Part shown: in pieces, positions 1 to 64,000 of the stretch
How the letters are laid out: each line of letters begins with the position of its first letter
How positions within the stretch are numbered: the first letter of the stretch is position 1
Assembly (NCBI RefSeq): GCF_002863565.1
Contig: NZ_PGUW01000011.1
Span: 124,001-188,000 of the forward strand
Source: Bacillus sp. V5-8f
GTDB lineage: Bacteria; Bacillota; Bacilli; Bacillales; DSM-1321
DNA: 64,000 nt
Direction: 5' to 3'
Notes under the pieces: generated by a model
What the model was told of the DNA's origin: nothing
Databases searched by the model: none
The model's input: the letters and a program-made list of their open reading frames with translations, nothing else
Made by a program: the position numbers and the translations under genes

Positions 1-1
1 G

Positions 2-541
2 GGGCCGATCCCTCTTGAATATGCCATAACTGGTTTAGGGCCGATCTTTGTACGTGTCGCTAATTTTGATTATTTTAAAGAAATGATGGAAAAGGTTCTA
101 CTCTTTAAGGAAATCGCCCAAGAAGGTTCCTTCCACTTATTTGAAGTTGGAGAAGGAGGAAATGGCGCACAGGTAATTGTTGAATACAACACAATTCTCC
201 CAGAGGCGAGGCAAGGCTTTGGCACTGTTCACCATGCGGCATTCCGTGTTGAGAACCGTGATGTATTGGACGAGTGGACCAATCGGATGGGAAGCTTCGG
301 ATTCCAAACGTCCGGTTTCGTTGATCGCTACTTTTTCGGGTCATTGTATGCTAGAGTGGCACCGCAAATTTTATTCGAATTCGCGACGGACGGTCCGGGA
401 TTTATGGGGGATGAACCGTATGAAACACTTGGGGAAAAACTATCTTTGCCTCCATTTTTGGAACCGAAGCGGGAACAAATCGAAAAAATGGTTCGGCCTA
501 TTGATACTGTAAGAAGCACGAAAGAATTTGTTAAAGAATAA
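2..541 (+). CDS. Ring-cleaving dioxygenase, VOC/glyoxalase family (5' truncated)
   Basis: The reading frame is open from base 2, so the gene begins before the window; about 179 residues are visible. The sequence resembles the C-terminal half of the MhqO/MhqE-type ring-cleaving dioxygenases of Bacillus. These are two-module vicinal oxygen chelate proteins that act on hydroquinone-like aromatics. Visible features are the module start near GLGPIF, the metal-ligand-type motif VHHAAF and the late glutamate in ILFEFATD. A strong terminator follows the stop at once. In B. subtilis these genes respond to quinone stress through MhqR; no such regulator is visible here. Family assignment is good; the exact substrate is not known. 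Confidence 0.8.
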   Translation, partial: GPIPLEYAITGLGPIFVRVANFDYFKEMMEKVLLFKEIAQEGSFHLFEVGEGGNGAQVIVEYNTILPEARQGFGTVHHAAFRVENRDVLDEWTNRMGSFGFQTSGFVDRYFFGSLYARVAPQILFEFATDGPGFMGDEPYETLGEKLSLPPFLEPKREQIEKMVRPIDTVRSTKEFVKE

Positions 542-549
542 TGTAAGGG

Positions 550-582
550 AAAGCTCATCTCACATTAAGATGAGCTTTTTTA
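550..582. terminator. Bidirectional terminator
   Basis: An 11-bp inverted repeat (AAGCTCATCT with AGATGAGCTT) with a 7-nt loop is followed by a T-run on the plus strand and flanked by A residues on the left. It lies between two convergent genes and probably ends both. Confidence 0.8.
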
Positions 583-584
583 TT

Positions 585-1478
585 TTAGGAAGCTGTCTTT
601 TTTTGGGTAAAGAAAGATTCAATTAACTTTTCCAGGTTTTGAATGTCGTCATGCCAGGCTTTGTTCTCCTTCAAAGATAAAAGGGCGCTTTCCACAAGAA
701 ATCTCCTTGGTTCTTTTGAAGTCAAAAGTTCATCTTGAATAAAGTCCAACAAATCTAAATATTTCGACTGTTCATTATGATGTTTTGCTTCTTGTTTTAA
801 TGTTAATACACTTTGATAGAGCTTCTTTTGAAAAGTCGGGTCAGAATTTTCGCTGTCGGAAAGCCAATGATTTAACAGTTCGGGCTGAATTAATTGCTGG
901 CCCGCTTCCGAAACGTCCTTAACTATCTTCACAAGCCGTTCCACACTATAACGGACCACCTGATGGAGGCTGTTATTTGGGGGTTGCAATATGGCCTGGT
1001 ATTTAAGGCTGTGGTGTAATATTCCAATAAACATAATGGCACAATCCAACAAATAAGGTTTTTTCTCTTCGCCAAAGATTTCTATAAACCGCTGGAATAA
1101 CCAGCGTAATACTCGTACCTGGCCTTGTTTGATAAATTGTTTAAGGTCTGGATCATTTAAAATAAGGAGCTCTTCAAAAAGGGTAATTAATTTATTCGCT
1201 CTATTAGTATTTAAGTGTAATTCAATTTGTTTAATAAATATTTCTATGTTGGAAGGATCTTGTCCAACAAGCAGTTCACTGCGATCCTGTTCCAGCTTAT
1301 TGTAAATTGTTTTAAGAAGGGTGATTAACAATTCATTTTTCGAGGAAAAATAATTGTAAAAAGTTCCTTTGGATATACCGCTATATTCCAATATATCCTG
1401 AATGGACGTGTGTTGAAAACCCTTGTCTGTAAATAATTGGTGGGCCATCTTGATAACATGCTGCTTCCTATCGTTCAT
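585..1478 (-). CDS. TetR/AcrR-family transcriptional regulator
   Basis: A 297-residue DNA-binding protein. The N-terminal TetR helix-turn-helix is clear at residues 1-50 (SIQDILEYSGISKGTFYNYF), with a long all-helical ligand/dimer domain after it that is larger than the usual 190-200 residues. I chose the ATG at 1478 because AAAGGTGATC lies just upstream; an in-frame ATG 51 bases earlier has no such site. It is divergent from the multidrug-type MFS gene at 1664, which suggests it represses that exporter and is released by an exported compound. That role is inferred from position. Confidence 0.88.
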   Translation of the reverse strand: MNDRKQHVIKMAHQLFTDKGFQHTSIQDILEYSGISKGTFYNYFSSKNELLITLLKTIYNKLEQDRSELLVGQDPSNIEIFIKQIELHLNTNRANKLITLFEELLILNDPDLKQFIKQGQVRVLRWLFQRFIEIFGEEKKPYLLDCAIMFIGILHHSLKYQAILQPPNNSLHQVVRYSVERLVKIVKDVSEAGQQLIQPELLNHWLSDSENSDPTFQKKLYQSVLTLKQEAKHHNEQSKYLDLLDFIQDELLTSKEPRRFLVESALLSLKENKAWHDDIQNLEKLIESFFTQKKTAS

Positions 1479-1575
1479 TTGATCACCTTTTTTAGTTGTT
1501 ATACTGCCTGTATAAAACCCATAGTACATGATTTATTTCTTTTTAACAAATCCAGTAATATCAAGCCTTTTTTAC

Positions 1576-1605
1576 TTTACAATATTTGAACCGATGGTAT
1601 ATGAT
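1576..1605 (+). promoter_or_regulatory. Candidate sigma-A promoter of the MFS exporter
   Basis: TTTACA (1576-1581) and TATGAT (1600-1605) are separated by 18 bases. The promoter lies in the divergent intergenic region between the TetR gene and the exporter, where a TetR operator would be expected. No convincing operator palindrome was found. Confidence 0.4.
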
Positions 1606-1663
1606 ATGTGTTGGATGAAACTGGAGTCCAATATATTGAACTAAAAGTATACAGGGGGTACAA

Positions 1664-3172
1664 ATGGACCATTCAAATAAAGAAACTAATCGTCCACCAT
1701 ATGGAATTCTTGCTGTCCTGATGATCGGTGCGTTTATTGCTTTCTTAAATAATACGTTATTAAATATCGCATTGCCTTCCATAATGAAGGAATTGGATAT
1801 AGGCCCATCCACCGTACAGTGGCTTACGACAGGATTTATGCTGGTTAATGGAATCTTGATTCCAACCACAGCGTTTTTAATTCAAAAATACTCTGTAAGA
1901 CGTTTATTTCTCGTAGCCATGGGATTATTTACTGTCGGTACCATCATTGCTGGAATTGCCCATACGTTTCCCATTTTATTGACGGGCCGTATGGTTCAGG
2001 CATCCGGTACGGCAATCATGATGCCTCTATTAATGAACGTTATGTTGGTGAGTTTCCCGATTGAAAAGCGCGGAACCGCAATGGGAATCTTCGGATTGAT
2101 ATTAATGTCTGCACCGGCAATTGGCCCAACCTTATCTGGTTGGATTGTAGAACATTATGACTGGAGAATGCTTTTCCATTTTGTAACGCCAATTGCAGCA
2201 CTTATTCTTTTGAGTGGCTTTTTCCTGCTTAAGGATAAAAAGGGAAGAGTGGATATCCATCTTGAAAAATTTTCACTTTTGTTATCCAGCGTGGGTTTTG
2301 GCGGTTTACTATATGGGTTTAGTTCTGCCGGTAATAGAGGATGGGATAGCCCGCACGTATATCTGGCAATTATTGCAGGTGTCATTGGTTTGGTATGGTT
2401 TATCTTGCGCCAATTAAAGCAGGAAAGTCCTATGCTAAACTTCAGGATCTTTAAATATCCTATGTTTTCTTTGTCGTCCGCTATAACAATGGTCTTAAAT
2501 ATGGCGATGTTTTCCGGAATGTTATTGCTCCCGATCTATGTTCAAACAATCCGTGGGATTTCCCCGTTTGATGCGGGATTGATGCTATTACCAGGGGCTA
2601 TTTTAATGTCTCTTATGTCTCCTATTACAGGGCGATTATTTGATAAATTTGGGGGACGGGTGTTAGCCATCATTGGATTAGGGATTACAACGGTAACTAC
2701 CTATTATTTCAGCACACTGACACTCGATACTACCTATACTTATTTAATGGTCTTACACGCTATACGGATGTTAGGTATATCGATGGTGATGATGCCTGTT
2801 TCTACGAATGGTTTAAACCAGCTTCCGGCAAGGTTCTATCCACATGGAACGGCAATGAACAACACGTTGAATCAGGTATCCGGGGCCATTGGTACCGCGT
2901 TGCTTGTAACGGTTATGTCCAATAGGACAGAAACACATGCGGAAGAAATGGCTGCAGATGCTATGAAGAATGTGTCGGGCCAGCCTTCACCGGCTGCTGT
3001 AGCTGAAATGAAACAGCAAATTGCCATGAAAGCGATGCTGGAAGGAATTAATGATGCGTTCTTGGTAGCCGCCTTTATTGCTGCAGTCGCCTTTATTCTC
3101 ACATTCTTTATTAAAAGGGCTAGACCAGCAGAAGATCCAATAGAGCAGCAACCTGCAGGCAGTAAAGCTTAA
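1664..3172 (+). CDS. MFS transporter, DHA2 (14-TM) drug:H+ antiporter family
   Basis: A 502-residue integral membrane protein, the usual length for 14-helix DHA2 exporters such as LmrB/EmrB. The first helix carries the family pattern FLNNTLLNIALPSI, followed by STVQWLTTGFML, and motif C-like GPTLSGWIVEHYDWRMLF is present near residues 150-167. It probably exports toxic hydrophobic compounds using the proton gradient. The ATG follows AGGGGGT at good spacing. It is divergent from a TetR regulator that is its likely repressor. The substrate cannot be read from the sequence. Confidence 0.9.
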   Translation: MDHSNKETNRPPYGILAVLMIGAFIAFLNNTLLNIALPSIMKELDIGPSTVQWLTTGFMLVNGILIPTTAFLIQKYSVRRLFLVAMGLFTVGTIIAGIAHTFPILLTGRMVQASGTAIMMPLLMNVMLVSFPIEKRGTAMGIFGLILMSAPAIGPTLSGWIVEHYDWRMLFHFVTPIAALILLSGFFLLKDKKGRVDIHLEKFSLLLSSVGFGGLLYGFSSAGNRGWDSPHVYLAIIAGVIGLVWFILRQLKQESPMLNFRIFKYPMFSLSSAITMVLNMAMFSGMLLLPIYVQTIRGISPFDAGLMLLPGAILMSLMSPITGRLFDKFGGRVLAIIGLGITTVTTYYFSTLTLDTTYTYLMVLHAIRMLGISMVMMPVSTNGLNQLPARFYPHGTAMNNTLNQVSGAIGTALLVTVMSNRTETHAEEMAADAMKNVSGQPSPAAVAEMKQQIAMKAMLEGINDAFLVAAFIAAVAFILTFFIKRARPAEDPIEQQPAGSKA

Positions 3173-3187
3173 CTGAGCAACTTGAAA

Positions 3188-3217
3188 ATGGACACTCGAT
3201 TTATTGAGTGTCTTTTT
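3188..3217 (+). terminator. Rho-independent terminator
   Basis: GACACTC and GAGTGTC form a 7-bp stem around an 8-nt AT-rich loop, followed directly by five T. It ends the MFS gene. Confidence 0.85.
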
Positions 3218-3238
3218 CCATGTAAGGAGGAGAAATGA

Positions 3239-3847
3239 ATGAGGGAGAAGGATTATGATAAATTACTTAACATAAGAACAGAAGGAGTCCAACTAGGGTT
3301 TAATAAGTCGTTCCATTATCATCGCTATGAACCAACACCCTATAGTGCATTGGAAGTTTTATTTCGTGATTATGATTTAAAAAGCAGTGACCGTATCGTT
3401 GACTTTGGCTGCGGAAAAGGAAGGTTGCTTTTTTATATCAATTATTTGTGGAATGCCTATGTCACTGGAGTGGAAATGAACGAGGAACTATACACAGAAG
3501 CAATAAGAAACAGAGACAGTTTTTTAATGGAAAACAAAAAGGGCAAAGACAAGGTTCATTTTTATTATGGTTTAGCACAGGATTACCAGATTGATTCATT
3601 TGATAATCGGTTTTATTTTTTCAACCCTTTTTCGATTCAAGTGTTTATGAATATCGTAAACAATATCTTACGTTCAATGGAGAGGGCAGAACGTCAGGTG
3701 GATCTGGTTTTATATTATCCCTCAGAGGAATATATTTATTTTTTAGAAAATCAGACCGCTTTTGCATTGAAACAGGAAGTGAAGTTGAGGGGCAATTACG
3801 GACATAATGCGAATGATAGATTTTTAATTTATCGATTGGTATTGTAG
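3239..3847 (+). CDS. Class I SAM-dependent methyltransferase
   Basis: A 202-residue protein with the Rossmann SAM-binding motif IVDFGCGKGR (about residues 53-62), and an acidic strand-2 residue in VTGVEMNE. A later FFNPFS motif (about residues 128-133) resembles the N/D-P-P-[FY/W]-like motif IV position of amino- or RNA-methyltransferases. The ATG at 3239 follows TAAGGAGG with 8-nt spacing. It stands alone after a terminator. The substrate is unknown. Confidence 0.85.
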   Translation: MREKDYDKLLNIRTEGVQLGFNKSFHYHRYEPTPYSALEVLFRDYDLKSSDRIVDFGCGKGRLLFYINYLWNAYVTGVEMNEELYTEAIRNRDSFLMENKKGKDKVHFYYGLAQDYQIDSFDNRFYFFNPFSIQVFMNIVNNILRSMERAERQVDLVLYYPSEEYIYFLENQTAFALKQEVKLRGNYGHNANDRFLIYRLVL

Positions 3848-3922
3848 CAAGGAGTAACTTCTTTTTCAACAAAGAAAGGTGTGACAGTGTATTGTGGCAT
3901 ATTTTTGGTAATATAAAAAGGG

Positions 3923-3952
3923 TTGACGAAAAAAAATTTATGGGGATAATAT
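3923..3952 (+). promoter_or_regulatory. Candidate sigma-A promoter before the PrmA-like gene
   Basis: TTGACG (3923-3928) and TAATAT (3947-3952) are 18 bases apart, about 45 bases before the next start codon. Confidence 0.5.
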
Positions 3953-3996
3953 TTTTTGGCAGGAATCTTGTTGGAACACATACTTTATAAATTAGG

Positions 3997-4887
3997 ATGA
4001 CCAATATGTTGCATGAATTTACAATTTCTTTTTTACATAAGCACGTTGATGAAATGATTGAAAAGTTAAACCTTCACGGTTATTACAACTTATATTATGA
4101 TCAGCCAATTGAGCAATTCACAGAGGAAAACGGATATGGTTTTCAAGAAGTTTTGGATGCTGATATTGATTTGAAAATTATTTTGGAAGAAACCGCTCAA
4201 AGCCCTGTGAATGTTGAACAAGCAAGAGAACAGATTGCATCTGTTTTAAATGTTGATAGGGAAACGATTCATTACGAGCCCATAGAAATTCAAGATTGGC
4301 AGCAACCCTTCCCGATTATCGATCTTCAAAACGGGTGGAAAATTAGGCCAACTCATTCGGAAGAAGAAGTTGGAGGGCGTGTTATCCATTTTGAACCGCC
4401 ACGGGCATTCGGCTCTGGATTACATGAAACGACACAAGACTGCCTGCGTTTCATTTTACGAGAAGATTTACGCGGGAAGACAGTATTGGATGTTGGCTCA
4501 GGGGCAGGTTTGCTGAGCATTTCAGCGTCGCTAGCCGGCGCGGAAAAAGTAGTGGCTATAGACATGGAGGATGTAGAAGCCGAAGTGCTATACAATGCCG
4601 GTTTAAATGGAGTCGAAAAGCGTATTTCTATTCAACAAGTTGATGTGCTAGATCCAACAATTAAAGTGGACGGGCTTTTTGACTGGATTTGTGTAAATAT
4701 CGCTGCAAAAGAGATCAAGGAATTATACCCTTTCTTAGACTCCCATCTCGTGTCAAATGGGCATCTGCTTTTATCGGGCATGTTGGATTGGAATTTCAAA
4801 GATGCTTTAGATTTATATAAAAATTATCATGTTGATCAAATCTCATATTCTGATGAGTGGGTTACGGCACTATTAAGGAAGAAATAG
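3997..4887 (+). CDS. PrmA-like methyltransferase (ribosomal protein L11 methyltransferase family)
   Basis: 296 residues, close to the length of PrmA. The C-terminal half shows the PrmA signature FGSGLHETTQDCLRF followed by the SAM-binding motif VLDVGSGAGLLSI. The N-terminal half is more divergent than in housekeeping PrmA, which is normally encoded next to dnaJ/rsmE; this isolated copy is probably a paralogue with a different protein target. An ATG three codons in (4006) has a better-spaced AGGA (3994-3997) and may be the true start. Protein methylation is the family role; the substrate here is unverified. Confidence 0.83.
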   Translation: MTNMLHEFTISFLHKHVDEMIEKLNLHGYYNLYYDQPIEQFTEENGYGFQEVLDADIDLKIILEETAQSPVNVEQAREQIASVLNVDRETIHYEPIEIQDWQQPFPIIDLQNGWKIRPTHSEEEVGGRVIHFEPPRAFGSGLHETTQDCLRFILREDLRGKTVLDVGSGAGLLSISASLAGAEKVVAIDMEDVEAEVLYNAGLNGVEKRISIQQVDVLDPTIKVDGLFDWICVNIAAKEIKELYPFLDSHLVSNGHLLLSGMLDWNFKDALDLYKNYHVDQISYSDEWVTALLRKK

Positions 4888-5034
4888 GTATACATGTAAC
4901 CCTTTATGAAAAATCAAACCAAATTACGTTAAAAACAGGAATAGTTTAGTCTCCATTAAGCAAAACTTGTGTTTATGGCGGGTTTTTTGGGGGATGTCGA
5001 GGAGGCAAGGCACCTGTTTAAAGGAGGAAGTAGT

Positions 5035-5430
5035 GTGAAGAAGGTAACGCCATTCTTAATGTTCGAGGGAAATGCCGAAGAAGCGATGAAATATTATACG
5101 TCTTTGATCGAGGATTCAGAAATAACTAGTATCACGCGTTATGGAGCAAATGAAGTTGGTCAAGAGGGAAGTGTAAAGCAAGCAACCTTCTCATTGAAGG
5201 GGCAAGAATTCATGTGCATTGATAGTAATATAAAGCATGATTTTTCCTTTACACCTTCGTTTTCTCTGTTTATTACATGTGACTCCGAACAAGAAATTGA
5301 TGGGCTTTACGATCAATTAACTGTTAGCGGTAGTGTTCTCATGCCGATGGATCATTATCCCTTTAGTAAGAAATTTGGTTGGATTGTCGATAAGTTTGGT
5401 GTTTCCTGGCAGCTAAATCTGCCAAACTGA
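5035..5430 (+). CDS. VOC-family PhnB-like protein
   Basis: 131 residues. The GTG at 5035 is preferred because AAAGGAGG sits 7 nt upstream; the longer open frame to 4969 has no ribosome binding site. The start KKVTPFLMFEGNAEEAM and the end FGWIVDKFGVSWQLN are typical of PhnB-like / 3-demethylubiquinone-type VOC proteins. They share the glyoxalase fold but often have no assigned reaction. A single-gene unit with no informative neighbours. Confidence 0.85.
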   Translation: MKKVTPFLMFEGNAEEAMKYYTSLIEDSEITSITRYGANEVGQEGSVKQATFSLKGQEFMCIDSNIKHDFSFTPSFSLFITCDSEQEIDGLYDQLTVSGSVLMPMDHYPFSKKFGWIVDKFGVSWQLNLPN

Positions 5431-5950
5431 AATAGAAAGACAAAATCGCTTTAAAACGAATGTGGCTAGAAAGTACATAAGGTTGTTAATGAAGAGAGTC
5501 TTTCTTGTAATGGTAAAGAGTTCTGTACTTGTGGGAGGTACGGATTTAATTAAAGAGCTGCAGAGCATTACTATTCAATAGTACCGCTTGATAAACCTCC
5601 TGATGTAGCTTTTCATTAGCACACGTTTGCTATCATCAGGTGTACACTTTCGTAAATCCTCTGCCTATATTATATGTACCACCTATTGAGATAAAGAATT
5701 TGATATTCTAATAGAGAGCGAATAAAAAACCAGTAATGACGGCCAGCCCATCTAAATAATTGAATAAATAAGCTTTTATCAGGATATAGTCTAATGGTTT
5801 ATATCCATCTATTAGTATATTTCAGAAATCTTATAATATTTAAAAATTATACTAGACTAAATTTAAAAACTGTACTAAAATACTATTTATTATCCAGAGA
5901 TTTTACACCTGTCTTTATCAGAAAAATCAGACATAAGGGAGAGTCATTTT
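5431..5950. other. Intergenic region with one imperfect inverted repeat
   Basis: No credible gene was found in these 520 bases. The only structure is an imperfect inverted repeat at 5599-5640 (CCTGATG-TAGC with GCTATCATCAGG, one bulge, about 19-nt loop). It has no T-run, so it is unlikely to be a terminator. The rest is AT-rich and probably holds the promoter for the lipoprotein gene at 5951. Confidence 0.5.
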
Positions 5951-7129
5951 ATGAAGAAGAAATTTTCTAAGGTTCTTTTAGCTTCTACACTAATGGCCGG
6001 AATTTTAGCTGGCTGTTCCGGGGCTAAAGAAAGCTCAGGGGGAAGCGGCGGCGATACAATTAAAATCGGGGCCAACCTGGAATTATCGGGCCAAGTTGCT
6101 TCTTATGGAGAGTCAATCGCTCAGGGCTTGGATATTGCTGTTGAGGAAATTAATAAAGATGGCGGTATAGATGGCAAAAAGATAGAAGTAGTTAAAGCGG
6201 ACAATAAATCAGAAGCTGCAGAGGCTACAAATGCAGCAATTAAGCTAACGAGCCAGGATAAAGTAACAGCCATTATCGGTGCTGCGACGAGTGGAAACAC
6301 CCTTGCACAGGCGCAGATTGCCAAAGATAATAGCACAATCTTATTATCTCCATCTGGTACAGCTCCAAATGTTACGGTTGGTACAGATGGAAAAGTGAAC
6401 GAATTTGTATTCCGTACTTCCTTCATTGATCCCTTCCAAGGAACGGTAGCCGGAAATTTTGCTGCAAAAGAATTAAAAGTGAAAACTGCGGCTATTTTCG
6501 CTGACAAATCAAGTGACTATGCGAAAGGTCTGGCAGCTTCTTTTAAAGAAACTTTCGAGGCAGCAGGCGGGAAAGTAGTAGCGGAAGAGGCTTATATGGC
6601 GAAGGATACAGACTTCCGTTCTACATTAACTAGAATTAAAGGCGAAAAGCCGGAATTCGTGTTTATTCCTGGTTACTATGAAGAAGTAGGATTAATCATT
6701 AAGCAGGCACGTGAATTGGATATCTCCGTTCCTTTCATGGGCGCTGACGGCTGGGATTCTCCAAAGCTAGTGGAATTAGCCGGTGCCGATGCATTGAATA
6801 ACACTTATATCACAAACCATTACTCTTCTGAAGATCCAGATGAAAAGATTCAGAAATTCGTAGAAAGTTACAAGAAGAAATTTGACGGAGCTTCACCTAA
6901 CGCATTCAATGCCCTTGGCTATGACTCTGTTTATCTTTTAGCGGATGCCATCAAGCGCGCTGGCAGCACTGATGCAAGCAAAATTAAAGACGCTCTTGAA
7001 CAAACGAAAGATTTATCTCTAGTATCCGGGGTAGTTACTATTGACGAAAACCATAACCCTATTAAATCAGCAACCGTATTGGAATATAAAGATGGAAAAC
7101 AAGTCTTCAACACGAAAGTAAATCCATAA
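5951..7129 (+). CDS. Branched-chain amino acid-type ABC transporter substrate-binding lipoprotein (LivJ family)
   Basis: 392 residues. A lipoprotein signal peptide ends in the lipobox LAGC with Cys22, so the protein is probably anchored outside the membrane. The mature start IKIGANLELSGQVASYGES and the two-lobed periplasmic-binding (Peripla_BP_6) pattern are those of LivJ-type receptors for leucine/isoleucine/valine or other small ligands. GGGAGAG precedes the ATG. No permease or ATPase genes adjoin it and a terminator follows, so it is an orphan receptor that must use a permease encoded elsewhere. Ligand unknown. Confidence 0.9.
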   Translation: MKKKFSKVLLASTLMAGILAGCSGAKESSGGSGGDTIKIGANLELSGQVASYGESIAQGLDIAVEEINKDGGIDGKKIEVVKADNKSEAAEATNAAIKLTSQDKVTAIIGAATSGNTLAQAQIAKDNSTILLSPSGTAPNVTVGTDGKVNEFVFRTSFIDPFQGTVAGNFAAKELKVKTAAIFADKSSDYAKGLAASFKETFEAAGGKVVAEEAYMAKDTDFRSTLTRIKGEKPEFVFIPGYYEEVGLIIKQARELDISVPFMGADGWDSPKLVELAGADALNNTYITNHYSSEDPDEKIQKFVESYKKKFDGASPNAFNALGYDSVYLLADAIKRAGSTDASKIKDALEQTKDLSLVSGVVTIDENHNPIKSATVLEYKDGKQVFNTKVNP

Positions 7130-7136
7130 TATTTTA

Positions 7137-7173
7137 AAATAAACTGGGACACATGATCCCAGTTTATTTTTTA
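7137..7173 (+). terminator. Rho-independent terminator
   Basis: AAATAAACTGGGA pairs with TCCCAGTTTATTT around a 7-nt loop and runs into T-rich sequence. It ends the substrate-binding protein gene. Confidence 0.9.
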
Positions 7174-7335
7174 TTATTCTTGAATTGGCAGGATTTATAC
7201 AAATATGAACAAATCAACTGAAGTAAGCGCGAATATCAACCGTCCCGGAGTATATCAGAACATCGCTAAGTGATATAACCATTGCCACCTATATCAGCCG
7301 AAATAGTTTTGTTCTAAAGTGTTTCAATTAAAATA

Positions 7336-7563
7336 CTACCGATATAAATCTCTATCGAAATATTCACGATTCGTGTTGTCAAAAATCCCCTCATTCAATA
7401 TCGTAGCATTTTGGTCATCAAGTATGACCGGGCCACGGCCTCCTGAACCAATATCAGGGTTTTGGTGACGGTTGGTTGACAAACTTTCAACATTTACTGC
7501 TCTATCTTCTGGGGATTCTGCTTTGTTCTTGCGTTTCAAATATTTCCGCCGTCTGGCTGCCAT
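7336..7563 (-). CDS. Small hydrophilic protein of unknown function
   Basis: 75 residues. The N terminus is strongly basic (MAARRRKYLKRKN) and the rest is polar and acidic with no membrane segment. The ATG at 7563 is chosen because GGAAGG lies 10 nt upstream; a GTG nine bases earlier would overlap that site. I do not recognise the family. The composition is of the kind seen in small spore-associated proteins, but that is only a resemblance. Confidence 0.6.
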   Translation of the reverse strand: MAARRRKYLKRKNKAESPEDRAVNVESLSTNRHQNPDIGSGGRGPVILDDQNATILNEGIFDNTNREYFDRDLYR

Positions 7564-7723
7564 CAATTTCACTTCCTTCCATAAGATGCTCCTATTAATT
7601 TTTCCTCATCGCTAGAAAAAATAACCTCCTGCTTGAGATACCTAACTTCCTTTTCTACTTCCATTTTGACAAAAATTTGGGAGTGATATACACCCTAGTA
7701 GTTCATACTAAGGGGTAGTCATT

Positions 7724-7834
7724 GTGGAGAAAGGAGATAAGGGAAAAAGGTCAAGACCGGGATTTCCAAGGAAAAGCTTAAAATTCTTACGTTTACTTAG
7801 TATATGGCGCCTCATTGCTGCCATGAGTTTTTAA
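7724..7834 (+). CDS. Possible 36-residue cationic peptide
   Basis: A GTG start follows AAGGGG with 8-nt spacing. The frame encodes a basic N-terminal half (about 10 Lys/Arg in the first 20 residues) and a hydrophobic C-terminal half. Coding is uncertain: the frame is short and no homologue is recognised. Confidence 0.2.
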   Translation: MEKGDKGKRSRPGFPRKSLKFLRLLSIWRLIAAMSF

Positions 7835-7922
7835 CCCAACTATAGGCTGTCATTAGTAAGAGGATAAAATGTAATCAGGGTAAGCCTTAAGGTATTAGGA
7901 TAAAAAACCAAAAAATACCAAA

Positions 7923-7938
7923 TGTTTCACATGAAACG
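7923..7938. promoter_or_regulatory. parS-like palindrome
   Basis: TGTTTCACATGAAACG matches the Bacillus ParB-binding consensus TGTTTCACGTGAAACA at 14 of 16 positions. One mismatch is in the central CG step, which is important for ParB recognition. It lies 26 bases before a small-protein start, so it could instead be an operator for an unknown regulator. Confidence 0.3.
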
Positions 7939-7964
7939 CTTATTCATAGGAGGTATTCGTAAAA

Positions 7965-8084
7965 ATGAACATCATACATATGTATTACCTGTCATCGGCA
8001 CTAGGAGTCGCTGTGATTGCAGCGAGCTGCGTGATGCTTTATTTTACAGACGGGAAAAGGCAAAAACTCAAAGATAAAAATTAG
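7965..8084 (+). CDS. Small single-pass membrane protein (39 residues)
   Basis: A 39-residue reading frame with AGGAGGT about 10 nt upstream of the ATG. One predicted transmembrane helix (about residues 8-27) is followed by a short, strongly basic tail (DGKRQKLKDKN), which fits an N-out/C-in small membrane protein. The family is not recognised. The good ribosome binding site and the clean hydrophobic-then-basic layout support real coding. Confidence 0.6.
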   Translation: MNIIHMYYLSSALGVAVIAASCVMLYFTDGKRQKLKDKN

Positions 8085-8183
8085 AAAATATCTTCGATTT
8101 TTCATTTTGACAAAGAGTGAGACGGAGGCCACAGGTTAACGGCTTTCGTTTTTAGAGTGAAAAGAAAATATACAATATAATTC

Positions 8184-8235
8184 GGCTGGCTCAGGTTGAG
8201 TGGGTTCATATCCTCTTAAGAGCCAGCTGTTTTTG
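8184..8235 (+). terminator. Terminator-like hairpin
   Basis: GCTGGCTC (8185-8192) pairs with GAGCCAGC (8220-8227) across a 27-nt loop and is followed by TGTTTTT. It may end the transcript of the small membrane protein. The long loop makes it less certain. The remaining bases to 8557 contain no gene I can support. Confidence 0.5.
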
Positions 8236-8557
8236 TGAAGTGATTACAAGATAAATGAAAAGCATGGCTTTACTTACTTCTGTGAACACCCTTCATGTAG
8301 CTATTTGGTTCGCCTCGCCTTCAGTGGTTTTTTTGCATGTAACGTAAAGCTTAACTTCATTGTTTTCTAATGGTTTAAGTGGGGATAGATCCTAGGCAAA
8401 TTATGTATTGGACTTCGGATATTTTAAGTTTCGTTTAAATATAAGCCTCAAGTCTTAGAATGCTATACTTTTATGGTTCTATAGAAAAAATCGCTATTTT
8501 AGTGTATTGTAAAAGAGAAGATAAAAAATGACATTTTTATATTTTTTCTTTGCAATT

Positions 8558-8584
8558 TGAAACCTATTTTCCCTTTAAAACGTA
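8558..8584 (+). promoter_or_regulatory. Sigma-W-type promoter of xpaC-telA
   Basis: TGAAAC (8558-8563), a 17-base spacer and CGTA (8581-8584) match the extracytoplasmic sigma-W consensus of Bacillus. The xpaC-yaaN pair is linked to the sigma-W cell-envelope-stress regulon in B. subtilis as I recall it. The expected start point near 8592 also excludes the upstream TTG at 8550 as a start of translation. Confidence 0.7.
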
Positions 8585-8621
8585 TTCATTAACAAGAATC
8601 ATGACAGGAGTCGATATACAA

Positions 8622-9278
8622 ATGAACCCATTTATCGCGTATTTTATTGGAGTGTTGTTTGCAGTCCCGGCAGCCGTCATTGTTTGGTTGGTAAGTGTTT
8701 TTGCTTTCGGCCAGTCGTTTTTGTCTTCTGGAGCCTTTTCGCTGGTTGGGGGGATCCTCCTGTTTTTCCTGGTACCTTCCTATCTCAAGTACCGTATGTT
8801 GAAGAAGCATGGTTTGACGAGAAAGGAATACCATTATATCAGTCAAAATCTACGGGAAGCAAAGCTTAAAATTTCCCGGTTGAACAAAGCGCTGTTTTCT
8901 GTTCGGCAAATTGCTTCTCTTAAGCAAAATATTGAATTAATGCGGGTCATAAGGAAAATACACAGCTTGACCAAAAAGGAACCGAAACGTTTCTACAAAG
9001 CGGAACGCTTTTATTTTTCACATTTGGATTCGGTAGTCGAGCTGACGGAAAAATATGTTTTCCTTTCCTCGCAGCCTAAGAAGAGTCCGGAGCTTGAGCA
9101 ATCCTTGAAGGAAACCCGTAGGATGATCGAGGAAATGAATCGCTCCATAGAGCAGGACCTGTACCATGTGCTTTCTGATGACATAGATGATCTGCATTAT
9201 GAAATAGATGTGGCCAAGCATTCGATCAATACTATCATAGATTCACCATTTCAAGAAGAAAGCAGGAGTCTAAGATGA
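8622..9278 (+). CDS. xpaC: XpaC-family membrane protein
   Basis: 218 residues from the ATG at 8622, which follows AGGAG and lies downstream of the sigma-W-type promoter. Two hydrophobic helices near the N terminus (about residues 4-50) precede a long charged helical C-terminal region. The family was named for hydrolysis of 5-bromo-4-chloroindolyl phosphate but its true role is unclear. It overlaps the next gene by ATGA, so the pair is translationally coupled. Envelope-stress function is inferred from the promoter and partner. Confidence 0.85.
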
Positions 9279-10450
9279 ATGAGACCAATCCATCCCTGTT
9301 GAATAATACCGCCAGTACGAATTTAATGGATGACTTGCTTTCCGATCCATTTGGGGAAAGCCATACCGCACCTAATCTTGAAATTCAGGAAGAGAAGCCT
9401 GTACGGCTGATTGATGTGATCCCTGAGGAAAACAGGGCAAAAGCCTATGACCTTGCACAGCAGATTGATCCGAAAAACCACCAAGCGATGATTTCTTACG
9501 GAACCCCTGCACAATCAAAGCTTTTGTCGTTTTCCAACACTATGCTTGAGCATGTTCAAAAGAAGGATATAGGCCAGGTTGGTGAAATTATCAATGACTT
9601 GATGCGGAAGCTGAACGAAGTAAACCCGGATGAGCTAAAGCCGGACAAGCCAGGTTTTTTTGGCCGCATGTTCGGTAAACTGTCAGGCTCGATCCAAGAA
9701 ACCCTCTCCAAATACCAGAAAACGGGCGCACAGATTGACAGAATCAGTGTAAAGCTCGATAACAGCAAAAATGTCCTGCTTTCTGATATCGCCATGCTAG
9801 AAAAACTGTATGAAAGCAATAAAGAATACTTTCAGGCGTTAAATGTGTATATCGCTGCGGGCGAGTTAAAACTAGAGGAATTGAATATAAAGACGATTCC
9901 GGAGCTTAAGAAAGCAGCAGAAGCAACAAATGACCAAATGAAGTTCCAGGAAGTAAGCGATATGGTCCAGTTTGCGGACAGGCTGGATAAACGCATTCAT
10001 GATTTAAAATTAAGCCGGGAGATCACAATCCAAAGTGCCCCGCAAATCCGCTTAATCCAAAATACAAACCAGGCGCTTGTCGAAAAGATCCAATCATCGA
10101 TCATGACAGCGATCCCTCTATGGAAGAACCAGGTTGCGATTGCCCTGACTCTGATCAGGCAGCGCCATGCCGTAGAAGCACAAAAGCAGGTTTCGAAGAC
10201 AACGAATGAGCTTTTGCTGAAGAACGCGGAAATGCTTAAGACCAATACCATAGAAACGGCAAGGGAAAATGAACGCGGCTTGATCGATATCGAAACGTTG
10301 AAAAAAACCCAGGAAAACTTGCTGTCCACGCTTGAAGAAACAATGCGTATCCAGGAAGAAGGCCGAAACAAACGACGCCAGGCAGAGCATGAGCTGGCTT
10401 CTATGGAAAATAGTTTAAGGCAAAAGCTTTTAGAAATAAAAGGCGGCTAA
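9275..10450 (+). CDS. telA: Toxic anion resistance protein TelA family (YaaN-like)
   Basis: 391 residues, the family length. A mostly helical cytoplasmic protein with coiled-coil potential throughout and the conserved central core of TelA ([20 protein letters not shown] region). Named for tellurite resistance; in Bacillus it belongs to the envelope-stress response and is linked to resistance to membrane-active agents. It overlaps xpaC by four bases and shares its promoter. A terminator follows. Molecular activity is not established for the family. Confidence 0.9.
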
Positions 10451-10478
10451 ATTGCTGTAAAATTTTATAAGAATTTAG

Positions 10479-10510
10479 AAGCCTCTGGCTAATCAGCCAA
10501 GGCTTTTTTT
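10479..10510 (+). terminator. Rho-independent terminator
   Basis: AAGCCT-CTGGCT pairs with AGCCA-AGGCTT across a tiny loop, followed by seven T. It ends xpaC-telA. Confidence 0.9.
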
Positions 10511-10637
10511 CATGCTTGATAAATGAGAGAAAAGTTTGAAAATTATGTGGATGTTTGTTAATGTAAAGCCATGAAGGATTAACTGCGCTAAAATACATAG
10601 TGTGAAGGGTTGGCTTCTTCCCTGGAAGGGTAGGTTT

Positions 10638-11489
10638 ATGGATCAGATTCCTTTTAAATCATTGTTAAAAGAAAGGTTTTCCCGATTATCAGCAGGCCAA
10701 CAGAAAGTGGCTTCTTATCTGATTGAACATCCGGATGAAGCAGCATTTAAGGCTGCGTTTCAAATTGGACGCAAAGCTGAGGTAAGTGAAACTACGGTCA
10801 TCCGTTTTGCTTACGCGTTGGGCTTCGAGGGCTTTAGCGAAATGCAGGAAAGTATCCGAAAACAGCTCATTCAGAAGAGTCAAAGGGATCATTCCAGAGA
10901 GCGCAGCGTGGGAGTGCATCAGAAAGAGAATCCATTTGCTAAAGTGATAGAGAATCAGATTCACATATTAAATAATTTATTAGGCCAAACAAACGTGGAA
11001 GACATTTGGAAAACTGTTGATGCCTTGATAGAAGCAGACCAAATCTTGATTGCCGGGCAACGAATCTCCTATACGGCAGCTTACTGGTTTTCTTATACGC
11101 TCAGCTCAATAAGGGAACATGTTAGTCTATGTTCCCCCTCGGGAGATTTTCTTGAAAAGGCTTGTAATCTTACGAAAAAGTCCGCCATTGTTGTCTTCTC
11201 CTTTCCGCGATATGCAAATGAAACAATCAAAATGGCGGAGTTCGCGAAGGAGCAGGGGATTCGTTTGATTGCAGTGACTGACCGGCTGCTCTCTCCTGTC
11301 GGGCGAATCTCCGATATTGTTCTGACAACGGAGGAAAACGTGGAAACTGGGACCAATTCAATCGCATCCGTGATTAGCTTACTGGACTTAGTCATCGCAG
11401 GCATCCACGAAAAAGATCATAAACGGATACATAGGCACCAGCAAAGGCTAGAAAAGCTGTATTCAAGCTATGAAGTTTTTAAAGAATAA
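10638..11489 (+). CDS. MurR/RpiR-family transcriptional regulator
   Basis: 283 residues from the ATG at 10638, which follows GGAAGGGTAGG. An N-terminal RpiR helix-turn-helix (residues 1-77, with KAEVSETTVIRFAYALGF) and a C-terminal SIS sugar-phosphate-binding fold (about 115-250). RpiR regulators usually sense phosphorylated sugars, but several control amino sugar or amino acid genes. The next genes on the same strand form an N-acylamino-acid cluster, so it may regulate that; the link is positional only. Confidence 0.85.
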   Translation: MDQIPFKSLLKERFSRLSAGQQKVASYLIEHPDEAAFKAAFQIGRKAEVSETTVIRFAYALGFEGFSEMQESIRKQLIQKSQRDHSRERSVGVHQKENPFAKVIENQIHILNNLLGQTNVEDIWKTVDALIEADQILIAGQRISYTAAYWFSYTLSSIREHVSLCSPSGDFLEKACNLTKKSAIVVFSFPRYANETIKMAEFAKEQGIRLIAVTDRLLSPVGRISDIVLTTEENVETGTNSIASVISLLDLVIAGIHEKDHKRIHRHQQRLEKLYSSYEVFKE

Positions 11490-11628
11490 CAACTGATTTT
11501 GCTTATATATGTAATTTCTTACGTAATCATTCATTTGGTTGTGAAAATAACCTGTGTGCACTTATTAATTAATTATAGCTTAATCAAAGGTTTATCCTTC
11601 GGTTAAGTACTGAGAGGTGTTTTGATCA

Positions 11629-12759
11629 TTGAATCCAATTGAATTTATTGAACAGAAAAAAGATAGACTGATAAATACATATCATGACCTTCACTCCTTG
11701 GCTGAGCCAAGCTGGGAGGAGAAAAAAACATCTCTTTATATACGGGAACGCCTAACAGAGGCTGGATTAACCGTAAAAAATTTCAGCTCCCATTACGGAA
11801 TTGTAGCCGAAATTCCTGGACAGTCCGAAAAAGTTGTCGCGCTAAGGGCTGATATGGATGCCCTTTTACAGGAAGTGGATGGAGAAGTGAAGCCCAACCA
11901 TTCATGCGGGCATGACGGCCATAGCACAATGGTTTTATTTGCAGCCTTGGCCATTGCCCAGAGCGGCATCCAGCCGAAACATACCTTGCGTTTTATATTT
12001 CAACCGGCAGAAGAAAAGGGGGAGGGTGCGCTACGGATGATGGAAGAAGGGGCACTGGAGGATGTAACGCATTTGTTTGGCTTACATGTGAGACCAAGTA
12101 TGGAGGTCCCATATGGAAAAGCTTCACCAGTTATTATCCATGGTGCATCCGCCACTATAAAAGGAACTATTAAAGGGCTTCAGGCTCACGCTTCTCGCCC
12201 TGAAGACGGGATAAATGCTATCGAAGCGGCAGCTTTGATTGTTCGAAAATTGAAGGAATACAAGCTGGAAACTGAAATTCCATACTCAATTAAGATGACC
12301 CAGCTGCAAACAGATAATGAGGCTTCAAACGTGATTCCTGAAACCTGTACGTTCACAATTGATGCCAGGGCCCAGACAAATGAAGTAATGACTGAACTCA
12401 AGTTGGTTGTAAAGAGAATCATGAAAAAATCAATGGAAGAATCAGGTTCAACCATTTCCTGGAAGGTTGAAGGATTTGTACCGGCAGCGATCCAGAATGA
12501 AAAGGCAATAAAGATTGCCGAGACTGCAATAGCTGCAGAACTTGGAGCGGATAATGTTGCGCCGGACTGTGTCTCGCGGGGCGGGGAGGATTTTCATTTT
12601 TACACAGTGAAAAATCCCGGGATAACAGCAACTATGGTAGGGTTAGGCTGTGGCCTGGAGCCGGGCCTGCATCACCCTAAAATGACGTTCAATTTGGAGG
12701 CACTAGTTTATGGAGCAAAAATCTTAACACGGACAATACTGCTTGCTTCAGAACAATAA
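11629..12759 (+). CDS. M20-family amidohydrolase, probable N-acyl-L-amino acid hydrolase
   Basis: 376 residues, the normal length for M20D amidohydrolases. Metal-site motifs are visible: ADMDALLQE, HSCGHDGHST (Cys93, His95), the catalytic glutamates in QPAEEKGEG, and a late histidine in GLHHPKM. The TTG start follows GAGAGGTG at 9-nt spacing. Next to a GNAT acyltransferase and an enolase-superfamily racemase, it fits the N-succinyl-L-amino acid hydrolase that ends the D-to-L amino acid conversion pathway described in Geobacillus. Substrate is inferred from context. Confidence 0.87.
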   Translation: MNPIEFIEQKKDRLINTYHDLHSLAEPSWEEKKTSLYIRERLTEAGLTVKNFSSHYGIVAEIPGQSEKVVALRADMDALLQEVDGEVKPNHSCGHDGHSTMVLFAALAIAQSGIQPKHTLRFIFQPAEEKGEGALRMMEEGALEDVTHLFGLHVRPSMEVPYGKASPVIIHGASATIKGTIKGLQAHASRPEDGINAIEAAALIVRKLKEYKLETEIPYSIKMTQLQTDNEASNVIPETCTFTIDARAQTNEVMTELKLVVKRIMKKSMEESGSTISWKVEGFVPAAIQNEKAIKIAETAIAAELGADNVAPDCVSRGGEDFHFYTVKNPGITATMVGLGCGLEPGLHHPKMTFNLEALVYGAKILTRTILLASEQ

Positions 12760-13089
12760 AACAGCCCAAACTGTAGCTTTAACAAGGTATTTATATGTAA
12801 AATTTTTTATCACATCCTATATAAATGACCATGCATTGCGTAAACTGGACCACAAGTGCAAAACGAGGGATCTGTCGATCAATACGTGGTCTGTTCATTT
12901 CTCAGACAAATTTCTCCGCATTTATGGGGGCGGAGTTCGACTGGCATTTAAACCATAATGTCACCGTAGGGCTTTCCTTCTTTTTGCTGGTGATCTTTGG
13001 GCTATATAATTATTAGGGCACCAAATTGATATCATTAAAAAAAGAGGCTAATTTCAGTCAGGAAAAAGACCTACAGGAGGGAGGCCATC
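12760..13089. other. Gap inside the amino acid cluster; possible membrane-protein remnant
   Basis: These 330 bases interrupt an otherwise tight cluster. A 63-codon frame at 12825-13016 ends in a hydrophobic stretch (VGLSFFLLVIFGLYNY) that looks like the last helix of a membrane protein, but it has no ribosome binding site. It may be the eroded 3' end of a lost transporter gene. Confidence 0.3.
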
Positions 13090-13953
13090 TTGAAAAAAGA
13101 CGAGATTGAAATCCGTTCCCTTCAACGGATTGAGGACCTTAATAAAGTTAGAAAGCTTGAAGGGGAAATCTGGGGTTCAGAGGACTCCATCCCGACCCAT
13201 CAAACCATCACCGCAGTGAAAAATGGCGGATTGGTTTTAGGGGCTTATCTTGACGGACAGTTGGTAGGTTTTCAATACAGCTTTGCTGGTTTTAACGGTA
13301 AAATGCCATATCTGTGTTCACATATTTTGGGGACTGCCCCCAAGTTCCGAAATAAAAAAATTGGGGAGAAATTAAAGTGGGCCCAGCGTGCGGAAGCGCT
13401 ACAGCTTGGGTATTCCCTAATTACCTGGACATACGATCCTTTGGAGAGCATTAATGGTTATTTGAATATTGCCAAGCTTGGTAGTGTGTGCTCCACATAT
13501 ATCCCAAATTGTTACGGGGAAATGGAAGATCTGCTAAACAGCGGGCTTCCTTCCGACCGGTTCCTCGTGGAGTGGCATATTGAAAAGGAAAAATCTGCTA
13601 CACTAAAGGATGCGGATTTCAGTTTGGATACCATGCTTCACAACTCCTTAATCCAATGGCAAAGAAATGAAAAAGACTTACCGGTTCCTTCCGGTATACT
13701 CCCTTTACCGCAGCACGACATTGCCTTTGTGGCAGTACCAAAGGATTTCCGGAATATAAGGGAGATAAATATGGAAGCTGCGATGGATTGGAGGATGAAA
13801 TCCAGAGAGGTTTTTGTAAATCTTTTTGAGCAAGGATGGCAAGTTACCGGTTTTCATAAGAATTCCATTGCTGAACTGCCTGTACAGTTCTATATACTCT
13901 CCAAGAAGAATGAACGTCTTTTAAAAGAAAGGTGTGTTCATGGTGAAAATTAA
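13090..13953 (+). CDS. GNAT acetyltransferase-like protein, probable D-amino acid N-succinyltransferase
   Basis: 287 residues with an N-terminal GNAT fold of the COG3375 type. Residues about 50-120 carry QLVGFQYSF, then [20 protein letters not shown], the acyl-CoA pyrophosphate loop with R/K-x-x-K-I-G. The TTG start follows GGAGGGAGG. It overlaps the racemase gene. In Geobacillus kaustophilus the equivalent enzyme puts a succinyl group from succinyl-CoA on D-amino acids. Donor and acceptor are inferred from the neighbours. Confidence 0.8.
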
Positions 13954-15049
13954 ACAAGTTGTTTTGCGGCAGCTTAAAATGGAGCTGCTTTATCCCTTTG
14001 TCACCAGCTTTGGAACCGAATACGACAGGGATTTTATTCTGGTCGAAGCGATAAGCGATGACGGAATTTCCGGTTGGGCAGAATGCGTGGCAATGGTAGA
14101 CCCATTTTATAATGAAGAGACGGTTAAGACATGCTGGCATATTCTTGAGGATCATTTAATTCCAATTATTTTGCAGAATGAAATCGAACATCCTGACGAA
14201 GTGTCTGAAAAACTGTTCAGCCATATCCGTGGCAATTATATGGCTAAATCCGCGCTTGAAGGTGCCATTTGGGATTTATATGCAAAAAAGCAAAATACAT
14301 CTCTCGCCAGCTTGCTTGGCGGGACAAAAAAGAAAATTGATGTGGGGGTAAGCATTGGGATCAAAGATTCGATGGATTCGACCATAGAAGTGATTGCATC
14401 CCGGCTCGCAGAAGGGTATAAACGATTTAAACTAAAAATTAAACCGGGCTGGGATATTGAGTTGATCGACAAGGTCCGTAAAGCATATCCGGACATCCCT
14501 CTAATGGCAGATGCCAATTCCGCCTACACGTTACGGGACATTGACCGGTTAAAGGCACTAGATGATTATAACCTAATGATGATTGAGCAGCCGCTTGCCT
14601 ATCATGATATCATCGACCACGCCGAATTGCAGTCGCGGCTAAGGACACCGATTTGTCTGGACGAGAGCATACATTCATTTGAGGATGCGCGGAAAGCAAT
14701 AAAATTAGGAAGCTGTAAAATCATTAACATCAAGATTGGCCGGGTTGGTGGCTTGACCGAAGCAAGCAAAATCCATGATTTAAGCCAGGAGCATGGAATT
14801 CCGCTATGGTGCGGGGGCATGCTCGAATCTGGAATTGGAAGGGCACATAATATTGCGATCACCTCTCTTCCGAACTTCACCTTGCCTGGTGACACTGCAG
14901 CGTCATCCCTTTATTGGGCAGAAGATATCATTGAACCGGAAGTCACAGTGGAAAATGGAACAATCACTGTTCCGGATGCACCAGGAATCGGATATGAACC
15001 AAACCTAGAAAAGATAGAAAAATACATGACCCACAGCAAGACATACTAA
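13940..15049 (+). CDS. N-succinylamino acid racemase / o-succinylbenzoate synthase family (enolase superfamily)
   Basis: 369 residues. Muconate-lactonizing subgroup hallmarks: the catalytic KxK pair in FKLKIKPG (Lys164, Lys166), metal ligands in [14 protein letters not shown] and CLDESI, and the second catalytic Lys in [10 protein letters not shown]. The ATG at 13940, 14 bases inside the GNAT gene, follows AAAGGTG. It is not beside menaquinone genes, so racemisation of N-succinyl amino acids is more likely than MenC function, though the family is often bifunctional. With the M20 and GNAT genes it forms a D-to-L amino acid conversion set. Confidence 0.87.
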
Positions 15050-15054
15050 TATAG

Positions 15055-15106
15055 GGGGTCAGTCCCCCGCTCTATTACCGCATTAAAGCGGTGGGGGACT
15101 GACCCC
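15055..15106. repeat. GGGGTC-family repeat, copy 1 (hairpin form)
   Basis: GGGGTCAGTCCCCC and its exact complement GGGGGACTGACCCC are separated by a 24-nt loop containing CGCATTAAAGCG. It begins six bases after the racemase stop codon and could act as a terminator or mRNA-end stabiliser. Four related copies occur elsewhere in the window. Confidence 0.85.
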
Positions 15107-15177
15107 GTAGTGTCATGTTAGGAATGTATTCATATAATATTCCATATATATACCGGTTTTTAAGGAGAGAAAAGGTT

Positions 15178-15600
15178 TTGTCTTCTTCATTATGTAAACC
15201 TAAATTGTATTTGGCGGAATTGGCGAATAAGCAAAAATCCAATCAAAGCATTTATTTTTCAAATAAAGTGATCGAGTTAAGAAATGAGGTCCATGCCCAA
15301 AAAAAGACCATCCAACGATTAAAAAGACAACTGGCTAGAAATGAATCCCTTCAATATAAGCTGGTTGAGCACCTTTTCAAAAACCACGAGAAACAGCATC
15401 CAATTGCTTCACTGTTATCTTTGTTGCCTGGAAATTACCCTGTGGGCAGTATTTTTATTAACGGAAGGCAACACAGAGTGAAGAAATTTTTAAACCTCAA
15501 CTTTAAGGATAACATTGCGATGTTTCAAGATGATGAATCGGTGAAGGCATTCGACATCGAAAGTATTGATGGCATCATTTGGGCTCTAACTGGTAAGTGA
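15178..15600 (+). CDS. Coat-like protein with C-terminal small beta-barrel-like module
   Basis: 140 residues from a TTG at 15178 that follows AAGGAGAG; a longer frame to 15115 lacks a site. A basic coiled-coil-like segment (about residues 25-65) precedes a C-terminal module running from about LPGNYPVGSIFING to IESIDGIIW. That module is clearly paralogous to the whole protein encoded at 15698-15916 on the other strand. A CATATAATA box at 15131-15139 resembles a sigma-K -10 element, without a good -35. Function unknown; a spore coat or crust role is inferred from the surroundings. Confidence 0.65.
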   Translation: MSSSLCKPKLYLAELANKQKSNQSIYFSNKVIELRNEVHAQKKTIQRLKRQLARNESLQYKLVEHLFKNHEKQHPIASLLSLLPGNYPVGSIFINGRQHRVKKFLNLNFKDNIAMFQDDESVKAFDIESIDGIIWALTGK

Positions 15601-15608
15601 GTGATTCA

Positions 15609-15672
15609 CCCAAAAAGGCATTAGTCTTTATGGCAGGCATGCTTAACCCACAAAGGCTAATACTCTTTTTGG
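15609..15672. terminator. Convergent bidirectional hairpin
   Basis: CCAAAAAG-GCATTAG at the left pairs, with one bulge, with CTAATACTCTTTTTGG at the right. It separates two convergent paralogous coat-like genes and has T-runs on both strands. Confidence 0.5.
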
Positions 15673-15697
15673 TTTGGTTAAATGAACGTTCGTTTGC

Positions 15698-15916
15698 TCA
15701 GCCTACCTCAGTTTCTCCAAAACCGATACCATCAATCTTCGCTATGTCTATGACCACCGCCTGGCCTTCTTCATCCATGAAATAAGCAAGGCCCGTTTCA
15801 TGATTTTGGTTTAAAAAAGTGCTCACACGAACTGGAACCCCATTTAAGTACACTACACCTAAAGGATAGTTAACTGGTAGATTTTTTAAAAAATCCTTTT
15901 TGTGATCATGGCACAT
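15698..15916 (-). CDS. Small coat-like protein, stand-alone beta-barrel-like module
   Basis: 72 residues. Nearly the whole chain aligns with the C-terminal module of the convergent gene at 15178: LPVNYPLGVVYLNG against LPGNYPVGSIFING, and IAKIDGIGF against IESIDGIIW. A strong GAGGAGG lies 8 nt before the ATG. The promoter region holds a sigma-K-like element (15964-15990), so expression in the mother cell late in sporulation is likely. Two short motifs at the start (MCHDHKKD) could bind metal. No named family recognised. Confidence 0.75.
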   Translation of the reverse strand: MCHDHKKDFLKNLPVNYPLGVVYLNGVPVRVSTFLNQNHETGLAYFMDEEGQAVVIDIAKIDGIGFGETEVG

Positions 15917-15963
15917 TATGTTTCCTCCTCATTTTCAATCAGACTTACTTCCAGGGATAGTAT

Positions 15964-15990
15964 CAATATATGGTTCACCCAACGTTTGGT
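15964..15990 (-). promoter_or_regulatory. Sigma-K-like promoter
   Basis: On the minus strand AC (15990-15989), 16 bases, then CATATATTG (15972-15964) fit the sigma-K pattern AC-N16-CATANNNT. It lies about 50 bases before the 72-residue coat-like gene. The motif is short, so position and orientation carry much of the weight. Confidence 0.5.
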
Positions 15991-16038
15991 ATAGACTAAT
16001 ATAACTGAAAAAAGGAAAAGGGCCATTCACCTATCAAC

Positions 16039-16076
16039 AAAAAAGACGACTGGATAAGTATCAAACCGCCTTTTTT
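16039..16076 (-). terminator. Terminator of the paired membrane-protein genes
   Basis: Read on the minus strand, AAAAAAGGCGGT can pair with GTCGTCTTTTTT (with G-U pairs) and ends in six T. It lies just beyond the stop of the gene at 16086. Confidence 0.6.
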
Positions 16077-16085
16077 GATTACTCG

Positions 16086-16547
16086 TTAAACTCTTAATGC
16101 AAAACATAATATTGATAATGTAAGCGGCAGGAGGATAATGCTCAAAAATCCAAAAAACAAAATCATGGTTTGGTCGCTGACAGCTGCAACAGGCAGGCTG
16201 CATATGGAAGGATCCATGGCGACCGCCCCCATCATGGTTCCCATAATTCCTCCAACTCCCCCGTTAAACAATCCAGCAATGAAAGACTGTGCGTTCACCA
16301 TGGCACCGAACACAGCGCCGACCCCAGTTCCTATAAATAAATTGACCCCGCTGATTACGAAAAAGTAGTCGGGAAATAACAAAAACAAATTCAGGGACGT
16401 CACAAGGCTTACGATTGTACTGGCGGTTACCGCGACAATGAAGGCGAAGCGATCGCTAAATAAGTATTTTGATTTATTTAGATATCGGTAGCTCAGGAAA
16501 CTTATCAAACTATTGATTATGAGTACACATATGAGGAAGAATTCCAT
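16086..16547 (-). CDS. Gly-rich membrane protein, paralogue of the upstream gene
   Basis: 153 residues with about four hydrophobic helices. The third and fourth are glycine-rich (GTGVGAVFGAMV and FNGGVGGIMGTMMGAV), a pattern that allows tight helix packing. The ATG at 16547 is chosen to match the paralogue's start and follows GGGAG at long spacing. It lies 22 bases after the related gene and both are divergent from the mnx-type operon. Function unknown; a membrane partner in metal handling is speculation from position. Confidence 0.72.
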   Translation of the reverse strand: MEFFLICVLIINSLISFLSYRYLNKSKYLFSDRFAFIVAVTASTIVSLVTSLNLFLLFPDYFFVISGVNLFIGTGVGAVFGAMVNAQSFIAGLFNGGVGGIMGTMMGAVAMDPSICSLPVAAVSDQTMILFFGFLSIILLPLTLSILCFALRV

Positions 16548-16569
16548 TTCCTTGGCTAGCTCCCATCTC

Positions 16570-16986
16570 TTACGACAATTTTGACGCGACAAGTACCATC
16601 CCGAATGAACCGATAATAAAGATTTCAAGGAATAACATAAAAGGCACGCTTCCAGAAGAAGCCGCACCAACCATTGGGGCCATGAGGCCCATCAAAAGCC
16701 CATTGATATACCCTGTCAAGAGAGTTTGGTAATCGAAAAGTCCTCCAAATAGTACACCGGTGAGAATCCCCGTTACAGCTGATGCTACCGTGATCTCCAT
16801 GTAATGCAATGGAAATTGGTTTATTAAAGCAACCCCTGTTCCCAAGGAGAGCCCTCCTCCGGCAATCATCGCAATATTCATGCCAAGGTGAAACCCGATT
16901 AATTTTCTTCGTTTAAATAGATACATATACGAAATAAAAGCAATCAGGAAATTAGCATAGAAAAAGATAGCGAACCATTGTTCCAT
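16570..16986 (-). CDS. Gly-rich membrane protein, first of a paralogous pair
   Basis: 138 residues, about four to five hydrophobic helices. A region LTGVLFGGLFDYQTLLTGY parallels GAVFGAMVNAQSFIAGLFN of the following gene, so the two arose by duplication. The ATG at 16986 follows AGGAGGG with good spacing. It starts about 110 bases from the divergent mnx-type operon, and the two units may share regulation. No family is recognised. I see no transporter signature or metal motif beyond the glycine pattern. Confidence 0.74.
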   Translation of the reverse strand: MEQWFAIFFYANFLIAFISYMYLFKRRKLIGFHLGMNIAMIAGGGLSLGTGVALINQFPLHYMEITVASAVTGILTGVLFGGLFDYQTLLTGYINGLLMGLMAPMVGAASSGSVPFMLFLEIFIIGSFGMVLVASKLS

Positions 16987-17041
16987 TTTATTTGATCCCT
17001 CCTGTGCCAGCATATGATGACATTCGCCTATGGGTGAATGC

Positions 17042-17068
17042 ACACCTTTTATGCCAATTCATATATTA
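17042..17068 (+). promoter_or_regulatory. Sigma-K-like promoter of the mnx-type operon
   Basis: AC (17042-17043), 16 bases, then CATATATTA (17060-17068) is a full match to AC-N16-CATANNNTA. It lies 29 bases upstream of the first gene of the operon. Late mother-cell expression agrees with MnxG being an outer-spore-layer enzyme in Bacillus sp. SG-1. Confidence 0.6.
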
Positions 17069-17096
17069 TTTTTGAAATTATGTCAGGGGGGATAGG

Positions 17097-17315
17097 GTGA
17101 AACTGAGGATGAGGCTTAATGAGTATACGGAAGTCTTGTTGGAGAAAAGGAAGAATGAAAAGAGAACAGACGCCACCATATATGAAACCAGTGAAGGCAT
17201 AACTTCGCCACCTGGTGCCACACCTACCGAGGAAATTCGGATTTTTACCGAATATATGGAACAGGCGAATCTATTAAAGATTGCAGAGGCAGCTCCCGAA
17301 AAAAAAAACCGCTGA
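17097..17315 (+). CDS. Small charged protein, first gene of the mnx-type operon
   Basis: 72 residues, GTG start after AGGGGGG. A basic and acidic helical N-terminal part, then a Pro/Gly-rich segment (SPPGATPTEE) and a second helix. The stop overlaps the next ATG by one base. Ten A residues (17299-17308) just before the stop include an in-frame A-AAA-AAC; a -1 slip there would fuse this protein to the next one. No family recognised. Its place suggests an accessory role in building the oxidase complex or its spore location. Confidence 0.7.
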   Translation: MKLRMRLNEYTEVLLEKRKNEKRTDATIYETSEGITSPPGATPTEEIRIFTEYMEQANLLKIAEAAPEKKNR

Positions 17316-17860
17316 TGCTTAAACGATTCTTCAAGATGAAACGAAACCAACAAGTGGTGGTTTATTCGAAGGCTGGCGAGGAGGCCATTCAAACATTAGG
17401 CAAAGTAAGCGCCATTGGCCGTGATTTTGTCATGTTAACCAATTTAAAGGATCGGTTCTGGATTTCCTATGAAGCTATTGAATCAGCTAACATACCTCAA
17501 GGAGTACCGAACTTTTCTAACAGCCATCAGTACTTTATATATGATAACGATCTAAAAAGAAAACTGCTCTATAACTTTGGAGAAACGGTCTCCAAAAGGG
17601 ATGTGCTTATCCAGCAATTTTACGAAGAATCGTTGAGCACCAATTTACGGTCATGGAAAAATACATGGGTGAGAGTCAGGACAGGTTCCGATACGTTGTT
17701 CGGAAAAATAATGGATGCTGACAAACTAACCTTAACCATTGCGTTGTGGAATGAGCAAACCAAACTGGATCTAATACACATAACATACGTTCAAAGCATA
17801 CGTTTTTTGAGCCTAGTATCTTTACTTGGAAGGCATCAAATCAAAAAAGTGTTTCAATAA
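17315..17860 (+). CDS. CotB-like two-module protein, MnxD position
   Basis: 181 residues with two tandem beta-rich modules. Module 1 (about residues 10-55) has the pattern LGKVSAIGRDFVML then FWISYEAIESANIP; module 2 (about 110-165) has WVRVRTGSDTLFGKIMD. This layout resembles the CotB / DUF2642-type small barrels of Bacillus coat proteins. It is paralogous to the C-terminal half of the protein at 23610, sharing LLYNFGETVSKRD against LTFNFGETVASSP. It sits where mnxD lies in SG-1; the name is by position only. Confidence 0.72.
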   Translation: MLKRFFKMKRNQQVVVYSKAGEEAIQTLGKVSAIGRDFVMLTNLKDRFWISYEAIESANIPQGVPNFSNSHQYFIYDNDLKRKLLYNFGETVSKRDVLIQQFYEESLSTNLRSWKNTWVRVRTGSDTLFGKIMDADKLTLTIALWNEQTKLDLIHITYVQSIRFLSLVSLLGRHQIKKVFQ

Positions 17861-17908
17861 TGGTTATTTTAAAACCAGTAATTATGCCAAAAGAAAAGGG
17901 GATGTAAA

Positions 17909-18208
17909 ATGAACCGGACAATTCCGAGTACCGACCAATTATTCCTGGAGTTAAATAACCTTATCGGTGAAAGCATTCTGGTTGTTACGGAATCTACGCA
18001 ATTAAATTTGTTAGGGCAAACATTCAGGCCGATTTTCTGCGGACCGATTGTGGAAGTGGAAGGGGGCCACCTCACAATATTTCCAGTTACCATCAAAATT
18101 CTTAACGCTCCATTTTTCCAATTTCCTACTCCTTTATCCATTCCACTTGAGAAAATAGCCCACTGGACTCCAAACTTTGATTGTGAAGCTCGGATCCCTC
18201 TCACATAA
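17909..18208 (+). CDS. MnxE/MnxF-type small subunit (upstream copy)
   Basis: 99 residues, about 11 kDa. One beta-rich module (LIGESILVVTES ... CGPIVEVEGGHLTIFPV ... IPLEKIAHW), no signal peptide and no membrane helix. AAAAGGGGATG precedes the ATG. In Bacillus sp. SG-1/PL-12 the purified Mn oxidase contains MnxG with two small copper-binding subunits, MnxE and MnxF, encoded immediately upstream. This gene occupies the mnxE position. The identity is by context and size, not by a remembered sequence match. Confidence 0.7.
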   Translation: MNRTIPSTDQLFLELNNLIGESILVVTESTQLNLLGQTFRPIFCGPIVEVEGGHLTIFPVTIKILNAPFFQFPTPLSIPLEKIAHWTPNFDCEARIPLT

Positions 18209-18241
18209 GCAGAAGGTCGGGTAAGAAAGGAGGATATCAGC

Positions 18242-18622
18242 ATGACCCAGCATCGTTTTAATCGAAGACGGAATTCATCCCAGCCACCGGGCAATAATGG
18301 GGATTTAAGGTCCGATTCATTTCAACAGGAAGGTAGATCATTTGATAACAGGCCGATAAATGAGATCCATGATGAAGAGCTCATTAATCATTTTAGGGAA
18401 GGGATCGGGAGCAAGGTGTTTGTACTCTCGCCCTCGTATCCATTTATATTTATCGGCGAAATTCTTGACGTGGTCGAGGATATGATTGAGATTGCCGTTG
18501 AAACGACGCATTTTCAGCCATTGGAAAACAGGATATGGTTTATACACGTTCATAACATTGAAGTCTTTTATATTGAACGTCCGGGAGAGTCGAGAATACC
18601 GGAATTAAATGATATGACGTAG
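18242..18622 (+). CDS. MnxE/MnxF-type small subunit (adjacent to mnxG)
   Basis: 126 residues. A polar, Arg/Asn-rich tail of about 40 residues precedes a barrel-like module (SKVFVLSPSYPFIFIGEILD ... IWFIHVHNIEVFYI) that parallels the module of the gene before it. The His-x-His in FIHVHNIEV could take part in copper binding. AAAGGAGG precedes the ATG and the gene ends 20 bases before mnxG. By position it is mnxF; whether E and F correspond one-to-one with SG-1 is not settled. Confidence 0.72.
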   Translation: MTQHRFNRRRNSSQPPGNNGDLRSDSFQQEGRSFDNRPINEIHDEELINHFREGIGSKVFVLSPSYPFIFIGEILDVVEDMIEIAVETTHFQPLENRIWFIHVHNIEVFYIERPGESRIPELNDMT

Positions 18623-18642
18623 TAACGAAACGGGGGAAGTCG

Positions 18643-21600
18643 ATGATCAGGCGTTTTCATGTTGTCGCCATTCCAATTCGCATAGTGATTAACAACTTCG
18701 GCGATCATAATCCGGATGGAAGGATGTATGTATTAAAGGAAAATCTGTCGAAGGTAAAAGAACTCGTTGATAAAAATCCCTTTACACCTGTAGAGCTTGT
18801 TCAGCCGCTGACTATCAGGGCGAATGAAGGGGATATAGTGGAAATCCTTTTTGAAAATCGGCTTAACCTTGCCGCGGGTATGCATTTCCAGGAAGCAGAT
18901 TATAACGTTTTGACTTCTGACGGGGCAAATGTGGGATTAAATCCAAGCTCGTTAGCTGAGCCTGGAACAACGATCCTGTACACAATCAATACAACTAATG
19001 AAGGGATTTATTTTTTTACGGACCTTGGAAATGTGTCCAGTACAGAGCAGGGATCCAGCCTCCAAGCCCTTTTCGGTGCCCTGCTAGTTCAAAGAAGGGG
19101 TTCGTGGTGGACGGATCCCGTAACCGGCGGGCCGATTAATAGCGGAGTATATGCAGATGTCCATAATCCGTTTCTGCCTTCATTCCGGGAGTTTGCCTGG
19201 TTTTTCCATGATGAAATGGAAGTGGATGATATAACCGGAAACCGGCCGATCCACCCTGTGACCGGACAGGATGTGGATTCGTTTCACGGTGTGAATTATC
19301 GATTCGAGCCGCTATATAATCGGAAAAGGCTGATCGAAGAAGGTGTTGTCAGCCCTGATGTGGATGGGGAAGAGGTTCACCATGATTCTTGGGTGTTCGG
19401 TGATCCGGCGACACCGATCTTACGCGGCTACAGAGGCGACCCCACTTTGATACGGTTAATTCATGCAGGTGTTAAGGAAACACACACATTTCACTACCAT
19501 GTGCATCAGTGGCTAAAAGATCAAACGAATATCCATTCTGAACTTGTGGATACTCAGGCAATTAGCCCTCAATCGCATTACAATGTGCAGCCACTATATG
19601 GAATGGGGAGCCTGTCGGGAAGCATTGGGGATGTAATCCTCCACTGCCATTTGTACCCGCACTTTGAAGCTGGGATGTGGGGAATCAACCGTATATTCGA
19701 TACGCTCCAGGATGGCAGCCAATGCTATCCGAACGGCATACCGATTGCTCCGCTTCAGCCCTTGCCTGACAGGCCCTGTCCGCCAAAGCCAACGAAGGAA
19801 AAGCCCGGTTTTCCTAATTTTATTCCCGGTAAGGTTGGATGTAAGGCTCCAAGGCCGCCGCTGGGTATCGTCGGCGGCAGGGAAATGACAGAGCTTGAAA
19901 GAAATGCAGCCGTCCCGAATGCAAGGCCGGGAGCGGTTTTTACCGATTCATGCCTTGGAAATCCGGTGGTCGTAGAATTTGATGTCTCTGTGATTGAAAT
20001 GCCGGTCGTTTACAATAAAGCCGGCTGGAATGATCCAAAAGCAAGATTTTATGTACTCGATAAAGACCTTGATGATGTTCTCTCTGGAAGAAAAGAACCC
20101 GAACCTCTTGTGCTCCACATGGAAGCCGGATCTTGCATCAGGATGAATTTTACCAACCGGATGCCACATGTCCTGGATGGAGACGCGTTCCAGCTTGTGA
20201 CAAGAACCTATGAATGTGGATTTCATGTGCACTTCGTAAAGTTCGATGTCCTTGTTTCAGATGGTTCAAATGTAGGCTGGAATTATGACAGTTCCGTCCT
20301 GCCTGGTGAGACGATCCGGTATGAGTGGTTTGCAGAGTCGGAATTAAAGGCGTTTTTTTTCCATGATCACCTATTCCCTGTTTCTTACCAGCAACACGGG
20401 GTGTTTGGTGCAGGCTGTGTTCAGCCGCGTTTTTCCAAGGTAATGGATTCACGCACCGGTGAGGAGACAGATCGGGGGGCACAGGTTACCGTGGTGAATC
20501 CAATCATTCCTGATTACCGGGATTTCGCTTTATTTGTCCAGGATTTCACATTACTGTTCGATAAGGATGGCCGACCCATTGAACCGCCGGATTTTCCGGG
20601 TTCAACGGATGACCCTGGAATATTCGCCGTCAACTATAAAAATGAGCCACTGCAATTCCGCCTCGGCAAGGATTGCGACCCGGCTTATTCATTCAGCTCG
20701 TTTGTGGGAGGAGATCCCGTTACGCCGATTTTGCGCGCTTATGGGGGCGATCCGATTCGGGTTCGGCTGTTGCAGGGGGCCCATGAGGAATCCCACAGCT
20801 TCGTTATGCATGGTTTGAAGTGGAAATCGGAGCACCCGGATAACGATTCTGTCCTCAGGGACCAACAGCATATCGGAATTGCAGAGTCATTTACTCTTGA
20901 GTTGGAAATTCCAAAGGCAGGCGATTATTTGTGGGCGTTCGAGACGGAGGAAGATGTCTGGAATGGCACATGGGGATTGGTTCGAGCGTTTGACCACGAA
21001 GTGGATGACCTTATCCCCCTTACCGACCGGCCATGGCCTCCCCGCAGGAGAAGCGCCCTGCCTGAAGTAACTGGTGAACCGCCTTCCCTTGCCAATTCGC
21101 AAAGTACCTTGCCTCCTGATTTGGCAGATTTTCCTGAGGGCGCACCGATTCGACGCTTTCGTGTTGTCGCGTTCCAAACCCCGATTATTTATAATTCTTA
21201 TGGGGACCACGACCCTTATGGCATTGTTTTTGCCCTGGAAGAGGATGTGGAGGATATCCTGTCAGGAAGAAAGAATCCGGAGCCGCTTGTTTTGAGGGGA
21301 AATACTGGTGATCTTATTGAAGTCACCTTAACAAGCCGGTTAAGATTTGAATTATTCCCTTTCCCGGACGGCATCCATCCATATCCACCAGTGAAGGAAC
21401 AGGCCTTTTATCCTCCTTCAGTACGTATTTCAATGCACCCAAGCAGCTTGCTTGATTATGATGTGACGACATCAAGCGGGGATACTGTCGGGTTCAATCC
21501 GGATCAAACGGTAGGTCCCGGTGAAGAAATTACGTATCGCTGGCATGTCGGTGATGCAGTGGGCACCTGTGCTTTATGGGATATGGCGGATTTGCGAAAT

Positions 21601-22299
21601 CACCGTTCGTTTGGAACCTTTGGGGCGTTTATAGCAGAACCCCGCTTTACGAGCTACCTTGATCCAAACACGCTGAAGCCTGTCAACACTGGGACCAGTG
21701 TAATCCTTAGCAATCCATTGCTGCCAACTACTAGAGAGTTTGTTTTAATCATGCATGATGGGGTAAGGCTGGAAGATAAAGATCGAATATTGATTGTTGA
21801 TCCGATGGCAGGTATTATACCGGAACCGGAGGAATTCGACATAGCGGATACGTATGATAACGGTTCCCGCGGTTTTAACTATCGCACGGAAAGACTCATT
21901 AATCGCTATCGGGACCACCCTGTGTTAGCAGACTTATTCAGTTCAAAAGTATTCGGCGACCCAGCGACTCCTGTTTTTGAAGCATACGCGGGGGATCCGG
22001 TAACCGTGCGTCTTGCGAATCCATCAGAGCGCCGCAGGTCGCATACTTTTCACATTCACGGCCACCAATGGAAATTCAACCCGCTTGATGTATTTTCCCG
22101 GAATGTTTCATTCGTCGGCCATAGTGTCGCGGGAGCAACAGATGACTTATTCCTGATTGGTGGCGCGGGAGGAATTTTAAACTTCCCTGGAGACTACATG
22201 TATCGGTCGGGCAATATCCGCTGGGATATCGAGCAGGGGATGTGGGGAATCATCCGCGTTCATGATAGGGTTCAGCCGCACTTGCCATTACTAGAATGA
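18643..22299 (+). CDS. mnxG: Manganese-oxidising multicopper oxidase MnxG
   Basis: 1218 residues, matching the unusual length of MnxG (about 1217), which oxidises Mn(II) through Mn(III) to MnO2 on the spore surface. Three repeats of about 400 residues start near 3, 445 and 836 (each with F-x-V-x(5-9)-Y/N ... D-P-x-G/A), giving six cupredoxin domains. Copper motifs: HTFHYHVH (281-288) and HCHLYPHFEAGM (334-345) in domain 2; HVH (528-530) and HDH (574-576) in domain 3; HTFHIHGH (1134-1141) in domain 6. Domain 6 lacks a following HCH motif. There is no signal peptide, as expected for mother-cell assembly onto the spore. It follows two small-subunit genes in one operon. Confidence 0.93.
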   Translation: MIRRFHVVAIPIRIVINNFGDHNPDGRMYVLKENLSKVKELVDKNPFTPVELVQPLTIRANEGDIVEILFENRLNLAAGMHFQEADYNVLTSDGANVGLNPSSLAEPGTTILYTINTTNEGIYFFTDLGNVSSTEQGSSLQALFGALLVQRRGSWWTDPVTGGPINSGVYADVHNPFLPSFREFAWFFHDEMEVDDITGNRPIHPVTGQDVDSFHGVNYRFEPLYNRKRLIEEGVVSPDVDGEEVHHDSWVFGDPATPILRGYRGDPTLIRLIHAGVKETHTFHYHVHQWLKDQTNIHSELVDTQAISPQSHYNVQPLYGMGSLSGSIGDVILHCHLYPHFEAGMWGINRIFDTLQDGSQCYPNGIPIAPLQPLPDRPCPPKPTKEKPGFPNFIPGKVGCKAPRPPLGIVGGREMTELERNAAVPNARPGAVFTDSCLGNPVVVEFDVSVIEMPVVYNKAGWNDPKARFYVLDKDLDDVLSGRKEPEPLVLHMEAGSCIRMNFTNRMPHVLDGDAFQLVTRTYECGFHVHFVKFDVLVSDGSNVGWNYDSSVLPGETIRYEWFAESELKAFFFHDHLFPVSYQQHGVFGAGCVQPRFSKVMDSRTGEETDRGAQVTVVNPIIPDYRDFALFVQDFTLLFDKDGRPIEPPDFPGSTDDPGIFAVNYKNEPLQFRLGKDCDPAYSFSSFVGGDPVTPILRAYGGDPIRVRLLQGAHEESHSFVMHGLKWKSEHPDNDSVLRDQQHIGIAESFTLELEIPKAGDYLWAFETEEDVWNGTWGLVRAFDHEVDDLIPLTDRPWPPRRRSALPEVTGEPPSLANSQSTLPPDLADFPEGAPIRRFRVVAFQTPIIYNSYGDHDPYGIVFALEEDVEDILSGRKNPEPLVLRGNTGDLIEVTLTSRLRFELFPFPDGIHPYPPVKEQAFYPPSVRISMHPSSLLDYDVTTSSGDTVGFNPDQTVGPGEEITYRWHVGDAVGTCALWDMADLRNHRSFGTFGAFIAEPRFTSYLDPNTLKPVNTGTSVILSNPLLPTTREFVLIMHDGVRLEDKDRILIVDPMAGIIPEPEEFDIADTYDNGSRGFNYRTERLINRYRDHPVLADLFSSKVFGDPATPVFEAYAGDPVTVRLANPSERRRSHTFHIHGHQWKFNPLDVFSRNVSFVGHSVAGATDDLFLIGGAGGILNFPGDYMYRSGNIRWDIEQGMWGIIRVHDRVQPHLPLLE

Positions 22300-22390
22300 A
22301 AATTTGTTTCCAGTGAGGCATTCGCCTTGTGCTTATATACCTGACCTTACCCTTTATTTCCCCAATCACTTGTTATTAGCTTAATATTAA

Positions 22391-22422
22391 GAAAACGATG
22401 TTGCCCGTCAACATCGTTTCTT
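22391..22422 (+). terminator. Terminator after mnxG
   Basis: AAACGATGTTG (22393-22403) pairs perfectly with CAACATCGTTT (22409-22419) across a 5-nt loop. The T-run is weak (TTTCTT). It lies between mnxG and the convergent Cys-rich gene. Confidence 0.65.
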
Positions 22423-22456
22423 GGTGTGTGCCCAAATGCAAATATAAGTGTGTTTC

Positions 22457-22942
22457 TTATAAGGATTCCACGAATTTAATTTTTTCAAAAGGAATGATTC
22501 TGAATTTTCCTTTGCAGCCACAATCTTCTTTTTGTCGTCTATTTTTCTTTTCGCTAAGCATCAAAACCTCAATAAAGTCTGTGCCGACATGATCAATTCT
22601 GGCTTCGAATACCTCCTGATCTTCACACTCAATTCTCACATCATGGTCAAGCAGCTGGCGTAATCTAAAGGCCAATCCGCCCTGTAATCCTGCTAATCGA
22701 AGATGAAAACGGTCACCACATATGAATCGTCTGTCGAAACATTTGTCAAATCGGTTTTCGAAACGATTATCAAACCTGTTCTCAAAATCTTCCTCAAAGC
22801 GATCCTGGAATCTTTCTTCAAAGCGCTCCTCAAGTTCATCTGAAAAATGGCCGGTATGGCGGAATTCTTTACATCCACAACCTTTTCGGTCATTGCGCTG
22901 TTTCCTGCATTCAGAACAGTTGCAATGGCGTTTCTTGCTCAT
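22457..22942 (-). CDS. Cys-rich coat-like protein with a Phe-every-four-residues helix
   Basis: 161 residues. Cysteines cluster at the N terminus (HCNCSEC, then GCGC) and again near the end (CGC). Residues 41-73 carry nine Phe at exact 4-residue intervals (41, 45, 49 and so on), mostly as Arg-Phe with acidic residues between. The C-terminal module (DHDVRIECEDQEVFEARIDHVG ... RIIPFEKIKFVESL, shown in parts) has the same barrel-like pattern as other coat-like proteins here. GGGAGGAAG precedes the ATG. It is convergent with mnxG. A metal-binding spore-surface role is inferred. Confidence 0.75.
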   Translation of the reverse strand: MSKKRHCNCSECRKQRNDRKGCGCKEFRHTGHFSDELEERFEERFQDRFEEDFENRFDNRFENRFDKCFDRRFICGDRFHLRLAGLQGGLAFRLRQLLDHDVRIECEDQEVFEARIDHVGTDFIEVLMLSEKKNRRQKEDCGCKGKFRIIPFEKIKFVESL

Positions 22943-23083
22943 CTATCTTCCTCCCTTAGTGTAAACCTATTTCTTTAAGGTAGCTGAGCCCTTTTAATGA
23001 TTTTCAGCAAATTGTGTCTTGCGGCGTCAATTTATTTTTGATCTCTTTATGGTTGGAATCTGTCTCTAGAAAACGTGCGGGAG

Positions 23084-23326
23084 TTACCTCTGAAGCTTTC
23101 GGTTTGTTAGAGGTGGCAATAACCGAGTTTCTTTCACTAATTTGTCGCTTTTGGGTAGTGAAGTGAAGAACTTATCAATAATCTCCACTGGATTGTCCTT
23201 GTCAAAAAACCTTATTAAACAAGCAGAAGCACAGCAGGACCCTAAGGAGGATTCCAGTTCTCGATGCCGTCGGGACATACCATTATGGATTGTTCCGCAA
23301 TTCTCACATTGCTGGAAATCTGTCAT
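23084..23326 (-). CDS. Small Cys-rich protein, possible zinc ribbon
   Basis: 80 residues. It starts MTDFQQCENCGTIHNG, then GSCCASACL, giving a C-x2-C ... C-C-x3-C pattern like a degenerate zinc ribbon, followed by a polar tail. GGTGAT and, further away, AAAGGAG precede the ATG. A CATAGTATA box (minus strand, 23369-23361) could be a sigma-K or sigma-E -10 element but its -35 is poor. Function unknown; it lies among spore-coat-like genes. Confidence 0.5.
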   Translation of the reverse strand: MTDFQQCENCGTIHNGMSRRHRELESSLGSCCASACLIRFFDKDNPVEIIDKFFTSLPKSDKLVKETRLLPPLTNRKLQR

Positions 23327-23609
23327 TTATCACCCTGACTCCTTTCCATTAAGCTAGTAATATACTATGTCAGGCATTTTTACCTGAATAAACATCAGCC
23401 CTCTTGTGGAAAATTTATCTGGGCAATTGTGTGTTTGACAGCTCCCAAGGTACGCCTTATATACGGGAAACATACTATGAAATGTGAGTGAACGGTATTT
23501 AACTAATCTTATCATCCAGGTTGCTAACTTACAGGGGGTCAAAGTCAACCTGTTTTTTCACAATATAAAGTAAGAATGTCATTTATCCTCATAGATAGGA
23601 GGTGACCTA

Positions 23610-24671
23610 ATGAAAAGAAGGAAACGAAAAAAGGAAGGGGTTCGTTGTCCAGAAATTGTCTCACCAAATGCTCCGGATGATTTCTGTATTCCGGAAGCAT
23701 GCTGTCCCGTACGTTTCGATACTCCTAAATTTCCCGCCCCGACTTCATGCCTCCCCGATGAAGAGACTAAGGAACTTGAAGAAAGAATTAATGCTGCTAA
23801 TGAATTATTGTTGGACTTGGCTTTATCCAATGAGCGCCCTGAAGAAGGAATGATGCGGGCTTTTGAAGGGTTATCAGGACAGTGGGTTAAGCTAAAAATT
23901 GGCCAAGAAGATGAAGAAGAGGAACAAACAGAAAACATGCAGCTGAATGAAGTAATGCCACCCCAGGAAACCGGGGAAGTCCAACAAAGTAATTCTGGTA
24001 GAACAAAGAGAGCCCCATCATTTTCAGGTGGATCTCGTACCTCGGAAAATCAACAAGAAGAGGTAATGATGTCTTGTTCAACTGACAAATTAATTCTCGA
24101 CAATCCCGACATAGTTAAAAAGAAGCCTGCTCGAAAAGGTGTAAAAAGAAAAAATAAAATATATATCAGATGGCAAAAAGCTCCCAAACGGAAATCAAGC
24201 AGGAGGACACAGGAACAGGAATCACTAGAGCAAGAAATGGTACGCGACGAGAGTGGATTTTTGGCAGGGCGTGTAAAAGTTGTTGGCAAAGATTTCGTGC
24301 TGTTAAAGGATGGAAAGAAGGAATTCCTAATCCCATTCGCTCAAATACGATCTATCAAACTTGAAAATCGTTTCGTACACCGGCCCCATGAGCCAGAATT
24401 GCTTGATATCGATCCGTGCCTGCGAAGATCGTTAACATTTAATTTCGGGGAAACAGTTGCCTCCTCACCGGAATTAATCCGAATATTTTTCAGAATGAAT
24501 CTGAGTATGTTTTTATTGCTTCACTTATGGAAACCAATAAAGATCAAGCTTAAAGGTGAAGAAATTGAGGGTATTGTAGTTGAGGTTAGCCAGGAATCCA
24601 TAGCGATTCAAATGGCAGATGAAAAAATAAGAGAGGTGCCGTTCCATTCCATTTTCTTTATGAGAATGTAA
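23610..24671 (+). CDS. CotB-like coat protein with long charged linker
   Basis: 353 residues. Basic start (MKRRKRKKEG), a Cys-containing segment (CPEIVSP, then CIPEACCPVRF), an acidic and Ser/Gln-rich linker (about 100-160) and a Lys/Arg-rich stretch (165-200). Two beta-rich modules follow, paralogous to the gene at 17315: GRVKVVGKDFVLL, IPFAQIRSI, then LTFNFGETVAS and IEGIVVEVSQESIAIQM. Such a Ser/Lys/Arg-rich design recalls CotB. AGGAGGTGA precedes the ATG. With the 17315 gene it brackets mnxG, suggesting duplication around the oxidase. Confidence 0.75.
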   Translation: MKRRKRKKEGVRCPEIVSPNAPDDFCIPEACCPVRFDTPKFPAPTSCLPDEETKELEERINAANELLLDLALSNERPEEGMMRAFEGLSGQWVKLKIGQEDEEEEQTENMQLNEVMPPQETGEVQQSNSGRTKRAPSFSGGSRTSENQQEEVMMSCSTDKLILDNPDIVKKKPARKGVKRKNKIYIRWQKAPKRKSSRRTQEQESLEQEMVRDESGFLAGRVKVVGKDFVLLKDGKKEFLIPFAQIRSIKLENRFVHRPHEPELLDIDPCLRRSLTFNFGETVASSPELIRIFFRMNLSMFLLLHLWKPIKIKLKGEEIEGIVVEVSQESIAIQMADEKIREVPFHSIFFMRM

Positions 24672-24777
24672 CAGGATCCATTGCTCGAATAACCCTTGCA
24701 AGCCAAGGGTTATACATAATAAAGAGTTGTTATACAACTATTTATAATTATAAATAGGCATTTTGATTCTTTCAACC

Positions 24778-24807
24778 TTGCAATCTAGAAAAAAACGCTG
24801 TTACAAT
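24778..24807 (+). promoter_or_regulatory. Sigma-A promoter of glycerate kinase
   Basis: TTGCAA (24778-24783) and TACAAT (24802-24807) are 18 bases apart. The promoter lies 230 bases before the glycerate kinase start, with a cre site directly after the -10. Confidence 0.55.
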
Positions 24808-24810
24808 AAT

Positions 24811-24825
24811 ATGTAAACGCTTTCC
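24811..24825 (+). promoter_or_regulatory. cre site (CcpA operator)
   Basis: ATGTAAACGCTTTCC fits the catabolite-responsive element TGWAANCGNTNWCA at all but the final base. It covers the expected transcription start, the usual place for carbon catabolite repression. The remaining bases to 25038 hold no gene. Confidence 0.65.
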
Positions 24826-25038
24826 TACATTCTGTTATGTATATATTTTATTTTTACTCCAGCAAAGATAGTAACCGTCAGCAATGAGGATAACGTAGTG
24901 GCAAAGGTAGCCAGGGCTAAGTATTAATAGTATCAAATAAAGAGCGAGTATGGTTTAGACAGATAGGAGGAAGAAACAAAATCCACTTGTTCCGTGAAAG
25001 TCCCTAGAAAGCTTCCGGCCAGTCAATAGGAGGATAAA

Positions 25039-26166
25039 ATGAAAATTGTGATCGCACCAGATTCCTTTAAAGAAAGTTTGGCCGCAGACCAAGTGGCAAA
25101 AGCAATTAAGTCTGGGTTTATGGCTGTTTTCCCGAACGCGGAATATCATCTGCTCCCAATAGCAGACGGTGGTGAAGGAACCGTACAGGCGTTGGCTGGT
25201 TCAAGTAACAGTAGAATAGAAACCATTTCAGTCACTGGACCTTTAGGTGAGCCGGTAAAGGCCAAAATCGCTTTTTCTAACGATGGAAAAAAAGCTTTTA
25301 TTGAAATGGCAGAAGCTTGCGGGCTGCATCTTGTTCCCGGTAATTTGCGAAACCCATTACACACGACTTCCTATGGGGTGGGGGAACTGATTGTATATGC
25401 AATGGACAGGGGCGCTGCCGAACTGATTATTGGGGTAGGCGGAAGTGCAACAAATGATGGTGGAATGGGTATGGCTTCTGCACTCGGTTATCAATTTTTT
25501 GATGTTTCAGGAGAATTGTTGAGGGGCCGGGGTGAGGATGTATTCGATGCAGAATCTATGTCTGTTATTTCCCGTGATAAACGTTTAGATCAAACAAAAA
25601 TTACGATTGCGGCAGATGTGGAAAACCCCTTAACAGGCAAAAACGGTGCAACATATGTTTATGGGCCTCAAAAAGGGCTGCTTGGCAGCAGTTTAGCTGA
25701 TATGGATAGGGCCATGGGCGAATTTTACAAAATGGCTTCCAGTCATTTAGGAAAAGAGGTAGCCGATTTGCCAGGAAGCGGTGCAGGCGGAGGAATGGGG
25801 GCTGGACTCCTTTTATTTGCAGGAGCGCAATTGAAAAAAGGTGTGGAACTTGTGCTGGAGCATTTAAATGTTAAGGACATTTGCCGGGATGCAGACATGG
25901 TAATCGTCGGTGAAGGAAAAATTGACGGGCAAACCCTATTTGGCAAAGCACCAGCAGGGGTGGCGGCATGTGCTCCACCGACATCCAAAGTCATTGCTAT
26001 TTGTGGTAGCGTGGGAGAGGGCAGCGAAGTGCTTTATGATCATGGTTTTGACGCAATATTCCCTACTATTCCCGCCCTATTGCCCTTTAAAGATATCATG
26101 GGTGGGGCTTATGCCAATGTAGAACGAACGGCCCGGAATGTGGCCGCATTGCTTAGAAAAGAGTGA
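25039..26166 (+). CDS. glxK: Glycerate kinase
   Basis: 375 residues, typical of the GlxK/GarK family. It starts KIVIAPDSFKESLAADQVA, with the family motifs PIADGGEGTVQAL, GVGGSATNDGGMGMASALG and GSGAGGGMGAGL. It phosphorylates D-glycerate with ATP and links glyoxylate or sugar-acid use to lower glycolysis. AGGAGG precedes the ATG. It is transcribed alone; the cre site at 24811 indicates repression by CcpA when preferred sugars are present. Confidence 0.93.
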   Translation: MKIVIAPDSFKESLAADQVAKAIKSGFMAVFPNAEYHLLPIADGGEGTVQALAGSSNSRIETISVTGPLGEPVKAKIAFSNDGKKAFIEMAEACGLHLVPGNLRNPLHTTSYGVGELIVYAMDRGAAELIIGVGGSATNDGGMGMASALGYQFFDVSGELLRGRGEDVFDAESMSVISRDKRLDQTKITIAADVENPLTGKNGATYVYGPQKGLLGSSLADMDRAMGEFYKMASSHLGKEVADLPGSGAGGGMGAGLLLFAGAQLKKGVELVLEHLNVKDICRDADMVIVGEGKIDGQTLFGKAPAGVAACAPPTSKVIAICGSVGEGSEVLYDHGFDAIFPTIPALLPFKDIMGGAYANVERTARNVAALLRKE

Positions 26167-26236
26167 AAGCAAGTTACTTGATGGATATGATTTGTTTCAG
26201 GGCAAGTCAAAAAATTGTTGTATTGGAAAAATTGTT

Positions 26237-26266
26237 TTGACAATTCTATATTGTTTATATTATGAT
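26237..26266 (+). promoter_or_regulatory. Promoter of the riboswitch transcript
   Basis: A perfect TTGACA (26237-26242) and TATGAT (26261-26266) are 18 bases apart; an overlapping TATTAT would have 15-base spacing. Transcription would begin about 20 bases before the aptamer. Confidence 0.65.
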
Positions 26267-26290
26267 GTTTGTAACCAGTTGAATAGTTCT

Positions 26291-26410
26291 CCTAAAGGGG
26301 AGTAGCTTTTACAATAAAGTCGTCATTTCGGAGGGGAAACGCTCCCGGCTTTGTTGGCAACATTTGATCGTTGTTAGCAAGACCTTTGCCTAGTGGTGAA
26401 GGTCTTTATT
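26291..26410 (+). promoter_or_regulatory. yybP-ykoY manganese riboswitch
   Basis: Conserved parts of the Mn2+ aptamer are present in order: AAAGGGGAGTAGC (26294-26306), the CGTCA loop (26321-26325), CCCGGCTTTGTTGGC and the 3' ACCTTTGCC (26382-26390). The outer helix pairs AAAGG with CCTTT. Its 3' strand is also the left arm of a 10-bp hairpin (26381-26404), so ligand binding should prevent that hairpin. It precedes a small basic protein, a Spo0M-like protein, DUF1232 and a TerC-family gene, the class this riboswitch controls in B. subtilis (ykoY). Confidence 0.92.
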
Positions 26411-26419
26411 TGCATTTTT

Positions 26420-26451
26420 AACCTTTACCATATTTTGGTAAAGGTTTTTTG
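26420..26451 (+). terminator. Riboswitch-controlled terminator
   Basis: AACCTTTACC pairs perfectly with GGTAAAGGTT across a 7-nt loop and is followed by T-rich sequence. Its left arm can instead pair (9 of 10) with GGTGAAGGTC (26395-26404), which is free only when the aptamer holds 26381-26390. This gives a direct route to Mn-induced read-through. Confidence 0.85.
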
Positions 26452-26517
26452 TTTTTCAATTCCTTTAGGCAGTAAAAAGGAGACAGCAACTAAATAAAAA
26501 GGAAAGGAGGATTAAAA

Positions 26518-26643
26518 ATGAAAAAAAGAAAATTGTCCTTTTCAGAGCTTATCAAGAAAAATAAAGAGGAGCTTCTGAAAGATAAGGCAGAGCTTGAGAA
26601 AATTGAAAAGCGTGTTGACGAAAAGTATGTAAGTGCAAGATAA
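26518..26643 (+). CDS. FbpB-family small basic protein
   Basis: 41 residues, highly charged and helical (MKKRKLSFSELIKKNKEELL then EKIEKR). This matches the FbpB family of small basic proteins, which in B. subtilis act with the iron-sparing small RNA FsrA. AAAGGAGG precedes the ATG. It is the first gene behind the Mn2+ riboswitch rather than an obvious Fur box, an unusual setting for this family. It may be an RNA chaperone-like factor in metal stress; that is inference. Confidence 0.75.
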   Translation: MKKRKLSFSELIKKNKEELLKDKAELEKIEKRVDEKYVSAR

Positions 26644-26690
26644 CACCTAAAAACCATTCATGATAAAAATTTTACCCTGGAGGGTCTTGA

Positions 26691-27077
26691 TTGATACTGA
26701 GGAAATACATGTCTCTTTTAGGAATTGGTTCAGCAAAAATAGATCTTATTCTTGACAAGGAAGCCTATATGCCTGGTGAACCGGTACATGGCCAGTTTTA
26801 TATAAAGGGTGGCACCATCGACCAACGCCTTAAACGCATCGACTGTGATTTGGTGGCCATTGATAACACCGATGGCTCCGAAAAGGTAATTGATTCAAAA
26901 ACCATTCTTTCGTCGGCAAGCATTTTATCGGATGAAATGAATCAAATTTCATTTGCTTTTCAACTGCCGGAATCGGTAAGAGCTTCTACAGACCGGTTAA
27001 CGTATCGATTTGATACAAGGCTGGCGTTTAACGAGGGTGCCAGCAGCAGAGACCAGGATGAAATCAAAATCGTTTAA
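26691..27077 (+). CDS. Spo0M-like arrestin-fold protein, short form
   Basis: 128 residues. The segment SLLGIGSAKIDLILDKEAY then PGEPVHGQFYIKGG is the N-terminal arrestin-like domain of Spo0M (SpoOM), a modulator of sporulation initiation and cell division. Spo0M is about 258 residues, so only the first half is present, with a clean stop. The TTG at 26691 follows GGAGGG; an internal ATG at 26709 is also possible. It lies in the riboswitch-controlled unit. Confidence 0.8.
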   Translation: MILRKYMSLLGIGSAKIDLILDKEAYMPGEPVHGQFYIKGGTIDQRLKRIDCDLVAIDNTDGSEKVIDSKTILSSASILSDEMNQISFAFQLPESVRASTDRLTYRFDTRLAFNEGASSRDQDEIKIV

Positions 27078-27133
27078 GAATAAATTTTAGGACAAATACA
27101 GGAGTAGGAACAGATAAGAAGGAGGTGGCCTTT

Positions 27134-27409
27134 TTGTTTAAATTCTTTAAAAGACTGAAATTCATCTTGAAATTCTGGAAGTTCATTCCTTTTCTAAAAG
27201 ATTTTTTTCAATCAGAAGAAGTGCATCTTCATAAAAAAGCACTTGGCATTCTGCTAATTCTCACATATGCCTTCTTCCCGTTCGATTTAATTCCAGACTT
27301 CCTTTCATTGATTGGGATTGTCGATGATGTGGTGATAGCTGGCTTTGTTTTAGAACGAATGGTCAAAATGGCCCCCGACGCCCTGAAAAGGAAACACGGG
27401 CTAACCTAG
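27134..27409 (+). CDS. DUF1232 (YkvA-like) membrane-associated protein
   Basis: 91 residues from a TTG at 27134, 8 nt after AAGGAGG; a GTG at 27125 overlaps that site. The core ALGILLILTYAFFPFDLIPDF (seen in two overlapping parts) and IGIVDDVVIAGFVL is the DUF1232 signature, with one or two hydrophobic helices. Function unknown for the family. It sits directly before the TerC-family gene, so it may assist membrane metal transport. A second DUF1232 gene lies at 53942. Confidence 0.85.
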   Translation: MFKFFKRLKFILKFWKFIPFLKDFFQSEEVHLHKKALGILLILTYAFFPFDLIPDFLSLIGIVDDVVIAGFVLERMVKMAPDALKRKHGLT

Positions 27410-27449
27410 AGTAAAGAAAAATGCAATATATGCGTAATGGGAGGATTCA

Positions 27450-28235
27450 ATGGAACTATCAATTTTGCTGGAATACGGCTGGGTGTTATTATTATTAATT
27501 GCAATAGAAGGGCTTTTGGCTGCGGATAACGCTCTTGTGCTGGCGATCATGGTAAAGCACTTGCCAGAAGAGGAGAGAAGAAAAGCATTATTTTACGGTT
27601 TGGCAGGAGCATTTGTTTTCAGGTTTGCTTCACTGTTTGCCATTTCGTTTCTTGTCGATGTATGGCAGGTCCAAGCGATAGGCGCCCTTTACCTGTTGTT
27701 TATCGCAGCTAACCATATTTTTAGAAAACTGGTAGTGAATAAAGGCAAGGAGAAAACGACCGAAGTTAAAGAAGGAAAAAAATCCGGGTTTTGGGCTACG
27801 GTCTTTAAAGTGGAGTTGGCTGATATTGCGTTCGCGGTCGATTCCATTCTGGCAGCCGTTGCATTGGCGGTAGCCCTGCCTAACACTAACCTTCCAAATA
27901 TAGGAGGGCTTGACGGCGGAAAATTCCTTGTCATCTTCGCAGGTGGTATCATCGGGCTCATTATTATGCGATTTGCGGCTAATTTCTTTGTTAAGCTGCT
28001 CCACACAAAGCCAGGCTTGGAAATTGCGGCGTTTGTGATCGTCGGGTGGGTTGGTGTAAAGCTTTCCGTTTACACGTTATCACACCCAGAGCTTGCTGTA
28101 TTGCCTGAAGGGTTTGCAAGCTCAACAGCATGGAAAGTTACGTTCTATACGGTTCTTGTCAGTATTGCACTCGCTGGATGGTTTCTTTCGAAGGAAAAGG
28201 AAGATCTGGCATCACAGGAAAGTATGGAAAGTTAA
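27450..28235 (+). CDS. TerC-family integral membrane protein (YkoY-like, putative Mn2+ exporter)
   Basis: 261 residues with about seven membrane helices. The conserved acidic metal motifs of TerC proteins are visible: EGLLAADNALVLA near the start and ELADIAFAVDSILA in the middle. YkoY and relatives export Mn2+, in part to metallate secreted enzymes, and are controlled by yybP-ykoY riboswitches, as here. GGGAGG precedes the ATG. No terminator separates it from the riboswitch, so read-through at high Mn2+ should raise its expression. Confidence 0.88.
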   Translation: MELSILLEYGWVLLLLIAIEGLLAADNALVLAIMVKHLPEEERRKALFYGLAGAFVFRFASLFAISFLVDVWQVQAIGALYLLFIAANHIFRKLVVNKGKEKTTEVKEGKKSGFWATVFKVELADIAFAVDSILAAVALAVALPNTNLPNIGGLDGGKFLVIFAGGIIGLIIMRFAANFFVKLLHTKPGLEIAAFVIVGWVGVKLSVYTLSHPELAVLPEGFASSTAWKVTFYTVLVSIALAGWFLSKEKEDLASQESMES

Positions 28236-28290
28236 ATTCATTCTAAAAAAGAAAAGTAGCATCCTATTGACAATTCTTAATGAATAAAAT

Positions 28291-28359
28291 GGCTCGCTAA
28301 ACGGAAAATACAAAGAAGGGAGTCTTGCAAGGCAGGAGTGCTCCCGATATAGGCGAGCC
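28291..28359 (+). ncRNA. Candidate structured 5' leader of the CNNM gene
   Basis: A 7-bp outer stem (GGCTCGC 28291-28297 with GCGAGCC 28353-28359) encloses an inner stem GGGAG/CTCCC (28318-28322 with 28341-28345) capped by CTTGC-AAG-GCAGG. No T-run follows, so it is not a terminator. Position just before a divalent-metal transporter gene suggests a metal-responsive leader or processing element. I could not match it to a known riboswitch class. Confidence 0.5.
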
Positions 28360-28395
28360 GTAATTGTATGTTTATCCAACCTGGAGGTAGGTCTG

Positions 28396-29730
28396 TTGGT
28401 AACTGAAATATTGGTACTGTTGGTACTGATTATTCTAAATGCGTTTTTCGCTGCTTCGGAAATCGCACTCATTTCATTAAATGATAATAAAATAAGGATC
28501 ATGGCAGAGGAAGGGAACAAAAAAGCCAAGCTGCTTCATAATCTTCTTTCTGAACCAAGCCGGTTTCTGGCAACGATTCAGATCGGGATCACGCTTGCCG
28601 GGTTTTTGGCGAGTGCGTTTGCTGCCGGAAGCTTTGCAGGAGTGCTGGCTGGGTGGCTAGTAAATATTGGAGTGCCGTTTTCGGAAGATTTACTTGAAAC
28701 CATTTCCGTGGTTGTAATCACATTGGTCTTATCCTATTTTACTTTGGTTCTGGGTGAGCTTGTCCCGAAGCGGCTTGCTTTACAAAAGGCAGAAGCCATT
28801 GCCTTTTTTGCGGTAACCCCTTTGACGCTTCTTTCCAAAATTTCTGCTCCGTTTGTCAAATTACTAACCTTTTCAACCAACGTAATTGTAAGACTTTTCG
28901 GTGTAGATCCTAATGCCGAAGATGAGAATGTAACGGAAGAAGAGATCAGGATGATGGTTGATGTTGGAAAAGAACGGGGAACCATCCAGGATTCAGAAAA
29001 AATTATGATCGACAATATCTTTGAATTTGATAATAAGACTGTATCTGATATAATGACACACCGGACAGGCATTGTTGCCATTCCTATAGATATAAGCCTG
29101 CAAGAAACGGTACATCTGGCGACTACGGAAAAATATACTAGATTTCCGGTTTATGAAGAAGATATCGATCATATCATCGGAATCTTGCATACCAAAGATT
29201 TAATCCAGTTTGTCGAAAATTGTGATGAAGGATCGTTTAATTTAAGAGAGCTGATCCGTGAACCATTTTTTGTCCTGGAATCTCTTAAAACGGACCACTT
29301 ATTTCGAGAAATGCAAAAGAACAATGTCCATATGGCCATCGTCATTGATGAATACGGCGGTACCGATGGGATTATTACCATTGAAGATTTGATCGAGGAA
29401 ATCGTCGGAAATATCTTTGACGAATATGATGAACCTGAAGAAGAACTGGATGATGAAGAAATCATTAAAGTTAGCCAAAACACTTATGTAATTGGCGGCC
29501 GTGCCAGTCTTGATGAAGTTGAGGATGCCTTGAATATTCAGTTACCTACCGATGATTACGATACCCTAAGCGGTTTCGTCATTGGGCAGCTCGGCTACAT
29601 TCCGGTAGGCGATGTGCATCCGTCGATTGAATACGAAGATATTACGTTTACAGTGGCTGAAATGAATGATAAACGAATTATGAAAGTTAAAGTAAGTGTT
29701 CAAGAAAAAGAAAATGCAAATCTATCATAA
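28396..29730 (+). CDS. CNNM / HlyC-CorC family transporter
   Basis: 444 residues, full family length. DUF21/CNNM membrane domain (residues about 1-190, FFAASEIALISL and GELVPKRLAL), a CBS pair (about 205-330, IMTHRTGIVAIP, DEYGGTDGIITIEDLIEEIVG) and a C-terminal CorC/HlyC domain (about 350-430). The nearest B. subtilis roles are Mg2+ efflux (MpfA/YhdP) and related paralogues. The TTG start follows GGAGGTAG. It follows terC in the same direction with a structured leader between them, so divalent cation efflux fits the neighbourhood. Confidence 0.9.
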   Translation: MVTEILVLLVLIILNAFFAASEIALISLNDNKIRIMAEEGNKKAKLLHNLLSEPSRFLATIQIGITLAGFLASAFAAGSFAGVLAGWLVNIGVPFSEDLLETISVVVITLVLSYFTLVLGELVPKRLALQKAEAIAFFAVTPLTLLSKISAPFVKLLTFSTNVIVRLFGVDPNAEDENVTEEEIRMMVDVGKERGTIQDSEKIMIDNIFEFDNKTVSDIMTHRTGIVAIPIDISLQETVHLATTEKYTRFPVYEEDIDHIIGILHTKDLIQFVENCDEGSFNLRELIREPFFVLESLKTDHLFREMQKNNVHMAIVIDEYGGTDGIITIEDLIEEIVGNIFDEYDEPEEELDDEEIIKVSQNTYVIGGRASLDEVEDALNIQLPTDDYDTLSGFVIGQLGYIPVGDVHPSIEYEDITFTVAEMNDKRIMKVKVSVQEKENANLS

Positions 29731-29735
29731 GGTCA

Positions 29736-29770
29736 GACACCATCCAGTTTTTTTGGGTGGTGTCGTGTTG
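29736..29770 (+). terminator. Terminator after the CNNM gene
   Basis: GACACCATCC pairs with GGGTGGTGTC around a T-rich loop; the tail is GTGTTGTTTT. Confidence 0.6.
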
Positions 29771-29789
29771 TTTTGGGAGGTGAAAAATA

Positions 29790-30611
29790 TTGGAAATACA
29801 GGTAAAGGATATCGTGTCAAAAAGTATTTTGACGCCTGCCAAAGGTCAATTAGATGATTATACTCATTCGCTGAATCCATATGCCGGCTGTGCGTTGGGC
29901 TGTAAATATTGTTATGTACGCCAGCTTCCGGTATCACTTTATCGTGAAGAAGAGTGGGGCACCTGGGTCGATGTAAAAACAAATTCCGCCGAGCTGTTGA
30001 AAAAGGATCTAATTAAGGCAAAAAAGAAAGGGCCCGTTTATATTTTTATGTCCTCCTCCACGGATCCGTACCAACCTCTAGAGGCGAAAACTCAATTAAC
30101 ACTAAGGTTATTGGAAACTATGCTTGAAGAGCCTCCCGACTTCTTGTTCGTCCAAACACGTTCCCCCCTGGTGAAGCGGGATATTGATATCTTCAAAAAA
30201 TTCGGGGACAAAATCCGTATTTCAATCACGATTGAAACCGATAAAGAGGAAATCAGGAAGGCATTTTCACCGGCCGCTCCGCCGATCCCAGCTAGGATGT
30301 TGGCATTAAAAGAAATAACGGAAGCAGGGATTCCGACTCAAGCGACAATAGCCCCGTTGCTGCCATGTTCAAGGGAGTTTCCTGAAAAATTAAAGAATCT
30401 GGCCACCCGCGTCGTGTTGGATGATTTCTGGATGGGTGATGGCAGCGGTGGAAGACGAACAGAAAGAATGGGTGTTTTTCAGATATATCAACAGCTCGGA
30501 ATGGAAAAATGGTTCAATCCGACTGCTTATAAGGTTGTATTAAAGATGCTTCAGGAAGAACTGGGTGACGTAGGAATTTCAAAAGCAGGGTTTAAGCCAG
30601 ATATAAAGTAA
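29790..30611 (+). CDS. Radical SAM protein of the SplB-like group
   Basis: 273 residues. The radical SAM cluster motif is C-x3-C-x2-C (Cys34, Cys38, Cys41, in CALGCKYCYV), preceded by LNPYAGC. The family (COG1533) is related to spore photoproduct lyase but is broader. The TTG start follows GGGAGGTG. The reaction is not known, and true SplB has extra C-terminal features I do not see, so DNA-repair function should not be assumed. Confidence 0.85.
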   Translation: MEIQVKDIVSKSILTPAKGQLDDYTHSLNPYAGCALGCKYCYVRQLPVSLYREEEWGTWVDVKTNSAELLKKDLIKAKKKGPVYIFMSSSTDPYQPLEAKTQLTLRLLETMLEEPPDFLFVQTRSPLVKRDIDIFKKFGDKIRISITIETDKEEIRKAFSPAAPPIPARMLALKEITEAGIPTQATIAPLLPCSREFPEKLKNLATRVVLDDFWMGDGSGGRRTERMGVFQIYQQLGMEKWFNPTAYKVVLKMLQEELGDVGISKAGFKPDIK

Positions 30612-30648
30612 AAGGTCCTCTTAACAAATATGCTTAGAGGGCCTTTAT
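30611..30648 (+). terminator. Terminator after the radical SAM gene
   Basis: AAAGGTCCTCTTA pairs with TAGAGGGCCTTT, with one wobble; the T tail is short. Confidence 0.55.
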
Positions 30649-30722
30649 CCAGAATTTTGGTGGATACTGGTTCTATGCTAAAATATATACACAATGACAA
30701 TTTTACGAAAGCTGTGATCAAA

Positions 30723-31478
30723 GTGTGTCTAATTCTGTTTGCATATCAATCACATCCAAAATACAAGCTTATTGTTGCGGCCAACCGGGATGAGTTTTAC
30801 AAAAGGCCCACTGCTCCTGTTCATTACTGGCAGGATCATCCTCAAATCCTTGCAGGTCGGGATTTGGAAAAAATGGGAACCTGGATGGGTGTCACAACAA
30901 CTGGCCGATTTGCGGCATTGACCAATTATCGCAACCCGCAGGAAAAAACAGAAGGAAAACGTTCCCGTGGAGAGCTGGTTGCTAATTTTTTGAAAACCCA
31001 TGAGATTTCTAAAGACTATCTAAAAAAAGTAAAGGTGGAACGGGATTTATATCCGGGCTATAACTTTCTGGCAGGCGATGCAAACGAGTTATATTACTAT
31101 TCCAATGTTGAAGACACTGTGAAAAGGCTGGACCCGGGAATCTATGGTGTGAGCAACCATCTTTTAAATACCGCCTGGCCAAAGGTACAACGCGGGAAAG
31201 AGGGATTATCCCAGATAGTAGGCGACAGTGTCGAACAAATGACAGAGAAACTTTTAAACTTGTTGCAAAACGCAGATCCATTTCCTGATGAACTTCTCCC
31301 AAACACAGGTGTTTCGCAGGAGTGGGAACGGATTCTCTCGCCATTATTTATCAAAAGCGAGGGGTACGGGACGAGAAGCTCGACTGTTGTTTTAATGTCA
31401 GAAGGGGAAATCTATTACCGGGAACGAGTTTTTGTAGCGGAAAATAGCAAGGATCAAGAATATACTATTCATCTATAA
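30723..31478 (+). CDS. NRDE / TANGO2-family protein
   Basis: 251 residues from a GTG at 30723. The mature protein would begin Cys-Leu-Ile, as in this family of N-terminal-nucleophile-like proteins, and the name motif NRDE occurs in VAANRDEFYKRPT. The GTG start is preferred because the family begins with M-C and a promoter-like TTGGTG-N16-TAAAAT lies at 30657-30684, inside the longer open frame. The ribosome binding site is weak. TANGO2 proteins are linked to lipid or haem handling; the bacterial role is unknown. Confidence 0.85.
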   Translation: MCLILFAYQSHPKYKLIVAANRDEFYKRPTAPVHYWQDHPQILAGRDLEKMGTWMGVTTTGRFAALTNYRNPQEKTEGKRSRGELVANFLKTHEISKDYLKKVKVERDLYPGYNFLAGDANELYYYSNVEDTVKRLDPGIYGVSNHLLNTAWPKVQRGKEGLSQIVGDSVEQMTEKLLNLLQNADPFPDELLPNTGVSQEWERILSPLFIKSEGYGTRSSTVVLMSEGEIYYRERVFVAENSKDQEYTIHL

Positions 31479-31569
31479 AAAACTGACTAAACGAGGTCCA
31501 ATCCTACTGGTATTTTTGATCGAATACAGCTCTAAATATAGAGTGGATTGGCCCCTTTCTTCATGGTTT

Positions 31570-31908
31570 TTATTTGCTTCCTGGTGCAGGTTGATCAACG
31601 CCCTTTACGCGATGTCTGTGTCCACTGTTTTCAGTGGTATAAAAATCATAATAATGTACGTGCATCCCATTCCCAACAGGTATGGCAGGTCCAGAATATG
31701 CCTTATACTGATGGGTATGGCCATCTTCATAAACAACGTATCCCTCGGTATAATGAATGTGGCCCCCATCCTGGGTTTGGATTGGAGGAGATGTTACATC
31801 TAAACACTGATGCACATGACCCGCATCAACTGAAGTATAATCAACTGAACCATGATTATGGTTTGGAACAAACCCAGGTGCAAAATCATCTTTCCCTACT
31901 CTATTCAT
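31570..31908 (-). CDS. YmaF-family histidine-rich protein
   Basis: 112 residues from the ATG at 31908, 7 nt after GGAGGGTGA. Six His-x-His motifs recur at roughly even intervals (HNHG, GHVHQ, GHIHY, GHTHQ, MHVHY, GHRHR), separated by Tyr/Gly-rich strands, which is the YmaF pattern. The motifs suggest binding of Zn, Cu or Mn. No signal peptide. Function of YmaF is not known. It is convergent with the NRDE gene. Confidence 0.87.
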   Translation of the reverse strand: MNRVGKDDFAPGFVPNHNHGSVDYTSVDAGHVHQCLDVTSPPIQTQDGGHIHYTEGYVVYEDGHTHQYKAYSGPAIPVGNGMHVHYYDFYTTENSGHRHRVKGVDQPAPGSK

Positions 31909-32501
31909 CCATTCACCCTCCAAATACTTTATTCCTGTTTACTCTTTTTAATTGTTCAATGACTTTTCTACACTTGTAATGAGTAACTCTACATACACAC
32001 TAGTTGACTAAAGTATTAATGGAGCCGTACATTTGGTGAACCTGTTGAGGTCAAATCGTGACTTTTCACCTCCTGCTGTAGGATTTAATACTATAATTTA
32101 TTTGTTTGCTCATTCGAATATGTTTCGGAAGGGTTAGGAAATTTTAGTTTTACATTAAGTAAGCCTGATCGGTCTCCTTAGACCACCTGAACTTGGGAAG
32201 AAATTAGGCGTATTTTTGTTCCTCCGATAACAGGATGATTCTTGAATATTACATAAGCAAATTTTTGAATATTCTATCCCATCTTTGGGACAACGTAATA
32301 AATGCAAATGCCCGACAGGCCAATGTTAAATCAAGTTGCCTTTGACAATTGTCTTAGTCTTAAGTGGCTAGATTTCAGTAAACCTGGTATTTGTTGATAA
32401 GAGCTGAACTTGTTGAAGTAACGTGTAATTTGTGGATATTCATTTGAGTATGTTGATATGATGCAAATTTCGTTGCTATATCCCGCACTGTTATTGATCT
32501 G
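31909..32501. other. AT-rich gene-free region
   Basis: No open frame with a ribosome binding site was found in about 590 bases. Some frames give short peptide-like stretches broken by stops, compatible with old gene remnants I cannot name. The region borders the ugd pseudogene. Confidence 0.4.
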
Positions 32502-33207
32502 TCAGATGAAGTTGGTACTCATTAGGTTTTGTCGATATATTGACAATGGGTGGCCTTCCATTCGAAATATAGGTAATCGGGTAATTTTCAATTCATGTAA
32601 TGGATAACAATTGCGCCCATCAATGATAACGGGTTCATTCATATAGACCCCATATAGCTGCAAGGGGAATTCTTTGATATGTTGCCATTCGGTTGCAATA
32701 ATTGCTAACGCAGCATCCAAAAGAGCATGACGAATGTCAAAAGTATAATCGATCACCCTATAACCCTTCGTGTGTTACGTACAGCTATTGGGTCATAGGC
32801 CCTCACTATTGCACCTTCTTCGAGCAAATCTCGTATGATCGTTAACGAGGCAGCTTCGCGAATATCATCTGTTTCCGGCTTGAACGCCAGGTCAAGAACA
32901 GCTACCTTCTTACCTCTCAAAGTTCCTGACAATCCCTTCGCCTTGATTACCGGCAAAGAATGTTGCCGATTGTTCACCTGGATAACTGCCTTCAGCAACT
33001 CAAAAGGATGTTTGAGAATTTCCCGGAACTTGCACAAGAGCTTTCGTATCCTTTTGAAAACGCGATCCTCCATAACCAATCCCACGCCTGAAGAAAATAC
33101 CAGCCGATCCGTTCATCCTTGCCATGCCATCCGCAACCTCATCGATATTTGGCCCTACCTTTTCACAAATAGCCTCTATTTCATTGATAAACTCCCAAGT
33201 TAAAAGA
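32502..33207 (-). pseudogene. UDP-glucose 6-dehydrogenase remnant
   Basis: The minus strand encodes the C-terminal half of a UDP-glucose dehydrogenase in at least three frames. These are FINEIEAICEKVGPNIDEVA (near 33200), then FELLKAVIQVNNRQ, LDLAFKPETDDIREAASL, and last IIATEWQHIKEFPL and NCYPLHELK, where the frame shifts to ITYISNGRPPIV. The N-terminal NAD-binding half, including the GxGxxG motif, is gone and the GYGGSCFP active-site region is broken. It is non-functional; loss of a uronic-acid surface polymer locus is likely. Confidence 0.85.
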
Positions 33208-33344
33208 TTGTAAAAGACTTGTAGATACTAGGGCTTGCATGATAGGAATGTCCTAATTTTTCCAGGCGCATAACGCGTTGCATTATGTGCTATGTTTAGC
33301 CGCCAGCCCTGTACTATTTCCCCCTAACAGAGAATAATGCCTAT

Positions 33345-33372
33345 ACCGACCACAACTGCTTCCCATAGGATA
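33345..33372 (+). promoter_or_regulatory. Sigma-K-like promoter of the YheC/YheD operon
   Basis: AC (33345-33346), 17 bases, CATAGGATA (33364-33372). It lies 38 bases before the first start codon. YheC/YheD proteins are reported as spore-coat associated, which agrees with mother-cell expression. Confidence 0.5.
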
Positions 33373-33409
33373 TAAGGATAATGAGCGAGATAGAAAGGAG
33401 GGCATACCA

Positions 33410-34894
33410 GTGACTCTTCGTAATTTCATCGAAGTTCACATTTCTCCTGACCATGAATTTCCAGCGGAGGCTGACCTGATCCTCCCGGAAATCGTCGTTA
33501 ATAAACACATGATGAAGGATAACCAGCCAATTAAGCTTTGTTATGGTTTAAAGGAAATAGCCCTGCACTTCCAGCCTGGGAACTCATTTATGGTAAAAGA
33601 GTCCGCTTCCAAGTTTCTTCACTTGGATCCTGATGGGCAAATGTTCGGGTTCCACTATGACAGAAAGGCGCGGCGGTTGGTCATAGGCCCACTTATAGGA
33701 ATTCTCATGTCCGGTGTATCCAAGACAGGTGAAGAAGTATTTGGCGGGATGACGGATTTCTGTTTGGAAGTAGCTGAGAAAAGCAGAAGCAGGGGGGGAA
33801 GAGCGGTTTTTTTTACCCTTGAACAGATTAATGAAAATACCGAAACTATTGAGGGCTGGATTTATAGTAACCAAAAATGGATTCAAAGCGTTTTTCCCAC
33901 ACCCTATTGCGTCCATAACCGAATTAGTTCACGGAGGCAGGAAAAAAAAGAAGAAACGCAGATGAAAATAAATCTCTTAAAACAAAGAGGGGTTTTCTTT
34001 TATAATGATAAATTCCTCGATAAATGGGAGATTGTGCAGCAGTTGAAAACCATAAAGAGTGAAACCGTCTTTTTTCCACATACCACGCTGTATACAGGTC
34101 CTGATTCCCTTAATATAATGGCAAGCAGGTATCAGGAATTATATATAAAACCTTCGGGAGGAAGCCTTGGAAAAGGAATAATCCGGATAAAACGCTATGG
34201 CGAAAGCTATAGTTGCCAATACCAAAAAAATGGAGAAACCATTGCAAAGAAGTATAGGTCTATCACTGACCTTGGACGTATGTTGCAATCACGGATCGGA
34301 TTAAGGCCATACGTTATCCAGCAGGGTATCGACCTTATTAAACAAAATGGAAGGATTGTAGATTTTCGGGCCCTTGTACAAAAAAACAAGAATGGGAAGT
34401 GGGCCATCACGTCCATCGTAGGACGGAGAGGTCCTGAGGAAAGCATTGTGTCCAATGTTTCGACTGGAGGGACTATATTGGGCTTGCGGGAGGCGTTAGA
34501 ATCTTCCAATGCTCCATGGCTGCCAGTTGACCAGGTTGTCAGTGTTCTTAAAAACAAAGCGCTTAAGTTGGCAGAAGTATTTGAAATCGGAGCGGTGGGT
34601 AATTACGCGGAACTTGGCATTGATTTTGCTGTAGATCAATCCGGAAGGGTATGGGTACTGGAAATAAATTCAAAACCTTCAAAAGCTGTCCACTCGGTTG
34701 GCAGCCAGGTGAAAGGGGCGCGCCCATCCGTGAAACGGTTAATCGATTTCTGTTTTTACCAGAGCGGGTTCCAAAAGCATAGCAGGAAAAAACAGTCAAA
34801 GTCTCGAGGTCCCCGCCCAGCGTTAGGAGGATTAAAGGAAAATGGAGAAATCATTGGACTACCTGGGAATACTGGCAACTCCAAAACAATCTAA
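33410..34894 (+). CDS. YheC/YheD-family ATP-grasp protein (first of three)
   Basis: 494 residues. The C-terminal half is an ATP-grasp fold: PSGGSLGKGII (about 248-259) is the flexible phosphate loop, DFRALVQKN a substrate strand, and ELGIDF (from 401) with EINSKP (418-423) the Mg-binding Glu/Asn pair. The N-terminal half is a family-specific beta domain. The GTG start follows AAAGGAGGG. It overlaps the next gene by 53 bases. The family is linked to the Bacillus endospore coat; an amino acid or peptide ligase activity is expected from the fold but unproven. Confidence 0.88.
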   Translation: MTLRNFIEVHISPDHEFPAEADLILPEIVVNKHMMKDNQPIKLCYGLKEIALHFQPGNSFMVKESASKFLHLDPDGQMFGFHYDRKARRLVIGPLIGILMSGVSKTGEEVFGGMTDFCLEVAEKSRSRGGRAVFFTLEQINENTETIEGWIYSNQKWIQSVFPTPYCVHNRISSRRQEKKEETQMKINLLKQRGVFFYNDKFLDKWEIVQQLKTIKSETVFFPHTTLYTGPDSLNIMASRYQELYIKPSGGSLGKGIIRIKRYGESYSCQYQKNGETIAKKYRSITDLGRMLQSRIGLRPYVIQQGIDLIKQNGRIVDFRALVQKNKNGKWAITSIVGRRGPEESIVSNVSTGGTILGLREALESSNAPWLPVDQVVSVLKNKALKLAEVFEIGAVGNYAELGIDFAVDQSGRVWVLEINSKPSKAVHSVGSQVKGARPSVKRLIDFCFYQSGFQKHSRKKQSKSRGPRPALGGLKENGEIIGLPGNTGNSKTI

Positions 34895-35948
34895 TCCACC
34901 TTTTACCAGGGAAGCATTTTATAAATTATTATCGATTGAAGGCATGAGCATCGGTTTGCCTGTCTATGTATTTCTTCCTGAAGGTGTGGATATGCAAAAC
35001 AAGATGGTAACTGGTTATAGGTATCTTCCACAGCAAGAATTATGGGAAATGAAAATCTTCCCCCTTCCATCGATTGTTTATGATTGTCTATGGGGGCGAA
35101 GGAAATACAGGACACAGCTCAAGTGGCTGAAGGAGCAGCCAGATGTCACTTTCCTGAATCATTTCCTTCGAAACAAAATAACTACGTACAAATCCCTTGT
35201 AAAGAATGAGGAATTGGCTTCATTCTTGCCTCCTACCAAATTAATCACTTCCCAGAACGTAATAAACGAAATGCTTCAAGTCTACGGTATGGTTGTGATT
35301 AAACCTGTTCAAAGCACTAGTGGCAAGGGTGTTATGAAGATTACCTCAAATCAGACCGCCCATCTGGCAGAAGGAAGAGACCTAAAAAATAACATTTTTC
35401 GGGTACGATTCGAAAATAAGGAATCTTTATTAAAATGGATCGAGAAATTGCCTAAAGTAAAAAGACTTGTACAGCCCTATCTTCACCTGTCAACTCCGGA
35501 GGGTACTCCCTTTGATATTCGGGTGCTTGTACAAAAGAATGACAAGGGGCAATGGGTTGAGACGGGAAGAGCATTGCGTTCGGGGGTACTAAATGGGTTA
35601 ACCTCAAACTTGTGCGGAGGCGGGCAAGCCACCACTGTTTCTCCTTTTTTGGAAAGAATGTTTGATGAGCAACAAAGGATAGAAATAGAGGGAAAAATAA
35701 GCAGGATTATCCATAACCTTCCTTCTTACATTGAAAATAAGCATGGCCGGATGGTTGAGCTCGGCCTTGATATCGGTATAGACAGGAAAGGAAAAGTATG
35801 GATCATCGAAGTGAACTCAAAACCTGGAAGAAATTCCTTCAAAAAAATTGATAATGGCGCAAAGTACAAAACCGCCTTAACATCCCCCATTAAATATGCC
35901 CGCTACCTATTGAATAGAAAACAACAAGAGAAAGGTCAAGTGCCATGA
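34842..35948 (+). CDS. YheC/YheD-family ATP-grasp protein (second of three)
   Basis: 368 residues. ATP-grasp motifs are PVQSTSGKGVMKI, FDIRVLVQKND and ELGLDIGIDRKG followed by EVNSKPGR. It lacks most of the N-terminal domain of its neighbours, so it is YheC-like in size. The ATG follows TAGGAGG and lies inside the end of the first gene. Its own stop overlaps the start of the third gene (ATGA), so the three are translationally coupled. Function as for the first gene. Confidence 0.88.
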   Translation: MEKSLDYLGILATPKQSNPPFTREAFYKLLSIEGMSIGLPVYVFLPEGVDMQNKMVTGYRYLPQQELWEMKIFPLPSIVYDCLWGRRKYRTQLKWLKEQPDVTFLNHFLRNKITTYKSLVKNEELASFLPPTKLITSQNVINEMLQVYGMVVIKPVQSTSGKGVMKITSNQTAHLAEGRDLKNNIFRVRFENKESLLKWIEKLPKVKRLVQPYLHLSTPEGTPFDIRVLVQKNDKGQWVETGRALRSGVLNGLTSNLCGGGQATTVSPFLERMFDEQQRIEIEGKISRIIHNLPSYIENKHGRMVELGLDIGIDRKGKVWIIEVNSKPGRNSFKKIDNGAKYKTALTSPIKYARYLLNRKQQEKGQVP

Positions 35949-37273
35949 TTTGTAAAGGAACGCTGTCAATACAATCGCTAAATGGAACCTGGGGCCTTCA
36001 CTTACCCTCAACTGGTTTTTGTAAGGAGTTGTTAGAGAAGAAAGAATTAATGATTAAATTAGGAAAATGGAAGAAGACCGTGATCATTACAGAGAAGATG
36101 CCAAACGAAACCGCGTTGCGGTCGGAAATTTATATACACAAACAGTCGGACTCCTATGAAATTGGTCCCTTTATCGGCATTCTTACAGTTTCAGGAGAAG
36201 ATTCCTTCCTAGGAAACAGATCTAATTTTACCGATATTATCGAGACAGGACGAAAGCTCGGGGCACTTGCCTATGTCATCGCAGTAGAAGATATCGATTG
36301 GGAGTCGGGAACAGTAGTCGGATCGATATTTGACGATGAAAGGAAAATATGGGTAAGGCAATCGATGCCGTTCCCACATATCGTCTATAATCGTATTCCT
36401 AACAGGACTGCAGAGAACAAACAGCATGTAAAATCCACCCTGGAAAAGCTTTCTGCTTTGAAAACCATTACTTTATATAATCCGCATTTCTTCGAAAAGT
36501 CCCAGTTATACGATATTTTACAAAAAGACAAAAAAGTTTCGGTTTTTCTTCCAGAAACGGTTTCCTTTTCTCGGGAAAACTTAGTGAATATGGCTGCTAA
36601 ACACCCCATTTTATACATGAAACCTACAAATGGCAAAGCCGGACGGGGCATTTACCAACTGCAGAGAAAAGATGATCGTTTCGTCCTTCAATACCAATTG
36701 AAGAAAAAGAAGATAAACAGATTCTATCAAACTGTTTACGGATTATATGATGCTGTTAGAAGAATAATGAAGGAGCCCTATTTAATTCAACAAGGAATTT
36801 GCCTGGCCACTTATCAGGAAAGGATTTTTGACATCCGGGCACTTGCCCAAAAGGATGGCCAAGGAGAATGGGGGATTACAGGCATGGGTATCCGGATTGC
36901 AGGTATTGGGGGAATCACCACCCATGTTCCCCGCGGCGGTACTATAGGAGATCCAGAAAATATTTTGTCTGCTGTATTTCCCGAGACCGATAGTAAAAGC
37001 ATGATAAAATCTATCCATGATATGGTGCTCACGATTGCTCGAGTGCTTGAAAAGGAGTGGCCGACACTTGCTGAATGCTCAATGGATATTGGTATCGACA
37101 AGTCGGGGAAAATGTGGTTTATCGAAGCCAATTCCAAACCAGAAAAGTTTGACGAACCCCACATCCGAAACCTCTCCCTAAAACGAATCATCGAATTTGC
37201 CCAGCATAAATCAGGCTTCCAAAAAGGCAGCAACACACAAAAAAACGATAAAAGTCATATCGACCGAACATGA
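35945..37273 (+). CDS. YheC/YheD-family ATP-grasp protein (third of three)
   Basis: 442 residues. The ATP-grasp half has PTNGKAGRGIYQL, FDIRALAQKDG and ECSMDIGIDKSG with EANSKPEK. The N-terminal domain resembles that of the first gene, so genes one and three are the longer YheD-like type. It overlaps the second gene by four bases and ends at a strong terminator. Three copies in tandem are more than the usual yheC-yheD pair and may make a multi-step or multi-substrate ligase set. Confidence 0.87.
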   Translation: MICKGTLSIQSLNGTWGLHLPSTGFCKELLEKKELMIKLGKWKKTVIITEKMPNETALRSEIYIHKQSDSYEIGPFIGILTVSGEDSFLGNRSNFTDIIETGRKLGALAYVIAVEDIDWESGTVVGSIFDDERKIWVRQSMPFPHIVYNRIPNRTAENKQHVKSTLEKLSALKTITLYNPHFFEKSQLYDILQKDKKVSVFLPETVSFSRENLVNMAAKHPILYMKPTNGKAGRGIYQLQRKDDRFVLQYQLKKKKINRFYQTVYGLYDAVRRIMKEPYLIQQGICLATYQERIFDIRALAQKDGQGEWGITGMGIRIAGIGGITTHVPRGGTIGDPENILSAVFPETDSKSMIKSIHDMVLTIARVLEKEWPTLAECSMDIGIDKSGKMWFIEANSKPEKFDEPHIRNLSLKRIIEFAQHKSGFQKGSNTQKNDKSHIDRT

Positions 37274-37274
37274 C

Positions 37275-37310
37275 AAAGGCAGGGACAAAAAACACTTCCC
37301 TGCCTTTTGT
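37275..37310 (+). terminator. Rho-independent terminator
   Basis: AAAGGCAGGGA pairs with TCCCTGCCTTT, followed by TGTG; it ends the ATP-grasp operon. Confidence 0.8.
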
Positions 37311-37326
37311 GTTGAATGTGTCTGTT

Positions 37327-37396
37327 GGGGTCAGACCCCCAGTGTGGTGAAGCGATAAAGCATCAAAGGGGGTCAGACCCCCAATGCGGTAAAAGC
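37327..37396. repeat. GGGGTC-family repeat, copy 2 (tandem palindrome form)
   Basis: Two direct copies of GGGGTCAGACCCCC (37327-37340 and 37369-37382), each a near-perfect palindrome. They are separated by AGTGTGGTGAAGCG and ATAAAGCATCAAA; a partial unit AATGCGGTAAAAGC follows. The layout closely matches copy 3 at 42949. Confidence 0.85.
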
Positions 37397-37434
37397 AAAT
37401 TGTGTCGAATAGGATAGATGTCAATGAACCTCTA

Positions 37435-38622
37435 TTAATATAAATCTATCAGGTTTCTGAGTTCAAGGATGAATTCAGAGCATTTTTTTTCGGCAATTCC
37501 CGTATTGCCAGTTATGATTACATAGCCGTATTCTCTGTTGGCGATCACATCCATGTTTCGGTTTATGTGTAATTCGAAGCCTGCAGGCTTATAGTGCTGG
37601 ATCAGCTTATGGTAGTTTCGTATGTTTTTTATTTTCCCGGATTTCGGAAAGCTTAACTTGTGGGCTGCCACTGGTACATTTTTGGGCATGGGGAATTCAA
37701 CCTTCATTCCGCTGGCAAGAGCAACAGAAGCTTTAACAAGATCAATGCCGGTGTGTGCCAATATTGTTTCCGGAAGGACGGTGCCGCCTGCCCGGGCGCC
37801 AATCTCAATGATATGCGGCTTACCCTTTTTATCCAGACTGATATCAATTGTACTGGGGCCATTCATAATCCCCAGACTGCGCAGAGCCTTTGAACATTCC
37901 TCCTCAATAGCCCTAATTTCTTCCGGTGAGAGGGAGATTGGAAAGGAATGGCCAAGCGACACAAATGTTGGAGAGTACGTTTTTCGAGAGATAAAACATT
38001 TTACTAATTCGCCATCTATACTGAACCCTTGCGCTCCGAGTTGTTGTCCATTAACGAATTTTTCAACGATGACCTTTTGGTTGTTTGCACGCTTTAGAGC
38101 CTTTGCCACTGCTTTGTCAAATTGTTTAATTCTTTCAATCTTTGTAATTCCGATGCTGCCTCTTTGATCGGAAGGTTTAACGATGAAGGGAGAATCCAGC
38201 AGGTCTATTTCAAGCTCGGCCCTTACCTTTTCAAGTTCCTCTTTATTTTCAATTTTATAGAAAGGCTCAGGCATTACGATCCCATCACGCTTAAAGGCCT
38301 GTTTCATTACATATTTATCCCTTACGGTTTCGCCTATGCCCTCGCCCTGCTTGGGGAGGTGTAACGCCTCATTTAGATAACAAACGGTTGCCACATACAG
38401 CTCGTTTCTGGTCATACTGCCTACAACATTGTATTTTCTTGCTATGTTTTCGACACATTCCAGACAATTTGGATCTTCCACTTCAAAATAGTTAGCCCGC
38501 CTTGCAGCGACTGCGTTTTTGTCAGGGTCAATCACTAAAACCCTAAGGCCTAACTCCTGCGCTTTCCTGATGACTGGCAGGGAGTTTTGGGTACCACCCA
38601 GGACGAGAAAAACCGGCTGCAT
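37435..38622 (-). CDS. ATP-grasp ligase of carboxylase/CarB-like type
   Basis: 395 residues from the ATG at 38622, which follows AAAGGGTGGATG; an upstream in-frame ATG at 38706 has no site. An N-terminal Rossmann-like pre-ATP domain (FLVLGGTQNSLPVIRKAQELG) is followed by an ATP-grasp domain (FIVKPSDQRGSIGI, then HIIEIGARAGGTVLPE, with the Mg-binding Glu). The layout is that of PurK / biotin carboxylase / dipeptide-ligase relatives. Substrate unknown. It is convergent with the YheC/D operon and may be functionally linked. Confidence 0.82.
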   Translation of the reverse strand: MQPVFLVLGGTQNSLPVIRKAQELGLRVLVIDPDKNAVAARRANYFEVEDPNCLECVENIARKYNVVGSMTRNELYVATVCYLNEALHLPKQGEGIGETVRDKYVMKQAFKRDGIVMPEPFYKIENKEELEKVRAELEIDLLDSPFIVKPSDQRGSIGITKIERIKQFDKAVAKALKRANNQKVIVEKFVNGQQLGAQGFSIDGELVKCFISRKTYSPTFVSLGHSFPISLSPEEIRAIEEECSKALRSLGIMNGPSTIDISLDKKGKPHIIEIGARAGGTVLPETILAHTGIDLVKASVALASGMKVEFPMPKNVPVAAHKLSFPKSGKIKNIRNYHKLIQHYKPAGFELHINRNMDVIANREYGYVIITGNTGIAEKKCSEFILELRNLIDLY

Positions 38623-38789
38623 ATCATCCACCCTTTCCTTCTTGTGCAATCGTCCCTTATTAATATTGGTATGAATTTTCCATAAAAATGGTTTCACTTT
38701 CAGCAAAGTATTATTGAGTCTCCAGCCCTTAAAAATAACGAAAACTTCATGTATAATTATGAATATTAAAGGTTTTTGGAGTTGAAAAT

Positions 38790-39773
38790 ATGGTAACCAT
38801 TGCAGATATAGCTAAAATCGCCGGCGTTTCCAAGAGCACAGTATCGCGGTACTTGAATGGAGGCTCCATCAGTGATGCCACCCGGAAAAAAATTGAACGT
38901 GTGATCGAGGAAAACAGTTATTCCCCAAACAAATTTGCCCAAAGCCTGAAAGCCAAAAAAACCAATATCATCGGCACCATTGTCCCACGTCTTGACTCGT
39001 TTGCGACTTCACAAACCTTGATCGGGATTGATGAACAGCTTCGCGAGCTCGACTGCCAACTAGTGATATCCAATTCAAGCCAGGATTTGCAGCGTGAAAT
39101 AGAGAACATTTACAGCCTGGCAAAACAAAAGATTGCTGGAATTATTCTGCTTGCTACTGAAATCACAGACCTGCATTTGGAAGCATTCAGACAGGTTCAA
39201 ATTCCGGTTATCCTGGTTGGGCAGCAGCATGATCAGTTTCATAGCATTATTCATAAAGATTATGAAGCAGCGTATGAGCTTGGGAAACATGTCTTACAGA
39301 AAGGCCATCGGAATATCGCTTATCTTGGCGTTACGGAAAAAGACATTGCCGTAGGAGTCAAACGAAAAGAAGGCTTCAAAAAAGCGGTGAAGGAGCAGTC
39401 GAATGCCACTGTGAACTATTATGAAACGAGCTTCAATATAGAAGCTTCAATGAAAAAGGTGCCTGAAATAATTAAGGAGCACCAGCCTTCGATTATTGTT
39501 TGTGCCACGGATAATATTGCTCTTGGTGCGTTAAAGGCGGCCTATATGAAAGGGCAGCGCGTACCGAAGGACCTGTCGATTACAGGTTTCGGCGGCTATG
39601 ATGTCACAGAAATCACATATCCGGGGATCACGACGGCAAAGTTTTTTTATAAAGAAGCCGGTAATCTAGCGGCAAAGGATATTGTAAAGCTAGTAAACGG
39701 GGAAGAGTTAGAAAAAATTAAGTTTACAAAATATAAAATTATTGATAGGGAAAGCGTTGACAATCTTTTGTGA
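38790..39773 (+). CDS. scrR: LacI-family sucrose operon repressor
   Basis: 327 residues. Helix-turn-helix at residues 3-25 (TIADIAKIAGVSKSTVSRYL) and a LacI periplasmic-binding-type effector domain. It precedes a complete sucrose PTS operon whose leader carries four copies of GGAACCGGTTCC, which suits a LacI-type dimer. TTGGAG precedes the ATG. The effector is probably fructose or a fructose phosphate as in other ScrR proteins. The downstream operon promoter starts inside this gene's 3' end. Confidence 0.9.
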   Translation: MVTIADIAKIAGVSKSTVSRYLNGGSISDATRKKIERVIEENSYSPNKFAQSLKAKKTNIIGTIVPRLDSFATSQTLIGIDEQLRELDCQLVISNSSQDLQREIENIYSLAKQKIAGIILLATEITDLHLEAFRQVQIPVILVGQQHDQFHSIIHKDYEAAYELGKHVLQKGHRNIAYLGVTEKDIAVGVKRKEGFKKAVKEQSNATVNYYETSFNIEASMKKVPEIIKEHQPSIIVCATDNIALGALKAAYMKGQRVPKDLSITGFGGYDVTEITYPGITTAKFFYKEAGNLAAKDIVKLVNGEELEKIKFTKYKIIDRESVDNLL

Positions 39774-39785
39774 GAATCATATAAT
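39757..39785 (+). promoter_or_regulatory. Sucrose operon promoter
   Basis: TTGACA (39757-39762), 17 bases, TATAAT (39780-39785): consensus at both hexamers. The -35 lies within the last codons of scrR and the predicted start point (about 39792) is inside operator 1. Confidence 0.8.
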
Positions 39786-39789
39786 AACT

Positions 39790-39910
39790 GAAACCGGTTC
39801 CAACCATATAAAATGAAATGGAACCGGTTCCGATACAGTCATTATTATTTTTTTAAAATAAAGTGGAACCGGTTCCGCACCTTTTTTTAACAAAGTTTGG
39901 AACCGGTTTC
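39790..39910. promoter_or_regulatory. Four ScrR operators in the sucrose operon leader
   Basis: Palindromes at 39790-39801 (GAAACCGGTTCC), 39820-39831 and 39865-39876 (both GGAACCGGTTCC) and 39899-39910 (GGAACCGGTTTC). Centres are 30, 45 and 34 bases apart. Operator 1 covers the predicted start point and the rest lie in the untranslated leader, so they would block initiation and could loop together. Confidence 0.85.
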
Positions 39911-39937
39911 TCCACATGATGTGAGGGTGAGGAGCAG

Positions 39938-41368
39938 ATGAATTATAACAACATCGCACAAGAAATTTTGGAAGCCATCGGCGGAAAAGAAAATGTCGAT
40001 GCAGCAGCGCATTGTGCCACCAGATTACGCTTGGTATTACACGATGAAGGAATTGTTGACCAAACAAAACTGGACGGAATGGATGTAGTAAAAGGGACAT
40101 TCTCCACTGGGGGGCAATTCCAAGTCATATTGGGATCAGGTACTGTAAATGAAGTATACAAAGAATTTGCCAAGCTGACCGGTCAAGCTGAAATGTCCAC
40201 CAAGGATGTCAGTAAAGCTGGAGCAAAGAAAATGAATCCGCTTCAACGGTTCGTAAAAATGTTGTCGGATATTTTTGTACCAATCATTCCGGCAATCGTG
40301 GCCGGCGGTTTATTAATGGGATTAAACAACTTGCTTACAGCCCAGGACTTTTTTATTGAAGGGAAGTCTTTGATTGAGGCTTATCCTGAAATGGCGGATC
40401 TTGCAGCTTTGATCAATACGTTTGCCAACGCGGCATTTGTATTCTTGCCGATTTTAATCGGGTTTTCCGCAACCCAGCGCTTTGGGGGAAATCCATATTT
40501 GGGAGCGGCGCTGGGTATGCTGATGGTTCACCCTGATTTGTTAAATGGCTATGGCTACGCAGATGCCGTTGCAAAAGGCGAAGTGCCGTTCTGGAAAATT
40601 TTCGGCCTCGAAATTGAAAAGGTTGGTTATCAGGGCAGTGTGCTTCCTGTATTGGTTTCTTCCTTTATTTTAGCTAAAATTGAAACATTCTTAAGAAGAA
40701 GAGTTCCTTCTTTCCTAGATAACTTAGTAACGCCTTTATTATCCATTTTTATTACCGGAGTTCTAACGTTTACTCTAGTGGGGCCTTTCACACGAAGTGC
40801 GGGGAACCTGCTCACTGATGGGCTCGTGTGGCTATATGATACAACAGGCTTTGTTGGTGGTGCCATCTTCGGTCTTTTATACGCGCCGATTGTTATTACA
40901 GGTATGCATCATAGCTTCATAGCGGTAGAAACCCAGCTGCTTGCTGATATGGCAAAAACGGGTGGATCCTTCATCTTTCCAATTGCTGCAATGTCCAATG
41001 TCGCACAAGGAGCAGCAACGCTTGCAGTACTCCTTCTCGCACGTGACGCGAAAGTAAAAGGTACCGCTTCTGCAGCAGGGATATCAGCGCTTCTAGGCAT
41101 CACCGAACCGGCAATGTTCGGGGTGAACCTGAAATTGAAGTATCCGTTTATTGGAGCGATTTCAGGAGCGGCGGTTGGTTCTGCATTCGTTGCTTTATTC
41201 AAAGTAAAAGCGATCGCTTTGGGTGCTGCTGGCCTTCCGGGTATCATCTCCATTAAACCGGGAACAATCACCTTCTATATTGTTGGTATGGCGATTACAT
41301 TTGCGGTTGCATTCCTTGTGACGATCGTACTTGGAAAACGTGATGCTAAAAAACAAAAAATAAACTAA
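39938..41368 (+). CDS. scrA: Sucrose-specific PTS enzyme IIBC
   Basis: 476 residues. EIIB domain (residues 1-85) with phosphorylation Cys26 in AHCATRLRL, then an EIIC membrane domain of about ten helices (from about residue 105). No EIIA domain is present, so it should use a general glucose-type EIIA. It takes up sucrose as sucrose-6-phosphate, matching the hydrolase gene next to it. GTGAGG precedes the ATG. Confidence 0.92.
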   Translation: MNYNNIAQEILEAIGGKENVDAAAHCATRLRLVLHDEGIVDQTKLDGMDVVKGTFSTGGQFQVILGSGTVNEVYKEFAKLTGQAEMSTKDVSKAGAKKMNPLQRFVKMLSDIFVPIIPAIVAGGLLMGLNNLLTAQDFFIEGKSLIEAYPEMADLAALINTFANAAFVFLPILIGFSATQRFGGNPYLGAALGMLMVHPDLLNGYGYADAVAKGEVPFWKIFGLEIEKVGYQGSVLPVLVSSFILAKIETFLRRRVPSFLDNLVTPLLSIFITGVLTFTLVGPFTRSAGNLLTDGLVWLYDTTGFVGGAIFGLLYAPIVITGMHHSFIAVETQLLADMAKTGGSFIFPIAAMSNVAQGAATLAVLLLARDAKVKGTASAAGISALLGITEPAMFGVNLKLKYPFIGAISGAAVGSAFVALFKVKAIALGAAGLPGIISIKPGTITFYIVGMAITFAVAFLVTIVLGKRDAKKQKIN

Positions 41369-41384
41369 TAAATAAAAAAAGAAA

Positions 41385-41406
41385 GGGAAATCATAACTGG
41401 TTTCCC
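41385..41406 (+). terminator. Weak intercistronic hairpin
   Basis: GGGAAA pairs with TTTCCC across a 10-nt loop with a broken T-run after it. It may reduce read-through between scrA and scrB or protect the scrA message. Confidence 0.35.
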
Positions 41407-41482
41407 TCCTTTACTTTTAGCTTAGCAAGGTTATACCAAAACATTTTCGATCATTAAGCAATTTCGTAAGGAGAGCAAAATC

Positions 41483-42958
41483 ATGGAATGGACTAGGGAA
41501 AAAAGATACCGGCGGCTTGATGAAGCAAGCCCCGAAGAGATACAGCAATTGACCCATCAAGTGGAGGCATCTCCTTGGCGGCAAACGTTTCATATCCAGC
41601 CGCATACAGGACTTTTAAATGATCCCAACGGTTTTTCATATTATAATGGCTTTTATCATTTATTTTATCAGTGGTTTCCGTTAGGTCCAGTACATGGAAT
41701 GAAATATTGGTACCATGTGAAATCTAAGGACCTCGTCAATTGGGAAGATGTCGGGATAGGCATTGAACCCGATCGGGATTATGATAGCCATGGGGCTTAT
41801 TCGGGAAGTGCTATCGAACATGAAGGCAAACTGTATTTATTTTATACGGGAAACACGCGTAACGAAAATTGGATAAGGCACCCTTACCAATGCCTGGCTG
41901 TCATGGATATAGAAGGTGATATTAGGAAACAAGAGGAGGCAGTAATCCGCAGTGTGCCATCAGGTTATACAGACCATTTCCGTGATCCGAAAATTTGGAA
42001 AGATGGCGAAACATTTTATGCCGTAATCGGGGCCCAGCGTGAGAACCAGACAGGTTGTGTGGTGTTGTATAGTTCTCTGAATCTAACAGATTGGAAATTC
42101 GAAGGAGAACTGGGTACCAACCTAAAAAACTTCGGTTATATGTGGGAATGCCCGGATTATTTTGAAGCCGATGGCCGGGGTGTCTTCATTTTTTCTCCAC
42201 AAGGCATTGAACCTTCGGGTGATGAGTTCCAAAATATCTACCAGTCTGGTTATTTGATTGGTGATCCACTGAACCTGCCCGACAGAACATTTCATCACGG
42301 TGATTTCCGCGAACTGGATAGGGGCTTTGATTTTTATGCTCCCCAAACGATGGCAAGCCCAGACGGGAGACGGATTCTGGTAGGTTGGATGGGGCTTCCG
42401 GACATTGACTACCCGACAGATCAACATGGCTGGGCGCATTGCTTGACCCTTCCACGTGAATTATCCGTCAAAAATGAAAAGCTTGTACAAAAGCCTGTAA
42501 AAGAGTTAGAATTACTGCGGAAACAGGAATTAGCGGCAACATTCGTAGCAGATAACGAAGCAAAAAGCTTAGAGGGCTTTACCGGCACAAGATTTGAACT
42601 TCGATGTGAAATCTCGGATTTTAGCGCTGAAGAGTTCGGTATTGAATTTCGTGCTAGTGGAGACGAGAAGACGGTCATCAAATACGATGCCATCCAGAAA
42701 ACAGCGGTTCTGGACCGCAGCGTTTCAGGCGCACAAGTTGGTGTAGAGCATGGAACCACGAGGTCGTGCAGCGTTGATGCAGACAAGATCGTCTTCCATT
42801 TGTTTGTAGACACATCTTCCGTTGAAATATTTTTGAATGATGGTGAAGAAGTTTTCACTTCAAGGATTTTCCCAGACGCTGGAAGTGACCAAATCCACTT
42901 TTATGCAAAAAACGGAAACGCCACGTTCAACACCCGCAAATGGGATTTGGGGGTCTGA
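41483..42958 (+). CDS. scrB: Sucrose-6-phosphate hydrolase (GH32)
   Basis: 491 residues. The GH32 catalytic triad is visible: nucleophile Asp47 in LLNDPNGF, transition-state stabiliser Asp168 in FRDPK, and acid/base Glu222 in WECPDYF. A C-terminal beta-sandwich follows (from about 345). It splits sucrose-6-phosphate to glucose-6-phosphate and fructose. AAGGAGAG precedes the ATG. The last two codons and the stop lie inside a GGGGTC-family repeat, so that repeat now sets the protein's end. Confidence 0.93.
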   Translation: MEWTREKRYRRLDEASPEEIQQLTHQVEASPWRQTFHIQPHTGLLNDPNGFSYYNGFYHLFYQWFPLGPVHGMKYWYHVKSKDLVNWEDVGIGIEPDRDYDSHGAYSGSAIEHEGKLYLFYTGNTRNENWIRHPYQCLAVMDIEGDIRKQEEAVIRSVPSGYTDHFRDPKIWKDGETFYAVIGAQRENQTGCVVLYSSLNLTDWKFEGELGTNLKNFGYMWECPDYFEADGRGVFIFSPQGIEPSGDEFQNIYQSGYLIGDPLNLPDRTFHHGDFRELDRGFDFYAPQTMASPDGRRILVGWMGLPDIDYPTDQHGWAHCLTLPRELSVKNEKLVQKPVKELELLRKQELAATFVADNEAKSLEGFTGTRFELRCEISDFSAEEFGIEFRASGDEKTVIKYDAIQKTAVLDRSVSGAQVGVEHGTTRSCSVDADKIVFHLFVDTSSVEIFLNDGEEVFTSRIFPDAGSDQIHFYAKNGNATFNTRKWDLGV

Positions 42959-43000
42959 CCCCCGGCGCGGTGACGCGGTAAAGCATGGGGGGCAGACCCT
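42949..43000. repeat. GGGGTC-family repeat, copy 3, spanning the scrB stop
   Basis: GGGGGTCTGACCCCC at 42949-42963, then GGCGCGGTGACGCG and GTAAAGCAT, then GGGGGGCAGACCC. The order of parts matches copy 2. The TGA in the first palindrome is the scrB stop codon. Confidence 0.85.
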
Positions 43001-43062
43001 CGTGCTGTTTAAAGGAACGAATAGTTTTGCATCGTCCATATTTAGGAAGGAGGAATACATTA

Positions 43063-44037
43063 ATGGGAAAGCTATATTCAATAGGGGAAGTGTTAATCGA
43101 CTTTATCCCTCTTCAAAAAGGCAGGGCACTTAAGGATGTAACAACATTTGAGCGTGCGCCTGGCGGGGCCCCTGCCAACGTGGCAGCTGCTGTGGCCAAA
43201 TTTGGAGGAGTATCCTCCATGATCACGAAGCTGGGAAAAGACGCATTTGGTGATTTCCTGGTTGAAACATTGGAGAAATCCGGCGTGGAAACGGATAAAA
43301 TCATACGAACAGACGAAGCGAATACTGCGCTTGCTTTTGTTTCTTTACGCGAAGATGGCGAAAGGGATTTCTCGTTTTACCGCAAGCCATCAGCTGATCT
43401 CCTGCTTACGGCGGATGAGATCAACGAAGACTGGTTCGGGGTAGGGGATATTCTGCACTTCGGGTCAGTTGATTTAGTCGAGAGCCCGATGAAGCATGCC
43501 CATATAAAAGCAATCGAGCAGGCTAAATTAAAGGGAAGCTTAATCAGCTTTGACCCAAATGTCCGGCTGCCGCTTTGGGAAAGCCCAGAGGATTGTAGGC
43601 AAACGATTCTTGAATTTGTACCTAAAGCACATATTCTCAAAATTTCAGATGAAGAATTGCCATTTATTACAAACGTGAAAGATCCGGAAGAAGCTATACA
43701 ATCTCTGTTCATCGGGGAGGTAAAAGCAATTATTTATACAAAAGGCTCCCATGGTGCGGACCTTTACATAAAAACAAATAAATATGAATCCAGAGGCTAC
43801 AGCGTGGATGTACAGGATACCACCGGTGCTGGTGATGCATTTATCGGAGGATTTCTTTACAAACTGTTAAGCAGGCGTACCACTCAAGAAACCCTAGAAG
43901 AGATTTGCCAGGCAAACCATCAGGAATTCCTGGCATTCTCCAATGCGAGCGGTGCCCTCACAACGACCGGAAAAGGCGCGATCAGCTCAATTCCTGCTAT
44001 TGAACAAATTATACAGCTACTAGAACAAGCAAAATAA
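43063..44037 (+). CDS. scrK: Fructokinase, PfkB family
   Basis: 324 residues from the ATG at 43063, 9 nt after AAGGAGG. Ribokinase/PfkB signatures: GGAPANVAAAVAKFGG (about 36-51) and DTTGAGDAFIGGF with the catalytic Asp near residue 260. It phosphorylates the fructose released by ScrB. It starts inside the open frame downstream of the repeat and lies 15 bases before the next gene. Confidence 0.92.
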   Translation: MGKLYSIGEVLIDFIPLQKGRALKDVTTFERAPGGAPANVAAAVAKFGGVSSMITKLGKDAFGDFLVETLEKSGVETDKIIRTDEANTALAFVSLREDGERDFSFYRKPSADLLLTADEINEDWFGVGDILHFGSVDLVESPMKHAHIKAIEQAKLKGSLISFDPNVRLPLWESPEDCRQTILEFVPKAHILKISDEELPFITNVKDPEEAIQSLFIGEVKAIIYTKGSHGADLYIKTNKYESRGYSVDVQDTTGAGDAFIGGFLYKLLSRRTTQETLEEICQANHQEFLAFSNASGALTTTGKGAISSIPAIEQIIQLLEQAK

Positions 44038-44052
44038 GAAGGAGAATTCGCA

Positions 44053-45744
44053 GTGTCCCAAAATAAAAAATGGTGGAAAGAAAGTGTTGTTTATCAAATT
44101 TATCCGAGAAGCTTTATGGACAGCAACGGAGATGGAATCGGGGATATCCCTGGAATCATCTCGAAGCTTGACTATTTAAAGCATCTGGGGGTGGATGTTG
44201 TTTGGCTTTCTCCAGTTTATCAATCGCCAAATGATGATAATGGATATGATATCAGCGACTATCAGGAAATCATGGAAGAATTCGGTACCATGGAAGATTG
44301 GGACCGGCTTCTCGACGAAATGCATAAACGGGAGATTAAACTGGTTATGGACCTGGTGGTAAACCATACCTCTGATAAGCATGCCTGGTTTATGGAAGCA
44401 AGAAATTCGAAAGATAATCCATACAGGGATTATTACATTTGGCGTCAGGGACGAGGGGGCCTGCCTCCTACAGACTGGGAAGGCTCTTTTGGAGGATCTG
44501 CTTGGGAATACAGCCCGGAAACGGAAGAGTATTATCTTCATATGTTTTCGAAAAAACAGCCCGATCTCAATTGGGAAAACCCAGCTCTCCGGAACGATAT
44601 CTATTCCATGATGAAATTTTGGCTCGATAAAGGCATTGACGGATTTCGTATGGATGTCATCAACATGATCTCTAAAAAGGAATTCCTGCCCACTTATGAA
44701 GAGCTCGCAGAGGGAACCGCAAAACCACTGCCTTATCAGTTTAATGGAGCAAGTGTACATGACTATCTGCAGGAAATGAATCGTGAGGTCTTATCAAAAT
44801 ACGATATCATGACAGTAGGCGAATGCCCTAAAGTCACCCCGGAACAAGCTGAACTGTATACTGCGGAAGAGCGAAACGAACTAAATATGGTATTCCAATT
44901 TGAACATATGAGCCTCGATAAACAAAAAGGAAAACAAAAATGGGACTTGAAGACGTTAGAGCTGTCAGACTTAAAACAAAACCTCTCAAAATGGCAAAAA
45001 CAGCTCGAAAACCGCGGATGGAATAGCCTGTATTGGAACAACCACGACCAGCCCCGCATTGTTTCCCGCTTCGGGACTGATGGGAAATACCGGGTTGAAT
45101 CTGCGAAGATGCTGGCTACGCTGCTCCATTTTATGAAGGGGACTCCGTATATTTATCAAGGTGAGGAAATCGGCATGACCAATGTCCGATTCCCGGGGAT
45201 TGAAGATTATCAGGACATTGAAACGAAAAATATGTATCAGGAAAGAGTTCATGAACTAGGCTATGATTCTAAGGACGTTATGGAGTCAATATACGCCAAA
45301 GGGCGCGATAACGCGAGAACTCCAATGCAATGGGATGATTCGGAACATGCAGGCTTCACAAAAGGAACTCCATGGTTTAACGTAAACCCGAATTATACAG
45401 CGATCAATGTTAAAAATGACTTAGAAAACAAGAATTCTATTTTCTATCATTATAAAAAACTTATCGAACTTCGAAAAAAGCACGAAATCGTAGTATATGG
45501 AAGTTATGATTTAATTCTCGGAGACCATGAATCCATTTTTGCTTACATAAGGCAATTAGGGGATCAAATGCTGCTTGTAATCAATAATTTCTATGAGAAA
45601 GAAGCAGAATTTGAATTACCTTCTTCTATCACTTTTGGGTCAGGTGAGCTATTAATCAGCAACTATGACGACCATAACGTGGCCGACATTGCGAAATTCA
45701 CGCTGCGACCTTATGAATCAGTCGTTTATCAATTGGAAAAATAA
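44053..45744 (+). CDS. GH13 alpha-glucosidase (oligo-1,6-glucosidase / sucrase type)
   Basis: 563 residues, full length. GH13 active site: nucleophile Asp201 in GFRMDVIN, acid/base Glu257 in VGECPK, and Asp332 in NNHDQPR. The GTG start follows GAAGGAGAATT. As the last gene of the sucrose operon it may act on sucrose isomers or glucosyl-sucrose oligosaccharides inside the cell. No signal peptide. A terminator follows. It is closely paralogous to the gene at 62489. Exact specificity cannot be read. Confidence 0.9.
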   Translation: MSQNKKWWKESVVYQIYPRSFMDSNGDGIGDIPGIISKLDYLKHLGVDVVWLSPVYQSPNDDNGYDISDYQEIMEEFGTMEDWDRLLDEMHKREIKLVMDLVVNHTSDKHAWFMEARNSKDNPYRDYYIWRQGRGGLPPTDWEGSFGGSAWEYSPETEEYYLHMFSKKQPDLNWENPALRNDIYSMMKFWLDKGIDGFRMDVINMISKKEFLPTYEELAEGTAKPLPYQFNGASVHDYLQEMNREVLSKYDIMTVGECPKVTPEQAELYTAEERNELNMVFQFEHMSLDKQKGKQKWDLKTLELSDLKQNLSKWQKQLENRGWNSLYWNNHDQPRIVSRFGTDGKYRVESAKMLATLLHFMKGTPYIYQGEEIGMTNVRFPGIEDYQDIETKNMYQERVHELGYDSKDVMESIYAKGRDNARTPMQWDDSEHAGFTKGTPWFNVNPNYTAINVKNDLENKNSIFYHYKKLIELRKKHEIVVYGSYDLILGDHESIFAYIRQLGDQMLLVINNFYEKEAEFELPSSITFGSGELLISNYDDHNVADIAKFTLRPYESVVYQLEK

Positions 45745-45749
45745 TGACG

Positions 45750-45786
45750 AACTCCATAGAAATCAACATTCTATGGGGTTTTTTAT
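45750..45786 (+). terminator. Terminator of the sucrose operon
   Basis: ACTCCATAGAA pairs with TTCTATGGGGT (one G-U pair), followed by six T. Confidence 0.9.
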
Positions 45787-45983
45787 TCCGTTTTCGCGGT
45801 TTTGCAAGCGAAGTGGAAAATTCCAAATGCTCTCTATACCAACGCAAATCCGAAAGATTCCAAGAAAATCCCAATGCGTTTTTAGCCAATCCTTATGGGA
45901 ATTCAGCACATTTAGAAATTACTTAGCCAAGCCTCACCGTCTTTAGATCATTAAGCTAACCACTTAAGAGTATGCGGTCTTGG

Positions 45984-46497
45984 TTACAAAAGGATATGCT
46001 CTCCTTTTTCCAGCACCACTGCTTTCAGTTGAAGGGATTCAGGATATTTGATTCCCACGCCGGTACTTAAACAAGCCACCGATTCTCCAGCTTTGATCCA
46101 GTTATTCCCCCTTAAGATTCTAGCTGCTGCAAAGGTTGCTGCTCCTTTAGGGCAGATAAAGTTTCCTTCTAGGCTGGCTACTTCTAGCTGGCAGCTTTTG
46201 ATACTTTCTTCGGAGACGGAAATCGCACAGCCTGCTGTTTCCCGAATAGCTTGTAATACAAGGAAATCACCAAGAGGTTTCGGGACATTGATGCCAAATG
46301 CGTTTCTGTTAGAATTTTCTCATAGTTCCGACTTGGTCTTACCTTCTTCCAAGGCCTTTACAATTGGTGCGCAGCCCTCTGCCTGTACGGCGACAAGGCG
46401 CGGAAGTTTCTCTCCATTAATCCAGCCTAGTTATTTTAGTTCTAGTAAGGCTTTGTAGATGCCAATCATTCCAACTCCCCCTCCGGTAAGAAACATG
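45984..46497 (-). pseudogene. Threonine synthase remnant, 3' portion
   Basis: The minus strand reads FLTGGGVGMIGIYKALLELK, stop, LGWINGEKLPR, VQAEGCAPIVKALEEGK, stop, NVPKPLGDFLVLQAIRETAG, FICPKGAATFAAAR and LSTGVGIKYPES. This is the C-terminal part of pyridoxal-phosphate threonine synthase with two in-frame stops (TAA and a TGG-to-TGA type change). The matching upstream part lies at 46592-46723 on the opposite strand. Non-functional. Confidence 0.85.
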
Positions 46498-46591
46498 ACT
46501 TTCCTCCTTTCATACAAACGTTAGACATTTTTTGGTACAGAAACGTTTCAATAGTAAATAAATTTTTCCAACTGTATACAAATATCTTATA

Positions 46592-46723
46592 GGAGAGAAC
46601 GGGTTTTATGATGCTTCGACTCTGAAAGAGCCCTACAGGATTGAAGGTAAGAAAACAATGGGCTACGAAATAGCCGAACAAATGGACTGGAAGCTTCCCG
46701 ATGTCATTCTTTTTTTACCCTAG
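46592..46723 (+). pseudogene. Threonine synthase remnant, inverted middle portion
   Basis: The plus strand reads ENGFYDASTLKEPYRIEG, KKTMGYEIAEQMDW and KLPDVIL before a TAG. In intact threonine synthases this stretch directly precedes the PTGGGxGLIG region found on the minus strand at 46497. The pieces abut back-to-front, as expected if a segment of about 220 bases had inverted in place. Confidence 0.8.
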
Positions 46724-46947
46724 TAAAAAAAGCGGTTAGGGGAAATGACAAGGCATTTCAAGAACTGATTGAAGAAGAAAAACATAAGCTCTACCGCACG
46801 GCCTTTCTTTATGCAAGGAATGAAAGCGACGCACTGGACATTGTACAGGAATCGGTCTATAAAGCCTATGTATCTATTAAAAATTTGACAGTAAAAAAGA
46901 GTATAAAGTCAAAGGATTTTCATACTCTGCCCATCCTCAGCCTATGA
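46703..46947 (+). pseudogene. ECF sigma factor remnant
   Basis: A frame without a proper start encodes FFTLVKKAVRGNDKAFQEL, then KHKLYRTAFLYARNESDALD and IVQESVYKAYVSIKNL, the region-2 start of a SigV/SigX-like ECF sigma factor. The homology ends near 46885 and the frame stops at 46947. Region 4 is missing. Confidence 0.75.
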
Positions 46948-47120
46948 CAATGTGGATAAAAACAACTATCTCATCCACCGATCCTGATAAAGTGGAGGTT
47001 GGGCAGGAGATAGAAGATACGATATTGGAGTTTCTCGAATCAGAGGAAGCAAAGGCTGCCATCCAAAATGATGAATACAAAATCATTGTGCTTAGCAAAG
47101 ATAAAAAGAAAATAAATTAG
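46908..47120 (+). pseudogene. C-terminal remnant of an unknown gene, possibly the anti-sigma partner
   Basis: A 70-codon frame lacking a start encodes VKGFSYSAHPQPMTMWIKTT and an acidic helical tail ending VLSKDKKKIN. It follows the sigma remnant directly. Extracytoplasmic domains of Bacillus anti-sigma factors can look like this, so a deletion joining sigma and anti-sigma genes is possible, but the family was not confirmed. Confidence 0.35.
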
Positions 47121-47200
47121 CTCTTGCTCTGGTTCCAAGATTCCTTGCGGTTGCTGTTGCTCCGACACTTTACTTTTCCCTTGAATCAAAGCATGCAGCA

Positions 47201-47251
47201 AAGCCTGTATTAGTGATCATTGCGAATCAGTAATACAGGCTGTTTTCCTTT
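47201..47251 (+). terminator. Terminator hairpin
   Basis: AGCCTGTATTA pairs perfectly with TAATACAGGCT across an 18-nt loop and is followed by GTTTTCCTTTT. Confidence 0.75.
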
Positions 47252-47284
47252 TACAATTTTGGTATATAAACGTCTTTAACCAGG

Positions 47285-47449
47285 TTAGATAATAGGATAG
47301 TTGAAGCCATAACGCGGATTGGTGTAATAGGGTGGCCTCCAACCAACTTCGGACATTGGCCAGGAATGATTGATATAATCCATCCTTACTTTTTCATATG
47401 ACCTGTTGACCAGCAGTAGTTTTACTTCCGGATTAAATTCAAATCTCAA
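47285..47449 (-). CDS. Small aromatic-rich protein (54 residues)
   Basis: A TTG start lies exactly 7 nt after AAGGAGG (minus strand, 47463-47457). The product is 54 residues with a Trp/Tyr/Pro-rich second half (SWPMSEVGWRPPYY, then GFNYPII) and no membrane helix. I know no family. Tyr/Pro-rich short proteins are common in spore coats, and the next gene has a sigma-K-like promoter, but the role is open. Confidence 0.55.
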   Translation of the reverse strand: MRFEFNPEVKLLLVNRSYEKVRMDYINHSWPMSEVGWRPPYYTNPRYGFNYPII

Positions 47450-47589
47450 AGAGCAGCCTCCTTACTTTTTTCTCACGCTTTACCCTATTCATGCGTACTT
47501 AAAATGGAGCAAGTACCAACAGCCTATAACGATGAGATGTAGCGCATTTCTGAATTGTTTTTATTTCTGTTTTCTTTTGGATAACAAGC

Positions 47590-47617
47590 ACTTTGCAGGG
47601 CGGCTTCACATACGGTA
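47590..47617 (+). promoter_or_regulatory. Sigma-K-like promoter of the repeat-bearing SDR gene
   Basis: AC (47590-47591), 17 bases, CATACGGTA (47609-47617); a full match to the -10 pattern CATANNNTA, about 30 bases before the start codon. Confidence 0.5.
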
Positions 47618-47647
47618 AACAGAAAGTTTATTACCAGGAGGTCTCCA

Positions 47648-49132
47648 ATGAATCAAGAAAATAAAGATCGAAAAATGTTCCAAATAGATCAAATGAATGA
47701 TATGGATTCCATGGATGAAATTAATTTTATCGATCAAATAAACACAGTGGAACATATACCGCAAATGCAAGTACAGCAAAGCTATCAAATTCCACCATAC
47801 TCTTTGCCGCACATCCAACATGCCAATCAAATAAGACAATATGACATGCCACAAATGGACCAGTACCGAGCAGGGAATATGATAGGGCACCAGTATCCAG
47901 GCGGCAACATGATGAGGCAGTATCAAGATGATAATATAATGGGCCAATACTATGATGGCAACGTGATGGGCCAGTATGAAGATGATAATATTATGGGCCT
48001 GTACTATGACGGAAACGTAATGGGGCAATATCAAGGTGATAATGTGATGGACCAGTACCATGATGGCAACGTGATGGGGCAATATCAAGGTGATAATGTG
48101 ATGGACCAGCACTATGATGGTAACGTAATGGGCCAATATCAAAAAGATAGCGTGATGGGCCAGATGGATCAAATGAAGCTGCAGCAGATCAGGCAGCTGC
48201 AACAATCCTTTGATGCTAATAAAGTAGAACATCCATACCCAATGTACCCAAACTATGGGAAAATAACCCGTTATGAAGAAATCCCGATCAATTTGCCGGA
48301 ACAGCGCCAGCTTTTTCATCCTGGTGTGGAAGGGTTAATGGTGCCCCGTCCGATTATTGAAAATCCAAATTATAAAGGAAGCGGTAAGTTAAGAGGAAAA
48401 GTTGCGCTGATTACAGGCGGTGACAGCGGAATTGGGGCGGCGACGGCCATTGCGTTTGCCAAAGAAGGCGCAGACGTAGCCATAGCTTATTTAAATGAAC
48501 ATGAGGATGCAAACCGGACCAGAATGAGGATTGAACAACTTGGCCGGCGTTGTATATTGATGCCTGGTGACTTGCGGGAAAAACGGCAGTGTGTTGCGAT
48601 TGTAGAGCAAACCGTAAGGACGTTTGGCCGTCTTGATATCCTTTGTAACCATGTAGGCATCCAGTTCCAGCAGTTGCGTTTGACTGACATTACAGACCAG
48701 CAATTCGATGACACCTTTAAGGTGAATATTTATTCCCACTTCTACACCACAAGGGCAGCGCTTCCATATATGAAGCCGGGAAGCTCTATTATTGGCACTA
48801 CCTCTGTTGTGACATATGTCGGTGAGAAACAAATGATTGATTACACGGCTACCAAAGGTGCTATCGTAGGCTGGACACGCGCCCTTGCGAATAATGTCGT
48901 CGATCAAGGTATTCGTGTCAACGCAGTAGCGCCGGGACGGATCTGGACGCCGCTTATCGCCGCAAGTTTCTCTTCAGACCAGGTTGCTGTGTACGGGGCC
49001 TTTAATAAAATGCAGCGTGTGGCCCATCCATTCGAATTGGCACCTACCTATGTGTATTTGGCTTCCGATGATTCACGCTTTGTCACAGGCCAAGTGCTCC
49101 ATGTCGACGGCGGGGAATCTACGCATTCATAA
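47648..49132 (+). CDS. SDR-family oxidoreductase with a repeat-rich N-terminal extension
   Basis: 494 residues. Residues about 92-174 are an 18-residue repeat, four to five units of the type [18 protein letters not shown], in a Met/Gln/Asp/Tyr-rich low-complexity region. The C-terminal part (from about 240) is a full SDR of the YhdF/YhxC type: TGGDSGIG (256-263) binds NAD(P), and Tyr399-x3-Lys403 is catalytic. Similar SDRs without the extension are about 290 residues long. CCAGGAGG precedes the ATG. A sigma-K-like promoter suggests a spore surface enzyme tethered by the repeats. Substrate unknown. Confidence 0.85.
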
Positions 49133-49140
49133 TCATATTT

Positions 49141-49200
49141 TTAAGGGGTCAGTCCCCCGTTGCGCTAACGCTTTACCGCTCCGGGGGACTGACCCCTTAA
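49141..49200. repeat. GGGGTC-family repeat, copy 4 (perfect 19-bp hairpin)
   Basis: TTAAGGGGTCAGTCCCCCG and its exact complement flank a 22-nt loop containing CTAACGCTTTACCGC. It fills the gap between two convergent genes and probably terminates both. Confidence 0.88.
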
Positions 49201-49204
49201 CTTG

Positions 49205-50434
49205 TTACCTTTGTTCAAACAACCTGGCTATTTCAATGATTACGTTAGTGGCTTTTTCCATATTGTCTACTGAAATATATTCAAATTTGCCGTGGAAGTT
49301 TTCACCGCCCGTGAAGATATTCGGGGTAGGCAGTCCCATGTAGGAGAGCTGGGACCCGTCCGTGCCGCCGCGGATCGGTTTTATGATCGGGTTGATGCCC
49401 AGGTTTTCCATAGCCTGATGGGCAATGTCGACAATTTCCTTTACCGGTTCAATTTTTTCTTTCATATTATAGTATTGATCATTCATTTCAAGATGGATGC
49501 TGTCTTTTCCGTATTTGTCCCCAAGCTCATTCACAATGTGCTCAAGAGCAGCTTTTCGATCGTTAAAAGCATCCCTGTCAAAGTCACGGATGATGTAATG
49601 AAGTTTTGTTTGTTCCACATCGCCATTTATGCCAAGAAGATGATAAAAACCTTCATAGCCTTCCGTAAATTCAGGAGCTTGTTGTTCAGGCAGCCGTCCG
49701 TTCAATTCCATGGCAATTTTAGCCGAATTTACCATCTTGCCTTTTGCTGTGCCGGGATGGACGTTCGTTCCTTTGACCGTAATTTTTGCCGCAGCCGCGT
49801 TAAAGTTTTCAAACTCAAGCTCACCAAGGGGCCCACCGTCCACTGTATAAGCGAATTTGGCATCGAAGGCGGCCACGTCGAATTTATGCGGGCCTCTTCC
49901 AATTTCTTCATCAGGGGTAAAAGCAACCCTGATTCTTCCATGCTTGATTTCCGGGTGTTTAATTAAATAAGCCATGGCAGTCATAATTTCGGCGATGCCG
50001 GCTTTGTTATCTGCCCCGAGGAGAGTCGTGCCATCTGTTGTTATTAAGGTGTGCCCTTTGTAATTAGAAAGCTCCGGAAATTCTTTCGGTGAAAGAACGA
50101 CTTGCAAAGCTTCATTTAATACGATTTCATTGCCGTCATAGCTTTCTACAATTTGCGGGTTGACGTTCGCTCCGGTAAAATCAGTGGCTGTATCGACATG
50201 GGCCAGAAATCCAATCGTCGGAACATTCTTATCTGTATTGGAGGGGAGAGTGGCCATCACGTATCCATTTTCATCAATAGTAACTTCCGTCATTCCAATT
50301 GCCTTTAATTCATCAACCAGCATTCGTGCAAGAGTTAACTGCCCAGGCGTCGAAGGACAACTTGAGCTTTCTTCGTTTGATTGGGTGTCTACTTTTACAT
50401 AAGAAGTAAAGCGTTCAATTATTTCTCTTTTCAA
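49205..50434 (-). CDS. pepT: Peptidase T (tripeptide aminopeptidase)
   Basis: 409 residues, M20B family. Zinc-site motifs are [23 protein letters not shown], and the catalytic glutamates in [10 protein letters not shown]; the late [10 protein letters not shown] holds the last ligand. It removes the N-terminal residue from tripeptides in the cytoplasm. AGGAG abuts an ATG at 50443, too close for use; the TTG three codons in has 8-nt spacing and matches the usual family start, so it is preferred. Confidence 0.93.
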
Positions 50435-50468
50435 TTTCTTCATCTCCTAGAATGTAAAATTGTTCCGT

Positions 50469-52097
50469 TCACGTAATTGGCAAAGCAATTTTTATTTTTG
50501 TACCAGAATCTACTTCACTTTTGATGGAAATTTTACCCCGATGTGCTTCAATGATCCTATAACTAACGGTTAACCCTAGTCCTGTACCTTTTTCTTTGGA
50601 TGAATAAAAAGGCTCCCCCAGATGTTTTACCCGATTTTTCTCAATACCGCATCCATTATCTTTTACTGTGACCGTCACCCATTCCTCTTCTACCTGGAAG
50701 TCTATTTGTATCTTCTTAGAGGATGCCTCGAGGGAATTCTTTATAATATTAATGAAGACCTGCTTTAATTGATTCGCTTCACAGGATATCAAAGGGAGTT
50801 CATGTCTCACATCGAATACCATCTGTGCACCGTAAAGGTTCGCTTGTGGCTCTAATAAGGCCTTTACATCTGACATTAAATGAACAAGGTTATGCTCTTG
50901 GAATTTCATTTGCTGTGGTTTCGCAAGCACCAACAATTCACTTACGATTTGGTTGATCCGGTCCAACTCATTTAACATAATGGAATAATAATGCTGATGC
51001 TGGCTTTCCCGATCGTTGAGCAATTGGACAAATCCTTTTAACGAAGTCAGGGGATTTCTTACCTCATGAGCCACACTTGCCGCCAGTTCCCCAACGATGG
51101 AAAGCTTTTCGGTCTTCCTCAGCCGTTCTTCTGTTTCCCGAATATGGGTAACATCCTTTGCATAACTGATAATTCCTGCGATCTCATCATCGATAAGAAT
51201 GGGGACGAAAGTGCAAGAAAATATCGCAATCTTGTCCTGGATACAAAAATGTACATCGCCTGTGTTTATTCCGGTTCTATGTTTTTTAACGTATGCAAAG
51301 GAGTCCATAAGTTTGTTCTTTTCTTTTTCTGAAGGGAAGATAAAGTCATTTATGGATGCACCTATTAATTGATTGTGGGACAAGCCAACAATAGATTCAA
51401 ACTGGGGGTTCACATTAGTGAGGATTCCATTTAAATCCATCATATATACAGGATCGGGATTGTAATCAAATAATGATTTGTACTGCTGCCTGTTTTCCGA
51501 TAATTTTTTCTCGGCCATGATCCGCTCGGTAATATCTCTCCCCATAACCACCAGGCCTTTTCTAGAACCATCATGATGGAAGAGGGGTACTTTAATTGTA
51601 TCAAACGTTTTAAAACCGCCATTAGGCAATGGAATTATCTCTTCACACCTGGTGACTTTCTGCGCTTTCCACGCTTCTTCATCGGAAACTTCACAATACT
51701 TTAGCACTTCGTTATAAAAGTTTGAATATTCCGCCAGCTCCGAATCCCTTTTCCCTTTATAATCAACGCCCTTCAATTCGAAAAGATTTAATCCGAATTC
51801 ATTGGCCTCAATCCATTTCCCGTCCCCATCTTTGAAATTCACAAAATCAACCATGGAGTTAATCAGCGTATGTAGGCGCCGTTCTTCTTCCTTTAATGCT
51901 AGGTATTTTTCATTTTTAGATAAAAAGAAATAGAGCAGCAAGCCAGTAATAAGGATAAAAAATAGCCCCTTTATCTTTTCGACTATTATTAATAGTTCCT
52001 GATCATTAATGTAACGATATAGAATGAAATCTGTAACAAACACCCATAAGGCACCAAAAAGTAGATATAAAAGCAAACCCTTATGTTTGGACATCAT
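50469..52097 (-). CDS. PAS-domain membrane sensor histidine kinase (sporulation-kinase type)
   Basis: 542 residues. Two N-terminal membrane helices (about 8-26 and 42-61), two PAS domains (about 75-190 and 205-320), a HisKA domain with His344 in SVAHEVRNPLTSLKG, and a HATPase_c domain (GTGLGLTVSYRII). The order matches KinB/KinE-type Bacillus kinases that feed the Spo0 phosphorelay. No response regulator is next to it, as usual for phosphorelay kinases. GGGAGAAAC precedes the ATG. The signal is unknown. Confidence 0.88.
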   Translation of the reverse strand: MMSKHKGLLLYLLFGALWVFVTDFILYRYINDQELLIIVEKIKGLFFILITGLLLYFFLSKNEKYLALKEEERRLHTLINSMVDFVNFKDGDGKWIEANEFGLNLFELKGVDYKGKRDSELAEYSNFYNEVLKYCEVSDEEAWKAQKVTRCEEIIPLPNGGFKTFDTIKVPLFHHDGSRKGLVVMGRDITERIMAEKKLSENRQQYKSLFDYNPDPVYMMDLNGILTNVNPQFESIVGLSHNQLIGASINDFIFPSEKEKNKLMDSFAYVKKHRTGINTGDVHFCIQDKIAIFSCTFVPILIDDEIAGIISYAKDVTHIRETEERLRKTEKLSIVGELAASVAHEVRNPLTSLKGFVQLLNDRESQHQHYYSIMLNELDRINQIVSELLVLAKPQQMKFQEHNLVHLMSDVKALLEPQANLYGAQMVFDVRHELPLISCEANQLKQVFINIIKNSLEASSKKIQIDFQVEEEWVTVTVKDNGCGIEKNRVKHLGEPFYSSKEKGTGLGLTVSYRIIEAHRGKISIKSEVDSGTKIKIALPIT

Positions 52098-52467
52098 AAT
52101 GTTTCTCCCTTACGATCATTTCTCTCTGTAATAATGAAATAAGTAAAACTCCTAAATTTATATTATATCAAAGCTGCAACTATAAAATATATAGAAAGTG
52201 CATTTAACTGTTGCAGAAGGGATGAAAAAACCCCGTTGATTTTTTCTCCCCCAAAAAATGTAGTTGGAATCCTCTAACCATTCCTTCGATTTATTTTAGA
52301 ACACTCGTTCTTACCTAACAATCCTTACCAATATATTTAATAGAAAATGACATAAGGCCTATGTATGCAAGGGATTATATGGGGATTTTTGGTAGAATCA
52401 TACCTATTTTAAATATTCGCAATATTATAAAATAGGCACTGAATCTACTAATTAAAGGAGGAATTCT
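52098..52467. other. Divergent intergenic region
   Basis: 370 AT-rich bases between the kinase and the M28 peptidase genes. Several TATAAA/TATTAT-like boxes exist but none has a convincing -35. No gene or strong structure was found. Confidence 0.4.
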
Positions 52468-53850
52468 ATGAAAAAGCCTTTTATTTCGCTAGCGCTCGCT
52501 TCATCACTAACATTCAGCGCCGTCGGGACCCATGCCGTTTTCGCTCAGCCCGCCGAAGTAAGCCAGAAACAGACTGTCCATCCACAGGATAGGAAAGTCA
52601 TTAATAATATTAATGTGAATAATATCTATAATACAATCGAATATCTATCAAAAACGCCGCGGGTGGCAGGTACAGAATCGGAATATAACGCAGTGCAATA
52701 TATTAAGAAGCAATTTGAATCATATGGATATGAAACCGAAATCCAGCCATTCACGTTTGAAGCATATACACCTCCAAATACGGTCAAATTGACGGTTGAC
52801 GGTTATGAGGGGGAGCTCAATCCAACCTCATTCACATATACGGTAAACGGCAATGTTTGGGGTGAACTGGTGGATGCCGGGTTAGGCACACAAGATGCAC
52901 TTCAAAATAAGAATCTAACAGGAAAAATCGCTCTTATTCAACGTGGCCAAATCACTTTTGCTGAAAAAATATTAAACGCAAAAGCAAAAGGGGCGATAGG
53001 TGTTATTATTTATAACAATTCAGAGGGCGTGATTAACGGTACTCTTGGCGAGAATAACGAATATGTACCGGCCGTGGCGGTAACGAATGCTGAAGGGGAG
53101 GCCCTTGCTGCCAAATTAGGTAGTACTGCTACAATTACAATTGACGGAGCCAGTGTCGACAATAAAACCTCCCATAATGTAATTGCAACGAAACAACCTA
53201 CAAACAAAAAGAAGGCAAATAGCAATATTATCGTGCTAGGCTCACACCATGATTCCGTAGCGGCGGCGCCTGGTGCAAATGATGATGCATCGGGGACAGC
53301 CATGACATTGGAGCTTGCCCGGGTGTTTAAAGAGCTCCCTACCGATACGGAAATCCGCTTCATCACGTTTGGTGCCGAAGAAGTGGGCCTTCTTGGTTCG
53401 GAACATTATGTTAATAACCTTTCAGAGGATGAAATTGATCGTACCATCGCCAATTTTAACCTTGATATGGTCGGCAGCAAGGATGCAGGAGACCTGGTGT
53501 TGATGACGCATGATGGACAGCCTAACCTTGTAACGGAGCTGGCACAAGCGTCCAGTACCCGTTTGAATGGAACACCGACACCTTATGAAGAGGGCGGGCG
53601 AAGCGATCATGTTCCATTCGGGGAAGCTGGAATTCCGGCTGCATTATTTATCCATGATCCTGCTGAGCCATGGTATCACACTCCAGAGGATACCATTGAT
53701 AAAATAAGCAAAGAAAAACTCCAGGATGTCGCTGAAATCGTAGGTACAGCCATGTATGAAAGTGCCCGTTTTGACAATCAAGGGCCAAAAGAGAAAAAAC
53801 AAAAACAACCAAAGGCACCACACTTATACTATGAAGAAGAAATAGAATAA
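52468..53850 (+). CDS. ywaD: Secreted M28 zinc aminopeptidase with PA domain (YwaD-like)
   Basis: 460 residues. Sec signal peptide (about 1-30, ending SAVGTHAVFA), a PA insert (about 135-235, GKIALIQRGQITFAEK) and the M28 peptidase core with zinc ligands in GSHHDSVAAAPGANDDASG, FGAEEVGLLGSEH, NLDMVG and GGRSDHVPF. It has a Lys/Pro-rich tail. B. subtilis YwaD is an extracellular leucine/arginine-type aminopeptidase of this architecture. AAAGGAGG precedes the ATG. Confidence 0.9.
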   Translation: MKKPFISLALASSLTFSAVGTHAVFAQPAEVSQKQTVHPQDRKVINNINVNNIYNTIEYLSKTPRVAGTESEYNAVQYIKKQFESYGYETEIQPFTFEAYTPPNTVKLTVDGYEGELNPTSFTYTVNGNVWGELVDAGLGTQDALQNKNLTGKIALIQRGQITFAEKILNAKAKGAIGVIIYNNSEGVINGTLGENNEYVPAVAVTNAEGEALAAKLGSTATITIDGASVDNKTSHNVIATKQPTNKKKANSNIIVLGSHHDSVAAAPGANDDASGTAMTLELARVFKELPTDTEIRFITFGAEEVGLLGSEHYVNNLSEDEIDRTIANFNLDMVGSKDAGDLVLMTHDGQPNLVTELAQASSTRLNGTPTPYEEGGRSDHVPFGEAGIPAALFIHDPAEPWYHTPEDTIDKISKEKLQDVAEIVGTAMYESARFDNQGPKEKKQKQPKAPHLYYEEEIE

Positions 53851-53855
53851 AAGAA

Positions 53856-53899
53856 GGGGTCAGTCCCCCACCACTTTAAAGCAGTGGGGGACTGACCCC
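53856..53899. repeat. GGGGTC-family repeat, copy 5 (hairpin form)
   Basis: GGGGTCAGTCCCCCAC pairs with GTGGGGGACTGACCCC around a short loop with CTTTAAAGC. It begins six bases after the peptidase stop codon and probably acts as its terminator. Confidence 0.87.
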
Positions 53900-53941
53900 A
53901 ATTTTGGTATAATAAAAAGAAAACCTGTTTAGGAGAACGGA

Positions 53942-54322
53942 ATGATCAGTAGAATCAAGGCATGGGCAAGACGTCTAAAGAAACAATTATTCACCCTTTA
54001 TTTTTCATATAAAGATCCCAGGGTTCCCTGGTATACAAAATTATTTACTGTTTGTGTAGTGGCTTATGCATTCAGTCCTGTTGACTTGATACCGGATTTT
54101 ATTCCAATCCTGGGTTATCTGGACGATATCATTATCGTGCCACTGGGAATCACGATTGCATTACGTTTAATACCGGAGAATGTTATTAGTGACTGTTCAG
54201 AAAAAGCTTCGGAACTAATGAAAAAGGGAAAGCCTAAGAATTGGATTGTAGGGTCTTTGATTATTCTAATTTGGTGTCTGATTATAGTTTGGGCATTACT
54301 AGAGCTACGCCGCTTTTTTTAG
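53942..54322 (+). CDS. DUF1232 (YkvA-like) protein, second copy
   Basis: 126 residues. DUF1232 core VAYAFSPVDLIPDFIPILGY then LDDIIIVPLGITIAL, plus a C-terminal membrane helix (about 100-118). TTAGGAGA precedes the ATG. It shares the core with the gene at 27134 but has a longer basic start and the extra helix. Function unknown. Its 3' end meets the SDR pseudogene. Confidence 0.85.
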   Translation: MISRIKAWARRLKKQLFTLYFSYKDPRVPWYTKLFTVCVVAYAFSPVDLIPDFIPILGYLDDIIIVPLGITIALRLIPENVISDCSEKASELMKKGKPKNWIVGSLIILIWCLIIVWALLELRRFF

Positions 54323-54324
54323 AT

Positions 54325-54830
54325 ATGTTTCTACGAGCCAGATATAGTCCGCCGTTCGGATGGAGTACCTGGCCAGACATATAGCTGGAATCATCTGATG
54401 CTAAAAAGACATATCTTGTTGCCACCTCAAATGGCTGGCCTGCCGTGCAAATTGCTGGCACATAGCTTCCTCCCGCAGGTCTCCCGGAACCAACAAACAT
54501 TCTCTGCCCAGCTGTTCAATCCTGCTTTTTGTTTCATTTGCATCCTCGTGCTCATTAAGATAATTAATGACAACATGAGCGCCTTCTTTCGCAAAAGCGT
54601 AGGCAACCGCCCGCCCTATGCCGCTATCCCCGCCTGTAATAATCGCTACTTTATCCTTTAATTTGCCGCTTCCTGTAACATTCGGATTTTCGGAAAAGGG
54701 CTTGGGAACCATAACGTGTTCTAGTCCAGGGTGCCTGTTCTGAGGCTGGGCAGGAAAAGCAATCTGAACCTCCTTGCATTTTGTCTCCTTACCTAGATAC
54801 TTATAGACTGGGTACGTCCAGTTTCACCTC
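54325..54830 (-). pseudogene. SDR-family oxidoreductase remnant (YhdF-like)
   Basis: The minus strand encodes YPVYKYLGKETKCKEV, then HVMVPKPFSENPNVTGSGKL, the NAD-binding [17 protein letters not shown], and LVPGDLREEAMCQQF. It then jumps to the C terminus (YVFLASDDSSYMSGQVLHP). The middle third, including the Tyr-x3-Lys active site, has been deleted and the frame changes at the junction. The start codon region is also shifted. It is related to the SDR domain at 47648. Confidence 0.8.
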
Positions 54831-55034
54831 TCTAGATGAATTATAACAATCAGACAGAATTGTTCATTCAATTAATTACCTAAACGTTATGAAAGATATA
54901 TTCTTTGACGCATTGATACATTCCTCATTAGCTTGTTCTTTATAGTCAATTGTAAGTGCCGCAAACTGTCGTACAAATTCTTAGGAGAACAAAAATAAGG
55001 ACCTGAATCTCAGATCCTTGCAGAACTGCCTTAT

Positions 55035-57308
55035 TTAACTTTGTAACGTTTTATTTAAAATGCTCAGCAAAATTTGAATATCAATAGGCTTTGTTACGTA
55101 ATCTGTAAAACCCTTGTCGATTGTTTTCTTAATATCATCTGGCATGGCATTTGCACTTAAAGCAATGATGGGTACACCTGCGATGTTTTTACTTTTCTTC
55201 AGAGAATCAAAAACTTCTTCGCCATTCATATCTGGAAGGTTTAGATCTAGTAAGATAATATCTACATGTTGTTCGTTTGCTAATCTTAAACCTTCAATAC
55301 CAGAACGGCCCACTATTAATGAAAAAGCAGGGTCTGATGCTAACACGCGGTCCAGTAGGTGAATGTTTGATTCATTATCCTCAATATATAAAACTCGTTT
55401 ACGTGCAGTGCTACTTGGTTGAGAATGTGTATGTTCCAACATGAGCTTTTCGTGATGTACTCCAAGTGGTATTTCGATGCCTAATTCAAACCAGAAATCA
55501 CTACCTTTTCCGACAACGCTTGATACACCGACTTCACCACCCATTAACTTTATGAATTGCTTCACCAGGGAAAGCCCAATTCCAGCTCCTTGTTCTGCCG
55601 TTCCGTCAATTCTATGAAACGGTAAAAATATATTGTTATATTCATCTTGAGGAATACCAATGCCATTGTCCGTTATATGAACAATAAGCTTGTTGGATAA
55701 TGTTTGAATTGTTATTGCCACTTCACCATTGACCCGGTTGTATTTGATAGCATTTGTGAGAAGGTTCAATAATACCTGCTTCAAACGAAGCGGATCTGCG
55801 TATACAAAGATCTTGTTTTCATCATCAACCTGTTTATTTATTGTAATATTTTTACTCATCGCCTGTGGTTGAATACTTTTTATGCTTTCAGTAAGAACAC
55901 TATTGAAATTTATAACTTCTGATTTTAGCTTTAATTTTCCTGAATCAATTCTGGATAAATCAAGAACCTCATCAATGAGATGTAATAGGTGTTTACCTCC
56001 ATTTATTATTTCTTGTATAAAATCCAATTGTTCATCGGTTAAGGATTCATCCATTTCCAGTAATTGTGCAAATCCAAGTACACCATTCAGCGGAGTACGC
56101 AGTTCGTGACTCATTTTAGCCAGGAAATCAGACTTTGCCGTGTTTGCTCTTTCTGCTTCTTCCTTAGCTCTGGTAAGGGCCTTTTCCATTTTCTTTCGTT
56201 CTGTTATATCGGTGAATTCAAATATATTGCCGCTAAATTTGTCCTGCATATTAAATGGTATATAGCTGGATTCGAAAGTGTACCCGTTCTTGGTCTCCAT
56301 TTCTTTTGTAATTTTTACTCTTTCTTCAACCGTAAGGCTATCCAGTTCAATTTTGGTAGTGTTTGTTTTTTCTTTCCACAAGTCATAAAATTGTCTGGCA
56401 TGTTTACCGATATAAAAGTCTATTTCTTCCTCCAGTTCAAGCATTTTATGGATCTTTTTGTTAACTAAGGTTACCCTTCCCTCATGGTCAGTGGCAACGA
56501 CACCACTTTCCAAATTATCAAGAAGTGTCTTTTGAAAAGCATAAGATTCTCTCAATTCCATTTCTTGTTCCTTCTCAATGGTGATTTCGAAGAATGATAC
56601 TAGAGCTTTCGTTTCCCCAGATAAATTTAAAGGATTTGAATTTAATCTGAACCATCTCAGTTTCCCGTTCCGCTGTATGGAGGCTATTACGCCCAGTACC
56701 GTTTTTCCGGTTTTGATGGTTACGAACCCGGGCCAGTTTGCATAATCCAATGTAGAGCCATCTTCATTAAAGAACTCTATCCCATATTGGGCAGCAGAGG
56801 CTTCATCGTAAAAACCTGTTGTAAGCCCGGTTAATTTTTCTACATTATCGTTTAACGTAGTGATTTTCCCACTCTTATCTACGATCAAGATTGCTTCTGT
56901 CATATTTGTTACTACTGAACGGTACATTAATTCCCTATGCCTAATCTCCTCCTGTTGAACTTTTTGGTCCGATATATTGATGGATGTTGCAATAACCTCC
57001 ACTACTTCTCCATTTTCTATTAAAGGTCTAAGGGTGGTTAAATAATAAACCCCATAGATAAAGGTTTCATATTGCAGGAATTCACCTTTCCATGCTTTCT
57101 CGAAAAACTCTGTTTTAGCTTTAGCGATATCTTCTGGATAAAAGTCGTAAATTTCTCGTCCGATGACATCATTGGGCGTCAGTCCCAACCTATAAAGTAA
57201 TTCACCTTCACACATGGTATGTATGAAAGAATTACCGAGTTTTTTTACTTTAAAAATCATTCCTGTATTGCTTAGGTCTAATTGCGAAATGTAATGGGAA
57301 TAAGGCAT
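55035..57308 (-). CDS. Hybrid sensor histidine kinase / response regulator with PAS domains
   Basis: 757 residues, apparently cytoplasmic (no membrane helix). About three PAS domains (1-120, 125-245, 255-375), a HisKA domain with His401 in KMSHELRTPLNGV, HATPase_c (GAGIGLSLVKQF) and a C-terminal receiver with Asp688 in ILLDLNLPDMNG. AGGAGATAAAG precedes the ATG. Hybrid kinases are uncommon in Bacillus and need a separate phosphotransfer protein, which is not encoded nearby. Signal and output unknown. Confidence 0.9.
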   Translation of the reverse strand: MPYSHYISQLDLSNTGMIFKVKKLGNSFIHTMCEGELLYRLGLTPNDVIGREIYDFYPEDIAKAKTEFFEKAWKGEFLQYETFIYGVYYLTTLRPLIENGEVVEVIATSINISDQKVQQEEIRHRELMYRSVVTNMTEAILIVDKSGKITTLNDNVEKLTGLTTGFYDEASAAQYGIEFFNEDGSTLDYANWPGFVTIKTGKTVLGVIASIQRNGKLRWFRLNSNPLNLSGETKALVSFFEITIEKEQEMELRESYAFQKTLLDNLESGVVATDHEGRVTLVNKKIHKMLELEEEIDFYIGKHARQFYDLWKEKTNTTKIELDSLTVEERVKITKEMETKNGYTFESSYIPFNMQDKFSGNIFEFTDITERKKMEKALTRAKEEAERANTAKSDFLAKMSHELRTPLNGVLGFAQLLEMDESLTDEQLDFIQEIINGGKHLLHLIDEVLDLSRIDSGKLKLKSEVINFNSVLTESIKSIQPQAMSKNITINKQVDDENKIFVYADPLRLKQVLLNLLTNAIKYNRVNGEVAITIQTLSNKLIVHITDNGIGIPQDEYNNIFLPFHRIDGTAEQGAGIGLSLVKQFIKLMGGEVGVSSVVGKGSDFWFELGIEIPLGVHHEKLMLEHTHSQPSSTARKRVLYIEDNESNIHLLDRVLASDPAFSLIVGRSGIEGLRLANEQHVDIILLDLNLPDMNGEEVFDSLKKSKNIAGVPIIALSANAMPDDIKKTIDKGFTDYVTKPIDIQILLSILNKTLQS

Positions 57309-57607
57309 CTTTATCTCCTCACAATATATCTAAAAAGTAAAATGTACTTAACAGAAGCGAATGACAACTCTAACTCTTTCATTATAAACAAATACATAAA
57401 TGAGTTTATTTGGTATTATTTTGAAATTGGTATAGATGTTATTGGAATTTCCCGTAAGCAAAATACTTTCAAACCATACAAATTTAATCAAAATAAATAT
57501 CTTCTATGTATTATCGGCTCACGTCATTCCATTATGAAAAACGGGTCGTGAAATTACCTTGCGTTTCATAAAGATTAATACACCGATATCATATTACGGA
57601 GGACACT
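57309..57607. other. Gene-free region
   Basis: About 300 AT-rich bases between divergent genes. No supported gene, terminator or recognised operator. Confidence 0.4.
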
Positions 57608-58666
57608 ATGGAACATAATCGATTCTTAAAGGCTAGGCCCTATCTCACCACCCGAAAGTTAAGTCCGGAGAATCAAGAATCCCCAGTACATTTTATCAAT
57701 GCAACAACATATCCCCATGACTATTTCTATAGGCGAAATCATTTTCCATACCCGGAACTTATATCGACATCTTTAACAATCGCAGGGCTTGTAGAAAAAC
57801 CAACGAGCATCTCGCTTGAACAAATTCGCAGTTTACCGTCTAATCGGCTAAAGGTAGTCCTAGAATGTGCAGGAGATAAAAGAAATCTGTTTGAACCAAA
57901 AGTATATGGGGAGCAATGGGAAAAAGGTGCCATTAGCCAGGGGTACTGGAGAGGTGTACCATTAGGAGTTTTGCTTGAATACACTGGTCTCATAACAGGG
58001 GCAAAGGAAGTCGTGTTTGAAGCACACGATTATGGAAAACGGAAGGGTCTAGATCAAATTATTCCTTTCGCCAGAAGCCTGCCTCTGGAAAAAGCCTTGC
58101 ATACTGATACACTGGTTGCTTATGAATATAACGATAAACCGATTCCTTTTAAGCATGGTTTTCCTTTCAGGCTAATTGTCCCCCAGTGGTATGCAATGGC
58201 GTCTGTGAAATGGGTCAAATCAATTACGGTAATTGATAAGCAATTTACAGGCCCGTTCCAGGCAATTGATTATGTCTACTATCCTAAGAAGGAAGAGGAT
58301 ACTGGCAAATTCCCTGTAACATCGTTAAATGTAAATTCGACAATTCAACAGCCATTAAATATGGAGATTTTAAACACCGGTAAGCATCTTATAAGGGGCA
58401 TTGCCCTCACAGGACAAGGCAGGATCAGAAAGGTTGAAATCAGCTTTAATCGGGGAAAGACATGGACCCCAGCTATAGTGGAATCTGGTGAACAATATGC
58501 TTGGGTACGCTGGAAATACCTGTGGGAAGTACAGGAAAAAGGTGAATATACCATCTCATCTAGGGCCACGGATACATCCGGACGAACACAGCCGGTCACC
58601 TCGTATTGGAACAGAAAAGGCTACGGATATAATGCAGTGGATATGATAAAAATGAAGGTAGAGTGA
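57608..58666 (+). CDS. Sulfite oxidase-family molybdopterin oxidoreductase
   Basis: 352 residues. Molybdopterin domain (about 25-225) with the molybdenum-ligand Cys87 in VVLECAGDKRN, followed by a Mo-co dimerisation domain (about 235-345, starting LNVNSTIQQP, with KVEISFNRGKTW). No haem domain, no signal peptide and no twin-arginine motif, so it is probably cytoplasmic. ACGGAGG precedes the ATG. Sulfite is the family substrate but related enzymes act on other S- or N-oxides. Confidence 0.88.
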   Translation: MEHNRFLKARPYLTTRKLSPENQESPVHFINATTYPHDYFYRRNHFPYPELISTSLTIAGLVEKPTSISLEQIRSLPSNRLKVVLECAGDKRNLFEPKVYGEQWEKGAISQGYWRGVPLGVLLEYTGLITGAKEVVFEAHDYGKRKGLDQIIPFARSLPLEKALHTDTLVAYEYNDKPIPFKHGFPFRLIVPQWYAMASVKWVKSITVIDKQFTGPFQAIDYVYYPKKEEDTGKFPVTSLNVNSTIQQPLNMEILNTGKHLIRGIALTGQGRIRKVEISFNRGKTWTPAIVESGEQYAWVRWKYLWEVQEKGEYTISSRATDTSGRTQPVTSYWNRKGYGYNAVDMIKMKVE

Positions 58667-58752
58667 ATATTTTAAATATTTTCAAAAAATATCCCCCTCA
58701 CTCCTTATTCAGGTTATAATAAAAGCATTATCAGTAAAGGTGGAAGCTTACG

Positions 58753-60027
58753 TTGACAAGGATTCACTATGGGTGGGTTATCCTTGGGATAACCTTTTTT
58801 TCAATTATTGTCGCCGGAATTATCCGTTCTTCTTCAGGTGTATTTCTTGTACCGTTTGAAGAGGAATTCGGTTGGGACCGGGCGTTTATTTCCTTATCAT
58901 TCGCTATAAGTCTAGTGATCTACGGTTTTTCCGGTCCCTTTATAGCTGCAATGTTTGAAAACGTAGGAGTTAAAAAAATGATGCTGCTTGCCATGTCGGT
59001 GCTGATGCTCGGTATCGGATTTACCTTTTTTATGGAATATTCCTGGCAATTGATCCTGATTTGGGGCATTATTTTCGGTTTGGGTTCCAGCGTATTTTTA
59101 ACCGTCCTTAGCACTTATGTGGCTAATCGCTGGTTCGAAAAAAGAAGGGGCTTGGTAATAGGCATTCTCACGGCAAGTACGGCTACCGGCCAGTTGATAT
59201 TTCTGCCTGTTCTTGCGTCGATCATTGAGAAATCTTCCTGGCGATGGGCAATGGGGCTAATCCTTGCTCTAAGCATTGTTATGATACCATTGATATTGGT
59301 ATTTATGAAAAACCATCCAAAAGAGATAGGGCTTACGCGTTATGGCCAGATGTCGGCTGAAACGGAAGCAGCAGCTTTCCAAAAGAAGAACCCTATCCAT
59401 AACGCGTTTACAGTCCTGAAAGAGGCTGTAAAGGTAAAGCAGTTTTGGCTCCTTGCAGGTAGTTTTTTTATTTGCGGGTTGTCGACGAGCGGCTTGATTG
59501 GCACGCATTTTATCCCTTTTTGTATCAGCTTCGGGATTCCTGAAGTGACCGCAGCCGGGTTAATTGCTTTTATGGGGATTTTTGATTTAATTGGGACAAC
59601 GTTGTCAGGGTGGTTGTCGGACAGATACGACAATCGCTGGCTATTGTTTGGGTACTATGGGTTTCGGGGACTTTCCCTGCTATTGCTTCCATTTGCCCTG
59701 GCTGAAAACTCAACTTTCTTTTTAATCGTATTTGCCATTTTTTTCGGTTTGGACTGGATTGCAACAGTACCCCCGACAATCAATCTCGCCACTCAGGCGT
59801 TTGGAATAGAAAAAAGCGGCATTGTCTATGGATGGATTTTTGCAGCCCACCAGGCCGGGGCAGGAGTGGCAGCGTTTGGTGGCGGGCTCATTTATACGAT
59901 TTGGAATTCATACCAGCTGGCTTTTATATTAGCAGGCGTTTTTTGCTTGCTCGGTGGCGCGTTTGTTTTAGGGATTAAAAAAAATCCAGGAATTGCAGGT
60001 GAACTGCCAAAAGAACAAGCGCTATAA
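58753..60027 (+). CDS. MFS transporter, monocarboxylate/oxalate-formate-like group
   Basis: 424 residues, 12 membrane helices. It starts RIHYGWVILGITFF, typical of the OFA/monocarboxylate-like MFS group, and carries the loop ANRWFEKRRGLVIGI after helix 4. The TTG start follows AAAGGTGG. It is 86 bases after the sulfite-oxidase-family gene and on the same strand, so co-expression is possible. It probably moves an organic anion; the substrate is unknown. Confidence 0.87.
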   Translation: MTRIHYGWVILGITFFSIIVAGIIRSSSGVFLVPFEEEFGWDRAFISLSFAISLVIYGFSGPFIAAMFENVGVKKMMLLAMSVLMLGIGFTFFMEYSWQLILIWGIIFGLGSSVFLTVLSTYVANRWFEKRRGLVIGILTASTATGQLIFLPVLASIIEKSSWRWAMGLILALSIVMIPLILVFMKNHPKEIGLTRYGQMSAETEAAAFQKKNPIHNAFTVLKEAVKVKQFWLLAGSFFICGLSTSGLIGTHFIPFCISFGIPEVTAAGLIAFMGIFDLIGTTLSGWLSDRYDNRWLLFGYYGFRGLSLLLLPFALAENSTFFLIVFAIFFGLDWIATVPPTINLATQAFGIEKSGIVYGWIFAAHQAGAGVAAFGGGLIYTIWNSYQLAFILAGVFCLLGGAFVLGIKKNPGIAGELPKEQAL

Positions 60028-60034
60028 TTAAACA

Positions 60035-60075
60035 AAAAGCTGTGCAGGATATAGAATCCACACAGCTTTCTTTCT
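60035..60075 (+). terminator. Rho-independent terminator
   Basis: AAAGCTGTG (60036-60044) pairs with CACAGCTTT (60061-60069), with an inner GGAT/ATCC, followed by CTTTCT. Confidence 0.75.
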
Positions 60076-60227
60076 AAATGAATATACGGAAAGTAGTGTA
60101 AAAGGTCCTTTTTATTTTCCGTAAAATTCACTATATTTTAACTATACATATCTTGCTAAAGTACTAGAAGGGCTATAAACCTAATGGCTTATAAAATAGT
60201 CAAATTTGTAAAAGAAAGGAATATAGT

Positions 60228-60686
60228 ATGGACGGGAATTTTTTTGCTGACTATAAGAAGTTTATTGTACTGCCTGAAGAAGAAGTTAGTAAAGAAGAAT
60301 ATAATCCAAAGGATTATGCCTCATATTATATTCTTACAATATCACTTTATGATTCCCTGATCTCAAGCTGGAGAGAGGCTACAAAACACGAAATAGACAT
60401 AGAAAAAAGTATTGAAACCGTATTGGAAGAGTTCAATCAAAGACAAAAAAAAGCATACCATCTCCAATTGCTGGAACTTGGCGATACGAAGCCTTATTTT
60501 ATTTTGGCCCTGTCCTGTAAATCAAAATTTGAGGATGGGGAGACGGATGCACGTATTTTCTATTTTATAGACAAGATGATTTCGAATTCCTTTTATGTCG
60601 GCCAAAGCTGGTACAAGCTGATCGGAGAAAAAGGCAGAGTGGAACGGAAACTGTTTTGTTATTCGTTTAGAGAATATCCTAAATAA
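60228..60686 (+). CDS. Conserved-looking protein of unknown function
   Basis: 152 residues, soluble and mixed alpha/beta, with no signal peptide. Possible features are a helical centre (EIDIEKSIETVLEEFNQ) and a beta-rich C-terminal half (YFILALSCKS, ARIFYFIDKM). AAAGGAAT precedes the ATG. I do not recognise the family. It is monocistronic and convergent with the CAP-domain gene. Confidence 0.7.
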   Translation: MDGNFFADYKKFIVLPEEEVSKEEYNPKDYASYYILTISLYDSLISSWREATKHEIDIEKSIETVLEEFNQRQKKAYHLQLLELGDTKPYFILALSCKSKFEDGETDARIFYFIDKMISNSFYVGQSWYKLIGEKGRVERKLFCYSFREYPK

Positions 60687-60705
60687 ACGGGAAATGAGAA
60701 TAAAA

Positions 60706-60732
60706 ATGCTGTGTCCAATATGAACACAGCAT
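60706..60732. terminator. Convergent terminator
   Basis: ATGCTGTGT pairs with ACACAGCAT around an 8-nt loop. T/A tracts flank it on the left, so it is strongest for the minus-strand gene. Confidence 0.7.
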
Positions 60733-60740
60733 AGACTCTA

Positions 60741-61889
60741 TTATTTCGCATAAAAATTTTCTGTATAATAAGGGCGGGAGTTGGAATCGAAGGCGACCCC
60801 GACTCCCAACAGTTCAAAGTCTTTTTGCAGGATATTTTTTCTATGCCCCATGGAGTTCATCAAGCCTTCGTGGGCAAAGACCGAACTAAATTGGCCGGTT
60901 GCAAGGTTTTCACCGGCAGTCATAAACCTTACCCCATCGTCCTCCATGCGGTCAAATGGAGATTCTCCTTCAAGATTGGTATGGCTAAAATACTGGTTTT
61001 TTGCCATATCGGCACTGTGCTTGCGCGCTGTTTCTCTTACATGGGAATCCCAATTGAGAATGCTAAGATTATGGTTAACTCTTGTAGCGTTTGTTAAGTC
61101 GAATAATTGATATTCAAACCCTTCCATGAGGGCTGGGCTGCCCGGTGAATAAAAGTCCCTCTTGTTATTCTCGAGATCCTCGCTAATCATTTGAATGGAG
61201 GTTACTGTGTTCTTTTGGTGCTTATCATAAAAAATGGTGGTATAAGTACCATCGATTCGAAATACATCATAATCCCTGTCTTCTTCAAATTGATAGTAGG
61301 CCATACCCTTGCGGATTTTCGCCAAAGGTTCGCCTAGCTGTGAAAGAACTGTTTCTTTAGGCGTGCCTCTTTTGATTCCTTTCGTGGATGCGATGAGGTC
61401 CTGGTTTGTATACAACCCTGCTACTTTATTATTCTTATCATAAGCAACCATGAAGAAGTGCTGGTAGTTTTTGTGATAAGTACTCCACCTGACTCCGTAC
61501 TCATTAACGGATGAACGTTTAGGGGCACCGGTTTTCTTTTCTACCTCAGCCTTTGTGTCACCAAGCCCTATATTGTACACTGTGAACACATCTTCTGTCG
61601 GTGTGGCAAGGTTTGGCCTTTCAAGTCTTTGCGACTCAACTTCCTGTTCCTCCTTAGGAAGTTGTTCAATCGCACTATCTATTTGTCCCACAAGCTGAAC
61701 GAAACCATCTCGCAATGTATGAACTGCGTCCTCGAATTCCTGGCTTTGGGTAACGGATGTAATCTTAGATTCTATATTTTCTATAGATTGTTGAAGGTCC
61801 GTGTTATTGGCTGGTTTTCCAAATTCAGACCAGGAAACATAAATGACAAACGATAATAATAGTAAAAGAAATAACCGCCTCAGGCTCAT
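60741..61889 (-). CDS. ylbC: CAP-domain protein with CAP-associated N-terminal domain (YlbC-like)
   Basis: 382 residues. An N-terminal signal anchor (about 5-20) and a helical spacer are followed by a CAP_assoc_N domain (about 105-240, GLGDTKAEVEKKTGAPKRS) and a C-terminal CAP/SCP domain (about 255-378). The latter has NATRVNHNLSILNWD, HSADMAKNQYFSHTN and GENLATGQ. B. subtilis YlbC has the same layout. It is probably at the outer membrane face. CAP proteins have no agreed reaction. Confidence 0.87.
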   Translation of the reverse strand: MSLRRLFLLLLLSFVIYVSWSEFGKPANNTDLQQSIENIESKITSVTQSQEFEDAVHTLRDGFVQLVGQIDSAIEQLPKEEQEVESQRLERPNLATPTEDVFTVYNIGLGDTKAEVEKKTGAPKRSSVNEYGVRWSTYHKNYQHFFMVAYDKNNKVAGLYTNQDLIASTKGIKRGTPKETVLSQLGEPLAKIRKGMAYYQFEEDRDYDVFRIDGTYTTIFYDKHQKNTVTSIQMISEDLENNKRDFYSPGSPALMEGFEYQLFDLTNATRVNHNLSILNWDSHVRETARKHSADMAKNQYFSHTNLEGESPFDRMEDDGVRFMTAGENLATGQFSSVFAHEGLMNSMGHRKNILQKDFELLGVGVAFDSNSRPYYTENFYAK

Positions 61890-62031
61890 CTCCTCCGTTT
61901 CTACTCATATTCTACCCAAAATTGGGGGAATATAAAAAGTATATGTCTTCTCTAAGCTGCTGTATGTTCCCGCTTTTACCTTCCATTTTTGTAAAAAAAA
62001 TTTGTGAATCGATAGAAAAAGATATTCCCAC

Positions 62032-62166
62032 CTGACTGCTCTAGCCCAGCCATCAGAGGAGATGGGAGAGATGGCAGCGAGAATGCTGTTTCAAATCCTG
62101 GAAAATGATTAGATGGTAGAAGGCCGGTTTATAACGGATGGTATTGTTGAAAGAATGCGGGTATAA
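62032..62166 (+). pseudogene. LacI-family regulator remnant
   Basis: The plus strand reads LTALAQPSEEMGEMAARML, FQILEND, a TAG stop, then MVEGRFITDGIVERMRV and TAA. This is the C-terminal end of a LacI-family sugar regulator. The rest of the gene is missing. It lies upstream of a GH13 glucosidase, so it was probably that gene's former local regulator. Confidence 0.7.
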
Positions 62167-62488
62167 AGGAAAGTGACAACATTTTTTATGTGCGCATTTA
62201 CGTAATTTGCGAAATTAGTAGTGTTTATGCCGTTTCCAATTCTTATGCTTCCATTGGTTAATCAAACAAGTGCGGTTCGCCTCTTATATAATGGCTCTTG
62301 CTCCGATGAACATTGCCTATATTTCATCCAGAAATGAATCATCAGAGGGGTTATGAAGGGGTCGATTTAAAAAGCAAGGATAGGAAAAGATTGTTTATAA
62401 AATGTACAAGAGAAATTATCTGAAACAATTGCCTTTCCAGTGGCACCTGGAATAAATTGTACTATACCATACGATCGGAGTGAGAGGG
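62167..62488. other. Gene-free region before the GH13 gene
   Basis: No intact gene. The region must hold the promoter of the glucosidase gene, but no clear -35/-10 pair or cre site was found. The sequence may include further eroded coding sequence. Confidence 0.4.
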
Positions 62489-64000
62489 ATGACCAGAACC
62501 TGGTGGAAAGAATGCGTCATTTATCAAATTTACCCTAGAAGTTTCAAAGATTCTAACGGTGATGGAATTGGCGACTTGAATGGAATAAGAGAAAAGCTCC
62601 CTTATCTCAAGGAATTAGGGATCGATGTCATTTGGCTGTCCCCTGTATACAAATCCCCGAATGATGACAATGGCTATGATATTTCTGATTATAGGGATAT
62701 CATGGACGAATTCGGGACGATGGAAGATTTCGACAACATGCTTATTGAAGCCCATAACGACGGGATCAAAATCATGATGGATCTGGTTGTCAACCACTCG
62801 AGTGATGAGCATGCTTGGTTCCAGGAATCCCGAAAGTCCAAGGATAATCCGTACCGAGACTACTATATCTGGAAAAAAGGCGTCAATGGGGAACCTCCAA
62901 CCAATTGGGGGGCTGCATTTGGCGGTAGTGTTTGGGAATATGATGAACAAACAGGTGAATATTACTTGCATTTATTCAGTAAAAAGCAACCCGACCTAAA
63001 TTGGGAGAATCCAAAACTTCGCGCAGAAGTATACGACATGATGCGTTTCTGGCTTGATAAAGGGATTGACGGGTTCCGAATGGATGTCGTGAACTTCCTT
63101 TCAAAAGATACCAACTACCCACAGGGAGAGATCCGGGAAGGAATGAAGTATGGGGATGGCGGCCAGTATTTTATAAACGGGCCACGGATCCATGAATTTT
63201 TACAAGAAATGCATAAAGAAGCCCTGAGCAAATATGACACCATTACTGTCGGAGAAATGCCTGGTGTAAACATCGAACAAGGCAGGCTATACACTGGGGA
63301 AAACAGAAACGAATTAAATATGGTGTTCCACTTTGAACATGTTGGTCTAGGTGATGGAAAATTTGGCAAGTGGGATCCAAACCCCTGGAAGCTCACAGAT
63401 TTAAAGAGAATCTTCACAAAATGGCAAAAAGGATTGGAACATGATGGATGGAACAGTCTGTATTGGAGCAACCATGACCAGCCAAGGGCAATTTCGCGCT
63501 GGGGAAATGACTCGGAGGAATACAGGGTAGTTTCTGGAAAAATGATTGCAACCTGTCTGCATATGATGCAGGGCTCTCCTTATATTTACCAAGGGGAAGA
63601 AATCGGAATGACAAATGTGAAATTTCCAAGTATTGACGACTACCGCGACATTGAAACGTTAAATGCGTACCGTGATTTAACTGGCGGATCATTGACTCAC
63701 GAAGAAATCTTCAAGGGAATACATGAACGAGGCCGTGATAATGCCCGGACCCCGGTACAATGGGACGCAAGCAGCAATGCCGGATTTACCACAGGTACTC
63801 CTTGGATCAACGTTAACCCGAATTTTAATGATATCAATGCTGCAGCTGTGCTACATGATGAAAATTCCATATTCCATTATTACAAAAATCTAATTCAGCT
63901 TAGAAAGCAAAATGAAATCATTGTCTATGGAACCTACGATTTATTACTGGAAGATGATGAACAGATTTATGCTTACACAAGGACACTCGGAGATGAAAAA
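62489..64000 (+). CDS. GH13 alpha-glucosidase (3' truncated by the window end)
   Basis: 504 codons are visible with no stop before 64000; the family length is about 555-565. Active site: Asp199 in GFRMDVVN, Glu256 in VGEMPG, Asp330 in NHDQPR. GGAGTGAG precedes the ATG. It is clearly paralogous to the gene at 44053, sharing WWKECVIYQIYPRSF and YKSPNDDNGYDISDY-type segments. The glycine-then-Glu region VGEMPG against VGECPK is one difference near the active site. Probably a MalL-type oligo-1,6-glucosidase/alpha-glucosidase for maltose or isomaltose; specificity is not proven. Confidence 0.9.
   Translation, partial: MTRTWWKECVIYQIYPRSFKDSNGDGIGDLNGIREKLPYLKELGIDVIWLSPVYKSPNDDNGYDISDYRDIMDEFGTMEDFDNMLIEAHNDGIKIMMDLVVNHSSDEHAWFQESRKSKDNPYRDYYIWKKGVNGEPPTNWGAAFGGSVWEYDEQTGEYYLHLFSKKQPDLNWENPKLRAEVYDMMRFWLDKGIDGFRMDVVNFLSKDTNYPQGEIREGMKYGDGGQYFINGPRIHEFLQEMHKEALSKYDTITVGEMPGVNIEQGRLYTGENRNELNMVFHFEHVGLGDGKFGKWDPNPWKLTDLKRIFTKWQKGLEHDGWNSLYWSNHDQPRAISRWGNDSEEYRVVSGKMIATCLHMMQGSPYIYQGEEIGMTNVKFPSIDDYRDIETLNAYRDLTGGSLTHEEIFKGIHERGRDNARTPVQWDASSNAGFTTGTPWINVNPNFNDINAAAVLHDENSIFHYYKNLIQLRKQNEIIVYGTYDLLLEDDEQIYAYTRTLGDEK

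Follow-up and report, generated by a model that had tools for sequence, protein, structure and literature searches.

The mnxG gene in a 64,000-nucleotide stretch of the Bacillus sp. V5-8f genome (contig NZ_PGUW01000011.1, positions 124,001 to 188,000; hereafter the window) very probably encodes a Bacillus-type MnxG, which is the predicted catalytic subunit of MnxEFG, the spore manganese oxidase. This assignment is based on a full-length match to a solved MnxG and on the genes for MnxE and MnxF located just upstream. The order of its copper motifs, which an earlier note made from the sequence had described as a rearranged peculiarity, is the normal state for Bacillus-type MnxG. Both this order and the copper centre between domains 2 and 3 are already in print, and the window protein adds no change to the knowledge of MnxG.

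Identification of the window protein as MnxG

The open reading frame extends over 1218 codons without internal stops. Searching the solved structures with phmmer matched MnxG of PDB entry 9bxa (chain A) to residues 1-1218 of the window protein (2172.6 bits, E 0; residues 1-1215 of the 1227 in 9bxa_A), whereas the next matches were two-domain laccases with E 3.7e-11 or worse. The likeness to 9bxa_A extends to the motif order and to MnxE and MnxF, which are encoded upstream of the window gene (Table 1). The identity as MnxG, which the earlier note had derived from length, architecture and neighbours, was thereby confirmed by the alignment that it had proposed. In a large protein database, 7988 candidates were scored and 1859 proteins matched at E 1e-10 or better. 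The closest among the best 120 of these was a protein of Peribacillus glennii (98% identity), and a 1227-residue protein of Mesobacillus subterraneus (P0021) showed 73% identity to the window protein.

The sequence divergence between 9bxa_A and the window protein is at the level of orthologues. Residue 340 is Ala in 9bxa_A and His in the window protein as well as in all 100 rows of the MnxG alignment described below. Thus 9bxa_A, presumably from Bacillus sp. PL-12, probably represents a variant engineered at the type 1 copper, which we take to be H340A, and with Ala340 the type 1 site may not be intact in this structure. A table in Vasin et al. (2013; PMC3600357) lists the MnxG of Bacillus sp. 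PL-12 with 1227 residues, equal to 9bxa_A, and MnxEFG is the subject of PMC5622069. Among the papers covered by a literature search, none was found linking MnxG with H340A, joining MnxEFG with cryo-EM, or joining MnxG with Peribacillus.

The NCBIfam equivalog profile for MnxG (NF041487, copper_ox_MnxG) gave only 309.3 bits with the window protein against a cut-off of 3100, with the best stretch at residues 255-360. Profile and protein have in common the name, the nature of a multicopper oxidase and this partial match; the profile comprises 1894 positions and the protein 1218 residues. The profile length fits the longer Pseudomonas-type MnxG, for which the table in PMC3600357 gives 1941-1970 residues. 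A Pseudomonas-type MnxG was ruled out by this score, and it should be kept in mind that databases use the name MnxG for two unlike proteins.

Mn(II) is the presumed substrate of the window copy and the spore its presumed location. The genome contains a gene with a SpoIVA ATPase domain (380.7 bits, cut-off 26.6; in the control, a signal appeared in 2 of 14 genomes and exceeded the cut-off in one), which makes spores plausible and speaks for the plausibility of sporulation only.

Genes surrounding mnxG

Pfam returned no match for MnxE, MnxF or the gene upstream of mnxE. The latter is labelled mnxD by its position alone, an assumption that we take from the operon order. The neighborhood was compared with 11 stretches around mnxG genes from 8 genomes, three of which (the source genome included) contributed two stretches each. 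Relatives of the gene at 17315 were present in 8 of the 11 stretches with 45-65% identity and stood upstream of mnxE in 6, and relatives of the gene at 23610, some of them weak, were present in 10. The protein encoded at 23610 matched the Pfam RimP C-terminal SH3 family weakly (22.1 bits, under the cut-off of 26.3). Relatives of two divergent small membrane proteins of the window also recurred in the mnxG stretches, that of the protein encoded at 16570 in 7 of 11. The 11-stretch comparison tied no known function to the small membrane proteins or to the genes at 17315 and 23610.

Table 1. Genes and copper motifs of the mnx region, in positions of the window.
Feature	Position	Strand	Description and basis
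Gene upstream of mnxE	17315..17860	+	181 aa; no Pfam family
mnxE	17909..18208	+	99 aa; phmmer to PDB 9bxa_B (MnxE), 132 bits, E 8.2e-38
mnxF	18242..18622	+	126 aa; phmmer to PDB 9bxa_E (MnxF), 121.2 bits, E 2.9e-34
mnxG	18643..22299	+	Six-domain multicopper oxidase, 1218 aa; phmmer to PDB 9bxa_A, Pfam Cu-oxidase_3 and Cu-oxidase_2
HTFHYH, residues 281-286	19483..19500	+	Position by script; aligns with HTFHMH of two-domain laccase 4n8u
HCHLYPHFEAGM, residues 334-345	19642..19677	+	Position by script; aligns with HCHVQSHSDMGM of 4n8u
HVH, residues 528-530	20224..20232	+	Position by script; aligns with HIH of 9bxa_A
HDH, residues 574-576	20362..20370	+	Position by script; aligns with HDH of 9bxa_A
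HTFHIHGH, residues 1134-1141	22042..22065	+	Domain 6 remnant without HCH partner; script and 100-row alignment
Gene downstream of mnxG	23610..24671	+	353 aa; part resembles the 17315 gene (cross-matches)

Copper ligands between domains 2 and 3

The five motifs of mnxG lie where the earlier note had placed them, and a script located an additional HVH at residues 286-288, overlapping HTFHYH. By the convention for multicopper oxidases we assume that HTFHYH supplies a type 1 (H281), a type 2 (H284) and a type 3 ligand (H286), and that HCHLYPHFEAGM supplies two type 3 ligands (H334 and H336) besides the type 1 ligands C335, H340 and M345. HVH 528-530 would likewise contribute H528 to type 2 and H530 to type 3, and both His of HDH 574-576 are taken as type 3 ligands.

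Conservation was assessed in an alignment of 100 MnxG rows, comprising 98 of 121 proteins (query included) and the two other MnxG copies of the same genome; it omits a partial sequence (P0054) and 22 others chosen by eye, whose score and length were similar to those of the retained ones, and one protein is probably counted twice in it, since P0052 agrees in length with the C26 copy of the source genome. All 12 ligand positions (281, 284, 286, 334, 335, 336, 340, 345, 528, 530, 574, and 576) were identical in 100/100 rows, which argues against a chance occurrence of the motifs. The same held for 53/53 rows of a second set drawn from whole genomes, which is not independent of the first because at least 23 of its rows share an 80-residue stretch with a row of the first. 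At the level of sequence, the claim of a complete motif set at the boundary of domains 2 and 3 thus proved correct for 12 of 12 ligand positions. Homology and the literature suggest that the motif groups 281-345 and 528-576 meet in one centre.

Origin of the motif order

The order of the motifs was the same in 100/100 and 53/53 rows and agrees with PMC3600357, so that its description as a peculiarity was not upheld and a likely misreading of the linear sequence is cleared up. Vasin et al. (2013) report for every bacterial six-domain oxidase in their analysis that the trinuclear site is situated at the boundary of domains 2 and 3, that only domain 2 has a mononuclear (type 1) site, and that leftover ligands are found between domains 1 and 6 and, to a lesser degree, between domains 4 and 5. 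The window protein shows no difference from these oxidases in any of these features. A D-before-B order is also implied by a report of 2010 (PMC3039467): its mnxG primers, of which the forward one lies in copper region D (HCHL) and the reverse one in region B (HQQH), give a product of about 700 bp, and such a pair works only if D precedes B.

The three repeats of about 400 residues on which the earlier note based its six cupredoxin domains were recovered. Pieces cut by hand at residues 440 and 832 (1-440, 441-832, and 833-1218) aligned with one another over 377-425 columns, with 30-32% identity and E values of 3e-42 to 7e-50. Pfam marked three stretches as Cu-oxidase_3 and one as Cu-oxidase_2, that is four stretches and not six separate domains; the count of six follows from the repeats, with two domains per repeat taken from Pfam, from homology to MnxG and from the literature on six-domain oxidases.

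These repeats agree best with a chain in which three two-domain units have fused, with copper being retained at one of the three equivalent interfaces. The linear order looks rearranged because the C-terminal-type motifs of unit 1 stand before the N-terminal-type motifs of unit 2, even though the layout within each unit is the usual one. It is hardly conceivable that a circular permutation of a three-domain laccase, or a shuffling of its domains, produced this order: the C-terminal type does come first in the linear sequence, but most of the length of each repeat can be aligned with the other two, which rules out a circular permutation, remnants of the same motifs occur at both other interfaces, and the loss of two of three equivalent centres suffices without any rearrangement.

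In the comparison with two-domain laccases (such as 4n8u and 3cg8), the ligand motifs HTFHxH and HCHxxxHxxxGM of the window protein align with those of 4n8u; the laccase chains differ in having about 280-350 residues and one two-domain unit. Two-domain laccases work as homotrimers with three centres. Ceruloplasmin and other animal six-domain ferroxidases also comprise six cupredoxin domains. PMC3600357 places the ceruloplasmin-type trinuclear centre between domains 1 and 6 and not between 2 and 3. Such a 1/6 centre was ruled out in the window protein, in which HCH is missing from domain 6 and both HxH from domain 1 (replaced by H81-F-Q83 and T-D-L).

By analogy to the two-domain laccases, the chain would form three fused two-domain units closing into a ring of six cupredoxin domains. 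This ring would offer three possible trinuclear interfaces, with the full ligand set only at domains 2/3. Mn(II) would deliver electrons to the type 1 copper in domain 2 (H281, C335, H340, and M345), from where the Cys-His bridge (C335 to H334/H336) would lead them to a trinuclear cluster with H284 and H528 as type 2 and H286, H334, H336, H530, H574, and H576 as type 3 ligands. At this cluster O2 would be reduced to water, and Mn(III) and then Mn(IV) oxide would arise as product. The ligand roles, the geometry and the electron path are those expected for the window protein from homologs and general knowledge of multicopper oxidases.

Remnant sites in the other domains

As the earlier note had stated, domain 6 retains HTFHIHGH and lacks an HCH partner. 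The aligned stretch of the window protein reads RSGNIRW, and any Cys or His within residues 1183-1200 occurred in only 2 of the 100 rows. The remnants H81 in domain 1, H718 and H723 in domain 4, and H932 in domain 5 had been overlooked in that note.

Within the domain 6 motif, H1139 and H1141 were present in 100/100 rows, H1134 in 94 and H1137 in 91, the latter being T, R, N, M, F or V in the nine other rows and R in 4 of 47 main-branch rows of the second set. H81 was found in 98/100 rows, with the second His of this HxH being Gln in 93 and His in 2. H718, H723 and H932, which form the remnant of domains 4/5, were each present in 100/100 rows (H932 is Phe in 1 of the 53 rows of the second set), and this full conservation indicates that conserved remnant His need not mean metal.

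The earlier note had left open whether the domain 6 motif is vestigial or a separate metal site. With H1134 and H1137 variable and HCH absent, a partial remnant, that is a vestige, fits best, and the separate site is less favoured; a strictly conserved catalytic site was ruled out by the variable His. H81 and H1137, the equivalents of the type 2 ligands, are both present in 89/100 rows and in 41/53 rows of the second set, which leaves room for a mononuclear site at domains 6/1. It is nevertheless unlikely that H81 and the domain 6 motif, with its invariant H1139 and H1141, form a second, type 2-like site for Mn binding or electron transfer. Against it stand the replacements of H1137 and H1134 given above, the loss of both the HxH partner in domain 1 and HCH, and the presence of H1137 as Thr or Ala in 5/5 readable rows of a divergent clade described below (its sixth row, L044, was left out of this count since its frame departs before the motif). 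Moreover, a remnant at domains 1/6 is already in print (PMC3600357).

Three MnxEFG sets and a divergent MnxG clade

The source genome contains three MnxG copies, namely that of the window (100%) and two further ones with 69% (C26) and 61% (C20) identity to it, and separate MnxE and MnxF genes lie ahead of each of the three. Matches to mnxG were found in 5 of 41 genomes (the source genome, 24 others of the genus and 16 others of the order). Within the genus, mnxG occurs in 3 of 25 genomes, in three copies each. In the order, 55 of 397 genomes matched MnxG at E 1e-3, two of them weakly and over a short stretch (G286 and G291) and one partially (G147); as at most two candidates were scored in this search, copies per genome are not fully counted. 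Fourteen of 299 genomes of the class gave matches, among them three of the order itself (G000, G063, and G138) and four that were weak (G451, G457, G475, and G579).

In a quick tree of the 53 rows (SH-aLRT support, midpoint root), each copy of the source genome falls in a different one of three branches, that of the window copy being the main branch. The C20 copy belongs to a clade of six (support 100), which also contains the third copy of each of the two other carriers in the genus. MnxE and MnxF rows were taken as the best match within 1.5 kb of each mnxG. The MnxE Cys pair is absent in 6/6 rows of this divergent clade versus 11/43 in the rest, and in 49/49 rows the two Cys occur or are missing jointly; two of these rows (L007 and L011) share one MnxE/MnxF row, so that 48 of 49 are distinct, and related genomes are not independent. 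The window MnxE retains the pair (C44 and C92). In MnxF, HxD takes the place of HxH in 6/6 rows of the clade versus 7/43 in the rest, where HxP occurs in one more.

The three copies, each with its own MnxE and MnxF genes, raise the question whether the window copy is a MnxG fold serving another substrate, such as Fe(II), organic compounds or copper, with Mn(II) being oxidised by another MnxEFG set, all the more so as a substrate cannot be read from sequence alone. This appears quite unlikely, because the window copy sits in the main branch, shows a full-length match to the MnxG in the solved Mnx complex, and retains every copper ligand as well as the MnxE Cys pair.

A tentative reading, on balance rather improbable, is that at least two old MnxG subfamilies differ in extra metal chemistry: the main one would mostly keep H81/H1137 and the MnxE Cys pair, and the divergent clade would keep H81, having lost H1137 and the Cys pair and carrying HxD in MnxF. 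The presence of three gene sets is mildly unusual; it and the divergent subfamily are the only points worth following further. With one complete MnxEFG set from each of three branches, the genome offers natural variants for comparing the extra metal sites. If the subfamilies do differ in this way, the Mnx complexes of a bacterium with three such sets would not all have the same extra copper or manganese sites.

Gene sets and their surroundings

Two further complete mnxE-F-G sets are present in the genome that contains the window, in the stretches L004 and L005. Their MnxG proteins are 69% and 61% identical to the window MnxG, respectively, and the three copies each lie in a different branch of the MnxG tree. 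The products of the two genes flanking mnxE-F-G in the window are partially similar to each other, and relatives of these genes were found at other mnx loci when 11 stretches surrounding mnxG genes were compared. Both products are possibly SH3-like, as suggested by a weak RimP-C match of the 23610 product below the cut-off.

Relatives of both small, apparently membrane-bound proteins also occur at other mnx loci, those of the 16570 protein at seven of the 11 stretches. For these two proteins, the Pfam search gave nothing above the cut-off and the NCBIfam search no match.

Features of the mnx loci
Feature	Location	Strand	Basis or remark
Two small, apparently membrane-bound proteins	window 16086-17043	-	opposite strand to mnx genes
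Flanking gene, one side of mnxE-F-G	window 17315-17860
Flanking gene, other side	window 23610-24671
MnxE C44 and C92	encoded in window 17909-18208		Cys pair by MnxE row comparison
Complete mnxE-F-G set, same genome	L004 6003-10438	-	MnxG identity and tree
Complete mnxE-F-G set, same genome	L005 7186-11503	+	MnxG identity and tree
mnxG in two frames	G138:C1:2336744-2340389		182 + 1062 aa
mnxG, divergent clade	L044 = G254:C1:181381-184551		open frame 1120 aa, early end

Variation in MnxG and MnxE

The two-frame mnxG of the related genome G138 reflects either a sequencing error or a broken gene. The mnxG frame of L044, a relative's locus, diverges from the sequence of its relatives ahead of the domain 6 motif. 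In the solved MnxG (PDB 9bxa, chain A) residue 340 is alanine, as against histidine in all 100 aligned MnxG rows, and the solved protein is therefore probably a type 1 copper mutant.

The MnxE residues C44 and C92 occur together: both are present in 32 and both absent in 17 of the 49 rows, which include related, non-independent genomes. All six MnxE rows of the divergent clade, a branch that includes the L005 copy, lack both. Judged from the sequences, this all-or-none pattern is what would be expected of a disulfide.
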